Positions 1 through 64,000 of a stretch of 64,000 nt of DNA are shown here, in pieces (position 1 is the first letter of the stretch; the number at the start of each line of letters is the position of its first letter). The stretch is from Noviherbaspirillum sp. L7-7A. GTDB taxonomy: Bacteria; Pseudomonadota; Gammaproteobacteria; Burkholderiales; Burkholderiaceae_D. The notes beneath the pieces were generated by a model. The model was not told the DNA's origin. It saw only the letters and a list, made by a program, of their open reading frames with translations, and did not search any database. The position numbers and the translations under genes were made by a program. The stretch lies in NCBI RefSeq assembly GCF_019052805.1, contig NZ_JAHQRJ010000001.1, forward strand, positions 3,906,001 to 3,970,000, in the 5' to 3' direction.

Positions 1-750
1 GTCATTCCACGCATGCACCTGCAGCGGCGCGACGATGGACGCGGTGGACGGCGGCACCTCGGTGGCGCGGGCGACCGGGTCGGCCTTCTGCGGCAGCAGC
101 TGGCCGGAGGCCGACAGCAGTTCGTACTTGTAGCGTTCGCCAACGCCGATGCGCGGGATGAACAGCTCCCAGACGCCGGCTTCATGGCGCAGCCGCATCG
201 GATGGCGGCGGCCGTCCCACAGGTTGAAGTCGCCCACCACCGATACCCGCTGCGCGCTCGGCGCCCAGACCGCGAAGCGGGTGCCGGCCACGCCATTGAC
301 GGTCATCGGCTGCGCGCCCAGGCAGCGGCCGAGGCGGTAATGCACGCCGCTGGAAAGCAGGCCGAGTTCGTGATCGGACAGCAGCAGGCCGAAAGAATAC
401 GGGTCTTCGGTCTCGAACACGGTTTCATTGCCGCTGGCATCCGGCCACCAGATGCGCAGCCGGTAGGCCTGCCCCAGCCGCATGCGGGCCGGCGTGCCGA
501 CGAACATGCCGCGGCCATCGACCTGGGTGAACTCGGCCAGCAGGCCGCCGCGCAGGCCGATTGCCTGCACCCGCAGCGCGCCCGGCTGCCAGGCGCGGAT
601 CTGCAGCCTGCGCCCGACCTGGTGCGGCCCGAGCAGCGCGAACGGGTCCTGCAGCCGGCCTTCGGCGAGTGCATCGATCAGATGGGTGGGGATGCGGCTT
701 TCGGCGGGCGGGACTGCGGCCCGCCTTTCCTGTTCAATTTCTTGTTGCAT
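1..750 (-). CDS. glgB: 1,4-alpha-glucan branching enzyme GlgB, N-terminal part (cut by window edge)
   Basis: Introduces alpha-1,6 branches into glycogen in the cytoplasm. Only the first 250 codons are present; the catalytic barrel lies outside the window. I translated the minus strand from an ATG at 750, preceded by a GAGGAA Shine-Dalgarno. The protein starts MQQEIEQERRAAV, and around residues 150-185 carries the CBM48 hallmark stretch GTRFAVWAPSAQRVSVVGDF followed by NLWDGRRHPM, which is diagnostic of GlgB. It follows glgA by 83 bp in the same direction, so the two are probably one glycogen-synthesis operon. Family identity is clear; only the C-terminal completeness is unknown. Confidence 0.93.
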   Translation of the reverse strand, partial: MQQEIEQERRAAVPPAESRIPTHLIDALAEGRLQDPFALLGPHQVGRRLQIRAWQPGALRVQAIGLRGGLLAEFTQVDGRGMFVGTPARMRLGQAYRLRIWWPDASGNETVFETEDPYSFGLLLSDHELGLLSSGVHYRLGRCLGAQPMTVNGVAGTRFAVWAPSAQRVSVVGDFNLWDGRRHPMRLRHEAGVWELFIPRIGVGERYKYELLSASGQLLPQKADPVARATEVPPSTASIVAPLQVHAWND

Positions 751-833
751 GGATTCCTCGACATGATCTGGTTGCTGCGTCGCAAAAACCGGGCCACCGG
801 AAAGAGGGTGCGATGGCGCCATGCGCTTTCCCT

Positions 834-2378
834 TCAGGCCCGCTTGTAGAGCGTCGCCGCTTCGTCGGCGGCCGCACTGCGCGGCAGCAAGGTGTTTTCA
901 AACAGGGCGCGGGCATGGCCGGGCGCGATGTCGGCATACATGCGGATGTACTTGCGCACCGGACCGTACCAGGAAAAATCGGCCTGCATCGCATTGCGCT
1001 GCAGGCGTTGCCAGCAGCTGCCTTGGCCATACAGGGCCAGCGCGCGCTCCATTGCCCGCACCATGTCGTCGGCGCCGTCGCCGTCGAACAGCACGCCGTT
1101 GGCCAGTTCATGCGGCGCATCCGGCTCGCCGGCGTCGGACACGGTGTCGCACAGGCCGCCGACCCTGGACGCCACCGGGATGGTGCCGTACAGCATGGCG
1201 TAGATGGGTGTGAGGCCAAACGGCTCGAAGCGGGTGCCATGCAGCAGCATGTCGGCGCCGGCATGCAGCGCATGGGCCATTTTCTCGTCATAGCCGATCT
1301 GTACCGCCACCCGGCCCGGCCATTCGGCCGCCAGCTGGCGGAAGCGCGCTTCATAGCCATGGTCGCCGCGCCCCTGCACCACCACCTGCAGCCGGCCGTG
1401 GTCGGCCAGCAGGCGCGGCAGGGCATCGAGCGCCACGTCGGCCATCTTCTGATGGGTGATGCGGCTGCCCAGCGCCACCAGCGGCGCGAATGGCTCCACC
1501 GGCAGGCCGCACAAACGCTGCAGCTCGCGCTTGCAGGCGGCCTTGCCGGCCAGGTCGTCGGCGCTGAAGGCGCGTGCCGTGAGCGGGTCGTGGGACGGAT
1601 TCCAGGCGATGGGGTCGACGCCGTTGGGGATGGCCAGCAGCGCGTCGCGCCGCGCATTGAGCAGGCCGTCCAGGCCGTGGCCGAAGCGCGGCGTCAGGAT
1701 TTCCTGCGCATAGGTGTCGCTGACAGCCGTGATGCGGTCGGCGCACAGGATGCCGGCCTTCATGAAACTCAGCTTGCCCCAGAACTCCACGCCGTCGGCA
1801 TGCAGCATGTCGCCCGGCACGCCCAGCGCGCCGGCAAGCGCCATGTCGACATTGCCCTGGAAGGCGAGGTTGTGGATGGTCAGCGCGGAACCGACGTTAT
1901 CAATGCCCTGCGCCCTGAGCAGCAGCGGAATCAGGCCGGCATGCCAGTCATTGGCATGCACCACATGCGGCGTCGGGAACATGGTCTTTCCGGCGCAGAT
2001 GCGGGCCGCGGCATGGGCGAGGTCGCCGAAGGCGAGCGCATTGTCGCCGTATTCGACACCGTCGTCGTTCACATACGGATCGCCGCTGCGGCTGCGCAGG
2101 CGCTCGGTGTCGAGCAGCAGCACCGGCATATCGGCGCCCGGCATGCGGCCCAGCATCAGCCGGCCGGCGCCGCCGGGCAGGTCGTCGAGCACGGGGCCGA
2201 TTTGGCGCAGGCCAGTCGCATTGGCAAGCGCCGCCGGATAGCCGGGCATCAGAATGGTGGCGTCCACGCCATGGTCGATCAGCACGGCGGCCAGCGCCGT
2301 GATCACGTCCGCCAGTCCGCCGGTCTTGACCAGCGGCACTGCTTCCGATGCAACGAGCAATACGCGCGCTCTCCCCAT
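834..2378 (-). CDS. glgA: Glycogen synthase GlgA
   Basis: Transfers glucose from ADP-glucose to the growing alpha-1,4-glucan (family GT5, cytoplasmic). 514 residues, slightly longer than the usual 480. Residues 18-25 are KTGGLADV, the ADP-glucose-binding loop of bacterial glycogen synthases, and the C-terminal Rossmann domain has GTRFEPFGLTPIYAMLYG with the conserved E-x7-E nucleotide-sugar motif. The ATG is preceded by AGGGGAG at good spacing. glgB follows downstream on the same strand, supporting a glgAB operon. No glgC or glgP is visible in the window. Confidence 0.95.
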   Translation of the reverse strand: MGRARVLLVASEAVPLVKTGGLADVITALAAVLIDHGVDATILMPGYPAALANATGLRQIGPVLDDLPGGAGRLMLGRMPGADMPVLLLDTERLRSRSGDPYVNDDGVEYGDNALAFGDLAHAAARICAGKTMFPTPHVVHANDWHAGLIPLLLRAQGIDNVGSALTIHNLAFQGNVDMALAGALGVPGDMLHADGVEFWGKLSFMKAGILCADRITAVSDTYAQEILTPRFGHGLDGLLNARRDALLAIPNGVDPIAWNPSHDPLTARAFSADDLAGKAACKRELQRLCGLPVEPFAPLVALGSRITHQKMADVALDALPRLLADHGRLQVVVQGRGDHGYEARFRQLAAEWPGRVAVQIGYDEKMAHALHAGADMLLHGTRFEPFGLTPIYAMLYGTIPVASRVGGLCDTVSDAGEPDAPHELANGVLFDGDGADDMVRAMERALALYGQGSCWQRLQRNAMQADFSWYGPVRKYIRMYADIAPGHARALFENTLLPRSAAADEAATLYKRA

Positions 2379-2523
2379 GTAACTCCCCTTGGTTGATTGA
2401 ATGGATGCCGGCAGGTGGCGGTTGCCCCGCTTATTGATATCGGTCGTATGCCCGGCAGATTCGCAACTCTAGTAAGAATATTGCTACTTCGCTATCGGCG
2501 GGGGCCGCATACGGCTGTGGGAG

Positions 2524-2551
2524 TTTTCCTACAGGGGAAGATTTTCTACCA
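2524..2551. repeat. Paired TTTTC(C)TAC motifs in the glgA/GT2 intergenic region
   Basis: The 299 bp between the divergent glgA and the glycosyltransferase gene hold two similar ten-mers, TTTTCCTACA at 2524-2533 and TTTTCTACCA at 2542-2551, spaced 18 bp start to start. Upstream, around 2470-2490, is an imperfect 18 bp palindrome centred on AATATT. These look like regulator sites for a divergent promoter region, but no protein can be named. The block CCTACAGGG also occurs at 14811-14819 beside the sigma-54 element of the PEP-CTERM gene. Confidence 0.35.
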
Positions 2552-2677
2552 AGGGCAGAGGGCGGGCATAGTGGCCGGCTGCCGCAGAAGTGGAGGAAGC
2601 GGCATGCATGCCGGGGGAACAAGCCGTAGGGTGTCAGTCTAAAAGGCCATGGCAAGAAGCTTGCCGCCGGAGGGAGC

Positions 2678-3541
2678 ATGGACAAGGCCGGGCAGCGTGT
2701 TTCCGTAGTGCTTCTGACCTACAACCGCGTCGGCGAACTCGCACGTTCGCTGGACAAGCTGCTGGCCATGCCGGAACAACCAGCAGTGATCGTGGTCGAC
2801 AATGCCTCCACCGATGCCACGGCCTTCGTCGTGGCGCAGCGCTATCCCCGGGTGCAATGCATCAGCCTGCCGCGCAATATCGGCGGCGCGGGCCGCAATG
2901 CGGGAGTGCGACTGGCCGCGACGCCCTATGTCGCCTTTTGCGACGACGATTCCTGGTGGGAGGATGGCGCGCTCGGCCTGGCCGTGGAAATCCTGGACCA
3001 CTATCCCGACGTGGCTGCGCTGTGCGGCCGGGTGCTGCTGGGCGAGGATTGCCGCGAGGACCCGGCCTGCGCCGAGATGGCTGCCAGCCCGCTGCCGTCG
3101 GAGGGATTGCCCGGCCCGGCGCTGCTGGGCTTCATTGCCTGCGCGGCGGTGTTCCGGCGCGACGCCTATCTGCAGGCCGGCGGCTATGAGGCGCGCTTCT
3201 TCGTCGGTGGCGAGGAAGCGCTGCTGGCCCTGGACCTTGCCGCCGCCGGCTGGCGCATCGCCTATGTGCCGCAGCTGGCCGTGCATCATCATCCCTCGCC
3301 CTATCGCGACAATATCGCGCGCCAGGTCATCGTCATTCGCAATGCGCTCTGGGTGGCATGGCTGCGCCTGCCGCCGGCATGGGCGGCCAGGGAAACCCTG
3401 CGCATCCGGCGCCGGGCGCCCAGCCGGGAAGCGTGGCGCGGCGGCTTGCGCCAGGCCTTGCATGAACTGCCGTGGGTATGGCGCAGCCGCAGGGTGCTGC
3501 CGCCGCAGGTGGCCGGGCTGCTGCGGCTGTTGCGGGGTTAG
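2678..3541 (+). CDS. Family 2 glycosyltransferase
   Basis: Soluble GT-A type sugar transferase of 287 residues. The N-terminus VSVVLLTYNRVGELARSLDK is the typical nucleotide-sugar-binding start; VVDNASTDAT and the metal-binding CDDDSWW (about residue 88) follow. No membrane helix is visible. The start is supported by CCGGAGGGAGC before the ATG. The acceptor cannot be predicted. It stands alone, divergent from glgA and convergent with the HupE-like gene, so the nearby glycan function is uncertain. Confidence 0.88.
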   Translation: MDKAGQRVSVVLLTYNRVGELARSLDKLLAMPEQPAVIVVDNASTDATAFVVAQRYPRVQCISLPRNIGGAGRNAGVRLAATPYVAFCDDDSWWEDGALGLAVEILDHYPDVAALCGRVLLGEDCREDPACAEMAASPLPSEGLPGPALLGFIACAAVFRRDAYLQAGGYEARFFVGGEEALLALDLAAAGWRIAYVPQLAVHHHPSPYRDNIARQVIVIRNALWVAWLRLPPAWAARETLRIRRRAPSREAWRGGLRQALHELPWVWRSRRVLPPQVAGLLRLLRG

Positions 3542-3560
3542 TGTCCGCAGGAACCTGGTA

Positions 3561-4151
3561 TCAGGCCAGCATCATCCAGGTTCCCGCCAGCGCAATGCCC
3601 AGTCCGGCGACACGGCTGGCGAGCCGGCCGGCACGGTTGGCGGCCAGCATGCCGGCCAGGTGAAGCAGGGCGGTGGCAGCGGAAAAACCCAGGAAATAGG
3701 CGAGGGAAGCGCCGTCGGCCGGCGTTTCCAGGCCATGCGCCTGGCCATGGGCCAGCGCGAACGCGGCAAGCAGAAGGCCGCCTGCCCATGCCGGCATGCG
3801 CACTGAAAGCACGGTCAGCATGCCGAGGGCAACCACGGACAGGCCGATCAGGCTTTCCATGCCGGCCAGTGCCACGCCGCCGACCGCTGCCAGCGCGCCC
3901 AGCAGCATGACCAGCGGGAATAGCGCCGGCAGCCAGCGCCTGGCGGTGTGGTTCTGCGCCGCGGCCCATAAGCCGACGGCAATCATGGCCAGCAGGTGGT
4001 CTCCTCCGGAAACCGGATGCAGCAGGCCGGCCAGCAGTCCGGCGGCATGCGTGCCGTCATGCGCCATGGCCGGTCCGGAAAGCAGCGCCAGGGCGGTGCA
4101 TGGCAGAGCCACATAAAATTTTTTGGTGCGGAATGCACTTGTTTTGATCAT
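3561..4151 (-). CDS. hupE: HupE/UreJ-family metal permease
   Basis: Small polytopic inner-membrane protein, 197 residues from the chosen ATG at 4151, with about six hydrophobic segments. It begins with a signal-like helix ending AMAHDG and has the family signature LHPVSGGDHLLAM plus a histidine-rich AHGQAHG segment late in the protein. HupE/UreJ proteins move nickel or cobalt for hydrogenase or urease. No hydrogenase, urease or cobalamin genes lie nearby, so the metal and purpose are open. A longer reading from 4202 adds 17 residues with no signal-peptide character. Only a weak GGAG precedes the start. Confidence 0.82.
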   Translation of the reverse strand: MIKTSAFRTKKFYVALPCTALALLSGPAMAHDGTHAAGLLAGLLHPVSGGDHLLAMIAVGLWAAAQNHTARRWLPALFPLVMLLGALAAVGGVALAGMESLIGLSVVALGMLTVLSVRMPAWAGGLLLAAFALAHGQAHGLETPADGASLAYFLGFSAATALLHLAGMLAANRAGRLASRVAGLGIALAGTWMMLA

Positions 4152-4435
4152 CTTGTTCAATCGCTCCGTGAGAAATGATGTGGTGTTGCGTCGGTCAGGC
4201 AATGGCGGTCGACCTGTACTGCTTCATAGCAAAAGCTGCGCCGGCCGCTGTGCGGCAGGACGCGGGCGCCGCGCGTGTCTGAACTCATCTATTGTCTGTT
4301 TGGCACATCGCAAATCCGGTGCGCGTCCGTGGAACCTGGCATTGAGTACGCCGTTCAATCATTGAGCAGGGAGCGCCATGCCTGCAACCCCGGCGGCGCT
4401 TTCCCGAATTTCTGTTCACCTACCCCGGAGCCTGG

Positions 4436-5458
4436 ATGCCACAGCACGCCGAACCTCAGATCGAACCGCCGCGTTTCGTCCAGATCGAACCCGTAGGCCA
4501 ATGCAATCTGCGTTGCCGCATGTGCCCCATTTCCCTGCGTCCCGAGAGCCAGCCCGGCCGGCCGCCGGCCCTGATGGAAATGGATGTCTTTACCCGGCTG
4601 ATCGAGCAGTTCGGCGATATCGAGGAACTGCATCTGCAGGGATTGGGCGAGCCGCTGATGCATCCGCGTTTCTTCGACATGGTGTCGCATGCGGCGCGGC
4701 GCGGCATACGGGTGTCGACCAATACCAACATGACCCTGATGACCGAAGCGCGCGCCGCCGAATGCGTGGCCAGCGGCCTGCATACGCTGCATGCCTCGCT
4801 GGATGGGGCCCATGCGGCAAGCTATGAAGCGATCCGCCTGCGCGCCTCGTTCGACAAGGTCATGCGCAACCTGCGCCGGCTGATGGCGGCCAGGCGGGCG
4901 GCCGGCAGCGCGCTGCCACAGGTGAAGCTGGTGGCGGTGGTCATGCGCATGAACCTGGAAGAGCTGCCGGCCCTGGTGCGGCTGGCCGGCGACGAAGGCG
5001 TGGAGAGCCTGTCGGTGCAGCATCTGTGCCACGACTTCGGCGAGGACAGCCTGCCGGCGCAGTATCAGCCAATGCGCGCCTTCATCAACGGCCAGACCCT
5101 GTTGCGGGACGAGCGCGCGAGGGTGGACGCGGTATTCGACGCGGCCCGCGCCGAGGCCCAACGGCTGGGTGTCGCGCTGCGCCTGCCCAACCTGACGCCG
5201 CGCCGCCACGCGCCCGACGTGCCCGGCCGCAAGCGCTGCGACTGGCCCTGGCGCGGCGCCTACATCAGCTACGACGGCCGCGCCATGCCCTGCTGCATGG
5301 TGGCCACGCCGGACCGCATCCACTTCGGGAACATGGCCGAGGAAGGCGTGCAGGCGGTCTGGAACAATGCGGCCTACAACCGCTTTCGCGAGGCGCTTTC
5401 ATCGGATGCGCCGCCGCAGGTATGCAGCAGTTGCGCGGTCTATAGCGGGACGTTCTAG
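4436..5458 (+). CDS. Radical SAM protein with SPASM domain
   Basis: 340-residue 4Fe-4S enzyme that cleaves S-adenosylmethionine to a radical. Residues 23-30 are CNLRCRMC (CX3CX2C). The C-terminus (about 265-340) has the SPASM pattern CDWPW...YISYDGRAMPCC...GN...W.N...R...CSSC, which binds auxiliary iron-sulfur clusters. This layout is shared by enzymes that modify ribosomal peptides and by sugar- or cofactor-modifying proteins. No precursor peptide is visible within 300 bp on either side. GGAG precedes the ATG. The substrate is unknown. Confidence 0.9.
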   Translation: MPQHAEPQIEPPRFVQIEPVGQCNLRCRMCPISLRPESQPGRPPALMEMDVFTRLIEQFGDIEELHLQGLGEPLMHPRFFDMVSHAARRGIRVSTNTNMTLMTEARAAECVASGLHTLHASLDGAHAASYEAIRLRASFDKVMRNLRRLMAARRAAGSALPQVKLVAVVMRMNLEELPALVRLAGDEGVESLSVQHLCHDFGEDSLPAQYQPMRAFINGQTLLRDERARVDAVFDAARAEAQRLGVALRLPNLTPRRHAPDVPGRKRCDWPWRGAYISYDGRAMPCCMVATPDRIHFGNMAEEGVQAVWNNAAYNRFREALSSDAPPQVCSSCAVYSGTF

Positions 5459-5517
5459 GTGGTACGCGTGGCGTCTTGCGCCTGGAGCCGCAATACCGTC
5501 CGTGGCGTGCAACTACC

Positions 5518-5542
5518 GTGCAATGCCCTTCGGGTATTGCAC
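5518..5542. repeat. Perfectly paired UUCG-capped hairpin (REP-like)
   Basis: GTGCAATGCCC (5518-5528), TTC, GGGTATTGCAC (5532-5542) forms an 11 bp stem with one G-U pair. The stem closes on a C-TTCG-G tetraloop if the first C-G pair is counted. It sits between the convergent radical SAM and topoisomerase genes. There is no T-tract, so it may be a repetitive extragenic palindrome rather than a classical terminator. Similar GTGCAAT...ATTGCAC hairpins are common between genes in Burkholderiales. Confidence 0.6.
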
Positions 5543-5602
5543 CCTGCGTGATGGGGGCGTGGCGGGCAGGCAAAGTGGGATCCCCGGCGGGACCGATCCG
5601 CC

Positions 5603-6703
5603 CTACGCCGCCTCGCGCCGGCTTTCCAGCAAAGCCAGCACCGCCAGCTCCTCCATCTTCAGCGCATGCGGATCGTCGGCCGGCGCCTTCATGGACTTGA
5701 TCAGTTCATCCCACGTCTCATGCATGATGCCCTGCAGATAGCAGTCCAGCACCGCCGGGTGCACATAGCATTTGCGACATACCGCCGGCGTATTGCCGAG
5801 CCGCTTCGAGACGCTGGAAATGGCCTGCACGATGTTCCTCTTCGCGTCGGTCTCGGATTCCACCGCGCGCAGTGCCTGCAACTCCAGCGCCGCCAGCATG
5901 GTGCCCGACCAGGTACGGAAATCCTTGGCGGTATAGTCCGCGCCGGTCAGGCTGCGCAGGTAGTCGTTGACGTCGGCCGAATCGATGGTGTGGCGCTCGC
6001 CATCCTCGCCGATGTACTGGAACAGCTCCTGGCCGGGCAGGTCGCGGATGCGCTTGATGATGCGCGCCAGCCTGGGGTCGCGCAGCCTTATCGTGTGCTC
6101 GACGCCGCTCTTGCCGCGGAAATGAAACTCGACCTCGCGCCCGCTGATGTCGACATGCCGGTTGCGCAGCGTGGTCAGCCCGAACGACTTGTTGGTGCGC
6201 GCATATTCCTCGTTGCCGATGCGGATCATGGTGTCCTGCAGCAGCTGCACCACGGTTGCCAGCACCTTCTCGCGCGGCAGGCCAGGCAGGGACAGGTCTT
6301 CATTGACCTTTGCGCGGATGCGCGGCAGCGCGCGGCCGAAGCTCAGCATGCGTTCGTACTTGGATTCGTCGCGCACGCTGCGCCACTGTGCGTGATAGCG
6401 GTATTGCTTGCGCCTTTTCGCATCCCGGCCGGTGGCCTGGATGTGGCCGTTGGCAAGCGGGCAGATCCAGACTTCGGTCCAGGCCGGCGGAATGGCCAGC
6501 GCCCGGATGCGCCTGAGCGTCTCCTCGTCGCGCACCGGCTTGCCATCCGGCCCGGCATAGCGGAAGCCGGCACGGGTCTTGTGACGGGTAATGCCGGGCT
6601 TGCTGTCGTCCACATAGCGCAGCCCGACTTTGCGGGCGACTGCCGGCGCATCCTCCGAGGGCGCGGGAGCGATGCTGGCAGCGGTCTTGGGCAGGGATTT
6701 CAT
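5603..6703 (-). CDS. DNA topoisomerase IB
   Basis: Relaxes supercoiled DNA by a transient 3'-phosphotyrosyl link, no ATP needed. 366 residues from the ATG at 6703, similar to the bacterial poxvirus-like enzymes. Recognisable segments include VGLRYVDDSKPGITR, the Arg/Lys-containing TRAGFRYAGPDG and TLRNRHVDI, the FRTWSGTMLA helix, and the nucleophile in CYVHPAVLDCYLQG (Tyr about 313). The start is not certain: no strong Shine-Dalgarno precedes 6703, and an in-frame ATG at 6751 is possible. It is a single gene, convergent with the radical SAM gene. Confidence 0.93.
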   Translation of the reverse strand: MKSLPKTAASIAPAPSEDAPAVARKVGLRYVDDSKPGITRHKTRAGFRYAGPDGKPVRDEETLRRIRALAIPPAWTEVWICPLANGHIQATGRDAKRRKQYRYHAQWRSVRDESKYERMLSFGRALPRIRAKVNEDLSLPGLPREKVLATVVQLLQDTMIRIGNEEYARTNKSFGLTTLRNRHVDISGREVEFHFRGKSGVEHTIRLRDPRLARIIKRIRDLPGQELFQYIGEDGERHTIDSADVNDYLRSLTGADYTAKDFRTWSGTMLAALELQALRAVESETDAKRNIVQAISSVSKRLGNTPAVCRKCYVHPAVLDCYLQGIMHETWDELIKSMKAPADDPHALKMEELAVLALLESRREAA

Positions 6704-6877
6704 GATGGCTGTGCAATGCGAAGGGACAGGCTTTGTGTGTAGCACATCCCGCATCCACTCATGGCCAGCGCCAGGCAGGATCATGGATTGCGAGCAATCC
6801 CGCAATGCAGCAAGTCCATTGGCGCCGGATTCCGGCATAAGCCGGCGCCAATGCCACGCCGCCGGCTTGCTGCAACC

Positions 6878-8434
6878 TTATTGCGCCGAATAGGCGCCGA
6901 TATCCAGCACGCCGCCATTGCGCAGCCGGCTGCCCGCGATATGCACGTATTCCCGCAGCGAGGTCAGCGCCACGCCGCTCGGGCTGAAGCCGGCCGCGCT
7001 GCCGGCGCCGATGAAGGGCGCGCCGGCGGCAGGCCGCAGGTCATAGGCGGCGCGGTTGACGAAGGCCGGCGCGAGCGAGCGGTAATTGGTTTGCAGCAGC
7101 GCGTTGCCCTGGCCGGTGAGGCTGCCGGTGCCGGCGAAGATATTGTTCTGCGCCAGGAGCGGCGTGGTCACGTCCGGGCCCACCAGGATGAACATGCCAT
7201 TGCTGCTGTCATCGTTGATGAAGGTATTGTTGACCACATACAGGTGCTTGCCGGGGTTGGTCGCGCCTTCCACGCCATAGGACACCATGTTGGAGTTCTG
7301 GTTGGCCGAGGGCTGCTCGATCACGTTGCCGATCAGGTAGGCGGTGCCGGCGTTGGGCAGGTCGATCTCGTAGCTGGGCTGGGCCGGCGCAGTGGTCTCG
7401 AACTGGCCCGGCGGCGTGCTGGAAAAGCGGCTGTAGCTGATGTTGTTGACCCGCGCCCGCGACTTCAGGTTGTGGCCGACCCGGGCGTCATGGGAATAGC
7501 TGGCGCGGAAGGTCAGGCTGGCGACGCGGCCGACATACAGGTTGTGGGTGCCGCCGCCGTCGTTGCCGTTGTGGCCGAACTCGGTGTTCTCGATCAGGAT
7601 GTCGCTTTCGCCATCATTGCTGGTCAGGATGCCGCTTTCATTGTCATGGATGAAGCTGTTCCTCACCGTCAGATGCTTGCCGTCCAGGCGGATCGCCGAG
7701 CCGTTGCCGTCCGGCACCTGGGCGCCCCACAGCTCGACATTGTCGACCAGCACCCGGCTGCCGGTGATCACCCAGGTACCCTTGCCCCAGGCGTAATTGC
7801 CGAACGCGCCGATCTTCGGGCGGCCGTTGATGCCGCGGATCGTCAGGTCGTTGGCATGGAAGGCGCAGGTGTCGCCGTCATAGGTGCGGCTGCCGGCGGC
7901 GTCGATTTCCACCACGTCGCCGTTGCCTGCTACCCGCAGCGCGTCGCATGGCCTTGCATAGTCGCGGCCGGGGCCGACCGACAGCGTGCGGCCGGACACG
8001 GCGCGGCTATAGACCCGGCCGGCCACGGTCACGCCCGCCGGTGCGTATTGGCAGGACTTGTCGGCGCCGGGTGCGGGGTCGTCGAAGTTGGCGTTATTGC
8101 ACGGGATGCCGGCGCTAACGCTCTGATAGGTGTAACTGCCGTTGGCGCCATAGCGCACCTGTCGCGCGCCGGGCACGGTGCAGACTTCGCCTTCGGCGGC
8201 GCACTGGGTCCAGCCGTCGGCGCCGGCCGGTGCGGTGACGAGCAGGCCGCTGGTGCCGCCACTGCCGCTGACGTTGCCGCTGTTGGCAATGCTGGCCATG
8301 GAACCGCTGGCAACGCTGGTTTGGGAATCGCCGCCTCCGCCACCGCCGCAGGAAGCAAGAAGCAGAACAGCGGCAGTGACGGCGGCAAGACGCAGGGCGG
8401 GCAGCGTGCCCGGATGGGAATGAAGGGGATTCAC
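6878..8434 (-). CDS. Right-handed beta-helix lipoprotein
   Basis: 518-residue predicted outer-membrane or periplasmic lipoprotein starting at a GTG. The signal peptide ends in LLLASCGGGGGG, a lipobox with the acylated Cys at about 29. From about residue 140 the sequence has repeated short strands with Asn and Gly ladders (LTIRGINGRPKIG, VLVDNVELWGAQ, LTVRNSFIHDNESG, ILIENTEFGHNGN), the pattern of parallel beta-helix proteins such as pectate-lyase-like and carbohydrate-binding enzymes. No catalytic residues can be assigned. Two exact 14 bp repeats lie in its promoter region. Substrate unknown, perhaps a polysaccharide. Confidence 0.82.
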   Translation of the reverse strand: MNPLHSHPGTLPALRLAAVTAAVLLLASCGGGGGGDSQTSVASGSMASIANSGNVSGSGGTSGLLVTAPAGADGWTQCAAEGEVCTVPGARQVRYGANGSYTYQSVSAGIPCNNANFDDPAPGADKSCQYAPAGVTVAGRVYSRAVSGRTLSVGPGRDYARPCDALRVAGNGDVVEIDAAGSRTYDGDTCAFHANDLTIRGINGRPKIGAFGNYAWGKGTWVITGSRVLVDNVELWGAQVPDGNGSAIRLDGKHLTVRNSFIHDNESGILTSNDGESDILIENTEFGHNGNDGGGTHNLYVGRVASLTFRASYSHDARVGHNLKSRARVNNISYSRFSSTPPGQFETTAPAQPSYEIDLPNAGTAYLIGNVIEQPSANQNSNMVSYGVEGATNPGKHLYVVNNTFINDDSSNGMFILVGPDVTTPLLAQNNIFAGTGSLTGQGNALLQTNYRSLAPAFVNRAAYDLRPAAGAPFIGAGSAAGFSPSGVALTSLREYVHIAGSRLRNGGVLDIGAYSAQ

Positions 8435-8477
8435 GTTCGGATCTCTGTTGCGGTTGAGGCGCAGCCAGGGACCCGGC

Positions 8478-8535
8478 AGCGCTAAATTTCCATGAAGAAA
8501 TTGTAGCGCTAAATTTCCTAGAGGAAAATAACTTT
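8478..8535. promoter_or_regulatory. Repeated operator-like sites upstream of the beta-helix lipoprotein
   Basis: The 14-mer AGCGCTAAATTTCC occurs twice, at 8478-8491 and 8505-8518, 27 bp apart (between two and three helical turns). Around them are inverted repeats: AATTTC...GAAATT spanning 8485-8502 and TTTCC-TAGA-GGAAA at 8514-8527. The segment is AT-rich in a GC-rich genome and lies 44 bp upstream of the lipoprotein start, in the promoter position. This is the layout of a repressor or activator with two binding sites; the regulator is unknown. Confidence 0.5.
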
Positions 8536-8575
8536 TTCAGCGTGCCTTTTTAACATTTTCATTCTGGCATTGGCC

Positions 8576-9262
8576 TTATTGCATGATCACCGGGCCGCCC
8601 TTGTCCAGCGCGCGCTGCCACGCCGGCCGCGCCGCCACCTTGTCGCGCCAGGCCTGCAGATGCGGCTGCTTGCCCCCGCCCGATGCGCGCGACAGCGCTG
8701 CCTCCACCGCAAAGCTCATCTGGAAGTCCGCCAGGGTGAGCTGGTCGCCGGCGAACCAGGCATGGTGCGACAGATGCTGTTCCATGAACTCCAGCGCGGT
8801 GCTCAGATTGGGGTCGATCAGCGCGGCCTGCACCTTGCCGCACAGTGCGCGGGCGATGGGACGCACGAAGAAAGGCATGGGCTGCGTGGGTATGGTGGTG
8901 AAGACCAGCTTCATCACCAGCCAGTTCATCAGCGAACCTTCGGCGTAGTGCATCCAGAAGCGGCACTGGCGGTGTTCCGGCGTACCGGGCCGTGGCAGCA
9001 GGCCAGGCAGCGCGGCGGCCGCCTCGGCGCCGTAGGTTTCAGCCAGGTATTCCAGGATGGCGCCGGATTCCGCCACCGTGATGCCGCCGTCGGTAATCAC
9101 CGGCGACTTGCCCAGCGGGTGGATGGCCTTCAACGCCGGCGGCGCCAGGCGCGTCTTCGGGTCGCGCTGGTAGCGCACCATTTCATACGGAAGGCCCATT
9201 TCTTCGAGCAGCCAGAGCACGCGCTGGGAGCGCGAGGTTTCGAGGTGGTGCAGTGTGATCAT
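8576..9262 (-). CDS. Glutathione S-transferase family protein
   Basis: 228 residues with the two-domain GST layout. Residues 1-80 are a thioredoxin-like domain: ITLHHLETSRSQRVLWLLEE near the start, then the HPLGKSPVITDGG cis-Pro segment and AESGAILEYL, which binds the glutathione gamma-glutamyl group. The helical C-terminal domain carries DQLTLADFQMSFAVEA. The catalytic residue is probably the Ser in the ETSRSQR loop. Likely detoxification of electrophiles in the cytoplasm; substrate unknown. It lies 39 bp downstream of the methionine aminopeptidase on the same strand, so they may be cotranscribed. Confidence 0.92.
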   Translation of the reverse strand: MITLHHLETSRSQRVLWLLEEMGLPYEMVRYQRDPKTRLAPPALKAIHPLGKSPVITDGGITVAESGAILEYLAETYGAEAAAALPGLLPRPGTPEHRQCRFWMHYAEGSLMNWLVMKLVFTTIPTQPMPFFVRPIARALCGKVQAALIDPNLSTALEFMEQHLSHHAWFAGDQLTLADFQMSFAVEAALSRASGGGKQPHLQAWRDKVAARPAWQRALDKGGPVIMQ

Positions 9263-9301
9263 GGTGGCAGGTGTGGGAGTGAAAGGCCGCTGCGGGCGGG
9301 C

Positions 9302-10069
9302 TTATGCGGCGTCGGGCCAGGGAGTGAGGATTTCTGCGCCGTCATCGGTCACGGCGATCATGTGTTCCCATTGCGCCGACAGTGAGCCGTCGACGGTGAC
9401 GACGGTCCAGCCGTCGCCCAGCTGGCGCACGCCGGCGGCGCCGGCATTGATCATCGGCTCGATGGTGAAGGTCATGCCTTTCTTCAGCAGCAGGCCGGTG
9501 TTGGGCCGGCCGTAATGCAATACCTGCGGCTCCTCGTGGTACACCCGGCCGATGCCATGGCCGCAGTATTCCTTGACCACCGTATAGCCAGCCGCCTCCG
9601 CCAGCGTCTGGATCGCATGACCGACATCGCCCAGCCGCGCGCCGGGACGCACCGCCGCGATGCCGGCCATCATGGCGTCAAAGGTAGTCTGCACCAGCCG
9701 CGTCTGCGCCTCGCCGGGCTGGCCGACATGGAACATGCGGCTGGTGTCGCCATGCCAGCCATCCTTGATCACGGTGACATCGATATTGATGATGTCGCCG
9801 TCCTTGAGCTCCTCGCGGCTGTTCGGTATGCCATGGCAGACCACGCCATTGACCGATGTGCACAGCGTCTTGGGAAAGCCGTGGTAGCCGACATTGGCCG
9901 GCGTGGCTTTCTGCACCTGGCGGATGTAGTCATGGCAGCGCCGGTCCAGCTCCTCGGTGGTCACGCCAGGCACCACATAGGGCTTGATCATGGCCAGCAC
10001 TTCGGCGGCGAGTTGTCCGGCGACGCGCAATTGGGCGATCTGCTTGTCGTTCTTGAGCTTGATGGTCAT
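9302..10069 (-). CDS. map: Methionine aminopeptidase type I
   Basis: Removes the N-terminal methionine from nascent proteins. 255 residues with all five dinuclear-metal ligands visible in order: Asp in INIDVT, Asp in HGDTSR, His in CGHGIG, Glu in TIEPM and Glu in QWEHM. Most betaproteobacteria keep a map gene next to rpsB/tsf; this one is not in that setting, so it may be a second copy (inference). The start ATG at 10069 fits the family N-terminus although the Shine-Dalgarno is weak. Confidence 0.94.
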   Translation of the reverse strand: MTIKLKNDKQIAQLRVAGQLAAEVLAMIKPYVVPGVTTEELDRRCHDYIRQVQKATPANVGYHGFPKTLCTSVNGVVCHGIPNSREELKDGDIINIDVTVIKDGWHGDTSRMFHVGQPGEAQTRLVQTTFDAMMAGIAAVRPGARLGDVGHAIQTLAEAAGYTVVKEYCGHGIGRVYHEEPQVLHYGRPNTGLLLKKGMTFTIEPMINAGAAGVRQLGDGWTVVTVDGSLSAQWEHMIAVTDDGAEILTPWPDAA

Positions 10070-10313
10070 GGGTATTGCGCAGCGTGCGGTAGGGGGAGGG
10101 CGAAACTATAGCAGTCTGGCGCGGGTGGCGCAGGGGAGGGGTTGGGGAGGGCTACCAAGCCTGATAGAGATGGGGATTGGGGGATGAGCGTGGTTTGAAG
10201 GAAGGGGCGGTGTTGCGGTTGCGGTTGCAGTTACGCGTAGCGACAGTTGCAGTTGTCGTTGTCGTTGCCGTTGGTTTTGCCGTTGCTGTTGCTTTTGAAG
10301 TGGCAGGTAAAGT
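10070..10313. repeat. Degenerate GTTGCN hexamer tract upstream of map
   Basis: This stretch has no convincing gene. From about 10211 to 10293 it holds imperfect units such as GTTGCG, GTTGCG, GTTGCA, GTTGTC, GTTGCC and GTTGCT. They are the same hexamer family, in opposite orientation, as the pure CAACTG tract at 10931-11050. The tract therefore looks like a decayed mirror copy at the other end of the same inverted structure. The remaining 10070-10210 is G-rich and holds nothing I can name apart from the map leader. Confidence 0.6.
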
Positions 10314-10600
10314 CCCGTTGAGCGCGCCGTGACGGCGATGCCTGAAGCGGATAAGGTGCGGCGTCTGTTTGAGCGAAGCGCAGCGTAGCGAGTTTAGCCG
10401 CGCCCCGCTTCAGGCATCGCCGTCACGGGGACCCCGCGCAGCGGGGCGCGATCACCGGGTCGCCTTTTCTTGCCTACTTCTTTTGGCGAAGCAAAAGAAG
10501 TAGGTCGCCTGCCGGGGCGAACACCCGGCCTGGTCATGACGGCAGTGCAGTGGCGTTGTTTCACCCGGCGTAAAGGCGTCACTGCGAAGCAGCAGTTGCT
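10314..10600 (+). repeat. Multi-hairpin intergenic element, copy A
   Basis: Begins with CCCGTTGAGCGCGCCGTG. Stem 1 pairs 10327-10350 with 10405-10428, a perfect 24 bp arm pair enclosing a loop with AAGGTGCGGCGTCTGTTTGA. Next come a CCCCGC-GCA-GCGGGG hairpin (about 10432-10446), stem 2 CTACTTCTTTTG/CAAAAGAAGTAG around a GCGAAG loop (10474-10503), and a small stem GCCGGG/CCCGGC (10511-10529). The right limit is approximate. Copy B is inverted at about 10640-10925. The element carries no transposase. Related palindromes are widespread in Burkholderiales and Xanthomonadales, so it is probably a non-autonomous repeat. Confidence 0.8.
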
Positions 10601-10639
10601 TTTGACGTTCGCAGTTCGCATCGTAACGACGAACGTCAA

Positions 10640-10925
10640 CGTCAACGACGACAGTGCTGCCCGTGCCTTGCCGGGTGACGCAAGACGGATGCACTGCCGT
10701 GGGGACAAGCCGGGAGTCCGTCCCGGCGGCCGGGTCACTTTTTTTGCTTCGCCAAAAAAAGTAACCAAAAAAAGGCGACCCGGTGATCGCGCCCCGCTGC
10801 GCGGGGATCCCGTGTCAGCGGTACCCGGAGCGGGGCGCGGCTAAACTCGCTCCGCTTCGCTCCACTCAAACAGACGCCGCACCTTTTCCCGCTCCGGGTA
10901 CCGCTGACACGGCGCGCTCAACGGG
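10640..10925 (-). repeat. Multi-hairpin intergenic element, copy B (inverted)
   Basis: Inverted copy of the element at 10314-10600. Its outer end is the same CCCGTTGAGCGCGCCGTG (read on the minus strand from 10925). Stem 1 pairs 10810-10834 with 10888-10912 over 25 perfect base pairs, but its sequence differs almost completely from stem 1 of copy A. The enclosed loop is conserved, differing mainly in a short GAGC-rich segment. Stem 2 is ACTTTTTTTG/CAAAAAAAGT (10737-10746 with 10753-10762) around the same GCGAAG loop. The small stem is at 10709-10727. The inner limit is approximate. Confidence 0.8.
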
Positions 10926-10930
10926 ATTTC

Positions 10931-11050
10931 ACTGCAACGGCAACGGCAACGGCAACTGCAACTGCAACTGCAACTGCAACTGCAACTGCAACTGCAACTG
11001 CAACTGCAACTGCAACTGCAACTGCAACTGCAACTGCAACTGCAACTGCA
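10931..11050 (+). repeat. Hexanucleotide microsatellite, 20 tandem units
   Basis: Twenty perfect-length units of six bases: unit 1 ACTGCA, units 2-4 ACGGCA, units 5-20 ACTGCA (16 identical copies, 96 bp). It directly abuts copy B of the inverted element and ends 96 bp before the osmC start. Low-complexity reading frames across it (alternating Asn-Cys or Ser-Cys) are not genes. Six-base slippage would change the spacing between the upstream DNA and osmC without a frame effect. The repeat number should be variable between isolates. Confidence 0.95.
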
Positions 11051-11090
11051 CCGCCACTTTCGCAAATTGCAATTATTTCAGCCATCCGTT

Positions 11091-11120
11091 GTCTGAGTCA
11101 GACGCCGCCAGCCGGCGGCG
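11091..11120 (+). promoter_or_regulatory. Palindrome and hairpin in the osmC leader
   Basis: GTCTGA-G-TCAGAC (11091-11103) is a perfect 13 bp odd palindrome. It abuts CGCCGCC-AGCC-GGCGGCG (11103-11120), a 7 bp GC hairpin. Both lie 27-56 bp before the osmC start, where an operator or mRNA leader structure would be expected. No regulator can be named from sequence alone. Confidence 0.4.
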
Positions 11121-11146
11121 CGTTAATCAGTGACGATGGAGGATAC

Positions 11147-11575
11147 ATGACAGTCAAAAAGGCATGGGCGGTATGGCGTGGCGGCATCAAGGATGGCGGC
11201 GGCACGATTTCCACCGAAACCGGCGTACTTAAGGAAGCACCCTATGGCTTCAAGTCGCGCTTCGAGGACGGCCCCGGCACCAATCCGGAAGAACTGATCG
11301 GCGCCGCGCACGCTGGCTGCTTTTCCATGGCGCTGTCGCTGATGCTGGGCGAAGCCGGCCTGAAGCCGGAACAGATCGATACCCACGCAGCCATCACCCT
11401 GGAAAAGTCAGCCGACGGATTCGACATCACCGCCAGCCACCTCACCGTGGTGGCACGCATTCCCGGCGCCGATCAGGCGAAGTTCGAAGAGATCGCCAAC
11501 AAGGCAAAGGCCGGCTGCCCGGTTTCCAAGGTGCTCAACGCCAATATCACGATGGACGCCAGGCTGGAAGGCTGA
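11147..11575 (+). CDS. osmC: OsmC-family peroxiredoxin
   Basis: Cytoplasmic thiol peroxidase that reduces organic hydroperoxides. 142 residues, normal length. NPEELIGAAHAGCFSMALS (about 43-61) contains the peroxidatic Cys and AKAGCPVSKVLNANI (about 121-135) the resolving Cys, the two-cysteine layout of OsmC. GGAGGATAC precedes the ATG. The leader holds the hexamer microsatellite, a 13 bp palindrome and a GC hairpin, so regulation may be unusual. OsmC proteins are generally stress-induced. Single gene. Confidence 0.95.
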   Translation: MTVKKAWAVWRGGIKDGGGTISTETGVLKEAPYGFKSRFEDGPGTNPEELIGAAHAGCFSMALSLMLGEAGLKPEQIDTHAAITLEKSADGFDITASHLTVVARIPGADQAKFEEIANKAKAGCPVSKVLNANITMDARLEG

Positions 11576-11710
11576 CCGCCCCTCATCCACCAGCGCCGGG
11601 CATGCACTCGCTCGCCCGGCCACCATCCACCTGGCCGCGGCGCTGCATGCGCCTGCACCCTCCATTTAATTGATATAGAGCAATCTATTTCCTGCTGGAT
11701 AAAATTTCTA
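11576..11710 (+). other. Intergenic stretch between osmC and the riboswitch promoter
   Basis: No gene. It contains a short GCCGGGC...GCCCGGC hairpin shortly after the osmC stop without a T-run, then an AT-rich segment. TGCTGG at 11693-11698 is the left half of an inverted repeat whose right half, CCAGCA at 11714-11719, overlaps the -35 box of the following promoter. This could be an operator. Confidence 0.35.
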
Positions 11711-11739
11711 TTGCCAGCAAGAAATATGTTCGCTAGTAT
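11711..11739 (+). promoter_or_regulatory. Sigma-70 promoter of the riboswitch/subtilase transcript
   Basis: TTGCCA at 11711-11716 and TAGTAT at 11734-11739 are separated by exactly 17 bp. The predicted transcription start, about 7 bp downstream (near 11746), falls at the 5' edge of the riboswitch aptamer (11744). That placement supports both predictions. Confidence 0.65.
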
Positions 11740-11743
11740 TGGC

Positions 11744-11840
11744 GCGTGGTCTGAAAAGGCAAACCTGGCGAAAGCCAGGGACGCAAAGTCATCGGTCTAC
11801 CGGGCAAAACGCCCTATGACGGCAGGACTGCCAGACACGC
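11744..11840 (+). ncRNA. Cyclic di-GMP class I riboswitch (GEMM-I)
   Basis: The conserved GEMM-I blocks appear in order. P1 5' strand GCGTGGTCTG (11744-11753); GGCAAACC; P2 TGGC-GAAA-GCCA with its GAAA tetraloop (11766-11777); GGGACGCAAAG; GGTCTA; a variable GGGC-AAAA-CGCCC tip; TATGAcgGCAGGacTGCC containing the tetraloop-receptor UAUG; and the P1 3' strand CAGACACGC (11832-11840), which closes P1 with one bulged G. P3 pairs GTCAT with ATGAC. The aptamer senses c-di-GMP. It lies in the 5' leader of the subtilase gene, with no intrinsic terminator before the start codon, so control is probably at translation. Confidence 0.93.
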
Positions 11841-11847
11841 CGCCAGT

Positions 11848-11975
11848 GGGTTCCTTTGCACGTTCAAAGTACCAGTCTTCCATACCGGGGTCGCCACAAC
11901 TCCGGCAGACATGCGCTGACGGCGTATCCAAGCAGTTCTGTCCAGGTACCGCTTCTAAACCTTGGACAGGAACTC
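11848..11975 (+). promoter_or_regulatory. Possible expression platform: anti-Shine-Dalgarno and hairpin
   Basis: GGGTTCCT at 11848-11855, 8 nt after the aptamer, can pair with AGGAACTC at 11968-11975, which contains the Shine-Dalgarno of the subtilase (8 bp, one G-U). A separate local hairpin, TGTCCA-GGT (11939-11947) with ACC-T-TGGACA (11959-11968), ends at the first base of the Shine-Dalgarno. These suggest that ligand binding controls ribosome access, but whether c-di-GMP turns the gene on or off cannot be told from the sequence. Confidence 0.5.
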
Positions 11976-11978
11976 ATC

Positions 11979-13820
11979 ATGAACCAGCAAAATGCATCGA
12001 AGTTCGTAAGACACAGAAACAGCCATTCCTTCCTGCGCCAGCGCGCCATCGACCTGGCCTGCCAGGCAGCCTTCCTGCTGCCTTCCATGCTGGTCGGCGC
12101 AGCCGTCCTGCAGGCGCCGGCAGCCATTGCGGCGCAGCCGGTGGCCAACAGCGCCGAGCAGTATGCCCGCGGCCGCATACTGGTGATGCCGCGCGCCGGC
12201 CTGAGCGAAGCCGAATTCGTCAAGGCACTGGCGCCGCACGGCGGCCGTGGCAAGAAAATCGGCCAGAGCGACCTGCACGTTGTCGAACTGCCGGCCAATG
12301 CTTCCGAAAAAGCCGTGGTGGAGCGCCTGAGCCGCCATCCGCATATCAAGTTCGCCGAACTCGACCGTCTGGTCAAACCCAACTTCGTCAGCAACGATCC
12401 CTACATGGGCAGCGAATGGCACCTGAACAAGGTTGGCGCCACCACTGCCTGGGACACCACCCAGGGCGCGGGCGTGATCATCGCGATCCTGGATTCGGGC
12501 GTCGATGGCACGCACCCGGACCTGGCGCCGCAGATGGTGCCCGGCTATAACTTCTACGACAACAACACCAACACGTCCGACGTCAACGGCCATGGCACCG
12601 CAGTGGCCGGCGTGGCGGCTGCCGCCACCAACAATGCGCTGGGCGTGGCCGGCGTGGCAGGCCAGGCCAAGATCATGCCTGTGCGTATCGCCGACGCCAA
12701 TGCCTATGCCTACTACAGCACCATCGCCAAGGGCGTCACCTATGCCGCCGACAATGGCGCGCGCGTGGTCAACTGCAGCTACGGCGGCGTGGCCGGCAGT
12801 TCCACCATCCAGAGCGCGGCGCAGTACCTGAAGAACAAGGGCGGCCTGATGTTCGTCTCGGCCGGCAATAACGGCGTCGATGAAAACATCACGCCGACCA
12901 CCACCATGATCGCGGTGTCGGCTACTGATGAGAATGACTATCGCACCAGCTGGTCCAGCTACGGCAACTTCGTCTCGATGGCGGCGCCCGGCATCACCTA
13001 CACCACCAGCCGCGGCGGTTACTACGACAACTGGCAGGGCACGTCCTTCTCCAGCCCGCTGACGGCTGGCGTGGCGGCGCTGATGATGGCGGCCAAGCCC
13101 TCGCTGGGCAGCGCCGACATCGAGAAGCTGATGTTCTCCACCGCCGTCGACATCGGCGCCGCCGGCCGTGACATCTACTACGGCTACGGCCGGGTCAATG
13201 CCGCCGCCGCGGTGCAGGCAGCGGTCAACACCACGGTAGCCGTGGACACCCAGGCGCCGGCGGTGTCGATTTCCAATCCGATCGCCTATGCCAGCGTCAC
13301 CGGCGTGGTGCCGGTCAATGTCAGCGCCACGGACAACGTCGGCGTGGCGCGGGTGGAACTGAAGGTCAATGGCAGCACGGTGTCAGTCGACAGCGCCGCG
13401 CCGTTCGCCTTCAGCTGGGACTCGGCCAGCGTGCCCAACGGCATGGCCAACCTGGTGGCATACGCCTATGACGCCGCCGGCAACGTGGCCGCATCGACCA
13501 CGGTCGCGGTCAACGTGGCCAACGGCACGACCGTGGTGGCAAACGACACCACCGCACCGAAGGTGAAGATCGCCAACCCGGTGTCGGGCAAGGTCTCGGG
13601 CAATGTGTCGGTCAGCAGCAGCGCCGAGGACGACAGCGGCGCTGCCGGCATCACCCAGTGGATCTATATCGACGGCACCCTGGTTGCCACCGGCAAGGGC
13701 TCCAGCCTGGCTTACAACTGGAACACCCGCAAGGCCAGCAAGGGCACCCACGCCATTGCGGTGACGGCGCGCGATGCGGCGGGCAATACGAGCACGACCT
13801 CGGTGAGCGTGATGAACTGA
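11979..13820 (+). CDS. Secreted subtilisin-like serine protease (S8) with two Ig-like domains
   Basis: 613 residues from the ATG at 11979, supported by AGGAA upstream; an upstream in-frame start would lie inside the riboswitch leader. A signal-like hydrophobic stretch ends near APAAIAAQ (about 53). An I9-like propeptide (about 60-130) follows. The catalytic triad is Asp in AILDSGVDGTHPDL (about 172), His in NGHGTAVAG (about 205) and Ser in GTSFSSPLTAG (about 356), with the oxyanion Asn in SAGNNG (about 297). The C-terminus (about 415-613) holds two Ig-like domains, each starting near TxAPxVxIxNP. Probably exported and matrix- or surface-acting; transcript sensed by c-di-GMP. Confidence 0.94.
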   Translation: MNQQNASKFVRHRNSHSFLRQRAIDLACQAAFLLPSMLVGAAVLQAPAAIAAQPVANSAEQYARGRILVMPRAGLSEAEFVKALAPHGGRGKKIGQSDLHVVELPANASEKAVVERLSRHPHIKFAELDRLVKPNFVSNDPYMGSEWHLNKVGATTAWDTTQGAGVIIAILDSGVDGTHPDLAPQMVPGYNFYDNNTNTSDVNGHGTAVAGVAAAATNNALGVAGVAGQAKIMPVRIADANAYAYYSTIAKGVTYAADNGARVVNCSYGGVAGSSTIQSAAQYLKNKGGLMFVSAGNNGVDENITPTTTMIAVSATDENDYRTSWSSYGNFVSMAAPGITYTTSRGGYYDNWQGTSFSSPLTAGVAALMMAAKPSLGSADIEKLMFSTAVDIGAAGRDIYYGYGRVNAAAAVQAAVNTTVAVDTQAPAVSISNPIAYASVTGVVPVNVSATDNVGVARVELKVNGSTVSVDSAAPFAFSWDSASVPNGMANLVAYAYDAAGNVAASTTVAVNVANGTTVVANDTTAPKVKIANPVSGKVSGNVSVSSSAEDDSGAAGITQWIYIDGTLVATGKGSSLAYNWNTRKASKGTHAIAVTARDAAGNTSTTSVSVMN

Positions 13821-13917
13821 GTATCTGAGGCAGGAAGGCAATAAAAAGCCTGGTGCCGCAAGCAAGCCGGCATCAGGCGAATGAACTTCCTGGAAGTCTT
13901 GTTTTGTCTGTTTTTAT

Positions 13918-13944
13918 GTCATCCGCGGGAGCGGATGACTTTTT
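13918..13944 (+). terminator. Intrinsic terminator after the subtilase
   Basis: GTCATCCGC (13918-13926), loop GGGA, GCGGATGAC (13931-13939), then TTTTT: a perfect 9 bp stem with a T-run. It lies about 100 bp after the subtilase stop. The stem is symmetrical, so weak action on the converging PEP-CTERM transcript is possible. Confidence 0.85.
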
Positions 13945-13974
13945 GCTTTATCGACGCCGGTTGCAGAGTGCCGT

Positions 13975-14676
13975 TCAGCCTTGCTGAGCCGCCTTGCGCC
14001 TGGCCGCAAAACCCATTCCCAGCAAGCCCAGGCCAAGCATGGCGATCGTGCCTGGCTCGGGAACGCTGGTGGACGGGCCGCCGGGGTTGCCCGCCAGGGC
14101 TACATAAAATGTTTCCTGGCCACCGGTGGCATTAATTGCATGTGCCAGCAGTCCGATACGATTAGTTGGCGTTTCAAACGCTGATTTGGCGCTGATTATG
14201 TCTGCAGCGTCGAGGCCAAAGACAAAGCCCGCACTGCCGGTGCCGGGCTCCGTGCTGTCAAATACGACTTGCGTGAAAGCGCCTGATTGAAACAGCGCTG
14301 TTCCTCCGCTGGCTGAGAATATGTACAGGATCAGGTCGGTCAGGGTGATGGAGTCGCTTGCCGGTTCTGTGGCATTGAATACGACCCGCAGATTGGCCGG
14401 ATCGCTCAGGCCCAGTTGTCCCAGGCTGAGTGTTTGCGTCTGGGATGCGTTTACATCGCCACTCTTCACATCTGCAGTGCCATTCCATACAACACTTCCA
14501 AGCTCGGTGCTTGAATTGCTTGGACTGCTGATGGTAAGGACCGTATTGACAGCGCCCAATCCGGTTCCACTGATCGTTTCACCATCCAGATAAATCAGGG
14601 CCGCGTGTGCTGGTAATGCAGCAGAGAGCAGGCTAGACGCCATTAGCATGCCGGCAAGTAGTTTTTTAAGATGCAT
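13975..14676 (-). CDS. PEP-CTERM sorting-domain protein
   Basis: Exported protein of 233 residues processed by an exosortase and linked to exopolysaccharide. Signal peptide MHLKKLLAGMLMASSLL...ALPAHA at the N-terminus; C-terminal VPEPGTIAMLGLGLLGMGFA followed by ARRKAAQQG is the PEP motif, transmembrane helix and basic tail. The middle is a beta-rich, Thr/Ser/Asn-rich domain with no recognised catalytic site and no cysteines after the signal peptide. AGGGGA precedes the ATG at 14676. No exosortase gene is in the window. The upstream DNA carries a sigma-54-type promoter. Confidence 0.93.
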   Translation of the reverse strand: MHLKKLLAGMLMASSLLSAALPAHAALIYLDGETISGTGLGAVNTVLTISSPSNSSTELGSVVWNGTADVKSGDVNASQTQTLSLGQLGLSDPANLRVVFNATEPASDSITLTDLILYIFSASGGTALFQSGAFTQVVFDSTEPGTGSAGFVFGLDAADIISAKSAFETPTNRIGLLAHAINATGGQETFYVALAGNPGGPSTSVPEPGTIAMLGLGLLGMGFAARRKAAQQG

Positions 14677-14797
14677 GAAATTCCCCTGAAAGTTTAAGGT
14701 TCTGCAACGATTACGGTCGTGTTCCATTCAGGAGAAAGGTGTCCTGGAATGAAATTAGAAAGACAACGCTCGACGGGAACATTGCCTTTCTTGCATG

Positions 14798-14813
14798 AGC
14801 ATAGAACGTGCCT
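14798..14813 (-). promoter_or_regulatory. Sigma-54 (RpoN) promoter of the PEP-CTERM gene
   Basis: On the minus strand AGGCACGTTCTATGCT matches the -24/-12 consensus TGGCACGNNNNTTGCW at 10 of 12 fixed positions with the obligatory GG-N10-GC spacing. The predicted start is near 14787, giving a leader of about 110 nt. Sigma-54 control of PEP-CTERM genes is known in other betaproteobacteria, which raises the likelihood. Confidence 0.68.
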
Positions 14814-14874
14814 ACAGGGAAAAATGTGGATAAACAAAGACTTAAGAGAATTTCTCAGCCTATTATTGCCAGGC

Positions 14875-15065
14875 TGTAAAGCTTGTCGACTTTTGGTTTC
14901 ATTAAATGTAAATTTTTTTTAACCACTAGTTTTGCCGTAATCGACAATAAGAACAACTACTCATAGGCAAAAAGTTTTTTATTACCAATAGATTGTTAAA
15001 AGCAATTTTCCTCCGGGAATTTATATCGTTTTTGCAACTTTTTTTAAGTGTAAGTTTTCCCGACA
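14875..15065. promoter_or_regulatory. Two TGTAA-N7-CGAC sites upstream of the sigma-54 promoter
   Basis: TGTAA-N7-CGAC occurs at 14875-14890 and again at 15049-15064, about 60 and 235 bp upstream of the -24 element. Such distances are usual for enhancer sites of sigma-54 activators. In PEP-CTERM systems the response regulator PrsR would be a candidate. This is inference; the rest of 14677-15193 is AT-rich and holds no gene I can support. Confidence 0.4.
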
Positions 15066-15193
15066 CATCCTGGAGTCATAGCGTTCTACGCGCCTCCTTC
15101 AAGAAAGTGACTTTCCGTAACTCGCTGAAACGCCGCCACGACTCCAACGCCATGGCTCCATATGGCAAGCAATGAAAGACCGGATTTCCAGCC

Positions 15194-15829
15194 TTACACC
15201 TGCGGCACCGCCATCCCCCGCTGCACCGCCGGCCTGTCCCCCACCATCTGCAGCCAGCGCCGTATCGCATCCTTGCCCTGCAACGCCTGCGCCAGCGGTT
15301 CCTGCAGAAAGGTAGTGGCCGCCAGCGTCCAGGGATAGGCGGCGATATCCGCGATCGAGTAAGCCTCCCCGCCCAGATAGGCCGTTTCCTTCAGCCGCCT
15401 CTCCATCACGCCCAGCAGCCGCTCGCCTTCCTCGGTGAAACGGGCGATCGCGGCCGGCGTTGTCTCCTCGGCGCGCTTGGCGAAATAGCCGAGCTGGCCC
15501 AGCATCGGCCCCAGGCTGCCGATCTGCCAGTGCAGCCATTCCAGCGCCTTGTACCGTTCCGGCCCGGAGGACGCCAGGAAGCGGCCGCTCTTTTCCGCCA
15601 GGTAGGTGAGGATGGCGCCGCTCTCGAAGATGGCCAGCGGGCCGCCCTCGGCATCATGGTCGACGATGGCCGGGATCTTGTTGTTCGGCGAAATCTTCAG
15701 GAAGTCCGGCGCATGCTGCTCGTTCCTGCTCAGGTCGACCGGGCGCACTTCGTAGGGCCAGCCCAGCTCTTCCAGCATGATGGGCACCTTGCGGCCGTTG
15801 GGCGTGGTCCAGGTATGGAGGGTGATCAT
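15194..15829 (-). CDS. Glutathione S-transferase, YfcG/YghU-like
   Basis: 211 residues. MITLHTWTTPNGRKVPIMLEELG has the TPNGRKV active-site loop and SPNNKIPAIVD the cis-Pro region typical of the nu-class GSTs, which act as disulfide-bond oxidoreductases. FESGAILTYLAEKSGRFL and the helical domain with YSIADIAAYPW follow. The start at 15829 is chosen because AAGGAG lies just upstream; upstream in-frame extension to 16102 has no protein character. It is divergent from the GGDEF-EAL gene. Confidence 0.92.
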   Translation of the reverse strand: MITLHTWTTPNGRKVPIMLEELGWPYEVRPVDLSRNEQHAPDFLKISPNNKIPAIVDHDAEGGPLAIFESGAILTYLAEKSGRFLASSGPERYKALEWLHWQIGSLGPMLGQLGYFAKRAEETTPAAIARFTEEGERLLGVMERRLKETAYLGGEAYSIADIAAYPWTLAATTFLQEPLAQALQGKDAIRRWLQMVGDRPAVQRGMAVPQV

Positions 15830-15989
15830 GGTCGGTTTCTCCTTGGCATGAAAGCATGGATTGGGCGGCGCCGCCGCGACATGGGTCCGATTTGTCTGGC
15901 CGCGCTTTGTTCCACGGCAGGTCCGCTTCGCCGCAACAATGCATGCGCGGGGTATATCATGCGCAGATTCCCTTGCCCACCCGAACGCC

Positions 15990-18308
15990 ATGTCCGATCG
16001 CATCAATGCAGAGCCACCCGCGCCCGACCCCTCCGGCCCCGGTCCGGACCGGGCGCCGGCCGCGCACCGCAGTCGCAAGGCGCTGATCAAGGGGCGCTTC
16101 ATGATGGCCGCCGTCAGCTCGGTGGCGCTGTGCTTCCTGATGAGCCTGCTCTACCTGTTCGGCCTGATGCCGGGCGTGGTGGTGGCCAGCGGCGCCGGGC
16201 TGATCATGGGCAGCGTGCTGCTGTTCTACCTGGTGTTCCGGTTCAGGCTCAACGAGAAGGCGCCCGATCCCAGCATGACCGTGCCCATGACCACGGTGGC
16301 GGTGCTGTGCGTGCTTTATGTGATGCTGGGTTCCGGTGCTGCGCGCGATACCTTCGTCAGCTTCTTCGGGCTGATCCTGCTGTTCGCCGTCTTCCGCTTT
16401 TCAACGCGCATGCTGCTGCTGCAGAGCGGCCTGATGCTCTTGGGCTATGCCGGCGTCATCTTCGTTGCCTGGCGCACCGGGGCGCCCGGTGCCGACCATG
16501 CGCCCGACATTGCCCGCTGGCTCACGCTGGCCGTTGCGCTGCCGCTGTTTGCGCTGATCGGCGGCGAGATCATGGCCGGGCGCCGCGCCGCCATGCAGCG
16601 CCTGCGCGCCAGCGAGGAGCGCTTCCGGCGCCTCACAGCCCTGTCGTCCGACTGGTACTGGGAACAGGACCATGAGCTGCGCTTCACCACGCTGTCGCCC
16701 GGCCTGGAAGCCAAGGCCGGCATTGCGCCTTCGCGGCTGATCGGCAAGACGCTGCCGGAGATCGCCACCGCGCCGTTTCATGCCGACTGGGATGTCCATC
16801 GCGAGGCGAGCGCGGCGCGCCTGCCGTTCGCCCATGTCGAGTTCCAGGCCAGCGACGACAACGGCGCGCTGCGCTGGCTCAGCCTGTCGGGCGAGCCGCT
16901 GTTCGACGCCGACCAGCACTTTCTCGGCTATTACGGCACCGGACGCGACATCACCGCCAAGAAGGCGGTGGAGGCGCGCATCCATTTCCAGGCCCATCAT
17001 GACACGCTGACCGGCCTTGCCAACCGCATGCTGCTCATCGACAGGCTGGAACATGCAATGGCGCAGGCCGACAGCGACGGCCATGCGCTGTGGGTGCTGT
17101 TCGTCGATCTCGACCGCTTCAAGCGCATCAACGACAGCCTGGGCCACAAGGCCGGCGACGCCGTGCTCAAAAGCGTGGCCCAGCGCATGCAGGCGCAGAT
17201 GCGGCCGGCCGACACCATTGCCCGGCTCGGCGGCGACGAATTCGTGCTGGTGCTGTCGGACTGGCCGGCCGGCAGCCTGTCGCTCGGGCTGGTGCAGCGC
17301 ATGATGGACGCGGTGCGCGCGCCCTATGCCGCCAATGGCAACGCCATCCTGATCAGCTGCAGCGTCGGCATCGCGGTCTATCCGGGCGACGCCGCCACCG
17401 CCGAGCTGCTGGTGGAGCGGGCCGACGTGGCGATGTACCGCGCCAAGGAAGCGGGCCGCAACAGCGCCCACTTCTACAAGGCCGAGATGAATGCGGTGGC
17501 GATGAACCGGCTGCGCATGGAGAGCGACCTGCGCGGCGCGCTGCAGGCCAATGAATTCGTGCTGCACTACCAGCCGCAGATGGACCTGAAGAGCGGCCGC
17601 ATCATCGGCGTCGAGGCGCTGCTGCGCTGGCAGCACATGCGGCCGGGCCTGCGCCAGCCGGCCGAATTCATCGGGGTGGCCGAGGAGATCGGCCTGATCG
17701 TGCCGATCGGCGACTGGGTGCTGAACCAGGCCTGCCTGCAGGCGGTGGCCTGGCAGAACGCCGGCCTGCCGGCCATGCACATGGCGGTGAACCTGTCGGC
17801 GCGCCAGTTCGCGCAGCCGGGGCTGGTGGCTTCGGTGTCGGCGGCGCTGGAACGCTCCGGCCTGCAGCCCTCCTTGCTGGAAATCGAGATCACCGAGAGC
17901 CTGATGATGACCGACGTGGAGCAGGCCGTGGCCACGCTGGCCGACCTGAAGCGCCTGGGCGTCAGGGTGTCGGTGGACGACTTCGGCACCGGACACTCCA
18001 GTCTCTATTACCTGAAACGCTTCCCGATCGACGTGCTCAAGATCGACCGTTCCTTCGTGCGCGACATCGTCAGCGATGCCGACGATGCCGCCATCGTGGC
18101 AGCCATCATCTCGCTGGCGCACAGCCTGGAGATGTCGGTGGTGGCGGAAGGGGTGGAGCATGCCGACCAGCTGATCTACCTGTCGCGCTGCGGCTGCGAC
18201 ACCGTGCAGGGCTACATGATCAGCCCGCCGATGCGGGCCGAGGCGCTGGAGCCCTTCCTCGGCGAGGCGCCGGCACAGGCCGGCATGCGGGGCAGGCAGC
18301 GCGCCTGA
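15990..18308 (+). CDS. Membrane-bound PAS-GGDEF-EAL cyclic di-GMP enzyme
   Basis: Bifunctional-type regulator of the second messenger c-di-GMP, 772 residues from the ATG at 15990. About five transmembrane helices (about 35-190) are followed by a PAS domain (about 205-320), a GGDEF domain with an intact ARLGGDEFVLVL active site (about 413) and an EAL domain with VEALLRW (about 540), EITES, DDFGTGHSSLYYLK and AEGVE. All key metal- and substrate-binding residues for both activities are visible, so either or both may function. No good Shine-Dalgarno precedes the start, which is therefore approximate. It lies 4 kb from a c-di-GMP riboswitch. Confidence 0.94.
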   Translation: MSDRINAEPPAPDPSGPGPDRAPAAHRSRKALIKGRFMMAAVSSVALCFLMSLLYLFGLMPGVVVASGAGLIMGSVLLFYLVFRFRLNEKAPDPSMTVPMTTVAVLCVLYVMLGSGAARDTFVSFFGLILLFAVFRFSTRMLLLQSGLMLLGYAGVIFVAWRTGAPGADHAPDIARWLTLAVALPLFALIGGEIMAGRRAAMQRLRASEERFRRLTALSSDWYWEQDHELRFTTLSPGLEAKAGIAPSRLIGKTLPEIATAPFHADWDVHREASAARLPFAHVEFQASDDNGALRWLSLSGEPLFDADQHFLGYYGTGRDITAKKAVEARIHFQAHHDTLTGLANRMLLIDRLEHAMAQADSDGHALWVLFVDLDRFKRINDSLGHKAGDAVLKSVAQRMQAQMRPADTIARLGGDEFVLVLSDWPAGSLSLGLVQRMMDAVRAPYAANGNAILISCSVGIAVYPGDAATAELLVERADVAMYRAKEAGRNSAHFYKAEMNAVAMNRLRMESDLRGALQANEFVLHYQPQMDLKSGRIIGVEALLRWQHMRPGLRQPAEFIGVAEEIGLIVPIGDWVLNQACLQAVAWQNAGLPAMHMAVNLSARQFAQPGLVASVSAALERSGLQPSLLEIEITESLMMTDVEQAVATLADLKRLGVRVSVDDFGTGHSSLYYLKRFPIDVLKIDRSFVRDIVSDADDAAIVAAIISLAHSLEMSVVAEGVEHADQLIYLSRCGCDTVQGYMISPPMRAEALEPFLGEAPAQAGMRGRQRA

Positions 18309-18350
18309 CGCGCGGCCCGCCGTGGCCCTTCCTTCAATGGCCCGGCGTGC

Positions 18351-18737
18351 TCAGTGGCCGTGCTGCTTTTCGTACTCGTCGGCCTCAGCCTTGTTCCGGT
18401 GCACGATGCCGTCCGGATGCTCGGGCGGCGTGTAGAGCGTGTAGAGCCGCAGCGGCGCGCTGGTGGAGGTGTTGATCACGTTGTGCTCGGTGCCGGCCGG
18501 GATCACCACCGCCACGCCGTCTTCCAGCGCATGCCGTTCGCCGTCCAGGATGGCCACGCCTTCGCCTTCCTCGACGCGGATGAACTGGTCATGGCCTTCA
18601 TGATGCTCCATGCCGATTTCCTCGCCCGGCTGCAGGGTCATGATCACCAGCTGGCTGCGCTGGGTGGTGTAGAGCACCTCGCGGAAGTTGTTCCCCGCAA
18701 GGGTCTTTTCTTCGATGTTGATGCTGTAGCCTGACAT
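18351..18737 (-). CDS. Small cupin-domain protein
   Basis: 128 residues forming one cupin barrel. Metal-binding motif 1 is EEIGMEHHEGHDQFIRVEEG (about 39-58, two to three His plus Glu), motif 2 is PAGTEHNVIN (about 80-89). The C-terminus ends EYEKQHGH. AAGGAGGAAAGC precedes the ATG, a strong ribosome site. Cupins of this kind bind a metal and a small molecule; whether this is an enzyme or a storage/sensor protein is unknown. Single gene. Confidence 0.88.
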   Translation of the reverse strand: MSGYSINIEEKTLAGNNFREVLYTTQRSQLVIMTLQPGEEIGMEHHEGHDQFIRVEEGEGVAILDGERHALEDGVAVVIPAGTEHNVINTSTSAPLRLYTLYTPPEHPDGIVHRNKAEADEYEKQHGH

Positions 18738-18860
18738 GCTTTCCTCCTTGATCGAACCTTGATGGAACGCGGCCTGCGGTGGCCGCCCAGGGAGGGCATT
18801 GTATAAGAGGCAAGCGGCGGCGGCATGCGGCGCGTCATGCCGGCGCCGCCCCGGCCGCCG

Positions 18861-19523
18861 TCACTGCATGGCCTGCCGCACCAGGGCGTCGATCTCGCCG
18901 GTGATGTCGGACAGCCGCCCGCCCACCACCGCGAACTCGCGTCCGGCCTCGCCGGCGCGGGCGGCGATCACCTGGGCATTGAAGGCCACCATGCGCGCCT
19001 CGCGGGCAATCCGTTCGATGTCGTTCATCACCGAGCGCCGGCGCTTTTCCTGCAGCAGCGCATGGCGCCGCGCTTCCTCCTCGTAAATGGCCGTGATCGC
19101 ATTGAGCGCGTCGAGCAGCGGCGTGGTGAGTTCGACCAGTTCATCCAGCAGGTCGGCAGCCTGGCGTCGCCTGCCTTCGATGGCATCCAGCGTGCGCTGC
19201 GCCAGCAGGGAAAACGCCCGTATCCGGGCGTCGCCCTGCAGCGCGCCGAAATAGGCCTGGCGCAGCGCTTCGCAGAACACGCCGGGCAGGTCGTCCTTTT
19301 TCTGCAGCAGGCTGGCATGGGCATTGTCGAACAGCGTCAGCGCGCTGCGCGCCACGGCAACGCCGTCGCTCTTGCCCTGCGCGGCCAGCACCGCATACAG
19401 CACCAGGCGCTGCGACGTGAAGCGCCGGCGGCCGGACAGGTTGATGAGCTTGCCGAAGACTTCGCCGGGCAGGATGTCGACGGCAGGGGAGACTAGGGTC
19501 AGGGAAGCGGAATGGGCATGCAT
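18861..19523 (-). CDS. Soluble chemoreceptor-like mini protein
   Basis: 220 residues with no membrane helix. The N-terminal part (about 28-55) has GKLINLSGRRRFTSQRLVLY, resembling the type IV methyl-accepting (PilJ/NarX-like) helix motif. The C-terminal part (about 165-215) has IAREARMVAFNAQVIAARAG followed by EAGREFAVVGGRL, resembling the tip and return helix of a chemoreceptor signalling hairpin. Only the tip is present; the long HAMP and methylation helices are missing. It may bind CheA/CheW or act by itself. ATG at 19523 is inferred; only a weak AAAGG precedes it. Confidence 0.7.
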   Translation of the reverse strand: MHAHSASLTLVSPAVDILPGEVFGKLINLSGRRRFTSQRLVLYAVLAAQGKSDGVAVARSALTLFDNAHASLLQKKDDLPGVFCEALRQAYFGALQGDARIRAFSLLAQRTLDAIEGRRRQAADLLDELVELTTPLLDALNAITAIYEEEARRHALLQEKRRRSVMNDIERIAREARMVAFNAQVIAARAGEAGREFAVVGGRLSDITGEIDALVRQAMQ

Positions 19524-19652
19524 GATGGCCTTTGGAGTCGGTTTTGGCCGGACGGCTGCACCGCGGCTGTGCGGGTCCGGCTCGTTGTTTCCCAAAAGCA
19601 GTTTTCATGCCGGGGATGCCCGGCCGGCGTCCGGCGGCCCTTCAACCGCCTT

Positions 19653-22187
19653 TCATTTTCCCTGCAGCGCCCGCGCCAGGTAGGGCGCGGTGCGGCTGTC
19701 CCGGCTTTTCGCCACTTCGGCCGGCGGCGCGCTGGCCACCACGCGGCCGCCTTCGTCGCCGGCGCCGGGGCCGATATCCATCACCCAGTCGCTGGCGGCG
19801 ACGATGCGCATGTCATGCTCCACCACGATGACGGTGTTGCCGGCGTCGACCAGGGTCTGCAGCTGGGCCAGCAGGCGGTCGATGTCGGACGGATGCAGGC
19901 CGGTGCTGGGTTCGTCCAGGATGTAGAGCGTGTCGCCGCGCTGCGGCCGCTGCAGCTCGGTGGCCAGCTTGATGCGCTGCGCCTCGCCGCCGGACAGCTC
20001 GGTGGCGGACTGGCCCAGGCGCAGATAGCCCAGGCCGACGTCGCGCAGCACGCCCAGCGGCCGCGCCAGCGCCTCCTGATCGGTAAAGAAAGCAAGGGCG
20101 GCATCGACCGTCATGCCCAGCACATCGGCGATGTTGCGCTCCTGGTAGCGCACCGCCAGCACCCGTTCGTTGTAGCGCGCGCCTTCGCAGGCCGGGCAGG
20201 GCGTATAGACGCTGGGCAGGAACAGCAGCTCCACCATCACCTGCCCCTCGCCCTGGCAGGTGGGGCAGCGGCCCTTGGCCACGTTGAACGAGAAATGGCC
20301 GGCATCGAAGCGGCGCCGGCGCGCATCCGGGCTGGCGGCGAAGAGCTTGCGCACATGGTCGAACAGGCCGGTGTAGGTCGCCAGGTTGGAACGCGGCGTG
20401 CGGCCGATCGGCTTCTGGTCCACCCGCACCATGCGCCGTATCGCTTCCATGCCGGAGGCGATGCGCCCGCCCACCGGCATGGGGATCGCATCGGCCAGCG
20501 CATCGGCGTCGCTCCCGGCCTCGGCTTCATCCGCGTCATGCCCCAGCCAGGCGGCCGCCAGTTCCACCAGCGCCTGGCTGACCAGGCTGGACTTGCCCGA
20601 GCCGGAGACGCCGGTCACGCTGGTCAGCACGCCCAGCGGAAAGGCCGCGTCCAGCGCCTGCAGGTTGTTGCGGCTGATGCCTTCGAGCCGCAGCCATCCC
20701 GAAGGCGCGCGCACGGCACGCGCCGCGGGCGGCGCGGCGTCGAACAGATAGCGCCGGGTCTGCGACGGTTCCACCTCGGCCAGGCCGGCGGGCGGGCCGC
20801 TGTAGAGCACCATGCCGCCGCCTTCCCCCGCCGCCGGCCCGACATCGACGATCCAGTCGGCGCGGCGGATCACGTCCAGCTCATGCTCCACCACGAACAG
20901 CGAATTGCCAGAGGCCTTCAGCTTGTCCAGCGCATCGAGCAGCGCCTCGGTATCGGCCGGATGCAGGCCGGCCGACGGCTCGTCCAGCACATAGACCACG
21001 CCGAACAGGTTGGAGCGCACCTGGGTCGCCAGCCGCAGCCGCTGCAGCTCGCCGGGCGAGAGCGTCGGCGTGCTGCGTTCCAGCGTCAGGTAGCCCAGGC
21101 CCAGGTCCAGCAGCACCGCCAGCCGCGCTGCCAGGTCGGCCGCGATGCGCTGGCGCACGATGACCTGCTCCGGATGCGCGCGGTCATGCCGCGCGTTGCC
21201 CTTGGCCGTGCGCCCGGCATGCGGCGCCAGCAGGGCCGCCAGCTGCTTCAGGGGCAGGCGCGAGATCGCGCTGATGTCGTGGCCGGCGAAGGTCACCGAC
21301 AGCGACTCGCGCCGCAGCCGCTTGCCCTGGCAGACCGGGCAGTCATTGCTGACCAGGTAGCGCGCCACCCGTTTCTTCATCAGCGGGCTCTGGGTCGTGG
21401 CATAGGTCTGCAGCACGTACTTGCGGGCGCTGGTGAAGGTGCCCTGGTAGCTGGGCGTGGCCTTCTGCTTCAGGGCCGCCTGCACCTCCCTCGCGCTGAG
21501 GCCGGAATAGACCGGCACGGTCGGCTGCTCGTCGGTGAAGAGGATCCAGTCGCGCTGCTTCCTGGGCAGGTCGCGCCAGGGCGTATCGACGTCGTAGCCC
21601 AGCGTCATCAGGATCTCGCGCAGGTTCTGGCCATGCCAGGCGGTGGGCCAGGCCGCGACCGCCCGCTCGCGTATGGTCAGGCTGTCGTCGGGCACCATCG
21701 ACTGCTCGGTGGCTTCCACCACCCGGCCCAGGCCGTGGCACTCCGGGCAGGCGCCCTCCGGCGTGTTGGGAGAGAACGATTCGGCATACAGCAGTTCCTG
21801 GCCCGGCGGATAGTCGCCGGCGCGGGAATACAGCATGCGCATCAGGTTGGAGAGGGTGGTGACGCTGCCGACCGAGGAGCGGGTGGTCGGCGTGCCGCGC
21901 TGCTGCTGTAGCGCCACCGCCGGCGGCAGGCCGTCGATCTCGTCGACTTCCGGCACCGCCATCTGGTGGAACAGCCGTCGCGCATAGGGCGACACCGATT
22001 CCAGGTAGCGCCGCTGCGCCTCGGCATACAGCGTGCCGAAGGCCAGCGACGACTTGCCCGAGCCGGACACGCCGGTGAAGACCACCAGCGCATCGCGCGG
22101 GATGTCGACGTCGACATTTTTCAGGTTGTGCTCGCGGGCGCCGCGCACGCGGACGTTCGATGGAGGTGGCGTCGGTTTGTCGGACAT
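19653..22187 (-). CDS. UvrA paralogue (excinuclease ABC subunit A family)
   Basis: Tandem ABC ATPase of 844 residues, shorter than the 940 of housekeeping UvrA. Both nucleotide sites are intact: Walker [21 protein letters not shown] (about 38) and [13 protein letters not shown] (about 520), signatures [12 protein letters not shown] and [12 protein letters not shown], and Walker [11 protein letters not shown] and [10 protein letters not shown]. Cys pairs [24 protein letters not shown] and CPACEGAR match the zinc modules. The first signature is LSPGE rather than LSGGE. This size and signature fit the UvrA2-type group linked to DNA damage or drug tolerance. Start ATG at 22187. Confidence 0.9.
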
Positions 22188-22303
22188 GGGCAAGGCGCTT
22201 TCGGGGCCGCTGCGGGCGGCCCGGTTGGGTAGGTTGCCGCCAGCTTAGCGCCTGTGACACGGGCAGTCGGTGTCCTGGGTCACCTTGCGGCGCACAGCCT
22301 CCG

Positions 22304-23410
22304 TCACATCAGCAAGCTGCGCACCGCCTCCACCACCCGGGCAGGCGCCACCTTGCTCAGGCAGTCGTGATGCCCCTGCGGACACACGCTCTTGTAGCAA
22401 TTCCTGCAGGCCACATCGTGATACAGCACCCGGCTTGGCGATTGCCACGGCGTGTGCTGCGGATTGGTCAGCGCATACAGGTCCACCAGCGGCGTGCCCA
22501 GCGCGGCGGCGATATGGGCCGGGCCGGTGTTGTTCGACACCATGACCGGCGCCAGCGCAATCAGCGCGCCCAGCTGGCCCAGCGTGGCGTGGCCTGCCAT
22601 GCTGTGGCCGGGCAGGCCGGCGGCCTCGCGTATGCCGTCGATCAGCGCGCCTTCCTCGGCGCTGCCGGTGAAGACCGCCTGCATGCCGTCCTCTGCCAGC
22701 AGCCGCAGCGCCTGTGCCCACTGCGCAGGCGGATAGCGGCGCGACGCGGCCGTGGCGCCGGGATGCATCAGCACCCAGGGCGTGCCGGGGCCGATGCCGC
22801 GCTGCGCCAGTGCGGCGCGCGCCCATGCCAGGTCGGCCTGCGGCACCGAGAACGACAGGCGTTCGTCCCGCGTGCGACAGCCGATGCCGGCCACCAGGTC
22901 CAGCTGCCGCTGCACTTCATGGCGCACCTGCTGCTGCGGCTCCGTCTCCGGCGCCCAGTCCGACAGCAGCTGGTAGGGATTCTCGCGGCAGTGCGCCAGC
23001 CGCAGCGGTATGCCGGACATCTGGCACAGCATCGCCGCCGGCAATGCGCTCTGGCTGTAAGTGGTGAAGATGACGGCGGCATCGAAGCGGCCGGCGCGCA
23101 GCGTCTCGGCCATGGCCGGCACCGCATTGGCATCCTGGATAGCGCCATGCTTCATCCACGGCGCCTGGAAGGCGAGGGCGGCATCGAGTTCGGGGATGAA
23201 GGAAGCCACCGCCACGCCGCCGGGCGAGCTGAGCAGGGTCAGCCGGCGGCCCGGTGCGCTGTCGCGCAACGCCCGCATGGCCGGCGTGCACATCAGCACG
23301 TCGCCCAGGTAATCCAGCCGGATGCAGAGGATATGGCGGGCGTCGCTCCAGCGCATGCCACTGATGTGGCTGATGTGGCTGACATCGCTGGCATCGCCGA
23401 TGCCGCTCAT
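22304..23410 (-). CDS. Family 9 glycosyltransferase (heptosyltransferase-like)
   Basis: 368 residues. Typical GT9 features: ILCIRLDYLGDVLMCTPAMR near the start, GTPWVLMHPGATAASRRYP in the middle and SNNTGPAHIAAALGTPLVDL for nucleotide-heptose binding. The C-terminus ends with a cysteine cluster CRNCYKSVCPQGHHDCL. ADP-heptose or a similar sugar donor is likely. Its ATG (23410) overlaps the stop of gmhB by ATGA, so translation is coupled. It is the last gene of the minus arm of the glycan cluster. Confidence 0.92.
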   Translation of the reverse strand: MSGIGDASDVSHISHISGMRWSDARHILCIRLDYLGDVLMCTPAMRALRDSAPGRRLTLLSSPGGVAVASFIPELDAALAFQAPWMKHGAIQDANAVPAMAETLRAGRFDAAVIFTTYSQSALPAAMLCQMSGIPLRLAHCRENPYQLLSDWAPETEPQQQVRHEVQRQLDLVAGIGCRTRDERLSFSVPQADLAWARAALAQRGIGPGTPWVLMHPGATAASRRYPPAQWAQALRLLAEDGMQAVFTGSAEEGALIDGIREAAGLPGHSMAGHATLGQLGALIALAPVMVSNNTGPAHIAAALGTPLVDLYALTNPQHTPWQSPSRVLYHDVACRNCYKSVCPQGHHDCLSKVAPARVVEAVRSLLM

Positions 23411-23991
23411 GACGCCTCCCGCACCGGCATGGCCGCATCGAACCGCTGCATCGCCCGTGCCGCGCTCAGCAGGTCCGGCGCGCTGATGTCGGGGGTGCGC
23501 AGCGGCGAACGCAGCCATTCGGTTTCATTGCCGTTGTTAATCAGTACAGTGCGGCAGCCGGCGCGGCGGCCGGCTTCCACATCGTTCAGGATGTCGCCCA
23601 CCATCCATGAGCGCGCAAGGTCGATGCCGTGCTCGCGGGCGGCCTGCTGCAGCATGCCGGGCAGAGGCTTGCGGCAGTTGCATTCAAGTGCATAGCCTGC
23701 TGCTGCGCCTTCCGGATGATGCGGACACCAGTACCAGCCGTCGAGCGTCACGCCTTCCCGCGCCAGCATGTCCTGCAGCGCGGCAAACAGCGGCGGCAGC
23801 GCGGCCTCGCTGAACAGGCCGCGCGCCACGCCCGACTGGTTGCTCACCACGATGAGCCGGTAGCCCAGCTCCTGCATCAGGCGCAGCGCCGGGCCGGCAT
23901 GGGGCGCGAGCCGCAGCCGGTCCGGGTCGACGTTGTAGGGCACGTCGTCGATCAGGGTGCCATCCTTGTCGAGAAACACGGCGCGCTTCAT
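23407..23991 (-). CDS. gmhB: D,D-heptose 1,7-bisphosphate 7-phosphatase GmhB-like (HAD-IIIA)
   Basis: 194 residues. HAD motif I FLDKDGTLIDD at residues 6-16, motif II VVSNQSGVARG, and motif III with MVGDILNDVEAG. CPHHPEG...CNCRKP (about 91-110) is the zinc-binding loop that separates GmhB from other HAD phosphatases. It dephosphorylates heptose bisphosphate on the way to ADP- or GDP-heptose. The partner enzymes GmhA and HldE are not in the window. Positioned between the SDR and GT9 genes of the glycan operon, so the heptose is likely used by that cluster. Confidence 0.9.
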   Translation of the reverse strand: MKRAVFLDKDGTLIDDVPYNVDPDRLRLAPHAGPALRLMQELGYRLIVVSNQSGVARGLFSEAALPPLFAALQDMLAREGVTLDGWYWCPHHPEGAAAGYALECNCRKPLPGMLQQAAREHGIDLARSWMVGDILNDVEAGRRAGCRTVLINNGNETEWLRSPLRTPDISAPDLLSAARAMQRFDAAMPVREAS

Positions 23992-24004
23992 GCCGCGCAG
24001 GCTC

Positions 24005-24790
24005 CTAGGGCCATGAGGTCTCCCGCATCGGCAGCACCATGATTTCCGCCACCACGGTTTCATCCGGCAGCAGCAGCACCGACTTGACCGCCTGCGCCAC
24101 ATTGGCAGGCTCCTGCAGCGTGGCCACGTCGATGTCGGGGAAACGGTCCAGCAGGAAGGGCGTGCGCATGCCGCCGGCCACTACCGCAGTGACCTTGATG
24201 CCATGCGGCCGCAGCTCCGCATGCATGGCATGCGACAGGCCCAGCAGGCCCCATTTGCTGGCATGGTAGGCCGAGGCATTCGGCCAGGCGCGCTTGGCGG
24301 CGGTGGACGCGATGTTGACGATATGGCCGCGGCCATTGCGCTTCATCTCTTCCGACGCATGCTTGGCCAGCAGGAAGGGGCCGTTGAGATTTGTGTTGAT
24401 GACCCGCAGCCACTGCTCAGGCGCCAGCTCGGCCATCGACAGCGTGACATCGGTGCCGGCATTGTTGATCAGCACGTCGATGGTGCCGAAGCGGCTGACG
24501 GTCTGTTCGATGGCCTGCTGCGCCCCGGCCGGGTCGCCCACATCGAAGCCGATCGCATGGATGCGTTCGGCGACGGCGCCGCCGGTTTCGGCCAGCGTGC
24601 GCGCCAGCGCCTCGGCCTTCTCCCTATGCAGGTCGCCCACCACCACGTTGGCGCCGGACGAGGCCAGCATGTGGCACAGCGCCGCGCCCAGGCCGCTGGC
24701 GCCGCCGGTCACCAGTACCGTGCGGCCGGCCAGGCTGTTGTCGGTCGATGCGCCGTTGCTTGTGTCTGACGGTCGGTTCAATTGGTCCAT
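24005..24790 (-). CDS. Short-chain dehydrogenase/reductase
   Basis: 261-residue Rossmann oxidoreductase. TVLVTGGASGLGAAL is the dinucleotide-binding TGxxxGxG loop, GDL after the second strand suggests NAD preference, LINNAGT is the NAG motif, and S(about 162)/YHASK (about 176) give the catalytic Ser-Tyr-Lys set. Its start overlaps the upstream GT4 stop by 13 bp and gmhB follows 13 bp later, so it belongs to the glycan operon. It probably oxidises or reduces a sugar or lipid intermediate; the substrate is unknown. Confidence 0.9.
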   Translation of the reverse strand: MDQLNRPSDTSNGASTDNSLAGRTVLVTGGASGLGAALCHMLASSGANVVVGDLHREKAEALARTLAETGGAVAERIHAIGFDVGDPAGAQQAIEQTVSRFGTIDVLINNAGTDVTLSMAELAPEQWLRVINTNLNGPFLLAKHASEEMKRNGRGHIVNIASTAAKRAWPNASAYHASKWGLLGLSHAMHAELRPHGIKVTAVVAGGMRTPFLLDRFPDIDVATLQEPANVAQAVKSVLLLPDETVVAEIMVLPMRETSWP

Positions 24791-26085
24791 TCGAGCTCCG
24801 TATGGTTGGACCCGCCGCTGGCCACGAGCGACTGCGGCAGGCTGGTTGGCGCGGCCCCGAGGACCGCTTCATAAACATCGGCAATGCGGCCGGCGACATG
24901 GCGCCAGGTATAACGGCCATGCACCCGGCGCAGGCCTTCCCGCCCCATGCGCCGGGCTTCCTGCGGCTGCGCATGCAGCACGGCCAGCCGGTCGGCCACC
25001 GCTTCCGGGTCATTCGGCGGCACCAGGAAGCCGGTGCTGCCGTCGACCACCGTATGCTTGATGCCGCCGACAGCCGAACCGATCACGGGTACGCTGCAGG
25101 CCATCGCCTCCAGCGGCGTGATGCCGAACGGTTCATACCAGGGCGTGGTGATGAACACATCGGCTGCGCTGTAGTAGTCGCGCAATTCGCTGCGCGGCCG
25201 CTGGCCGGCGAAAAACACCTGTCCCGACAGGTCGAGCCGCTCGGCCAGCGCCTTCAGGCGCGCCATCTCCGGCCCGCCGTGGCCGCCTTGGCCACGGTCC
25301 TGACAGTCGCTGCCGACCACCAAGAGCCGCGCCGCCACGCCATGCCGGTCGCGCAACGCGGCAACCGCCTCGATCGCGGTGTCCACGCCCTTGCGCGGCA
25401 CCATGCGGCCCAGTTGCAGCACCACGAATTCCTGCGGCTGCAGGCCCAGCTTGTTGCGCGCCAGTCCATGCACCGGCCAGAACTCTTCCGGATCGAAGCC
25501 GCATGGCACGATGTCCATGCGCGAGGTTGGCGCGCCATAGTGCCGCGCCATGTCTTCCATATCCTGCGGGCATTCGGCGATGATGCGGTCGGCATCGCGC
25601 ATCAGGCTTTCCTCGATGGCCTCGCGCTCGGCCGGGAAGCCATCCGCCTTGCCCTGATGCAGGCGGCGCACCCGCCCCAGCGCATGGAAGGTGATGACGA
25701 AGGGCGTGCCCAGCCCCTGCCGCACCTGCCGGGCCACCATGCCCGACATGAAGAAGTTCGCATGCAGCAGGTCGTAGCGCAGGTCATGGGCGCGCGCAAA
25801 GCCGATCATGAAGCGCGCGAACTCGTCCATGTAGGGCAGCATCGCTTCCTTCGGTATCGCATGCGGCGGCCCGGCCGGCACATGGATCACGCGCACATCC
25901 AGTTCCCAGTTCACCACCTGCGGCAGCGCCGGGCTGTCGCAGCGGGTATAGACATCCACCAGGTAGCCGCGTTGCGCCAGATGGCGCGCCACCTGTGCCA
26001 CGTACACATTCTGTCCGCCGCTGTCCACGCTGCCGGGAACAGCCAGCGGCGACGCATGCTCGCTGACCAGCGCTATTCTTCTCAT
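24778..26085 (-). CDS. Family 4 glycosyltransferase
   Basis: GT-B fold, 435 residues from the ATG at 26085. MRRIALVSEHASPLAVPGSV then DSGGQNVYVAQVARHLA (about 23-39) resembles the N-terminus of MshA and sucrose-phosphate-synthase-like enzymes that bind a phosphorylated acceptor. VLQLGRMVPRKGVDTAIEA is the donor domain start, and WYEPFGITPLEAMACSVPV the E-x7-E donor-binding motif. GGAAAGG precedes the start. Donor and acceptor are unknown. Second glycosyltransferase of the minus arm before the SDR. Confidence 0.9.
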   Translation of the reverse strand: MRRIALVSEHASPLAVPGSVDSGGQNVYVAQVARHLAQRGYLVDVYTRCDSPALPQVVNWELDVRVIHVPAGPPHAIPKEAMLPYMDEFARFMIGFARAHDLRYDLLHANFFMSGMVARQVRQGLGTPFVITFHALGRVRRLHQGKADGFPAEREAIEESLMRDADRIIAECPQDMEDMARHYGAPTSRMDIVPCGFDPEEFWPVHGLARNKLGLQPQEFVVLQLGRMVPRKGVDTAIEAVAALRDRHGVAARLLVVGSDCQDRGQGGHGGPEMARLKALAERLDLSGQVFFAGQRPRSELRDYYSAADVFITTPWYEPFGITPLEAMACSVPVIGSAVGGIKHTVVDGSTGFLVPPNDPEAVADRLAVLHAQPQEARRMGREGLRRVHGRYTWRHVAGRIADVYEAVLGAAPTSLPQSLVASGGSNHTELEWTN

Positions 26086-26166
26086 GATCAACACCTTTCC
26101 AACGAACGGTTAAACAATCTGTCTGACCGAGGGCGCACTGTGCCGCGCAAGCGCCTGTTGACGGCA

Positions 26167-26664
26167 TCAGCCTTGCGGCAGGAACGGTCCCTGGCTGCGC
26201 GCCCGCGCGGCCGCCGCCTTGGCCTGGGCGCGCATGCACAGCGCCACCGCGCCGGCGAAGGCTTCGTCATACCAGGGGTCGGCGCCGCTGGCCGCCACCA
26301 CGATGCCGTCCAGCGCCACACTGCCCCACAGCACCGTGTCGCCCGCTTCCAGCAGGTAGGGCCGCTGTTCCTGCACGATGTGGCTGTCCATGCCGGTGCG
26401 CCATGCGACCCTGGCCTTGGCAACGGCAAAGCTGCGATAGTCGGCATCCCACTTGCTGCGATCGCCCAACGCGTGCTCGTACAAAATGGCTTCCTCGAAC
26501 GAGGAAGTAACCGGGCTGCTGCCAGGCTTCATCACGATCAGGTAGAAGAAGCCGCTCTCGCCGGCGCTCTTGTTGTCGATTGCAGTGGCTATCATGGGCA
26601 GTGCCATCGCGACTGCCCGCGCCGCGGCGTCGCGGTCTAGCAGGAAGCTGGAAAATCCCGTCAT
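26167..26664 (-). CDS. Unknown small protein in the glycan operon (GlcG/HbpS-like?)
   Basis: 165 residues, no signal peptide or membrane helix. It begins MTGFSSFLLDRDAAARAVA and contains VAKARVAWRTG and VLWGSVALDGIVVAASGADP followed by WYDEAFAGAVA. The last two segments resemble the GlcG/HbpS (DUF336) fold, whose members bind haem or small molecules, but the match is only by eye. Its ATG overlaps the stop of the preceding GT4 (ATGA type), so it is cotranscribed and coupled. A role in the glycan pathway is implied by position only. 81 bp separate it from the next GT4. Confidence 0.7.
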   Translation of the reverse strand: MTGFSSFLLDRDAAARAVAMALPMIATAIDNKSAGESGFFYLIVMKPGSSPVTSSFEEAILYEHALGDRSKWDADYRSFAVAKARVAWRTGMDSHIVQEQRPYLLEAGDTVLWGSVALDGIVVAASGADPWYDEAFAGAVALCMRAQAKAAAARARSQGPFLPQG

Positions 26665-27656
26665 TGCATTTCCTCCAGGCGGTTGTCCATCGGGGTGGCG
26701 GCCAGCGGCCTGGTGCCGGTGACCTGGGCGAAGGTGTCGTTCCAGTCGCGCACGAAGCGCGCAATGTGGAAGCGTTCGAGGGCACGCCGGCGCGCGCCGG
26801 CACCCAGTTCACGCGCCAGCGCCGGCTCGCGCAGCAGTTCCTGCATGCGCTCGGCCAGCGCATCGACATTGGTGTCGATATAGCCCGAGCGCCCGTTTTC
26901 GATCACGGTTGACACTTCAGTGGTGGCCAGCGCCACCACCGGCAGGCCCACCATCATCGCTTCCAGCACCGCCAGGCCCAGGCTGGTGTAGCGGATCGGA
27001 TTGAACAGGAAGCGGTATTGCGCGGCGAAGGCCGGCAGCTGCGCATGCTGGACCTCGCCCAGGCCATCCATCTCTTCCGCGCCCATGCCGACCAGGTCCA
27101 GCGGCACCGAGCGGCGCGCATGCAGGAAGACATCGCCGCCCAGCCGGCGTCCGCGCCGCGCAAGATGATTGACGATCACCAGGCCGCGCGCCAGCGAGCC
27201 GTCGTAGCGCGCCTGCGGCGGCACCATCACGCCATGCTCGACCACGCGGGTCGGGGTGCGGCCGCTGTCCCACATCAGCGCATTGAAATGGGTGACATGC
27301 ACCAGCAGCACCTCGGGGTCGTCGACCGGATGCGGCATGTCGGTCGGATGCTCGCGCGGGGTGTCGTGCTCGATATAGATGCGCGGCAGCCGCCGCTGCG
27401 CCTCCGTGAGAAATTCATGCTGGTCCTTCAGGTACTGGTCATCGTCCTGGAACAGGATGCAGTCGAACTGCATGCCGGCGGCCTGGTCGACCGGCAGGTC
27501 GGTCACATTGTCGCCCCACGGTATATGGCCGCAGCGGCCGCCGTAGCCGGGCGGGCGGCCCGGTTTCGAAAGCACGTAGAACTGGTGCGGCGCCTGCGTC
27601 AGGTAGTACAGATAGCTGCCGTGGGTATGCCAGGTAAGAATCTTCAATGGACGCAT
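26661..27656 (-). CDS. GT-B glycosyltransferase (GT4-type C-terminus)
   Basis: 331 residues. It starts LKILTWHTHGSYLYYLTQAP, rich in aromatic and His residues, as in glycan-cluster glycosyltransferases that bind long acceptors. The C-terminal half carries RYTSLGLAVLEAMMVGLPVV and STVIENGRSGYIDTNVDAL, the donor-binding motif of GT4. The AGGACACC site precedes the ATG. It lies 15 bp after the GT2 stop and overlaps the next small gene. Confidence 0.85.
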   Translation of the reverse strand: MRPLKILTWHTHGSYLYYLTQAPHQFYVLSKPGRPPGYGGRCGHIPWGDNVTDLPVDQAAGMQFDCILFQDDDQYLKDQHEFLTEAQRRLPRIYIEHDTPREHPTDMPHPVDDPEVLLVHVTHFNALMWDSGRTPTRVVEHGVMVPPQARYDGSLARGLVIVNHLARRGRRLGGDVFLHARRSVPLDLVGMGAEEMDGLGEVQHAQLPAFAAQYRFLFNPIRYTSLGLAVLEAMMVGLPVVALATTEVSTVIENGRSGYIDTNVDALAERMQELLREPALARELGAGARRRALERFHIARFVRDWNDTFAQVTGTRPLAATPMDNRLEEMQ

Positions 27657-27671
27657 GGTGTCCTGCCTCCA

Positions 27672-28754
27672 TCACAGAAAGAGCACGCGAAAGCGCGCCG
27701 CGCCCACCATGCGCCACCACACCGCGAGCACCGGTATCGCGGCCGACGTCAATGCCATCTCGACCACATGGCCTGCGGTGCGCGTGGTGTTTTTCAGCCT
27801 GATTGCGCACAGCCAGGCGGTCATGCCCAGCCATACCGCTGCCGCCAGCATGGCCAGTGTCCGGTAACCCAGGGCCGTGCCCAGCACGGTGGCCAGCAGG
27901 GAAGCGACGATCAGGTAATAGTCCCAGCGCGGCGTGGCGCGGATCTTCTCGCGGTAGAGCCGTGGATGCTTCTTGTACAGCAGCGCATCGAACTGGATCT
28001 TCTTCTGCTGGCTGATCGACACGCCCCACTTTGCAGGGCGCACCGGATGCACCACCAGCGCATCGGGCGCATGCCTGATGCGGGCGCCCTGCGCCAGCAG
28101 GCGGAAATGAAAGTCGCTGTCCTCGCGCCAGGCCAGGCGGAACCGCTCGTCAAAGCCATCGAGCGCCTGCAGCATCGCCTTGCGGCAGAAGCAGTTGGCG
28201 GTAACGAACTCGGCAGTGGCCAGGTGGCTGGCATCGCGTTCATAGTCGGTCGGATTGTCGGGAAGCGGCATGGTGATGCGGCCCCACAATGCATCGACAT
28301 CTACATCCAGCGCCATCAGGCCATGGCGCAGCCAGTTGGCGTCGGGCACGGTATCGTCGTCGGTGAAGGCGATCACTTCCGAACGGCCATGGCGCCAGCC
28401 ACGGTTGCGGGCTGCCGCGGGCCCATGCGGCCCATGGTTGGCGACATAACGCACTGCCAGCCCGCGCCGCGCCGCCTGCGCTGCCCACTGGCCCACCACA
28501 TCGCGGGTGGCGTCGCTGGGCGCGTCATCGACCACGATGATCTCCATGTCGGCGCCGCGCAGGGTCTGGCCAGTCAGCGCGGCCATGCAGCGGTTGAGCA
28601 GGTCGGCGCGGCCGCAGGTGGGCACCACCACCGACACCGGCAGGCGAAGCGCCAGGCCGGCCGGCGCCGCGCGGCGTTCCACGCCATCCCGTTGCGCCTT
28701 GCCGCCCGCCATGCTGGCCTGCGGCAAGGCTGATGAGTAAGCATGTCTGTCCAT
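27672..28754 (-). CDS. Family 2 glycosyltransferase with C-terminal membrane segments
   Basis: 360 residues. The GT-A catalytic domain (about 40-250) has VSVVVPTCGRADLLNRCMAA, IIVVDDAPSDAT, FTDDDTVPDANW (metal DxD) and WREDSDFHFRL. The C-terminus (about 275-345) holds two to three hydrophobic helices, so the enzyme is membrane-attached and probably works on a lipid-linked acceptor. The first ATG (28754) is preferred to the adjacent GTG. It is separated from the ABC transporter by 160 bp, including a GCTCATGC repeat. Confidence 0.88.
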   Translation of the reverse strand: MDRHAYSSALPQASMAGGKAQRDGVERRAAPAGLALRLPVSVVVPTCGRADLLNRCMAALTGQTLRGADMEIIVVDDAPSDATRDVVGQWAAQAARRGLAVRYVANHGPHGPAAARNRGWRHGRSEVIAFTDDDTVPDANWLRHGLMALDVDVDALWGRITMPLPDNPTDYERDASHLATAEFVTANCFCRKAMLQALDGFDERFRLAWREDSDFHFRLLAQGARIRHAPDALVVHPVRPAKWGVSISQQKKIQFDALLYKKHPRLYREKIRATPRWDYYLIVASLLATVLGTALGYRTLAMLAAAVWLGMTAWLCAIRLKNTTRTAGHVVEMALTSAAIPVLAVWWRMVGAARFRVLFL

Positions 28755-28891
28755 CACTTGATATCCATAAAGTCTGCAAAGCCCAGGGCAAGGACACGAA
28801 GCACAACAGTAGGAACAGCAAGAACAATCCCGGGCATCGCTGATGCAAATCCCGTTCCAGAGACGGAACGATCCCTACGGCAATCCGGCAA

Positions 28892-28923
28892 GCTCATGCG
28901 CTCATGCGCTCATGCGCTCATGC
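28892..28923. repeat. Four tandem GCTCATGC octamers at the ABC transporter stop
   Basis: Four identical eight-base units (28892-28923). The stop codon of the ABC transporter (28918-28920) lies in the first unit met by its ribosome, so loss or gain of units does not change that protein. It marks the spacer between transporter and downstream GT2 gene. Confidence 0.9.
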
Positions 28924-30708
28924 ACGACTGGCAGCGGCGCGCTGGTCCATGTCTTCGCGTTGCTGCAGTTGCCAGAGCCGCGCATAGGCGCCATGCTTGC
29001 CCAGCAATTCCTCATGACTGCCGCGCTCAATTACACGGCCCTGTTCGAGCACGATGATTTCATCCGCATCCACTACGGTGGACAAACGATGCGCAATCAT
29101 CAGCACGGTGCGGTTGTGCGACAGCCGGTTGAGTTCCTGCTGGATTGCATGCTCGGAAGCGGAGTCCAGCGCCGATGTCGCCTCGTCGAAGATCAGTATG
29201 GGCGGGTTCTTCAGCACCGCGCGCGCCACGGCGATGCGCTGCCGCTCGCCGCCGGACAGCGTCACGCCGCGCTCGCCGACTTCGGTGTCGTATTGCCCGG
29301 GCAGGGTGGTGATCAACTCGTGGATATGGGCCGCCTTGGCCGCGCCGACGGTCTCTTCCTGGCTGGCGCCCACCCGGCCATAGGCGATGTTGTAGCCGAT
29401 GGTGTCGTTGAACAGCACCGTGTCCTGCGGCACCACGCCTATCATGCTGCGCACGCTGGTAGCGCTCACCCTGGCGATGTCCTGGCCATCCACCAGGATG
29501 CGCCCTTCGGCCGGCGCATAGAGCTTCAGCAGCAGGCGCGCCAGCGTCGACTTGCCCGAGCCGCTGCCGCCCACCACGGCCAGCGTGGCGCCAGGCGCTA
29601 TGCGAAAGCTCACATCGCGCAGGATCGGCCGCGACGGTTCATAGCTGAAGCTGACATGCTCGAATACCACTTCGCCACGGCCGGGCGAGAGGGCCGGCAT
29701 GCCGCGCGACTCTTCCATCTCGGGCCGTTCATGCAGGATGTCGAAGAGCCGTTCCGCATTGACCCAGGCATCGCGCGCCTCGCGGTACACGAAGCCCAGT
29801 GCATTGAGCGGCAGGCAGACCTGCAGGACATAGGCATTGATCAGCACCAGGTCGCCCACCGTCATGCGGCCGGCCATCACGTCGCTGCCTGCCTGCAGCA
29901 TCACCGCCGCCACGCCGCAGGCAATGATGGCGCTCTGCCCGACATGCAGTGTGAACAGCGCTTTCTGGTTGGCCACGGCGGCTTCGGTCCAGTGGCGCAT
30001 GATTTCTTCGAAGCGCTGCGCTTCCACCGTTTCATTGGTGAAGTACTTCACCGTGTCATAGTTGATCAGGCTGTCGGCAAGCCGGCTCTTGGCGCTGGAG
30101 TCCAGCCGGTTCACCCGCCGCTGATGAATCGTGCGGCGCGCTGTGAAGACGACGGTAAAGCCGGTATAGACCAGGAATGTCAGCATGATGAAGCCCGCAT
30201 ACCAGGCCTGGTAGCGCGAGGTGATGATGCCCAGCACCAGCGCGATCTCGATCAGGGTTGGCACCAGGGTGAACAGGCCCACGCCCAGCAGGAAGGCGAT
30301 GCCGGCGGTGCCGCGGTCGATGTCGGGCAGCAGCCCGCCCATGCGCCGCTTCGCATGGAAGCGGGCACCCAGCAGATGCAGGTGCTCGAAGGTCATCTGC
30401 GCATAGTTGGCCACGGTGCGCTGCGTCACCCGTGAAAACACCAGGTCGCGCAACTCGTTGAACAGCGTGCTGGAAAAGCGCAGCAGCGCATAGCCCGCCA
30501 GCAGATAGATGGGCAGTGCCTTGAGCGTCTGCGGCTGGGACAGCGCATCGATGATGCGCTTGAGCAGCAGGGGCACGAGCACCGTGCTGATCTTTGCCGA
30601 TATGAGCAGCACCACGGCGGCGGCGATGCGCCAGCGGTATGGTGCAACGACCTTGAGCAGGTCCTGCATCACACTCACTTTGGATAGCGCTGGCTTGGTG
30701 TCCGGCAT
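28918..30708 (-). CDS. ABC transporter with fused membrane and ATPase domains, ATM1/HMT1-type
   Basis: 596-residue half transporter. About six helices (about 20-305) followed by the ATPase domain. VVGGSGSGKSTLARLLLKLY is Walker A, TLSGGERQRIAVARA the signature, ILIFDEATSALDS Walker B, MIAHRLSTV the H-loop. The membrane domain motif SLINYDTVKYFTNE is typical for the ATM1/HMT1 group that moves glutathione-linked metal or iron-sulfur precursors, but relatives also occur in glycan clusters. It is the first gene of the minus arm of the divergent glycan cluster. Cargo is unknown; glycan export is inference. Confidence 0.9.
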   Translation of the reverse strand: MPDTKPALSKVSVMQDLLKVVAPYRWRIAAAVVLLISAKISTVLVPLLLKRIIDALSQPQTLKALPIYLLAGYALLRFSSTLFNELRDLVFSRVTQRTVANYAQMTFEHLHLLGARFHAKRRMGGLLPDIDRGTAGIAFLLGVGLFTLVPTLIEIALVLGIITSRYQAWYAGFIMLTFLVYTGFTVVFTARRTIHQRRVNRLDSSAKSRLADSLINYDTVKYFTNETVEAQRFEEIMRHWTEAAVANQKALFTLHVGQSAIIACGVAAVMLQAGSDVMAGRMTVGDLVLINAYVLQVCLPLNALGFVYREARDAWVNAERLFDILHERPEMEESRGMPALSPGRGEVVFEHVSFSYEPSRPILRDVSFRIAPGATLAVVGGSGSGKSTLARLLLKLYAPAEGRILVDGQDIARVSATSVRSMIGVVPQDTVLFNDTIGYNIAYGRVGASQEETVGAAKAAHIHELITTLPGQYDTEVGERGVTLSGGERQRIAVARAVLKNPPILIFDEATSALDSASEHAIQQELNRLSHNRTVLMIAHRLSTVVDADEIIVLEQGRVIERGSHEELLGKHGAYARLWQLQQREDMDQRAAASRA

Positions 30709-31277
30709 CGCGAAGGTCGCCTCTTATCGTGATATCAGCCCATGCCATAAGGTCATCAGGCTTCTTCATCACGCTGGCCCGGCCCCACGCCTGCCGCCTT
30801 GAAAAACGGCATGGATTGCAATGACGCATGGTTGGCAAGCGTTAAAGCTCAGAACAGACGGGTGGCGTTTTTGTTCCTCGCTGCAGCGGTCTTTCCGTCC
30901 AAAAAATCTTGTCATGACAATTGAACGATTTACAAGTTCGTGTACTTCTTACCCGGCATTGCTTGCATGCGCGATGCAACTTTTCCGGGCATCATGCAGT
31001 CGGTTTTTCACCGATTCATGAAACGCCGTTTCTCGAAATAAAGCCGCTTTATAGGACGCTATAGCATCGTGGAAAAACGCTTCCATAAAAATAGCCGGAT
31101 AACAGTGAAATGTTATTTCGGCTTGTAAATAAAGGAACTCTGCTGTTTCAGCATTATCAGGGAAGCATAGTGTTGACTGCATTGCGCAGCGAAAATTTTG
31201 CGATAACAGGTATATCGCTTGCTAGCGCATAGCCGGTCTGGCGAGGCAAGCCTGCGCCTGAAAACCGGAGGGCTTCT
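30709..31277. promoter_or_regulatory. Divergent AT-rich regulatory region of the glycan cluster
   Basis: 569 bp without a gene between the ABC transporter (minus) and carbamoyltransferase (plus). It is clearly more AT-rich than the neighbouring genes. Features: a perfect 12 bp palindrome TTGTCATGACAA at 30909-30920 and an inverted repeat GCGATA-N7-TATCGC at 31200-31218, 60 bp before the plus-arm start. Its size leaves room for two promoters and long leaders. A small ORF is possible but none is convincing. Confidence 0.5.
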
Positions 31278-33011
31278 ATGTTCACACTGGGTATCAATGC
31301 CGCATTCCATGATTGTTCCGCCTGCCTCGTTTCCGATGGCGTGGTGCTTGCCGCTGCGGAAGAGGAACGCTTCACCCGCGTCAAGCATGGCAAGCGGCCA
31401 GTGCCGTTCACCGTATGGCAACTGCCTTACCATGCGATCGACTATTGCCTGAAGGAGGCCGGCATTAGCCTGCGCGATGTCGACCATGTCGCTTATTCCT
31501 ATGATCCTTGGCTGCAGCTGGACCGCAATTCGGTTGGCGCCACGCTGGCGCTGCCCCTGGAGCCTTCGAAGGAAGGCGGACCGGCGCCATGGGATGCGTT
31601 GTCGCTGTCCTATATCGTCAACGCGCCGCGCCAGCTTGCCGGCGGCGCGCCGCATCACCTGAAGAAGCGCTTCCAGGGCGTGAGCCATGACGGCCCGTTC
31701 AGATGGCACTTCGTCGAACATCATCTGTCGCATGAAGCCAGCGCCTTCATGGCCGCGCCCTTCGATGACTGCGCGGTGCTGACCATGGACGGGCGGGGCG
31801 AACGCGCCACCACCAGCTATGGCATCTACCGCAATGGACGCCATGAGCGCATCAAACAGGTCAACCTGCCGCATTCGCTGGGCCTGCTGTACGAAGTCGT
31901 GACCGACCATCTCGGCTTTCTGCGCTCATCCGATGAATACAAGGTGATGGCCCTGGCGTCCTTCGGCAAGCCGGCCCATGTCGACCTCTTCCGCGACGTG
32001 CTGAGGTATCACGGCAATGGCGACTACACGGTCGGGCAACCGGACTGGACAGCCCTGCTGGGGCCGGCCAGGGAACGCGGCGGCCCGACCGAGCAGAAGC
32101 ATATGGACATTGCGCATTCGCTGCAGGTGGTGCTGGAAGAGACCGTGGGCCGCATGGCGCAGTGGCTGCATGAAGCCACCGGATCGAAGAACCTGGTGCT
32201 GGCCGGCGGCGTGGCGCTCAACTGCGTGATGAATGCCCGGCTGCGCGACCATGGCCCTTATGAACAGGTGTGGGTGCAACCCGCCGCGGGCGACTCCGGC
32301 ACCTCGCTCGGCGCGGCATTGTGGGTCGATGCGCAGCAGCGCGCCGGGCAGCCGCGCCGCTGGTCCATGGACCATGTCTTCCTCGGCCCGTCGTATGGCG
32401 ACGAGGAGATCGAGGCTTTCCTGCGGCAGGCCATGCTGCCATACCGGCGCAGCGACAATATCGCCGCCGACGCCGCCGTGCTGCTGGCGCAGGGCAAGGT
32501 GCTGGGCTGGTTCCAGGGCCGCATGGAATACGGTCCGCGCTCGCTGGGCGCGCGATCGATTCTGGCGTCGCCGGTCAAGGCCGAAATGCAGGCCAGGCTC
32601 AACCAGATCAAGGACAGGGAAGACTTCCGGCCCGTGGCCCCGGTGGTGCTGGAAGAGGAGGCGGCCGACTGGTTCGTCAATGCCGGCGTGTCGCCCTTCA
32701 TGGTGTTCATCAACGATGTCAGGCCGGACCGGGTCGACCAGATTCCGGCGGTGCGGCATGTCGACGGCACGGCGCGCATACAGACCATCAACCGCAGCCA
32801 GAACCCGGTGTACTACGACCTGCTGCAGGAATTTCGCAAGCACACCGGCGTGCCGGTGCTGGTCAACACCTCCTTCAATACCCGCGGCGAGCCCATCGTC
32901 TGCACCCCGCGCGATGCGGTCGAGTCGTTCTGCACCACGCCGCTGGATGCGCTGGCCATCGGTTCCTTCCTGCTGGAGAAGCCGACGCTGCTCACCGGAG
33001 GCAATCCATGA
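31278..33011 (+). CDS. NodU/CmcH-family carbamoyltransferase
   Basis: 577 residues. Transfers a carbamoyl group from carbamoyl phosphate to a sugar or antibiotic hydroxyl, using ATP. N-terminal Kae1-like half: GINAAFHDCSACLVSDG, EEERFTRVKH, VEHHLSHEASAF, TMDGRGE, AGGVALNCVMNARL (ATP grip). C-terminal half: FQGRMEYGPRSLGARSI, DREDFRPVAPVV and NTSFNTRGEPIVCTP. GGAGGGC precedes the ATG. The stop overlaps the following GT9 start (ATGA). This points to a carbamoylated sugar in the product of the cluster. Confidence 0.93.
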   Translation: MFTLGINAAFHDCSACLVSDGVVLAAAEEERFTRVKHGKRPVPFTVWQLPYHAIDYCLKEAGISLRDVDHVAYSYDPWLQLDRNSVGATLALPLEPSKEGGPAPWDALSLSYIVNAPRQLAGGAPHHLKKRFQGVSHDGPFRWHFVEHHLSHEASAFMAAPFDDCAVLTMDGRGERATTSYGIYRNGRHERIKQVNLPHSLGLLYEVVTDHLGFLRSSDEYKVMALASFGKPAHVDLFRDVLRYHGNGDYTVGQPDWTALLGPARERGGPTEQKHMDIAHSLQVVLEETVGRMAQWLHEATGSKNLVLAGGVALNCVMNARLRDHGPYEQVWVQPAAGDSGTSLGAALWVDAQQRAGQPRRWSMDHVFLGPSYGDEEIEAFLRQAMLPYRRSDNIAADAAVLLAQGKVLGWFQGRMEYGPRSLGARSILASPVKAEMQARLNQIKDREDFRPVAPVVLEEEAADWFVNAGVSPFMVFINDVRPDRVDQIPAVRHVDGTARIQTINRSQNPVYYDLLQEFRKHTGVPVLVNTSFNTRGEPIVCTPRDAVESFCTTPLDALAIGSFLLEKPTLLTGGNP

Positions 33012-34081
33012 GCGCAGCCGCGCCGGCGCTGGACCTTGCCGGCATGCGGCGCATCGCGGTGTTCCGCGCGCTGCAACTGGGCGACATGCTGTGCACGGTG
33101 CCGGCGCTGCGCGCACTGCGCAGGGCTGCGCCGCATGCGGAGATCACCCTGATCGGCCTGCCCTGGGCTGCCGGCTTCGTCGAGCGCTTCAGCACGTACC
33201 TGGACCGGCATATCTGCTTTCCGGGTTATCCGGGCATGCCGGAAAGCGAGCCCGATGTGCAGGCGCTGCCAGGTTTCTTTGCCGCTGCCCGCGAGCGGCG
33301 ATTCGACCTGGCGCTGCAGCTGCACGGCAGCGGCGGCCTCAGCAATCCGGTGACGCTGGCGCTGGGCGCGGCCCGCACCGCGGGCTTCCACGCGGCCGGC
33401 GATCCCTGCCCGGATGCGGCGACCTATGCGCCATGGTCGCAAGGGGAGCATGAAGTACTGCGCTACCTGCGCCTGCTGCGCTTGCTGGGCGTGCCTGCAT
33501 GCGGCGAGCAGCTGGAATTTCCCTTGCGCCCGGAAGACCATGCCGCGCTGGCCCGCGCCGCGCCGGGCCTGGCGCCCGGCAGCTATGTCTGCATCCATCC
33601 CGGCGCGCGCCTGCCGTCGCGGCGCTGGCCGCCGCAGCGCTTTGCGCAGGTGGCCGACGGCCTGGCCGGGCAGGGCTGGACCGTGGTCATCACCGGCTCG
33701 CCGGACGAGCGCGAGCTTACGCGGGGCGTGCGCTGTGCAATGCATGCGCAGGCAATCGACCTGACCGGCGCCACCACGCTGGGTTCGCTGGCGGCGCTGC
33801 TGGCCGGCGCCCGGCTGCTGGTCTGCAATGACACCGGCGTGTCGCATGTGGCCGCGGCCATGGCCACGCCCAGCGTGGTGATCTGTTCCGGCGCCGATCC
33901 CGGCCGCTGGGCGCCGCTGGACCATGATCGCCATCGGGTGCTGCATGCCGATGTGCCATGCCGTCCCTGCGCGCATCGGGTCTGCCCAATGATTGGGCAC
34001 CCTTGCGCCACCGGCGTTTCCAGCGCCAGCGTGCTGGCCAGCGCCGAGGCCCTGTGCCGTGAAGCGGCACTTCAACCGTGA
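33008..34081 (+). CDS. Second family 9 glycosyltransferase (heptosyltransferase-like)
   Basis: 357 residues. [20 protein letters not shown] at the start, [20 protein letters not shown] in the middle, [20 protein letters not shown] for the donor site. The C-terminus has [16 protein letters not shown], the same CxxC...CPxxxHxC cluster as the GT9 at 22304. The two GT9 enzymes therefore belong to one subgroup and may add consecutive heptose-like sugars. Coupled by ATGA to the carbamoyltransferase, followed by the decarboxylase 23 bp later. Confidence 0.92.
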
Positions 34082-34104
34082 CATGCAAACTGGAGGCTTC
34101 CATC

Positions 34105-35106
34105 ATGAAGGAACTGCATTGCAGGCGTATTCTGGTGACCGGCGGCGCCGGCTTCCTTGGCTCGCATCTGTGCGAGCACCTGCTCAACCAGGGCCATGAC
34201 GTACTGTGCGTGGACAACTTCTACACCGGCAGCAAGCTCAATATCTGCCACCTTCTGACCCGGCCCAACTTCGAGCTGCTGCGCCATGACGTGACCTTCC
34301 CGCTGTATGTGGAAGTCGACGAGATCTACAACCTGGCCTGCCCGGCGTCGCCCGTGCATTACCAGCATGACCCGGTGCAGACCACCAAGACCAGCGTGCA
34401 TGGCGCGATCAACATGCTGGGCCTGGCCAAGCGGGTCAAGGCCCGGATACTGCAGGCTTCCACCAGCGAGGTCTATGGCGACCCCGAGATGCATCCGCAG
34501 GTGGAAGGCTACTGGGGCCACGTCAACCCGATCGGGCCGCGCTCCTGCTATGACGAAGGCAAGCGCTGCGCCGAAACCCTGTTCATGGACTACCGGCGCC
34601 AGCACGGCATGGCGGTCAAGATCGCCCGCATCTTCAATACCTACGGGCCGCGCATGCATCCCAACGACGGCCGCGTGGTATCGAACTTCATCATGCAGGC
34701 GCTGGCCAACGAGCCCATCACCATCTACGGCGACGGCATGCAGACCCGTTCCTTCTGCTTCGTCGACGACCTGATCGACGGCCTGGTGCGGCTGATGCAG
34801 ACGCCGGATGATTTCTGCGGTCCGGTCAACCTGGGCAATCCGGTGGAGTTCACCATGCTGCAGCTGGCGCAGGAAGTGATCCGGCTGACCGGCTCCGCCT
34901 CGGTCATCGAGCACCGGCCGATTCCCTGCGACGACCCGGTGCGGCGCAAGCCCGACATCGCGCTGTCGCGCACCTACCTGGGCTGGGAGCCGAAAGTCCC
35001 GCTGGAACAGGGCCTGCAGCGCACCATTGCCTACTTCAGGGACCTGCGCCTGGCGATGGGGCGCGAGCAGCAGGCCAGTGCCGTTCCGGGCCTTGCCCAT
35101 CACTGA
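34105..35106 (+). CDS. UDP-glucuronate decarboxylase-like NAD-dependent epimerase/dehydratase
   Basis: 333-residue extended [23 protein letters not shown] is the NAD-binding loop, [11 protein letters not shown] follows strand 2, then [20 protein letters not shown], characteristic of UDP-xylose synthase (UXS). STSEVYGDP has the Ser/Thr and [12 protein letters not shown] the Tyr-x3-Lys catalytic pair. The ATG at 34105 has GGAGG upstream; the earlier GTG is not used. It probably supplies UDP-xylose or a related pentose. Last gene of the plus arm, with a strong terminator after it. Confidence 0.92.
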
Positions 35107-35133
35107 GCATCTCTGCGCATTACCGATTTGTGA

Positions 35134-35156
35134 GGCGCCCGTGGCGGGCGCCTTTT
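35134..35156 (+). terminator. Intrinsic terminator of the plus arm of the glycan cluster
   Basis: GGCGCCCG (35134-35141), TGG loop, CGGGCGCC (35145-35152), TTTT: an 8 bp GC stem with a short T-run, 28 bp after the decarboxylase stop. Confidence 0.85.
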
Positions 35157-35368
35157 GCATTTGGGTCAAGCGGCGTGCATTGCAACCAAATGGCGGGAAA
35201 TTTCACTACAGGAGTGTCCTGTGGACGGTTTGCCAAGGCCGGATATGCGGTGGACTCGCCACATCGCCCCTGATTCGTCGCTGCAATCGAGGAAGGTCCT
35301 GATGGCCTTTCACAGTGGACCTGATCCCGAAAACATCGCGGCGCCGATGATTACTTAGGAGGAATGCA

Positions 35369-36544
35369 ATGATAAAAAAATGGTATCGGAATCTGTTTCG
35401 CATTTTCTGTCTTGGTCTTGCAGCATTTCTGGTGGCCTGCGGAGGAGGCAGCAACGGCGGCAACAATAGCAATGCCGACAGCGGCGACTCTGGTAAAAAC
35501 CCAGTCCCATTGACGCCGCTTCTTTCCCCCATTACGACAGCGAACTTCGATTACCTCAGTGCATCTGCTTACCTTGGACTGGAAAACCTGGCCGAAATGG
35601 CAGAGGGCGTTGGTGTCGCCGCGGCGGATTTTCCAGGCGCACTCGAGCTTCCCGGACTGCTCGGCAGCGATATGGGTGCCGGCAGCGCTGCGGTCCCATT
35701 GCTCGGCCTTGCGATGAAAACGGCAGGCTTCCAACTGGTGGCAGGCGTTCCCCAGAAATTCGACTGCGAATTCGGCGGCTCGATCACCCTCTCGGGCGCA
35801 ATGGCAAATCAGAACCGCCTCACGCAAGGCGATGAGGTCAGGGTCGTCATGGAAAACTGCCGACGTCCGGATGGGCCCGCCGATGTCGCCGGCGATCTCA
35901 TCAACGGCAATATGAGCCTGTCAGTAAAGGAGCTCAACGGCACGCCAGGCCCCGATTCAGTCTGGTCAGGCATCATTGCGGTCCGCTACGACAATCTGGG
36001 CTCAGTGTCTGACACCGGCACCGAAAGCCTGAACGGAGATGCGCAGGTCAATATCAGCCAGTCTGCGAGAGAGAACCAGGTGCTTGCCGCAACGGGGAAG
36101 GAGTTGCGGCTGACGCAGCAGGCGCCAGGTAAGGCCGCGCAGGAGCTTGTACTGCGTGACTACCGGGCTGACATCCGCAAGTCTGGCGACAATCTTTCCT
36201 TGGGCGGCAACTTCACCTTCAGCACCATCAAGCCAGGTGAAGGCACGTTGCTCGTCGGCGTCTCCACCGGTAAGCCCTTTACCGTCAATATCGAGGATGC
36301 GATTCCGGTTACGCCGCCGGATGGCGCGCCGCCGGGGGACGGCATCCGTCAGGTTGATGTGTATCCCTCTTCCGGCCAGATGACCATCACCGGCGCGGCA
36401 AGCAATGCCACCCTGGAAGCGGAAAAGTCTGGCGATCAGGTTCCCCGCTTCCTTGCGCGCCTGACCGTACAGGCCACGCGCAGTGACGGAAGCTATGCGG
36501 CTTCGCAAACCCTGCTCTGGAAAGACCTGTTGAGCGCGCTGTAA
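35369..36544 (+). CDS. Unknown lipoprotein
   Basis: 391 residues with a Gram-negative lipoprotein signal: MIKKWYRNLFRIFCLGLAAF then LVACGGG (lipobox Cys about 25) and a Gly/Asn/Ser-rich linker. The rest is a beta-rich region without a family I recognise; the Cys pair at FDCEFGG and MENCRRP could form a disulfide. AGGAGG stands 6 bp before the ATG at 35369. Codon use is lower in GC than neighbours. Single gene. Confidence 0.8.
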   Translation: MIKKWYRNLFRIFCLGLAAFLVACGGGSNGGNNSNADSGDSGKNPVPLTPLLSPITTANFDYLSASAYLGLENLAEMAEGVGVAAADFPGALELPGLLGSDMGAGSAAVPLLGLAMKTAGFQLVAGVPQKFDCEFGGSITLSGAMANQNRLTQGDEVRVVMENCRRPDGPADVAGDLINGNMSLSVKELNGTPGPDSVWSGIIAVRYDNLGSVSDTGTESLNGDAQVNISQSARENQVLAATGKELRLTQQAPGKAAQELVLRDYRADIRKSGDNLSLGGNFTFSTIKPGEGTLLVGVSTGKPFTVNIEDAIPVTPPDGAPPGDGIRQVDVYPSSGQMTITGAASNATLEAEKSGDQVPRFLARLTVQATRSDGSYAASQTLLWKDLLSAL

Positions 36545-36632
36545 CTGGCCATTACAGTGCAGGGCGGCCAGGCCAGATTCCAGCCGGCCGCCAGACCTTG
36601 CTGCCGGTGGCCACTCTACTGGCGTTCCCGCC

Positions 36633-38183
36633 TTAGCCCGTAATCCGGAACTCGCTGACCGCCTGCGCCAGTTGCTGCGACTGCTCATGCATGGAGGCCG
36701 ATGCCGCCGAGGCCTGTTCCACCAGCGCCGCATTCTGCTGGGTCACCTGGTCCATCTGCGCGATGGCCTGGTTGACCTGCTCGATGCCGGCGCTCTGTTC
36801 ATTGCTGGCGGCGCTGATCTCGGCCATGATGTCGGTCACCCGCCGCACGCTGGTCACCACGTCCTCCATGGTGCTGCCTGCCCGGTTCACCAGTTCGGCG
36901 CCATCGCCTACCCGCGCAACCGATTCATTGATCAATTCCTTGATCTCGCGCGCTGCCGCGGCGGAACGCTGCGCCAGGCTTCTCACCTCGGTGGCCACCA
37001 CTGCGAAGCCACGGCCTTCCTCGCCGGCGCGAGCCGCTTCCACCGCCGCGTTCAGCGCCAGGATGTTGGTCTGGAAGGCAATGCCATCGATCACGCCGAT
37101 GATGTCGACAATCCGCTTGGACGAGGCATCGATCGCGGCCATGGTGTCGACCACCTGCGACACCACCACGCCGCCCTGCGCCGCCACATCGGCCGCGCTG
37201 ATCGCCATCTGGTTGGCCTGGCGCGCATTCTCGGCATTCTGGCGCACGGTCGATGTCAGCTCTTCCATCGACGATGCGGTTTCCTCCAGCGCGCTGGCCT
37301 GCTGCTCGGTGCGGGACGACAGGTCGAGGTTGCCGGCCGCGATCTCGCTCGATGCGGTCGAGATGGTCTCGGTGCCACGGCGTACCTGCGACACGATGCG
37401 CAGCAGGTTGCCGTTCATGTCCTTCAATGCCTGCAGCAAGGCGCCGGCTTCATCGGTGGACCGCACTTCGATCTCGCCGGTCAGGTCGCCGGCGGCCACC
37501 CGGCGCGCCGCTTCCACCGCCATGTCCATCGGGCGGGTAATGCTGACGGTCATGAACCAGGCGCACAGGACGGCGAGCAGCACGCCGGCCGCGGCCAGCG
37601 CCATCATCTGCTTGCGGCTGGCGCGTTCGATGTCCAGGATTTCCGCCGCCTTGATGTCAAGATGGTCGCGCTGCATCTGCAGCAGTTCGCCGGTCAGCTT
37701 GCTGTACTGTTTCGCCTGCGGCAGATAGGACGTCTCCAGCACGCGGGCTGCGCCGTCGGCGTCGCCGCCGGCCTTCTTCGCCATTATTTCGTCGCGCGCG
37801 GCGGCATAGCTCTTGCGCACCTCGGTGATCTTTGCATACAGCGCCTTCTCGTCCTCGTCGGCCAGCAGCGGCTCGATCTTCTTGAGCAACTCGCTGGAGC
37901 TCCTGGTGGTTTCCGCCGCATCGTCCTTGAAGAAGGTGGCCAGGGCCGGATCGGCGCTCTTCGAGATTGCCGTGGTGCGCACCACGGCATTGCTGATGTT
38001 CTTGTTCCAGTCGCTGATCAGCCTTTCCTTGATCAATGGCAGCGCCATCATTTCCCGCGAAGCCTGGCCGACCGCGGCCAGCTTCATCACACCGATCAGG
38101 GTAATCAGGATCGACAGTGCCAGCAACAGGCCGAAGCCCAGTGCCAGGCGCCGGCCGACTTTCATGTTCTGCAAAACATTCAT
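36633..38183 (-). CDS. Methyl-accepting chemotaxis protein
   Basis: 516 residues from the ATG at 38183. TM1 about 12-32, periplasmic four-helix bundle sensor to about 185, TM2 about 190-210, HAMP about 211-265, then the cytoplasmic signalling coiled coil. The tip has [20 protein letters not shown] then [40 protein letters not shown] is a methylation helix segment. No C-terminal CheR-docking pentapeptide is seen; it ends SEFRITG. The ligand is unknown. Single gene; the other flagellar and chemotaxis genes are not in the window. Confidence 0.93.
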
Positions 38184-38307
38184 GGAAGACTCGTAATGAA
38201 AGCCCGGGCGCGTGGCCCAGGCAGATGTCGGAAAAATAACGCGGCAGGAGACAGCCAAAGCCGTCCCTGCCTCGTGGTACAGGGTTAACGGCGTGAAAAA
38301 AGGAAAC

Positions 38308-39069
38308 TTAAACCGGCTGGTCGCTGGCCTGTTCCGCCAGCCCCTGGCTGCCCGCCATTCCCAGGCGCGCCTGGCCATGCGGGCAGAGGTCGAGAAGGAT
38401 GCAGGCGCCGCAGCGCGGCGCGCGCCAGGTGCAGGTGTCCTTGCCGTGCCGCATCAGCACCTGGTGGTTGTCATAGACCTGCTGCGCATCCCATTCTTCG
38501 GGAAGCTGCGCTTCCAGTACGCGGTGCGATGGCCCGACCGCCATCGTGGCCGGAATCAGCCCGAGCCGGGCAGCCACCCGGTGGTGATGGCTGTCCACCG
38601 GCAGCGCCCTGCCGCGCAGGTTGCTGAAGGACAGCACCGCCGCGCTGGTCTTGGGGCCGACGCCCGGCAGGCTTTCCAGCCAGGCGCGCGCCTCCGCAAC
38701 CGGCCAGTCGCGCAGGAATTCCAGCGACATCACGCCATTGCCGCGCGCGGTCACTTCGCGCAGCACCTGCTGGATGCGTGGCGCCTTCTGCTCCGGCCAG
38801 GTACAGGCGGAGATGGCTTCCTGCACCTCGGCCACCGGCGCGTCGCGCATGGCTTCCCAGTCGGCAAAGCGCTCGCGCAGCGCGCGGAATGCCATGCCGG
38901 AGTCGCGGTTGAGCGTCCGGTGCGACAGCAGCGACGACACCAGCTCGCTGAGCGGATCGATGGTGTGGAAGTATTTGAGGGGGCAATGATAGTGTCCGCA
39001 TAGCCGCCGATGAATTTCCAGCGCCTTGGCCTGCAGGTCTGGCGAGATTGAGAGAGCGAGAGCGGGCAT
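38308..39069 (-). CDS. Endonuclease III-like DNA glycosylase (HhH-GPD, 4Fe-4S)
   Basis: 253 residues. Residues [18 protein letters not shown] form the helix-hairpin-helix with the catalytic Lys, and [15 protein letters not shown] the conserved Asp. C-terminal [17 protein letters not shown] gives CX6CX2CX5C, the 4Fe-4S cluster. Compared with Nth the N-terminus and the SHRTLNRDS segment differ (Nth has SAQTTD), so it may be a specialised paralogue of base-excision repair. ATG 39069 has GGAAAG upstream. Confidence 0.88.
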
Positions 39070-39225
39070 GCGGTTCTTTCCATTGCAGGAGAAACAGCGG
39101 CAGTTGAAATGAGGTCTTGAGCATGGGACTTGCGCAGGGAAAATTCGTTTCGCTGCCAACCGTCATTGCGCCTGCATCGCACGCTTGCCTTGCTTGTCGT
39201 CAAACCAGCCGAAGCTGCCTTGTTC

Positions 39226-40314
39226 TCAATTGCCTGGGCGGGCCGACGCCGCCGCATGCTGCCTGCGTGCGCGCGCTCTTTCCTGCAGGCTGTACAAGCC
39301 CGCTTTCAGGAGAAGGCGGGATCGTTCAATCAGAGGCGTTGCAATGAACACCAGAAGCAGGCTGCCGACGATCACCAGGGCCCTGCGCTGCCAGCTCGAC
39401 GGATCTTCCGGCCCGGCATAGCTGAAGAACTGGATCAGCGGCCGATGCAGCAGATACAGCGGGAAGGTGGTTGCGGCCACGGTTGTGATCAGCGAGCGCA
39501 AACGCCCCGGCAAGGCCGGGAAGGCATTCGACAGCCCGTACATGCCAAGCAGATGCATCAGGAAGGCGAGCGCATCGATATAGCGGCCAATGATTTCCTC
39601 ATCCATGATGCGGTACTGTGCCGGCGCCAGGTAGCGCACATGAGGCGATGCCACGAGCAGCATCAGCCCGGCAATGGCCAGCAACCAGCACCATGCCCTG
39701 GGCAGCGTCGTTTTCATGCAGAACCGGTAGGCCACGAAGCCCAGGCACCAGATCGGGAAAAGCGCCGCAATCACCGGGCCGGAGAGGGCCAGCAGCAACG
39801 CCACCCATAACCACCGGGTGGGCCGTTTCGAAAAAAAGAGGACGCCGAACAGCAGGTAATAGATGGCCTCGTAGCTCAGCGACCAGAATGGCGCGTTGAT
39901 GCCTGGCACGAGCTCGAGATGCCAGACTTCCTGCAGCATCAGCAGCGAAGCGAGATAGCGCAGCAGCAGATGGTCGCCCGCAAACCACGGCTGCCCAAGG
40001 TAAAGCGCCGGCGCCACCCGCACGCCAAACCAGTCGATCACGAAGGTCAGCGCCAGCGCCGGAAGCACGACGGACCATAGCCGCGCCGCGCGGCTGTTCA
40101 GATAGACCTGCCAGGTGCGCTCCTTCACATCGGTGACATAGGCAATCACGAAGCCCGACAGCACGAAGAAGATCACCACGCAGGTATCGCCATAGTCACC
40201 CAGCTGCCACAGCAATCCGGCAGTCCAGTGGATGCCGGAGGCGTGGCCGAGAAAGACGACCATGGCAGCCAGGAAGCGAACCATGTCCAGGTAAGAAGAG
40301 AAATTCAGCGGCAT
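39226..40314 (-). CDS. Acyltransferase 3 family membrane protein
   Basis: 362 residues, about ten membrane helices. SSYLDMVRFLAAMVVFLGHA carries the catalytic His of the OafA/NodX-type O-acetyltransferases, and VVIFFVLSGFVIAYVTD and LNSRAARLW(S) the conserved FF.LSGF...R.....R..P pattern, here with RAARLWSVVLP. Likely moves an acetyl group across the inner membrane onto a surface glycan or lipid. ATG at 40314 chosen by family N-terminus. Single gene. Confidence 0.88.
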   Translation of the reverse strand: MPLNFSSYLDMVRFLAAMVVFLGHASGIHWTAGLLWQLGDYGDTCVVIFFVLSGFVIAYVTDVKERTWQVYLNSRAARLWSVVLPALALTFVIDWFGVRVAPALYLGQPWFAGDHLLLRYLASLLMLQEVWHLELVPGINAPFWSLSYEAIYYLLFGVLFFSKRPTRWLWVALLLALSGPVIAALFPIWCLGFVAYRFCMKTTLPRAWCWLLAIAGLMLLVASPHVRYLAPAQYRIMDEEIIGRYIDALAFLMHLLGMYGLSNAFPALPGRLRSLITTVAATTFPLYLLHRPLIQFFSYAGPEDPSSWQRRALVIVGSLLLVFIATPLIERSRLLLKAGLYSLQERARARRQHAAASARPGN

Positions 40315-40695
40315 TGTTTCTGTTCGGTAAGAAATGAGGGCAGGGCCATGAAGCGCCAAAGGATACTTATTATTCAGACAAGCAGCGACTGCTTCGGACA
40401 GGGATATTGATCGATTCGCCCTTGGCTGGCCGTGGATGCGCAACGGCAATGCCTCAGGCAAATGCGCATCCGGCCTTCAGGCCGACGCCATCGAATTGCA
40501 GCCCGACACTGCAGCTGGTATCTGCTGAACGGTGATGCCTGGCCAATTCCATGCAACCCAAAGCCAGGGCAGAACATCGCAGCCGGCCCGCCACGACCTT
40601 TGCGCAACCTTAAACCGGGCCCGTTACGGACAGGCTAGCGTTGGGACTCGCCCCATCGTCGCAAGGCGCCAGACAGGGCTTCGGAAGGAAATGCC
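40315..40695. other. Intergenic region between acyltransferase and phoD
   Basis: 381 bp holding the two divergent promoters; I see no gene, repeat or confident promoter boxes in it. Translations here are short and of no clear coding character. Confidence 0.4.
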
Positions 40696-42417
40696 ATGGG
40701 ACGCCCCCGCAATCTCAAACCCGGCCGCCGCGGCCCCAGCCGCCGCGATTTCCTCAGACGCACCGGTGCAGCCATGCTGGCCATACCGCTGCTCGATGCC
40801 TGCGGCGGCAAGGACGACGATCACGACAGCAACACCGGCACCGGCGGCACGACGCCTTCCGGCAGCAACCGGTTCCTGCATGGCGTGGCCAGCGGCGACC
40901 CCTTGTCCGATGCGGTGCTGCTCTGGACGCGGGTCAGCCCCGCCGGCAATGCCGCGGTCAGCGTCGATTATCTGGTGGCCACCGACCCGGCCCTGAGTAA
41001 TGTGGTCAAGCGCGGCAGCGCCAGCACCGATGCCAGCCGCGACTACACCGTCAAGGTCGACGTCGGCGGGCTGCAGCCCGGCACCAGCTATTACTACCGG
41101 TTTTCCGCGCCCGGCGGCCAGTCGCCGGTCGGCCGCACCAGAACCCTGCCCGCCGGCGACACGGGCAACCTGCGCATCGCCGTGACCAGCTGCGCCAGCC
41201 TGGCCCACGGCTTCTTCAATGCCTACCGCCGCGTCGCCGAGCGTGCCGACCTCGATCTGGTGGTGCACCTGGGCGATTACATCTATGAATACGGCAGCGG
41301 CCAGTATGGCAGCCTGCGTTCCTACGAGCCTGCCACCGAAGCCATCACGCTGGCGGATTACCGTGCAAGGCATGCCCAGTACAAGCGCGATGCCGACCTG
41401 CAGGAAGTGCATCGCCAGCACCCGATGGTGGCGATCTGGGATGACCATGAGGTGGCCAATGACGCCTGGGCCGGCGGCGCGCAAAACCATACCGAAGGCG
41501 TGGAAGGCAGCTGGAGCGCGCGCGTGGCCGCCGCGCTGCAGGCTTACCATGAATGGATGCCGGTGCGGGTAGTCGACCCGGCCAACCTGAAAAAAAACAA
41601 CCGCAGCTTCGCGCTGGGCAAGCTGGCCGACCTGATCATGCTGGAAGAGCGTTTCAATGCCCGGTCGCAGCAGGCGCAGCCGACGCCCGACATCAATGCC
41701 AATACCCTGAACGCCGGCACCACCTTCACCCAGTCCGGCGCCTTTACCGACCCGACGCGCCAGATGCTGGGCACGGAAGAGGAAGACTGGCTGGGCACCC
41801 GCCTGCGCGGCTCCGGCGCCAGATGGAAACTGATCGGGCAAGGCGTGATGTTTGCGCAGTTGAAGGCCAGGCCCGGCGTGCTGCCCGATGGCGGCACCTT
41901 TCTCAACCCCGACCAGTGGGACGGCTACCAGCCGGCGCGCGACCGGGTCTACAACATCATCAAGGGCAATGCCGGCGCGCCCGCGGTGGGCAATGTGGTG
42001 GTTCTCACCGGCGACATCCACAGCGCATGGGCGGCGGACCTGAGCCAGGACCCCAGCAACAGCAATGTGGCCCAGGGCGGTTACGACCCCGACACCGGCG
42101 CCGGCTCGCATGCGGTGGAACTGATCACCACCTCGGTCACCTCGCCGGCGATCGATGATGAACGGGGCGTGATCGCCGCGGCGCTGAAGCTGGTCAATCC
42201 GCATGTGAAGTATGTCGAACTCGACAAGCGCGGCTACATGCTGCTCGACATCAATGCCAGCCGCGTGGTGGCGGAATGGTGGTATGTCGACACCATCGCC
42301 GGCCGCAGCGCCAACCAGGCCTTCGGCCGCGCGGTGCAGGTGCTGGCCGGCGCCAACCACCTGAGCAGCGGCGCCCAGACCGCCCCGCGGCCGAATCCGC
42401 CGGCGCTGGCGCCCTGA
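40696..42417 (+). CDS. phoD: PhoD-family alkaline phosphatase/phosphodiesterase, Tat-exported
   Basis: 573 residues. A twin-arginine signal SRRDFLRRTG (about 15-24) with a hydrophobic stretch is followed by a lipobox-like LLDACGG, so it may be a Tat lipoprotein. PhoD_N-like Fn domain (about 58-150), then the metallophosphatase core: VTSCAS, HLGDYIYEYG, WDDHEVANDAWAGGA, LTGDIHSAWAADL, VELITTSVTSP. It releases phosphate from phosphate mono- and diesters, probably Ca2+/Fe3+-dependent. GAAGGAAATGCC precedes the ATG. No Pho box identified. Confidence 0.93.
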   Translation: MGRPRNLKPGRRGPSRRDFLRRTGAAMLAIPLLDACGGKDDDHDSNTGTGGTTPSGSNRFLHGVASGDPLSDAVLLWTRVSPAGNAAVSVDYLVATDPALSNVVKRGSASTDASRDYTVKVDVGGLQPGTSYYYRFSAPGGQSPVGRTRTLPAGDTGNLRIAVTSCASLAHGFFNAYRRVAERADLDLVVHLGDYIYEYGSGQYGSLRSYEPATEAITLADYRARHAQYKRDADLQEVHRQHPMVAIWDDHEVANDAWAGGAQNHTEGVEGSWSARVAAALQAYHEWMPVRVVDPANLKKNNRSFALGKLADLIMLEERFNARSQQAQPTPDINANTLNAGTTFTQSGAFTDPTRQMLGTEEEDWLGTRLRGSGARWKLIGQGVMFAQLKARPGVLPDGGTFLNPDQWDGYQPARDRVYNIIKGNAGAPAVGNVVVLTGDIHSAWAADLSQDPSNSNVAQGGYDPDTGAGSHAVELITTSVTSPAIDDERGVIAAALKLVNPHVKYVELDKRGYMLLDINASRVVAEWWYVDTIAGRSANQAFGRAVQVLAGANHLSSGAQTAPRPNPPALAP

Positions 42418-42461
42418 TGCGGTAGCAGGCACCGCACCGCCGCAAGGGACGGGCATAAAAA

Positions 42462-42491
42462 CAATGCACGCCCGCCGTGCATTGGTAAAAT
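42462..42491 (+). promoter_or_regulatory. Inverted repeat abutting a TAAAAT box upstream of pepN
   Basis: CAATGCACG (42462-42470) - CCCGC - CGTGCATTG (42476-42484) is a perfect 9 bp inverted repeat. TAAAAT (42486-42491) directly follows and would be the -10 box of pepN, placing the repeat over the -35 region. This could be an operator; alternatively it is a T-less hairpin following phoD. Confidence 0.4.
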
Positions 42492-42524
42492 GCCCATTCG
42501 CCTTTTCACCCGTCCCGACATCCC

Positions 42525-45197
42525 ATGCGAACCGATACTTCCCAGGCAATCTATCGCAGCGACTATGCCGCGCCGAACTACCGTGTAGAAACCGTCGAAC
42601 TGGGCTTCGACCTCGATCCCAAGCTGACCCGGGTCGCGGCGCGCCTGACCATGACTCGCAATCCCGATGGCCGCGCCAACGACATCGTGCTCCATGGCGA
42701 CACGCTGGAACTGGTGGCGCTGCGCATGAACGGCAAGCTTCTGAACCGCCGCGCCTATCGCCTGAACGGCGGCGAACTGGTGATCCCCGGCGCGCCGGAC
42801 AATGTCACGCTGGAAATCGAGACCGCGCTGCATCCCGACGCCAATACCTCGCTGATGGGCCTGTATGTGTCCAACGGGAATTTCTTCACCCAGTGCGAAG
42901 CCGAGGGCTTCCGCAAGATCACCTACTTCCCCGACCGGCCGGATGTGATGGCGCGCTACACCGTGATGCTGCGCGCCGACAGGCAGAAGTATCCGGTGCT
43001 GCTGTCCAACGGCAACCTGATCGAGGAGGGCGACCTGGGCGACGGCCGCCATTACGCGCTGTGGGAAGACCCGTTCATGAAGCCGTCCTACCTGTTCGCC
43101 CTGGTGGCCGGCAACTTGGTCTGCCAGGAAGAGCGCTACACCCTGCAGTCAGGCCGCGAGGTGCTGCTGCAGGTCTGGGTGGAGGAGGGCAACCTCGACA
43201 AGACCCAGCATGCAATGGATTCGCTGAAGAACAGCATACGCTGGGACGAGGAGCGTTTTGGCCTGGAACTGGACCTGGACCGCTTCATGATCGTCGCCGT
43301 CGGCGACTTCAACATGGGCGCGATGGAAAACAAGGGCCTCAACATCTTCAACACCAAGTATGTGCTGGCCAATTCCCGCATCGCCACCGACGCCGATTAC
43401 GCCAACATCGAAGCCGTGGTCGGCCATGAGTACTTCCACAACTGGACCGGCAACCGCGTCACCTGCCGCGACTGGTTCCAGCTGTCGCTGAAGGAAGGCC
43501 TGACCGTGTTCCGCGACCAGGAGTTTTCCGCCGACATGGTGGGCACCGAGAGCGGCCGCGCGGTCAAGCGCATCGACGATGTGCGGGTGCTGCGCCAGGC
43601 CCAGTTCCCGGAAGATGCCGGCCCGATGGCGCACCCGGTGCGGCCCGACAGCTATGTCGAGATCAGCAACTTCTACACCGTCACCATCTACGAAAAGGGC
43701 AGCGAGGTGGTGCGCATGTACCAGACCCTGCTGGGCCGCGACGGCTTCAGGAAGGGCATGGACCTGTACTTTAAGCGCCATGACGGCCAGGCCGTGACCT
43801 GCGACGACTTCCGCGCCGCCATGGCCGATGCCAACGGCCGCAACCTCGACCAGTTCGAGCGCTGGTACAGCCAGGCCGGCACGCCGCGCGTGACGGTCAA
43901 GACCCGCTTCGACGAAGAGAGCCGCACCTACGACATCACGCTGAGCCAGTCCTGCCCGCCCACGCCCGGCCAGAAGACCAAGCTGCCGTTCCATATCCCG
44001 GTCAAGGTCGGCCTGCTGGATGCCATTGGCGCCGACCTGCCGCTGACGCTGGAAGGCGAGGATGTTGCCGACGCGCCCGCCACCCGGGTGCTGGAACTGA
44101 CCGAGGAAAGCCAGACCTTCCGCTTCGTCGGCGTGCCGGAAAAGCCGGTGCCTTCGCTGCTGCGCGACTTTTCCGCGCCGGTGGTGCTGGATTATGAATA
44201 CACCGACGAGGAACTGGCCTTCCTGATGGCCAATGACAGCGACCCGTTCAACCGCTGGGAAGCCGGCCAGCGCCTGGCCACCCGCCGGCTGCTGACCCTG
44301 ACCCGCATGGTGCAGAACCAGGAGCCGATGCGCGAATCCACCGCCAACCTGGAAACCTATGCGGCGGCGCTGCACAAGACCCTGGCCGACAGCACGCTGG
44401 ACCCGGCCTTCCGCGAACTGGTGCTGACCCTGCCCAGCGAAGGCGTGCTGGCCGAGCAGATGGAGGTGATCGATCCGCAGGCCATCCACACCGCCCGCCA
44501 GTTCATGCGCCGCCTGCTGGCGCGCACCCTGCGCAACGAGCTGGTGCAGTTGTACCAGCTGAGCCAGACGCCAGGCGAGTACAGCCCGGATGCGCTGTCG
44601 GCCGGCAAGCGCGGCCTGAAGAACGTCGCGCTGCAGTACCTGGCCGAACTGGACGACACCGACAGCCACGCCATGGCCCAGTCCCAGTACGACCAGGCCG
44701 GCAACATGACCGACCGCATCGCCGCGCTGGCCGCGCTGCAGAACAGCAGCGCGCCCGGCCGCAAGGATGCGCTGGAGCGCTTCTACACGGAATTCGAGGA
44801 CGAGCCGCTGGTGATCGACAAGTGGTTCTCGCTGCAGGCGATGGCGCCCGCCACCGATGTCAATGCGGTGCGCGCACTGATGAAGCACAAGGCCTTCAGC
44901 CTGAAGAACCCGAACCGGGCGCGCAGCCTGATCTTCAGCTTCTGCAACGGCAACCCGGCGCAGTTCCATGCCGCCGACGGCAGCGGCTACCTGTTCTGGT
45001 CCGAGCAGGTGATTGCACTGAACACCCTGAATCCGCAGGTCGCCGCCCGCCTGGCCCGCACCCTGGACCGCTGGCGCAAGTACGCGCCGGCGCTGCAGGA
45101 GCAGATGCAGGAAGCATTGCAGCGGGTTGCCGCCACGCCGCGCCTGTCCAAGGATGTCTTCGAGGTCATCAGCAAGGCACTCGCCGCCGATGAATGA
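42525..45197 (+). CDS. pepN: Aminopeptidase N (M1 family)
   Basis: Cytoplasmic zinc aminopeptidase, 890 residues, normal for PepN of proteobacteria (DUF3458 C-terminal domains present). GAMENKGLNIFN (about 265) binds the peptide N-terminus, HEYFHNWTGNRVTCRDWFQL (about 301) holds the two zinc His, and LKEGLTVFRDQEF the third zinc ligand Glu. The Tyr in FYTVTIYEKGSEVV supports catalysis. Peptide recycling. fbp follows 51 bp later on the same strand. Confidence 0.96.
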   Translation: MRTDTSQAIYRSDYAAPNYRVETVELGFDLDPKLTRVAARLTMTRNPDGRANDIVLHGDTLELVALRMNGKLLNRRAYRLNGGELVIPGAPDNVTLEIETALHPDANTSLMGLYVSNGNFFTQCEAEGFRKITYFPDRPDVMARYTVMLRADRQKYPVLLSNGNLIEEGDLGDGRHYALWEDPFMKPSYLFALVAGNLVCQEERYTLQSGREVLLQVWVEEGNLDKTQHAMDSLKNSIRWDEERFGLELDLDRFMIVAVGDFNMGAMENKGLNIFNTKYVLANSRIATDADYANIEAVVGHEYFHNWTGNRVTCRDWFQLSLKEGLTVFRDQEFSADMVGTESGRAVKRIDDVRVLRQAQFPEDAGPMAHPVRPDSYVEISNFYTVTIYEKGSEVVRMYQTLLGRDGFRKGMDLYFKRHDGQAVTCDDFRAAMADANGRNLDQFERWYSQAGTPRVTVKTRFDEESRTYDITLSQSCPPTPGQKTKLPFHIPVKVGLLDAIGADLPLTLEGEDVADAPATRVLELTEESQTFRFVGVPEKPVPSLLRDFSAPVVLDYEYTDEELAFLMANDSDPFNRWEAGQRLATRRLLTLTRMVQNQEPMRESTANLETYAAALHKTLADSTLDPAFRELVLTLPSEGVLAEQMEVIDPQAIHTARQFMRRLLARTLRNELVQLYQLSQTPGEYSPDALSAGKRGLKNVALQYLAELDDTDSHAMAQSQYDQAGNMTDRIAALAALQNSSAPGRKDALERFYTEFEDEPLVIDKWFSLQAMAPATDVNAVRALMKHKAFSLKNPNRARSLIFSFCNGNPAQFHAADGSGYLFWSEQVIALNTLNPQVAARLARTLDRWRKYAPALQEQMQEALQRVAATPRLSKDVFEVISKALAADE

Positions 45198-45202
45198 TCA
45201 AC

Positions 45203-45230
45203 AATTAACAATTAACGATTAACGATTAAA
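45203..45230 (+). repeat. Four tandem 7-mers in the pepN-fbp gap
   Basis: AATTAAC, AATTAAC, GATTAAC, GATTAAA in tandem (28 bp), AT-rich, ending 18 bp before the fbp start. In-phase A/T-rich units could bend DNA or act as a promoter UP-element. Confidence 0.7.
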
Positions 45231-45248
45231 GCCATCACGAAAGCCACT

Positions 45249-46259
45249 ATGAAACGTATCAGCCTGACCCAGCATCTCATCGAAGAGCAGCGCCTGCACA
45301 ACACCATTCCCGCCGAACTGCGGCTTCTGATCGAAGTCGTCGCGCGCGCCTGCAAGACCATCAGCCACGCGGTAGGCAAGGGCGCGCTGGGCGAGGTGCT
45401 GGGCACGAGCGACGCCGAGAGCGAAAACGTGCAGGGCGAGATCCAGAAGAAGCTGGACATCATTTCCAACGACATCCTGCTGCAGGCCAATGAATGGGGC
45501 GGCCACCTGGCGGCCATGGCTTCCGAGGAAATGGAAACCATCCACCCGATTCCCAACCGCTACCCGATGGGCGAGTACCTGCTGCTGTTCGACCCGCTCG
45601 ACGGCTCGTCCAACATCGACGTCAATGTCTCGATCGGCACCATCTTCTCGGTGCTGAAGGCGCCGCACGGCATGACGGTCCCGACCGAAGACGCCTTCCT
45701 GCAGCCCGGCAGCCAGCAGGTCGCCGCCGGCTATGCGGTCTACGGCCCGCAGACCGTGCTGGTGCTCACCACCGGCAACGGCGTGCAATCCTTCACGCTG
45801 GACCGCGAGATGGGTTCCTGGGTGATGACGCAGAAAGAGGCGAAGATTCCCGAAGATACCAGGGAATACGCAATCAATGCCTCCAATGCCCGTCACTGGT
45901 ATGAACCGGTCAAGCGCTATGTCGACGAAATGCAGGCCGGCAAGACCGGCCCGCGCGGCAAGGACTTCAACATGCGCTGGATCGCCTCGATGGTAGCGGA
46001 CGTGCACCGCATCCTGACCCGCGGCGGCATCTTCATGTACCCCGCCGATGCCCGCGACCTCGACAAGCCGGGCAAGCTGCGCCTGATGTACGAAGCCAAC
46101 CCGATGGCCTTCATCGTCGAACAGGCCGGCGGCGCCGCCACCGACGGCAAGCAGCGCATCCTCGACATCCAGCCCGAAAAGCTGCACCAGCGCGTGGCAG
46201 TGTTCCTGGGCTCGAAAAACGAGGTGGACCTGGTAACGTCCTACCACCGCGACGCCTGA
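45249..46259 (+). CDS. fbp: Fructose-1,6-bisphosphatase class I
   Basis: Hydrolyses fructose 1,6-bisphosphate in gluconeogenesis. 336 residues. Metal/substrate motif [20 protein letters not shown] begins near 114, [11 protein letters not shown]-like allosteric region [13 protein letters not shown] near 40, and [19 protein letters not shown] near the C-terminus. The Shine-Dalgarno is weak (CGAAAG). Follows pepN; a tRNA gene lies immediately downstream. Confidence 0.96.
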
Positions 46260-46305
46260 TCCGCGCCGATCAAGATTGATGTGGCAAGTTGCGCGGATTT
46301 CTTGT

Positions 46306-46311
46306 TAGAAT
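46306..46311 (+). promoter_or_regulatory. -10 element of tRNA-Thr promoter
   Basis: TAGAAT within TTGTTAGAAT, ending 10 bp before the tRNA 5' end. The same ten bases form the -10 region of the tRNA-Arg gene at 51211-51220. No good -35 at standard spacing; a weak TGGCAA lies 18 bp upstream. Confidence 0.5.
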
Positions 46312-46321
46312 ACGCGTCTTC

Positions 46322-46397
<76 letters not shown>

Positions 46398-46403
46398 GGG
46401 ATT

Positions 46404-46436
46404 AAAGGGAGTTGGCCTGAAGCCAGCTCCCTTTTT
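46404..46436 (+). terminator. Intrinsic terminator after tRNA-Thr
   Basis: AAAGGGAGTTGGC (46404-46416), CTGAA loop, GCCAGCTCCCTTT (46422-46434), then TT: 13 bp stem with one G-U pair, ending in a T-run (TTTTT overall). Confidence 0.9.
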
Positions 46437-46974
46437 CGTTTCTGACCAGGTGGTCGGTAGCGGCCGGGTCTCGGTCACGCCAGGCCGAGCCCATCGTTGA
46501 CGATACCGGCGAAGCCTATATACTCCACCCGGTCCAGCCAGCCCGCAGCCGCAGAATTCACAGTGAACAAGCCCCGCATTCCCCTGAATGACGATGGTTC
46601 TTGCATGAGCCATGGGAAGCCGCGCCTGTCTGCTTTTGCCCTTGCCGCTGATTTTCCCATGCATTGCCTGGCTGCGCCTGCGGTGCCGGTGTCGGTGCCA
46701 CGGATCGGCAGCGCATCCTTGTCCGTCCGGGATCTTGCCTGCCTTTCCTGGGCTCGGTGAGCGCCTGACAACCCCCGGTTTTCCAGCCTCCCGAGCCTGC
46801 CCCGCTGCAACAGCTTGCCGCCTTGCCGGCGTTGCGACGACATTTGTCGCGCATCGCCGGCAAGCCCCACCTGACTGACTAAATTTCGTCCCGTGCAAGC
46901 CGCACAGGGAGTGCCGCCGCCAGTCAGTTCCCTTAATGCGTAATCAGGCTTAATGCCTGCCAGGAGTGCCAACC
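46437..46974. other. Intergenic region between tRNA-Thr and rnk
   Basis: 538 bp. I see no supported gene; open frames on both strands have Pro/Ser/Arg- or Cys-rich low-complexity composition and no start signal. The last 60 bp contain the rnk leader with an imperfect TAATCAGGC...GCCTG inverted repeat. Confidence 0.4.
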
Positions 46975-47379
46975 ATGAAACCATCCATCACCGTATCGTC
47001 GCAGGACCTTGAACGTATCGAGGCCTTGCTCGACACCCTGCCGCCGGATTCCCCGGCTGCGCAATCCCTGCGCGAAGAACTCGACCGGGCCGACATCCTG
47101 CCGCCGCAGGAGGTGCCGCCATCCGTGGTGACGATGCGCTCGACGGTGCGATTCCAGATCGACGAGTCGCCGGAAACCTTTTGCCTGACCCTGTCCTATC
47201 CCAGGGAAATGCCGGATGTGCCCGATGGCATTTCCCTCCTTACCCCGATCGGCACAGCGCTGCTGGGTTTGACGGTGGGCGACAGCATGGATTGGCCGCG
47301 GCCGGACGGTCAGCTGGTAAGGGTCAGGATCGTCGAGGTGCTCTACCAGCCCGAGCGCGCGGGTGATTTCTCCCGGTAG
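46975..47379 (+). CDS. rnk: Nucleoside diphosphate kinase regulator Rnk
   Basis: 134 residues, GreA/GreB-like C-terminal domain without a full coiled coil. ITVSSQDLERIEALLDT at the start, LREELDRADILPPQEVPPSV, FCLTLSYPREM, ISLLTPIGTALLGLTVGDSM then DWPRPDG are typical of Rnk, which binds RNA polymerase and competes with Gre factors. AGGAG stands 8 bp upstream of the ATG at 46975. Single gene. Confidence 0.93.
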   Translation: MKPSITVSSQDLERIEALLDTLPPDSPAAQSLREELDRADILPPQEVPPSVVTMRSTVRFQIDESPETFCLTLSYPREMPDVPDGISLLTPIGTALLGLTVGDSMDWPRPDGQLVRVRIVEVLYQPERAGDFSR

Positions 47380-47406
47380 GAAGCCTGCCGCTGCATTGTG
47401 CGTATC

Positions 47407-48846
47407 TCAGGCCATGCCGCGTTCCCCATGCGGCATGGCGCGGGCGCCAGCCATCCTCACCCGGCGTTCCCGCAGCATGTCCGCCGCCGCCATCACGCCG
47501 CCCAGCAGCCCCGCGAACACGGTCCAGATCACATAGCGATAGTCCGCTGCCGTCGCCAGGAAAAACAGCGACGCCATATTGGCGATGCCGCTCAGGGCGA
47601 CTGTGGCGGCCAGCAGGTTCTCATCCCGGTTGCCGCGTGCGCCATGCAAGCGCTGCCAGGCCAGCGCCAGCGTGGCGATGCATAGCAGCAGATAAAGCCA
47701 GGGCTTGTAGAAGAGGGTTGCGGCCAGGCGGTCGAAGGCGCGGAAAAAGCTGCCGGCGCGCTGCTCGCTGATGTGGTTGAAGCGAAAACCAAACTCGTTG
47801 TCGTCGATGCCCGGATGGTAGGGGTAATAAATTTTGGGAACGCCGATGCCCAGCATGGTCAGGAACAGGTGGCCGCGGTGCTTGAGATAGATGGCGGGAT
47901 TGGCTGCTACCACCTTGGCCCAGTCGGGCAGCAGGCGGCTCTGGAATGGCTCCGGCGGGAAAGGCCAGACGACGGCCCAGTAAGGATAATTGGTGTCCGG
48001 CACGCGTACCCGCGTCAGGTCCTGCAGCAGCGGGCCGCCGCTCACCCGCGGAATGTAGGGCGGTATCACGTCCTCGCCGCGCGCCAGCGAGATCTCGGCC
48101 AGGTCCCATACCAGCAGGGTGCCCAGGCCATTGCTCTTCTCGGCATTCGCATTGAGCGCGGCAATGCCCTGAAAGTAAGCCAGGCTCAGCGCCGCCACGA
48201 CAAGCAGGGCCGCGCCGGCCTTCTTCAACGCCGGCAGTCGCGAGCGCGTCACCATCGAATAAGCAAGAAAGCCCATCAGGAACACGCCGGGAATGAAGCC
48301 GTTAATTCTGACGGCAATGGCATAGAACAGCGCCAGCGCGGCAAGCAGCAGCCAGCCCCAGTGCCGATGGCGCAGATAGCCCAGCAGGGCCGCGCAGGCC
48401 AGCGCCAGCATGCACATCATGCCGACATCCTTCCAGATGTGCAGCGAGGTAATCACCAGCGGCGGGCAGAAGCCAATCGCCAGCAGCAGCGCGATGCGCC
48501 AGGCCAGGCGGCGCGCCACCAGCAGCGCAAACAGCGCCACGGTGAGCCAGTAGAGGATCTGGTGAAACAGCAGCATGGCGCCGGTGTTGTCGCTGGCGCT
48601 GGCAAAGAAGCGCCACAGCATCACCATGATGACCGGGTGCGCATCGTTGAGCGTGGCCAGTCCCTTTGCCTGCCGGTACTGGTACAGGGTGTCGAAGGAC
48701 ATGAAGCCCGGGGAAAATACATAGGCCAGGGCCAGCGCGCAGGCCAGTGCGATCAGGCAGGCCAGCCCGGCGCTTCTGGCATTGCCGCGTGGGCTGGCGG
48801 CTTCTCGGAGATGTGCATCCATAGGTCGGTAAGGGTTGGAGAGCAT
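47407..48846 (-). CDS. Polytopic membrane protein, possible GT-C-type glycosyltransferase
   Basis: 479 residues from the ATG at 48846 (or 471 from 48822); about eleven to twelve hydrophobic helices. The first periplasmic loop has SPGFMSFDTLYQYRQAKGLA then TLNDAHPVIM, with acidic residues placed as in GT-C-fold glycosyltransferases and DUF6020-like membrane proteins, and KIYYPYHPGIDDNEFGF forms a second loop. No named family is certain. It follows a DUF2142 protein by 35 bp in the same direction, so both may serve surface glycan transfer. No Shine-Dalgarno decides the start. Confidence 0.7.
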   Translation of the reverse strand: MLSNPYRPMDAHLREAASPRGNARSAGLACLIALACALALAYVFSPGFMSFDTLYQYRQAKGLATLNDAHPVIMVMLWRFFASASDNTGAMLLFHQILYWLTVALFALLVARRLAWRIALLLAIGFCPPLVITSLHIWKDVGMMCMLALACAALLGYLRHRHWGWLLLAALALFYAIAVRINGFIPGVFLMGFLAYSMVTRSRLPALKKAGAALLVVAALSLAYFQGIAALNANAEKSNGLGTLLVWDLAEISLARGEDVIPPYIPRVSGGPLLQDLTRVRVPDTNYPYWAVVWPFPPEPFQSRLLPDWAKVVAANPAIYLKHRGHLFLTMLGIGVPKIYYPYHPGIDDNEFGFRFNHISEQRAGSFFRAFDRLAATLFYKPWLYLLLCIATLALAWQRLHGARGNRDENLLAATVALSGIANMASLFFLATAADYRYVIWTVFAGLLGGVMAAADMLRERRVRMAGARAMPHGERGMA

Positions 48847-48881
48847 GGGTGCCAGGGCAGGTCGGGGCCGCCCTGACGGGG

Positions 48882-50282
48882 TCAGATGGCGAAATAGCGG
48901 TAGATCAGTTCCTGCGGCAGGACGATGGACAGCATCAGCAGATAGAGATAGAGCAGCGACAACCCGATGATCCTGCGATTGCCCGACACCAGCGTGGCCT
49001 GGCCCTTGAGCGCATAGGCAAGCAGGATGCAGGGCACCAGGAAATACCTGCCCTGGACGCCTTCGATCAATGCGGCGGGATGCTTGCTCCAGGTAACCAG
49101 CAGCAGGAAGAACACCAGCAGCAGCGAGGCGCCGGCGCAGGCCAGCAGGCAGATGCGCACCCGCCAGTCCTGGCGCAGCGTGGACCACTGCACCGACAGC
49201 GCGGCCATCGCGGCGCAGAACAGCAGGGAGAGGTTGTAGAACCAGTCCTGGAACTGCAGGTCGAGCCAGCCCAGCTTGCCGATAAAGGTCTGCTGATAGA
49301 CCTGTCTGGTCTCGCTATCCATCAGGGTAGCCCACAGCACGGAAGGAAAGGCCAGCGGCTTGCTGAGGTAATAACTGATGACTTCGCCCAGCGAGCTGCT
49401 GCGCGCCACCCGCAGGTCTATCGTGTAGCGCATGGCGATGAACAGCCATGCCAGCGCCACCACTGTCAGGCCGGCACACAAGGCGAGGTCGAGCGCGCGC
49501 CTGCGGTAAAAGTAGATCACGAGCGGCAGTGCCAGAAGCGGCAGCAGATGGGTGCGGCTGTTGACCAGCAGCAGCAGCGCAATCCCGAGCAGCCAGGACA
49601 TCCACTTTGGAAAAGCCATGCTGCGGTCGCAGGCCCGCATGAACAGCGAGAGGCACAGGATCGCCAGCGCCGTAGTGGTGCCGTCCAGCGTGGCCGACAC
49701 CATCTGGAACACCGTCATCGGCAAGGCCAGCAGGGCCAGCGCCAGGAAGTTGGTCGGGTAGATCCGCGCGGCGAAGAACAGCAGGCCCAGCGTGGCGCTG
49801 AGTGCCAGCAGCCGCGCCAGGCGATAGGACAGGTCCACCGACAGATCAAGCGCCTGCCCGATCAGCAGGCCTGCAGCCTGCGGCAGATAGACCAGCGGGA
49901 AGTAATAACCGGTGCCGGGCGCGATCGAAAAGTTGGCCGTGTGCTGCCAGCGCGACTGCCTGGCATGCTCTATGGTCTCGCGCGCCACCGTGTGCTTTTC
50001 CTCGAACGGCAGATGGGTGAAGCCATCCATGTACTGCAGCAGGCCCTTGTCGATATAGCCGCCTGAACTGGTGTTGGGCGGGCTGACCAGCGTCAACTGC
50101 CCCTTCGACAGCAGGTAGGCGCGCTTGATATGGTCGAATTCATCCGGCGACTGGAATGGCGGAATGATCGACGACAGCATGGTGCCGATGAAGATCAGGC
50201 AGGCGATCAGCTGCGTTCTTCGGTTCAGAAGACGGATGCTCCTTGTTCGGATGGAATGGAATGTGGCGATATGTGTATTCAT
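48882..50282 (-). CDS. DUF2142-family membrane protein
   Basis: 466 residues, about twelve helices. IPPFQSPDEFDHIKRAYLLS near the N-terminus and the late EGVQGRYFLVPCILLAY are the signature ends of DUF2142 proteins, which are suspected glycosyltransferases for surface polysaccharides. The Asp-Glu pair DEF in loop 1 fits a GT-C metal site. The start at 50282 follows the family N-terminus; no ribosome site is visible. Probably in one operon with the following membrane protein. Confidence 0.8.
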   Translation of the reverse strand: MNTHIATFHSIRTRSIRLLNRRTQLIACLIFIGTMLSSIIPPFQSPDEFDHIKRAYLLSKGQLTLVSPPNTSSGGYIDKGLLQYMDGFTHLPFEEKHTVARETIEHARQSRWQHTANFSIAPGTGYYFPLVYLPQAAGLLIGQALDLSVDLSYRLARLLALSATLGLLFFAARIYPTNFLALALLALPMTVFQMVSATLDGTTTALAILCLSLFMRACDRSMAFPKWMSWLLGIALLLLVNSRTHLLPLLALPLVIYFYRRRALDLALCAGLTVVALAWLFIAMRYTIDLRVARSSSLGEVISYYLSKPLAFPSVLWATLMDSETRQVYQQTFIGKLGWLDLQFQDWFYNLSLLFCAAMAALSVQWSTLRQDWRVRICLLACAGASLLLVFFLLLVTWSKHPAALIEGVQGRYFLVPCILLAYALKGQATLVSGNRRIIGLSLLYLYLLMLSIVLPQELIYRYFAI

Positions 50283-50621
50283 GTTGTCGTTGTCAAGCGC
50301 GAATGCCAGGCATTGCCTGCCGGGCATTCGCCACAGCCATGCAAGCGGCTGGCGACGAAGCGCTTTTACCGGCGCCTATCCGCGCAGGCCTGAGTGCGGC
50401 AATAACTGTTCGCCAGAGACCAGCCGGGGACAGCCATTGCACTTGTCAGTGTTTACAGGACTTATGCGGTGTCAATCCGGCTGTCGCCTTGCCAGGCGAA
50501 CATGGCAGTCTGACAAGGCGTCCCTGTTTTAGTTGCTGCAGCGCGCACCGGAGAAGATTGCGCTCAACAGTTGGATGATTGACTTTGGCCGCCGCGGGGA
50601 GGAAATGGTACACGAAGCGAC
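50283..50621. other. Intergenic region upstream of the DUF2142 gene
   Basis: 339 bp with no gene or repeat that I can support. It contains the leader and promoter of the DUF2142 gene and the tail of the Nudix transcript. Confidence 0.4.
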
Positions 50622-51068
50622 CTACCAGTCCAGTGACAGCAACCGCTGCGCCATGCGCGGCCAGCACAGGCTGCGGACCTGATCGCGGTCGGCCCAGCAA
50701 AAGCCGTCCACTTCGGGCGTGGCCTTGCCGGTAACGTGATGCGGGAAGTGGCTGGTGCAGCAGAGATGGTCGAGGCAGTCGAGCGTGTCCGGGGCGCGGA
50801 CCCGGTAGAGATGCAGCCGCTTGTCGGGCCGGTAGTCAAAGCTGCCGAGATCCTCGAAGGCGCCGCTGTCGAAGGCCAGGCCGGCTTCCTCGAGCAGTTC
50901 GCGCATGGCCGCCTGCAGCGTGGATTCGCCGGGGTCCTGCATTCCCTTGGGAATGTCCCAGTTGCGGGTGCCGGTGACATGGCAGAGCAGGACCTGGCCG
51001 CGCTGGTTGATGACCAGCGTGCCGCAGGAGGTGGAAATTGGTTTGCTGGAAGCGGACCTGGGAGGCAT
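50622..51068 (-). CDS. Nudix hydrolase
   Basis: 148 residues from the ATG at 51068. CGTLVINQRGQVLLCHVTG and NWDIPKGMQDPGE are followed by the Nudix box GESTLQAAMRELLEEAGL (GX5EX7REUXEEXGU). It cleaves a nucleoside diphosphate linked to another group; the substrate is open. An upstream extension to 51137 is possible but reads as non-coding. No clear Shine-Dalgarno. Single gene. Confidence 0.85.
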   Translation of the reverse strand: MPPRSASSKPISTSCGTLVINQRGQVLLCHVTGTRNWDIPKGMQDPGESTLQAAMRELLEEAGLAFDSGAFEDLGSFDYRPDKRLHLYRVRAPDTLDCLDHLCCTSHFPHHVTGKATPEVDGFCWADRDQVRSLCWPRMAQRLLSLDW

Positions 51069-51191
51069 GGTGTCGATGGCAACGATAGGAGTGGAATGGC
51101 CTGGCGTTACTATAGGCAGACGGCGGCCGGTCTGCATGGTTTTGTGATGTGGCAGACATGACTTACCTCGGCACAAAAATTTCCCTGGGCA

Positions 51192-51220
51192 TTGCCGATC
51201 GTGAAAACCTTTGTTAGAAT
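51192..51220 (+). promoter_or_regulatory. Promoter of tRNA-Arg
   Basis: TTGCCG (51192-51197), 17 bp spacer, TAGAAT (51215-51220), about 110 bp upstream of the tRNA. The -10 region TTGTTAGAAT is identical to that of tRNA-Thr. Confidence 0.6.
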
Positions 51221-51329
51221 CCCGGCTCCTGACGACGAAGAGCAGTTAGCGAGTCGCAGAAACAGTCATTTTTGATGGCCTTGCCGTCAAGACCGGACAA
51301 ACCGTTTTAAAAAGACGGTGCATTACCAA

Positions 51330-51406
51330 GCGGCTGTAGCTCAGCTGGATAGAGTACTTGGCTACGAACCAAGGGGTCGTGGGTTCGATTCCTGCCAGCC
51401 GCACCA
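51330..51406 (+). tRNA. tRNA-Arg (anticodon ACG)
   Basis: 77 nt with an encoded CCA. Acceptor GCGGCTG/CAGCCGC, discriminator A, D-arm GCTC...GAGT, anticodon stem-loop TTGG-CTACGAA-CCAA with anticodon ACG, T-arm with GGTTCGATTCC. The adenosine of ACG is normally converted to inosine and reads CGU, CGC and CGA. Confidence 0.97.
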
Positions 51407-51410
51407 ATTT

Positions 51411-51441
51411 AAGGGCCAGATCGAAAGATCTGGCCCTTTTT
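51411..51441 (+). terminator. Intrinsic terminator after tRNA-Arg
   Basis: AAGGGCCAGATC (51411-51422), GAAA tetraloop, GATCTGGCCCTT (51427-51438), T-run: perfect 12 bp stem. Confidence 0.92.
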
Positions 51442-51621
51442 CTTCTCATGCTTCCCCGCACATCTCCGCCTTCCTGTCAGTTGCCGTGTTGGAGGTGCCT
51501 CAATAAAGGATGTGCGCTGTCGTACTGATGCTCTGCCGTAGCGGATTTAAGATAGGGTTTTCAAACACATCCTGCGGCACGCTGCCTTGAGCAAACTCTC
51601 GCGCCCTGTGCCGCCACCATC

Positions 51622-52509
51622 ATGGCCTATCGTCCTCGCCGCCTGCGTTTGCTCCAGGCCATCTCGTTTGCCGCCAGCCTTGCCGTTGCTGCACTTGCCC
51701 ATGCCGCCGACGGCGCCGAGGCGCTGCGCCAGAAATACACGGAACTCAAGCCCCGGCTTGCCAGCAACCAGTTCGGGCAGCCGCTGTATATCGAATCCAC
51801 CGAAAGCCCGAAGCAGTTGAAGGGCGAAGCCTATGCGCTGCTCGACTATCCGCTGGACAAGGTAGCGGCCGCGCTGAAGACGCGCGAGCAATGGTGCGAC
51901 GTGCTGATCCTGCATCTCAACACCAAGTACTGCCACGCCGCGGAAGTGGGCGGCGGACCGGGCCTGACCGTCTATATCGGCAAGAAGGACCCGCAGCCGC
52001 TGGACCAGGCCTACCGGGTCGACTTCGCCTATCGCGCCGACAGCACGCCCGAGTACCTCGATGTCAGGATGTCGGCCGACAAGGGGCCGGTGGGCACCAG
52101 CGACTACCGCATCCTGGTGGAAGCCGGCGCGGTCGACAGCCGCAGGACGCTGCTGCACCTGACCTATTCCTATTCCTACGGCATGGCCGGCAAGCTGGGC
52201 ATGCAGGGCTACCTGGCGACCGTTGGCGCGAGCAAGGTCGGCTTCACCGTCACCGGCGACGAGGGCGGCAAGCCGGCCTATATCGGCGGCGTGCGCGGCG
52301 TGGTCGAGCGCAACACCATGCGCTATTACCTGGCGATCGATTCCTATCTGAAGGAGGTGGACGCGCCCAAGACCGAGCAGTTCGAGCGGCGGCTGAAGGA
52401 CTGGTTCAGCGCAACGGAACGGTATGCGCGCCAGTTGCGCGAGGTCGAGCGGGAGGAATACATGGACATGAAGCGCGCTGAATATCAGCGGCAGCGGGAA
52501 GCGCGTTAA
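51622..52509 (+). CDS. Unknown periplasmic protein
   Basis: 295 residues with a Sec signal peptide (cleavage near LAHAAD, about 28). The mature part is mixed alpha/beta. YIESTESPKQLKGEAYALLD, VLILHLNTKYCHA and GLTVYIGKKDPQPL are recognisable blocks, but I cannot place the family; a START/SRPBCC-like fold is possible. The C-terminal 40 residues are a charged helix (ERRLKDWFSATERYARQLRE). Single gene between tRNA-Arg and HU. Confidence 0.75.
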   Translation: MAYRPRRLRLLQAISFAASLAVAALAHAADGAEALRQKYTELKPRLASNQFGQPLYIESTESPKQLKGEAYALLDYPLDKVAAALKTREQWCDVLILHLNTKYCHAAEVGGGPGLTVYIGKKDPQPLDQAYRVDFAYRADSTPEYLDVRMSADKGPVGTSDYRILVEAGAVDSRRTLLHLTYSYSYGMAGKLGMQGYLATVGASKVGFTVTGDEGGKPAYIGGVRGVVERNTMRYYLAIDSYLKEVDAPKTEQFERRLKDWFSATERYARQLREVEREEYMDMKRAEYQRQREAR

Positions 52510-52545
52510 GCCTGTTCAGCCTTTTAAGCCGCTTGCGCGGCCGGG

Positions 52546-52574
52546 GAAAACTGCGCGGCGCAGTGCGCCGCGCA
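52546..52574 (-). terminator. Intrinsic terminator after HU
   Basis: TGCGCGGCGCA/TGCGCCGCGCA (52552-52562 and 52564-52574): 11 bp GC stem with a minimal loop, followed on the minus strand by GTTTTCC. Confidence 0.7.
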
Positions 52575-52596
52575 TGAACTGCTCAGCAAGCCTGGC

Positions 52597-52881
52597 TCAG
52601 ATCTTTACCTTGGCGATGATTTCCTTCAGGGCCGGCGCGGCCTTGAAGCGGGCGTTCTTGGATGCCTTGATCTTGAGCTTTTCGCCGGTGGCCGGGTTGC
52701 GGCCGGTGCGGGCTGCGCGCTTGGTCACGCTGAAGGTTCCCAGGCCAGGAATCGAGCAACGGCCTTCCTTCTTCAGGTCGGTGTGGATGATGCCAATCAC
52801 GGTGTCGAGCACGCGGTTGGCTTCCACCTTGGTCAGGGTATGGGTCTGCGCAATGTGATCGATCATTTCTGATTTTTTCAT
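52597..52881 (-). CDS. HU-family DNA-binding protein
   Basis: 94 residues, nucleoid-associated. SEMIDHIAQTHTLTKVEANR, IPGLGTFSVTKRAARTGRNP and ATGEKLKIKASKNARFKAAP give the HU/IHF fold and the Pro-containing beta arm (RNPATGE). More like HU than IHF. It bends and packs DNA as a dimer. CAGGCAAG precedes the ATG. Single gene. Confidence 0.94.
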   Translation of the reverse strand: MKKSEMIDHIAQTHTLTKVEANRVLDTVIGIIHTDLKKEGRCSIPGLGTFSVTKRAARTGRNPATGEKLKIKASKNARFKAAPALKEIIAKVKI

Positions 52882-53202
52882 GGTACTTGCCTGTGAGATA
52901 GAGGGGCTTGAATTTTAGCGGAATAACAAGCGCAAACAGTAGCCGTCAGCACGCATTTATTGCAAATAAAACGCCGGATGTGCCTATCTGGCCGCATGAA
53001 AGCCTGATCAAGCCCAAAAACACCGCAGTCGCCGGCCTGATCCGCGCCAACAGCGCCTCATCGCCGCCCATGAAGCGGGCGATAGTGTCTATACTGCTTC
53101 CATCCGATTCGTCATGCGCCGGCGGAACACCGCTTTCCTTCGGCGCGGCAGCACGCTGCAGGCAAGGCCATTTTCCGCATGATCAACCCAGCGAAAGGAT
53201 GA

Positions 53203-53646
53203 ATGATGAAGACCGTTTCCCAGATACTGCATGCCAAGGGCGGGACCGAAGTGCATACCATCAGTCCCGGTGAAACCGTGCTGGAGGCGATCCGCCGCAT
53301 GGCCGAGCACGGCATCGGCGCGCTGGTGGTGACGGAGGGCGGCGCGATCGTCGGCATGGTCAGCGAGCGCGACTATGCGCGCAAGGTCATCCTGATGGGC
53401 CGCAATTCCGACCAGACCGCGGTGCGCGAGATCATGAGTCCCACGGTGCTGTATGTGCGGCCGCAGCAGAGCAATGAGGACTGCATGGCGCTGATGGCCA
53501 ACAGCCGGGTGCGCCACCTGCCAGTGATGGAGAGCGGCCGGCTGATCGGCCTGATCTCGATGGGCGACCTGGTCAAGGACATCATCTCGGACCAGCAGTT
53601 CACCATCGAGCAGCTGGAACACTACATCAGCGGCCAGCATGCCTGA
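53203..53646 (+). CDS. CBS-pair domain protein
   Basis: 147 residues made of two CBS motifs (about 8-65 and 75-133): VHTISPGETVLEAIRRMAEH, VGMVSERDYARKVI, MSPTVLYVRPQQSNEDCMAL, LIGLISMGDLVKDII. Such stand-alone pairs usually bind adenine nucleotides (AMP/ATP/SAM). Two adjacent ATGs follow AAAGGATGA; 53203 or 53206 is the start. The stop is 8 bp before the EF-G start, and the EF-G ribosome site overlaps the stop, so the genes are coupled. Confidence 0.88.
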   Translation: MMKTVSQILHAKGGTEVHTISPGETVLEAIRRMAEHGIGALVVTEGGAIVGMVSERDYARKVILMGRNSDQTAVREIMSPTVLYVRPQQSNEDCMALMANSRVRHLPVMESGRLIGLISMGDLVKDIISDQQFTIEQLEHYISGQHA

Positions 53647-53654
53647 GGTGACGC

Positions 53655-55793
<2,139 letters not shown>

Positions 55794-55926
55794 GGCTTTC
55801 AGGCGCCGGACGGGCGCCGTTTGCCCTCTGCACACATTGCGCCGACTCAATCTTTCCCGGGTGTTTGTTTCCTATGATGCTACTGTCGCCATCGCGGCCA
55901 TAACGATACGAACAGGAGCAGGAGAC

Positions 55927-57678
55927 ATGACCTTCAACACAAGGAAACGCCACGCCACGCCCGTCACCGTCGCGGTGCTGGCGGCACTGGGCCTGTCCGC
56001 CTGCGGCGGCGGCGGGAACAGGCACGACAGCAGCCTGGCGCCCACGCAGGCGGCAATGACCTGCGCCCAGCTGGCCGGCATGACGATACCGGCTTCCGGC
56101 ATCGGCCTGGCCACCACCGGCGCCGCCGTCACCAGTGCAACCGTGGTCCCGGCTGCCGGCAGCGGCGCCAGCGCGGTCGGCGAATACTGCCGGGTGCTGG
56201 GCGACATCAATCCGGTGGATGCGACCGCTCCCAAGATCAAGTTCCAGGTCAACCTGCCGGAAAACTGGAACCGCAAGGCCATGATGTTCGGCGGCGGCGG
56301 CTACAACGGCACCATCGCCACCGGCGTGGCCAATGTGCCTGCCGGCCCGACCGACAGGCAGGTGCCGCTCGGGCGCGGCTATGCCACCTTCGGCAGCGAT
56401 TCCGGCCACCAGGCCAACGCCAACGGCAGCCGCGACGGCACCTTCGGCGCCAACGACGAGGCGCTGCGCAACTTTGCCGGCGACGCCATCAAGAAGACGC
56501 GCGATACCGCCATGGCCATCATCAGGGCGCGCTATGCGGACACGGTGCAGAGGAGCTATTTCGCCGGCGGCTCCACCGGCGGGCGGGAAGCGCTGCTGGC
56601 GGTGCAAAACTGGCCGTCCGACTTCGACGGCGCCATCGTGCTGTACCCGGCCTGGAATGCGGCCAGCCTGGACCTGCAGTTCGGCCGCATCACCCGCCAG
56701 CTGGCCCAGCCGAATGCCTATCCCAACCGCGCCAAGCGCCGCGTGCTGTATGACGCCGCCATCGCCGCCTGCGACACCCTGGACGGGGCGCGCGATGGCG
56801 TGATCAGCAATGTGGTCGCCTGCAATGCCAGCTTCAATCCAGCGACCGCCACCGTTGACGCGTCGCCGGGCGGCCAGCCGGTACGCTGCGCCAACGGGGC
56901 CGATACCGGCGACGCCTGCCTGTCGGATATGCAGATCGCGTCCTTCAATGTGATCAACACGCCGCTGCAGCTGAACTATGCGCTGGCCAGCGGCGAGCGC
57001 AGCTATCCCGGCTTCAATACCTGGGGCACCGACTTCGGCAACCCCGGCGCCGACCCGCTGCAGCCCACGGTGCTGACGCTTTCGATGGGTACCGAGCAGC
57101 CAGCCAACCCGATGCCGGCGGTCACCGCCGCCAGCATGCCGCCGTATTTCAGTACATTCTGGGACCAGTGGGTGAAGTATTTCGTCACCCGCAATCCCAA
57201 CTTCAACTCACTGCAGCTGGACCCGCAAAATCCCACCATCTGGCAGAACCGGATCGTGGAGCTGACCGGCATCCAGGATGCAAACCGGACCGACCTGTCG
57301 GCCTTCCAGTCGCGCGGCGGCAAGATCCTGATGGCGCATGGCTCGCACGACGCGCTGGTCAGCACCCGCGCCACCGAGCAGTATTTCGGCCGCATCCGCA
57401 ACACCATGGGCGTCGCGGCGGTGAACGGCTTCATGCGGTACTACGAAATCCCGGGCTATGGCCATTCCACCAGCACGGTGTTCAATGCCGCATGGGACTC
57501 GGTGACGACGCTGGAGAACTGGGTGGAGAAAGGCATTGCGCCGCCGGCCCAGGTGGTGGCCGACCGCACCGGCGTGCCGGGCCGCACCCGGCCGTTGTGC
57601 GAGTATCCGACTTTCCCGCGCTACAACCTGACGGGTGACATCAACGCAGCGGCCAGCTTTACCTGCGCACCGCAATAA
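55927..57678 (+). CDS. Tannase/feruloyl esterase-family lipoprotein
   Basis: 583 residues. Lipoprotein signal ending in LSACGGGGNRH (Cys about 27). Catalytic Ser in GGSTGGREALLAV (about 217), Asp in HGSHDALVS and His in GYGHSTSTVFN; CDTLDGARDGVISNVVAC holds the calcium loop and disulfide typical of tannase-type esterases. It likely splits phenolic or aromatic esters outside the inner membrane. The ATG at 55927 has AGGAG upstream; an earlier in-frame ATG lies inside the EF-G gene and lacks signal-peptide character. Confidence 0.9.
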   Translation: MTFNTRKRHATPVTVAVLAALGLSACGGGGNRHDSSLAPTQAAMTCAQLAGMTIPASGIGLATTGAAVTSATVVPAAGSGASAVGEYCRVLGDINPVDATAPKIKFQVNLPENWNRKAMMFGGGGYNGTIATGVANVPAGPTDRQVPLGRGYATFGSDSGHQANANGSRDGTFGANDEALRNFAGDAIKKTRDTAMAIIRARYADTVQRSYFAGGSTGGREALLAVQNWPSDFDGAIVLYPAWNAASLDLQFGRITRQLAQPNAYPNRAKRRVLYDAAIAACDTLDGARDGVISNVVACNASFNPATATVDASPGGQPVRCANGADTGDACLSDMQIASFNVINTPLQLNYALASGERSYPGFNTWGTDFGNPGADPLQPTVLTLSMGTEQPANPMPAVTAASMPPYFSTFWDQWVKYFVTRNPNFNSLQLDPQNPTIWQNRIVELTGIQDANRTDLSAFQSRGGKILMAHGSHDALVSTRATEQYFGRIRNTMGVAAVNGFMRYYEIPGYGHSTSTVFNAAWDSVTTLENWVEKGIAPPAQVVADRTGVPGRTRPLCEYPTFPRYNLTGDINAAASFTCAPQ

Positions 57679-57696
57679 GCGGGTAACGCATCGTAA

Positions 57697-57747
57697 AAGG
57701 CCGGGCAGGGCGCAAACCGCATCGCGCCCCGCCCGGCCTTGTTGTTG
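57697..57747. terminator. Bidirectional terminator between tannase and lectin-like genes
   Basis: AAGGCCGGGCAGGGCGC (57697-57713) and GCGCCCCGCCCGGCCTT (57724-57740) form a long GC stem with one A/C mismatch. TTGTTGTT follows on the plus strand and an A/T-poor tail on the minus. It separates converging genes. Confidence 0.85.
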
Positions 57748-57762
57748 CCCGGACTGCCTGGG

Positions 57763-58461
57763 TTATTTGGCCGCGAAGCAGTACAACAGGCCGGCGCCCC
57801 CGGTGCCGCGCAGCGCTTCCTGGCCGCAGCCACGGCTAGGATGGGAGGAATTCCATGAGAGCGCAGGCGGCTCGGTATTCAAGCCCATGCGGTCATGGTG
57901 GCCCACCATCGCAGCGCCTTCGCCGCTGCTGGTCCAGTTGCTGCAGGTCATGTCCTTGTCGCCGCTGAAGGCGCGGCCATCGGGCTGCGAGCCGGTCAGG
58001 ATGTCATGGAAGTTGGGCTGGTCGGTGCGGCCGTTGACCTTTTCACCTTTTTCCGTCAACGCGGTTTCCTTGTTCAGGTTGTTGGTGCCATGCAGGCTTT
58101 CCACGTCCTGCGCGATCACCACGCCCCTGGCGTTCTGCCACGGGCCGCGGCCGATGCGGTCGCGCGCATTGACCGCCGGCCCCATGCCGTTGGCGCTCGT
58201 GCTCAGGTAGGCGCGCCAGGTATGGTCGCCCGCGCCTGCCTTGGCGGCCAGGTTCTGGCAGATCTGGTCGGCGCCAGTCAGGCCGCCCAGGTTGGCGCCC
58301 TTGCCGCTGCCGGCGCTGGTCACGAAGAAGGTCATCGGGCTGCCAGCCTGTGCGGAGGCGTTGCCGCCCGGAGCAAAACGGCTGCCGGCACAGCCGGCGG
58401 CAACAGCGGCGAGGGTAAGGCAGAGAGCGAGGCGGGCATGGCGGTTGCGGGTAAGACGCAT
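57763..58461 (-). CDS. Small lectin-like lipoprotein (unknown substrate)
   Basis: 232 residues. Lipoprotein signal LTLAAVAAGCAGS (Cys about 24). The domain starts MTFFVTSAGSGKGANLGGLT then GADQICQNLAAKAGAGDHTW, with the RAYLSTSANG, DRIGRGPWQNARGVVIAQD, and DMTCSNWTSSG segments typical of a conserved bacterial secreted domain annotated as lectin-like. Conserved Cys probably form disulfides. AGGAG stands 8 bp before the ATG at 58461. Function otherwise unknown. Confidence 0.78.
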   Translation of the reverse strand: MRLTRNRHARLALCLTLAAVAAGCAGSRFAPGGNASAQAGSPMTFFVTSAGSGKGANLGGLTGADQICQNLAAKAGAGDHTWRAYLSTSANGMGPAVNARDRIGRGPWQNARGVVIAQDVESLHGTNNLNKETALTEKGEKVNGRTDQPNFHDILTGSQPDGRAFSGDKDMTCSNWTSSGEGAAMVGHHDRMGLNTEPPALSWNSSHPSRGCGQEALRGTGGAGLLYCFAAK

Positions 58462-58763
58462 GGAGTGTCTCCTGTTGTGTGCGGCGGTGGAAGGCAAACG
58501 TCAACCATGTTGACGCATTGAATGGTAAGTCAGGCGCGCCGCCGCCACAACATGCCGGCGGGCGCATATTCCGTATGTGCTTGCTCGATTCGGCAGCATG
58601 CGCGCGGGCGCGTTGACACCCCATGCACCAGCCTCTATGGTCGCGGGGTGGCGCGGCATGCGCCTTGCTCACAGGATCAGCGCAACGCAGGGAGAATACG
58701 GCATGCGGCTCGGCATGGTTGGTGGTAATGGCATTGGCGCCGGATAGGGCGGGCGCGGCCGGC

Positions 58764-60152
58764 ATGGAAGCGACGTCCGATGCATGGCGCGGGCTGCTCT
58801 ATCTCGCCGCCATTGTCACCTTCCTGCTTGCCACGGTGGCCCATTTGCCGGTGCTGCTGCCGGCGGCCGCGCTGCTGGCGCTGCTGTCCATCCTCGCGTC
58901 CCTGCCTTCCTGCGGCCCGATTGCCCGCATCCTGGCGCTGCTGTTCCTGGGCGGCGGCTACCTCATGCTGTGGCGCAGCGGCCGGCCTTGGCCGGACTAT
59001 CTGCTGGCCCATGGCAGCATGCTCTACCTGATGGCGCTGTTCTCGGTGCTGCCGCTGCTGTCGATCCCGGTGCAGCTCGGCCGTTACGGCCATTCGATCG
59101 AGGCGGTGCTGCGGGCCCGCATTGCCGGGCTGTTCCAGTTGAACTGCGTGGTCACGGTGCTGGCCTTCCTGTGCGGCTCCTTCATGAGCCTGGCGGCGGT
59201 GCCCATCATGATGACCAGCATTTCGCCAGTGACGGGCAGCTATCCGCTGCGCGATCCGGTGCGCTTTGCCACGGTGTCCACTGTGTTCGGCTATGTGCTG
59301 CCGATTCTCTGGACGCCGGTGTCGGGCGTGGTCGGCGTTGTGCTGCACGGCCTGAAGCTGGAATGGACCGCGCTGCTGCCCCTGCTGATGGCGATCTCGC
59401 TGGCCGGCCTGCTGCTGAACTGGCTGCTGTTCTGGCTGTTCGAACTGCGCGGCCAGCCGGCCGCGATCAGGGCGCCGGCGCAGCCGGCGGCCGACCTGCC
59501 GCAATGGCGGCCGGCCCTGCGCCATCTCGGCCAGATGCTGCTGGCCATCGTGCTGATGGTGGCCGCCATCGGCGTGCTGGACCGCCTGCTGCGCATCGGC
59601 ATGCTGGCCGTGGTGACGCTGCTGGCGATTCCGTTTGCGCTGGCCTGGAGCATGACCCTGGGCCGTGGCCGCGACTTCCTGCGCGCGGCAAGGGTGCAGA
59701 TGGCCTCGCGCCTGCCGCGCATGGCCGACCAGTTCGCCATCTTCCTGGCCGCTGGTTTCTTCGTCAGCGCCATGCATCTTTCGGGCGTGGATCATGCGGT
59801 CAACGAGGCATTCCTCGCGCTGCACAACACGCTGGGCACCCGCCTGTTCCTGATTTCGATGCCCTTCATGGCGCTTGCCGTTGCGATGCTGGGCGTGCAT
59901 CCGCTGGTGGCGATCGCGCTTTTGGGCGAATCATTGAAGCCCGATGTGCTGGGCATCGATGTCAACCTGCTGGCCGTGACCCTGATCGGCAGCTCGGTGC
60001 TGACCTACATGCTGGGGCCATTCAGCGGCACGCTGGGCCTGATGCAGTCGCTGACACGGATTTCAAGCTACCGGCTGGCCTGGTGGAACCTGCCGTATGC
60101 CATCGGCTATGTGGTGCTCCTGGCAGCGGTCATCCTGCTGTACCGGCCATGA
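58764..60152 (+). CDS. Polytopic membrane protein of unknown function
   Basis: 462 residues, about twelve to thirteen transmembrane helices with little in the loops. Recognisable loops: LLFLGGGYLMLWRSGRPWP, LFQLNCVVTVLAFLCGSFMS, LHNTLGTRLFLISMPFMALA and LLGESLKPDVLGIDVNLLAV. The layout (two halves, conserved Gly and Pro in helices) resembles permeases, but I cannot assign a family. The start is uncertain; an in-frame ATG at 58728 is possible and no Shine-Dalgarno is decisive. Confidence 0.7.
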   Translation: MEATSDAWRGLLYLAAIVTFLLATVAHLPVLLPAAALLALLSILASLPSCGPIARILALLFLGGGYLMLWRSGRPWPDYLLAHGSMLYLMALFSVLPLLSIPVQLGRYGHSIEAVLRARIAGLFQLNCVVTVLAFLCGSFMSLAAVPIMMTSISPVTGSYPLRDPVRFATVSTVFGYVLPILWTPVSGVVGVVLHGLKLEWTALLPLLMAISLAGLLLNWLLFWLFELRGQPAAIRAPAQPAADLPQWRPALRHLGQMLLAIVLMVAAIGVLDRLLRIGMLAVVTLLAIPFALAWSMTLGRGRDFLRAARVQMASRLPRMADQFAIFLAAGFFVSAMHLSGVDHAVNEAFLALHNTLGTRLFLISMPFMALAVAMLGVHPLVAIALLGESLKPDVLGIDVNLLAVTLIGSSVLTYMLGPFSGTLGLMQSLTRISSYRLAWWNLPYAIGYVVLLAAVILLYRP

Positions 60153-60286
60153 TGCGGGCATGGCCGGTACGACAAGCCTGTTGCGGGAGGGCAAGCGCAT
60201 CTGGCCCGTGCAGAACGTCTCTGGCCATGTCACGGGTTGTATAAGCCCATCCCGCCCATACCTGCGTGTTAAAGCAATCGGAGTCC

Positions 60287-60559
60287 ATGATGAATCAACA
60301 GCATAACGACGAGCAGAACCCGGCCCGGAAACAGAGCAGGGAAGAGGCGCTGGAGCAGGAGGTGCGGCAACTCGCCTATCGCATGGCGCAGGCGCTGGCC
60401 GAGCTGGACTGTCCGGATTGCTGCGGCCCGGTGCATGCCTTCATCGAGCACGGCTGCGATGTCTATCGCGAGGAATGGGAATGGGCCTGCTTCGTGCAGG
60501 TGGTGCATCGAAGGCGCGGCGGCGCCGGTGGCGGTAATGGTAGTGGCGGTGGTGCCTGA
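60287..60559 (+). CDS. Small acidic Cys-containing protein, unknown
   Basis: 90 residues from ATG 60287. Helical, charged; residues about 41-46 carry CPDCC and a further Cys follows (HGCDVY), then EEWEWACFVQ; it ends in a Gly-rich tail. CGGAGT lies directly upstream. Could bind a metal. No homologue named. Confidence 0.6.
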   Translation: MMNQQHNDEQNPARKQSREEALEQEVRQLAYRMAQALAELDCPDCCGPVHAFIEHGCDVYREEWEWACFVQVVHRRRGGAGGGNGSGGGA

Positions 60560-60807
60560 AGCGCTAGGGCAGGCCTTTCCAGGCAATGTTGTCCCTGCTT
60601 GGCGCAACCTCCTTGAAACGATGTGATATCCGCACACGCCGCCTGAGCTGGCTCAGCCCGGGCGTTGGTTGATGCCACTGGCAGCCTGTCTGCCGCTAGC
60701 ATCGGGCCTCCCATCATCAGGAGGAGCCATCCATACAAGCCACCATCCAATCCCTGCAACGTAGTGGCCGGCCCGCTTGCCGTGCGCCGGTACAGCACCG
60801 CAAGGCC

Positions 60808-61701
60808 ATGCTTGTTTCCCCTCGGACCAATGTCCTGCCAAGGCCGCGGCCCGTAGTGCAGCGCTGTTACAGCCTGGACTTCAGCAGCGGGCTGGACAAG
60901 GTCGCTGGCACAGTCGATACCTCCAGTACGGCCGGCGCCGGCAGCATGGCCAGCGCTGCCACCCGGACCAGTCCCCGTCCGCGCGCCAGCGATCTGCTGC
61001 CACATCAGATCCAGCAGGTATTGCTGGTCTCCAAGGGCATGGCATGCCGCGTCGGCCAGCCCGTTGCCGACATTCAGGCGCAGTTGCTCATGCAGGCAAG
61101 CCATGATGAGCCTGTTGCCGGACCGGCGAACCTGGCGCCAGGCAATCCTGGTGCCTCACGCTTTGCCAATGTCGTGTCGCTCTACGATCCGGATGAAGAG
61201 CACAGGCAGGAGAAACTCTGGCTTGCCCGGTTTTCGCTGCAAGGGCGCGAAGCGGTTCATGCCCGCAGCATGGCGCTGAACTACACCCTGATTTCCGACC
61301 GTCCGTGGCGCCTCGTGCTGGGCGGGCTTGACCTGCGCGTGATCAGCCATGAGCGCATCCGTTGTGCCGAAGTTGTTTTTCCCGGCAAATGCCTGGTGCA
61401 GTTGAGCCTGGCCAAAGGCATGTTGCACGGATTCGATGGCGAGCTGGCCGGCACCTGTGCGGGCCTTGCCAGGCAGCGTTACTGGGGATGGTTTGGCCAT
61501 GAAAACCGGCGCTGCGACGAGCCCGGCGAACAGGGCTGGGATGCCAATCTGCTGACCACCGTCGAGCCGGAGCGGATCTCGGTGATCGGTGATCGCGCCA
61601 TTGCCTGGAGCACGCTCAGGCAATGGCAACGGGCGGTGCCTCTCGAAAAAACCGAGGAAGCACTCGCCTGGGAAATCGCGCGCATGTCAATGCCGTTCTA
61701 G
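60808..61701 (+). CDS. Uncharacterised protein
   Basis: 297 residues at most; start uncertain. The N-terminal 60 residues are Ser/Pro/Arg-rich and may be non-coding or disordered. The central block LPHQIQQVLLVSKGMACRVG, then LYDPDEEHRQEKLWLARFSL, SMALNYTLISDRPWRLVLGG and CLVQLSLAKGMLHGFDGELA look like a folded domain. The opposite strand also stays open over part of the region but has worse composition. No function can be given. Confidence 0.55.
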   Translation: MLVSPRTNVLPRPRPVVQRCYSLDFSSGLDKVAGTVDTSSTAGAGSMASAATRTSPRPRASDLLPHQIQQVLLVSKGMACRVGQPVADIQAQLLMQASHDEPVAGPANLAPGNPGASRFANVVSLYDPDEEHRQEKLWLARFSLQGREAVHARSMALNYTLISDRPWRLVLGGLDLRVISHERIRCAEVVFPGKCLVQLSLAKGMLHGFDGELAGTCAGLARQRYWGWFGHENRRCDEPGEQGWDANLLTTVEPERISVIGDRAIAWSTLRQWQRAVPLEKTEEALAWEIARMSMPF

Positions 61702-61793
61702 GCGCTCCCCACGGCAATGCGGCAGAAAGGCAGCGGTTGCGCTGCCGGCAAGGCGTTCCGCCCTGTCTGCGCGACCTTCCGCCGCGCAGGTTG

Positions 61794-63128
61794 CTAGATG
61801 CCGGTCGGATAGGTTTCCGGGACGTCGTCATGCACCATGTCGGCGGGTGCATCGAGCGGCTTGACGGCCCGGGTGGTATCGAAATGCACGATGGCGTCGA
61901 ACTGCCGGCCGAGCTCGCTCTGGAAGTAGTGGCTGACCCGTTCCGACTCCGGCAGGTAGACCACGCCGATGGCGCGCTCGAGCCGCTGGCCCAGCTGCTT
62001 CTGCAGGTCGGCATTGCCGCGCAGCGGAAGCAGGAAATCATGGCCGGTGCGGTGCATCAGGTTTTCATGGCTGTCCTCGCGTGACGGCCGCACATTCTTC
62101 AGCTGGGCCGGGCTGTCCCATTCCGACGCCGCCGTCACCGTGCCGGCATGGGTGGTGTAGCCCAGCAGGAAGGTCTGCTGCTCGCCATGGCGCTGGCGCA
62201 CCAGCTGGCCCAGGTTGACCTCGCCATGCCAGCCCATCTCGGTGCAGCGGGCGTCGCCGATATGCGAGTTGTGCGCCCAGACCACCAGCCTGGCCTCGTC
62301 GCCGCGGCGCCGGCTCAAGTGCTCGCGCAGCGCATCCAGGGTGTCGGCCATATGGGTGTCGCGCACATTCCAGGACGCATTGCGGCCCTCGAACATGGCG
62401 CGGTAATACGCTTCGGCATTCTGCGCCACCCGGGCATTCTGGTGCGCATAGAACGCTTCATCGAAACCGGATACGCCGTCGATGCCGGCATATTTTTCGA
62501 GGTTGGCCGTCATGCCCATCAGCTGGCGCATCACTTCCGCCTCGCAATCCTTCTTCATGCCGAAGGTGGTGGCATAGCCATAGCGCTGCGGGTCCTCCGC
62601 CAGGTGATCGAAGCAGCTGTAGCGCTCCCGCGCGCGCCGCGCCGCTTCCGGGTCGACCCGGTTCAGATACTCTACCACCGACGACATCGAGCGGCGCAGG
62701 CTGTACAGGTCCAGCCCGTAGAAGCCGGCCTGATGCCTTTCCTCGGCAATGCCGCGATTGAACTCCCGCAGCCATGCCACCAGGTCCAGCACATCATGGT
62801 TGCGCCACATCCAGCGCGGGAAGCGTTTATAGTCGCCCAATGCCTGCTGGGCGCTGGCATCGCTGCCGCGGCCCTGGGCATGGCGGCTGACCCGCAATGC
62901 GTCCGGCCAATCGCATTCCACGGCAATGCCGGCGAAGTTTTTTTCGCGCAGCAGGCGCTGGCTGATCTCCATGCGGGAACGGTAGAACTCGTGGGTGCCG
63001 TGGGTGGCTTCGCCCAGCAGCACGATGGACGCGTCGCCGATGGCATCGAGGATGGCGTCGGTGTCGGTAACGCCGTGCAGCGGCACGGCGGCGGCCTTGA
63101 TGGCCTTGATCACGGTGCGGTCGAACAT
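61794..63128 (-). CDS. Erythromycin esterase-like protein
   Basis: 444 residues. LGEATHGTHEFYRSRMEISQ (about 39-58) contains the conserved Glu/His pair of the EreA/EreB family, and WAHNSHIGDAR the second His with Asp; GFYGLDLYSLRRSMSSVVEY is another conserved strand. Relatives hydrolyse macrolide esters or succinoglycan-type substrates. GGAG lies 8 bp before the ATG at 63128. Cytoplasmic, no signal. Substrate unknown; resistance is not implied by sequence alone. Confidence 0.88.
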   Translation of the reverse strand: MFDRTVIKAIKAAAVPLHGVTDTDAILDAIGDASIVLLGEATHGTHEFYRSRMEISQRLLREKNFAGIAVECDWPDALRVSRHAQGRGSDASAQQALGDYKRFPRWMWRNHDVLDLVAWLREFNRGIAEERHQAGFYGLDLYSLRRSMSSVVEYLNRVDPEAARRARERYSCFDHLAEDPQRYGYATTFGMKKDCEAEVMRQLMGMTANLEKYAGIDGVSGFDEAFYAHQNARVAQNAEAYYRAMFEGRNASWNVRDTHMADTLDALREHLSRRRGDEARLVVWAHNSHIGDARCTEMGWHGEVNLGQLVRQRHGEQQTFLLGYTTHAGTVTAASEWDSPAQLKNVRPSREDSHENLMHRTGHDFLLPLRGNADLQKQLGQRLERAIGVVYLPESERVSHYFQSELGRQFDAIVHFDTTRAVKPLDAPADMVHDDVPETYPTGI

Positions 63129-63219
63129 GGCCTGTTCTCCTGAAAGCTTGATGGCCATGTGACTGCGGCATCCCGGGGAAGTGCCGTCATCGCATCGAGG
63201 AGGTTTGATGCGGACGAAA

Positions 63220-63248
63220 AAAAGCCGGCCTGTAAAGGCCGGCTTTTC
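63220..63248 (-). terminator. Intrinsic terminator after the glycine-zipper gene
   Basis: On the minus strand AAAAGCCGGCC (63247-63237), loop TTTACA, GGCCGGCTTTT (63230-63220), then further Ts: 11 bp stem with a T-run of seven. The stem also ends in T on the plus strand (CTTTTC), so it can act in both directions. Confidence 0.88.
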
Positions 63249-63262
63249 TGCATGCGGCTTGC

Positions 63263-64000
63263 TTACCTGCCGTCGCGGTCCAGGTCGCCCGGAATCGCGC
63301 GCTCGACGCGATGCCATGCGGCACGGCTGGCGTGCTTGGCCTGGTCCCAGCTCAGGCGGGAAGCGCCACGCACGTTTTCCCACTCGCTGCGCAGTTGCGG
63401 CTCGGCCGTGTCGAAGTCGCTGTTGTAGCGGCCGCGGCTGTTGTAGCCCAGGCTGTATGCCGGTGCATAGTCCTCGTAGGAATAGCCTGAGGCATAGTAC
63501 GGCTCGCGCTCATACGAACTGCGCCAGTAGGCATCTTCCTGGGCCGGATTGACCATGGCGCCGGCACCATGGCCGACTGCGCCGCCGGCCAGTGCGCCGA
63601 TTGCAGCGCCTGCCGCCATGCCCACCGGGCCGCCGGCTGCGCCGACTGCAGCGCCTGCCATGGCACCGCCGCCTGCGCCCACGCCGGTGGAGAGGTTGTG
63701 CTCGCCGCGGTCATCCTGCGGCTTGGAGTTGACTACCTCACCGGCGCCCTTGCCAGCCATGCCGCCGGCAACCGCGCCAACCGCAGCGCCTGCCGCCATG
63801 CCGATCGGGCCGCCGGCCGCGCCGACTGCCGCGCCTGCCATTGCACCGCCGCCGGCGCCGACGCCCTTGGCCATGTTGTGGTCGCCCAGGTCATCGCCCG
63901 TTTTCGGGTTCACGACTTCGGCTGCGCCCTTGCCAGCCAGGCCGCCCGACACCGCGCCGATGGCTGCGCCTGCCGCCATGCCGATCGGGCCAGCCGGGGA
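63263..64000 (-). CDS. Glycine-zipper repeat protein (5' part outside window)
   Basis: At least 245 residues visible; the N-terminus is beyond 64000. The visible part has tandem 60-residue repeats, each beginning GPIGMAAGAA and ending MAGAAVGAAG: two complete and a third partial. The GxxxG zippers suggest membrane-associated helices. Between them are hydrophilic EVVN...TGDDLGDHN loops with an NP/DD motif. The C-terminal 85 residues are Tyr/Ser-rich (YASGYSYEDYAPAYSLGYNS) ending in a basic helix. Likely surface or envelope protein of stress type. Confidence 0.8.
   Translation of the reverse strand, partial: SPAGPIGMAAGAAIGAVSGGLAGKGAAEVVNPKTGDDLGDHNMAKGVGAGGGAMAGAAVGAAGGPIGMAAGAAVGAVAGGMAGKGAGEVVNSKPQDDRGEHNLSTGVGAGGGAMAGAAVGAAGGPVGMAAGAAIGALAGGAVGHGAGAMVNPAQEDAYWRSSYEREPYYASGYSYEDYAPAYSLGYNSRGRYNSDFDTAEPQLRSEWENVRGASRLSWDQAKHASRAAWHRVERAIPGDLDRDGR

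Follow-up and report, generated by a model that had tools for sequence, protein, structure and literature searches.

A c-di-GMP-class riboswitch upstream of an S8 subtilase gene: conserved linkage and a predicted translational OFF switch

The aptamer and protease locus

The window (the whole stretch of DNA that was analysed, 64,000 nucleotides) carries a promoter, a riboswitch aptamer and a protease gene in close succession on its forward strand:

11711-11739, + strand: sigma-70-like promoter, TTGCCA-17-TAGTAT
11744-11840, + strand: complete GEMM-I aptamer including P1 (RF01051 match and flanking P1 strands)
11979-13820, + strand: S8 subtilase of 613 aa, with a secretion-signal-like N terminus, a prodomain, a catalytic domain and two Big_7 Ig domains (Pfam, match to 1thm, triad)

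A search with the RF01051 covariance model (c-di-GMP-I / GEMM-I) gave a match at 11748-11835 (+) with 75.3 bits and an E value of 5.8e-13, which covers model positions 1-87 in full and lies far above the gathering score of 35 bits. P1 extends outside the model: as read from the sequence, GCGUGGUCUG (11744-11753) pairs with CAGACACGC (11832-11840) over 9 pairs with one bulged G. The first-pass annotation had placed a GEMM-I aptamer at 11744-11840 and had named the covariance search as a check; the score and the P1 strands in the flanks confirm this extent. No second RF01051 site was found by the same search elsewhere in the genome of the strain (5.22 Mb, 3 contigs). The promoter with 17 bp spacing, also proposed in the first pass, was recovered as the only sigma-70-like match in a scan of 11560-12000. 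It agrees with the consensus in 9/12 positions, with 0.3 matches expected in shuffled sequences. Its 3′ end (11739) is five bases ahead of P1, and transcription probably starts near 11745-11747, at the 5′ end of P1.

The start codon of the protease gene is 144 nt from the aptamer match. Pfam assigned residues 53-128 to a Fervidolysin_NPro-like prodomain and residues 163-404 to Peptidase_S8, and found two copies of the Big_7 Ig domain. The motifs of the catalytic triad (DSGVDG, GHGT, GTSFSSP) are all intact, in agreement with the earlier description of this gene as a subtilase. Thermitase (1thm, E value 1.1e-55) was the closest solved structure, and from these comparisons the S8 fold of the protease is clear. 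The catalytic domain resembles that of thermitase and other S8 subtilisins, while the protease has a longer prodomain region and the two Ig domains at its C terminus, which the first-pass annotation had proposed as possible means of surface or matrix attachment. Two observations favour a start at 11979: the AGGA sequence seven bases upstream, and a homologue from N. soli (96% identity) that aligns from residue 1. By eye, the N terminus resembles a signal peptide, and the enzyme is probably a subtilase of the secreted type. A second S8 paralogue of the same genome (L167, G000:C1:519934-521451) has no aptamer.

Linkage of aptamer and protease across species

The 294 genomes of the GTDB family contain 41 close homologues of the protease, and 27 of these are preceded on the same strand by a GEMM-I aptamer at a distance of 89-204 nt. 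No aptamer was detected for the other 14, some of them located at contig ends. Elsewhere in the order an aptamer precedes 11 of 15 assessable homologues. Relatives that carry the pair include Duganella, Massilia, Nitrosospira, Nitrosomonas, Nitrotoga, Rubrivivax and a Geobacter. A comparison of orthologous leaders had been suggested with the first-pass annotation, and these counts speak for the proposed pairing. Since the family has only 143 aptamers in its 294 genomes, chance does not explain the linkage.

The locus was retrieved for 121 of the 143 aptamers, and 119 of these 121 had a callable downstream frame. Within the retrieved sites, S8 proteases form the second largest GEMM-I target group (28 members, after a group of 40). 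The aptamer-S8 pair is not rare but among the commoner GEMM-I targets of the GTDB family. The first-pass annotation had described documented pairs of this kind in betaproteobacteria as few, and this holds for the literature but not for the genomes: our search of open-access papers (subscription journals were largely outside it) retrieved no description of a GEMM-I/S8 pair or of the expression platform presented below. The component parts, in contrast, were already known.

In a tree of 64 homologues the aptamer was present on 44 of the 59 rows of the main clade, and its presence or absence changed 9 times, compared with 16.5 changes in shuffles. The simplest reading of this distribution would be one early gain of the aptamer followed by several losses. 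Some genomes contain tandem S8 copies, and each downstream copy has its own aptamer. Such tandem genes occur at L084, L095 and L124; in some arrays no aptamer was detected for the first copy.

Orthologous proteases were also found behind aptamers that scored best as c-di-GMP-I-GGC (L010, L021, L015, L019, L020, L174, L177, L181) and, at L022, behind an aptamer that scored best as the UAU subclass, hinting that the GGC and UAU subclasses may bind the same ligand as the canonical class.

The predicted expression platform

Three strands of the leader of the window can form alternative pairings:

11821-11831, + strand: strand A, GGCAGGACUGC, which forms the 3′ strand of the aptamer and is required for its ligand-bound fold
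11932-11947, + strand: strand M, the switching strand, GCAGUUCUGUCCAGGU, complementary to A and to the Shine-Dalgarno region
11960-11974, + strand: strand H, the ribosome-binding region, CCUUGGACAGGAACU, with the Shine-Dalgarno sequence AGGA at 11968-11971, hidden if paired with M

In the unconstrained fold of this leader, A is paired with M (11932-11942) over 11 bases, and folding also predicts a pairing of M with H that buries the Shine-Dalgarno sequence. The two pairings (A:M and M:H) are mutually exclusive, because M is common to both; A is in addition part of the ligand-bound aptamer.

The layout recurs, with varying sequence, in many orthologous leaders, and shuffled sequences served to compare these with chance. 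In 25 of 40 distinct leaders (62.5%) both pairings reached -10 kcal/mol or lower and overlapped in M, versus 12.3% of shuffles in which the platform was scrambled and the Shine-Dalgarno end was kept. Uninterrupted pairings of 8 bases or more on both sides occurred in 14 of 49 leaders versus 0.9% of shuffles, the orthologues behind both counts not being independent samples. The mean energy of the Shine-Dalgarno hairpin was -16.1 kcal/mol, compared with -10.3 in shuffles. When A:M was forced, the predicted accessibility of the Shine-Dalgarno sequence was higher in 35 of 40 leaders and its median rose from 0.13 (aptamer sealed) to 0.41, an increase that arises partly by construction and has no shuffled control. 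In the leader of the window the corresponding values were 0.17 and 0.59.

For bases 1-3 of M (GCA), pairing with A is possible in 34-36 of 36 leaders, a count favoured by choosing the A segment as the best match, while they are paired in the Shine-Dalgarno hairpin in only 19-25 of 36. In leader L007 the aptamer strand A has GGGUUGC in place of GGACUGC, and the other two strands show matching changes, M being GCAACUCC and H AGGAGUUG. The GCA counts and the joint changes in L007 speak for the A:M arm in particular.

The A/M/H platform is not universal among the leaders. A poor fit was seen for G097, L009 (by the contiguous measure), L015, L019/L020 and L181-L185. RNAalifold on a MAFFT alignment gave no consensus structure for the Shine-Dalgarno hairpins, which we attribute to misregister of the variable loops. 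A comparison with GEMM leaders of genes other than S8 showed no specificity: of the 40 leaders in the commonest target group, 19 have the GCRGYYC motif too, and we do not claim that the platform is specific to S8.

Taken together, the linkage across genera and the shared expression platform make control of the S8 protease by a riboswitch of the c-di-GMP class well supported.

Sign of regulation, related systems and neighbourhood

A scan of 11560-12000 found no intrinsic terminator on the forward strand. This result and the A/M/H layout lead us to predict that the protease leader works as a c-di-GMP-I riboswitch of the translational OFF type, and we consider this reading probable (roughly 70%). 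Without ligand, A would pair with M, which lies about 100 nt downstream, so that the aptamer is opened and the Shine-Dalgarno region H stays free. Binding of c-di-GMP would lock A in the aptamer and release M, which would then pair with H and stop translation of the subtilase. At low c-di-GMP levels (dispersal or motile state) the protease would be secreted, and at high levels it would be held back. In this model the ligand, the sign and the secretion of the enzyme are inferences, and so is its part in the remodelling of cell surface or matrix. The first-pass annotation had linked the protease to the biofilm state without giving a sign or mechanism. Comparative evidence supports the part of this proposal that concerns control by the c-di-GMP class, but the anatomy of the leader points to repression by c-di-GMP, which would assign the protease to the low-c-di-GMP state and not to biofilm.

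The sign could also be the opposite, with ligand binding favouring production of the protease. Class I c-di-GMP riboswitches of both signs exist (Vc1 of Vibrio cholerae and Bc2 of Bacillus thuringiensis are ON switches), and the Shine-Dalgarno sequence stays buried in the unconstrained folds of several leaders, so that the energy model alone leaves the ground state unfixed. We nevertheless regard an ON switch as unlikely, because A:M cannot coexist with the aptamer in its ligand-bound form and M hides the Shine-Dalgarno region, an arrangement that predicts OFF. Slightly less likely still is a main action on transcription or mRNA stability, for example if the Shine-Dalgarno hairpin triggered Rho-dependent termination coupled to a loss of translation. 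Rho can act on untranslated leaders of proteobacteria, and some leaders of the Massilia/Duganella type have a U-run just 3′ of M; against this stand the negative result of the scan for forward-strand intrinsic terminators in the leader of the window and the fact that the Shine-Dalgarno hairpin itself is the conserved element.

Related GEMM aptamers bind 3′,3′-cGAMP, and a G20A change permits this binding, so another cyclic dinucleotide might be the ligand. The model alignment places a G at the specificity position of the window aptamer (AAAAGGCAAA), which we take to correspond to G20 in Vc2 numbering. The same G is present in 46 of 48 other leaders, as counted by a regex scan with two regex misses read by eye. 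One orthologue (L150, G212:C41:4928-5014) has an A instead, like the cGAMP-binding relatives, and the leader at G047:C7 has a C. With G prevailing at this position and the same gene standing behind canonical, GGC and UAU aptamers, which fits one shared ligand, we consider a ligand other than c-di-GMP very improbable. Even less probable is that the aptamer is a relic that has lost control of the gene. Some orthologues lack it, so the gene can do without an aptamer, but the conserved core is complete, the linkage is kept over deep branches and aptamers are retained in tandem copies.

The closest precedent for the predicted OFF switch is zmpI (PPEP-1, CD2830) of C. difficile, which encodes a secreted protease that is negatively regulated by c-di-GMP via a class I riboswitch; its targets are surface proteins that the cell produces when c-di-GMP is high (PMC6366702). 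The subtilase may, in analogy to this, act on proteins of the surface or matrix once the c-di-GMP level drops. The two systems differ in that zmpI combines a zinc metalloprotease with transcription termination, whereas an S8 subtilase and, as we propose, translation are involved here. The strand exchange resembles that of the C. difficile Cd1 OFF switch, which was described by strands P, A, T and H (PMC9262584): in both, a switching strand pairs with either the 3′ strand of the aptamer or an output strand, the latter being the terminator in Cd1 and the ribosome-binding site in the S8 leader. V. cholerae Vc1 and Vc2 belong to the same aptamer family (RF01051) but have other target genes. Vc2 has been called translational, with P1 as the key element (PMC9262584), while the mechanisms of both were stated to be unclear in 2016 (PMC4744006). 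No anti-Shine-Dalgarno sequence was seen between Vc1 and gbpA (PMC4744006), in contrast to the S8 leader, where one is evident.

If the predicted mechanism is true, a single RNA element, with no protein between, would connect the second messenger of biofilms to an extracellular protease in beta-proteobacteria of soil and freshwater, nitrifiers included. This would parallel the logic of zmpI in a distant phylum and with an unrelated protease, and would offer a well-defined translational platform, open to testing, in a class I c-di-GMP riboswitch of Gram-negative bacteria. More tentatively, at somewhat less than even odds, the arrangement might represent a conserved beta-proteobacterial module in which c-di-GMP directly represses subtilase translation via the A/M/H exchange. 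Such a module would include the tandem riboswitch-protease cassettes, would serve generally for riboswitch-timed cutting of surface or matrix at dispersal, and would have originated independently of C. difficile zmpI.

A PAS-GGDEF-EAL protein is encoded about 2 kb downstream of the protease gene (15861-18308, +). We considered this gene as part of the module and rejected it: in a motif scan, 21 of 22 homologue loci had no neighbouring GGDEF motif, and the neighbourhood is therefore not conserved. Pfam identified the product of the gene at 13975-14727 (-), which is convergent with the protease gene, as a PEP-CTERM protein. ARAGORN called a tRNA at 10978-11073, inside an (ACTGCA) array; the call has no Rfam match and looks spurious. 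The array itself comprises 20 tandem copies (10931-11050), is located upstream of an OsmC gene and follows a 183-nt inverted repeat (10350-10888) with 85% complementarity.
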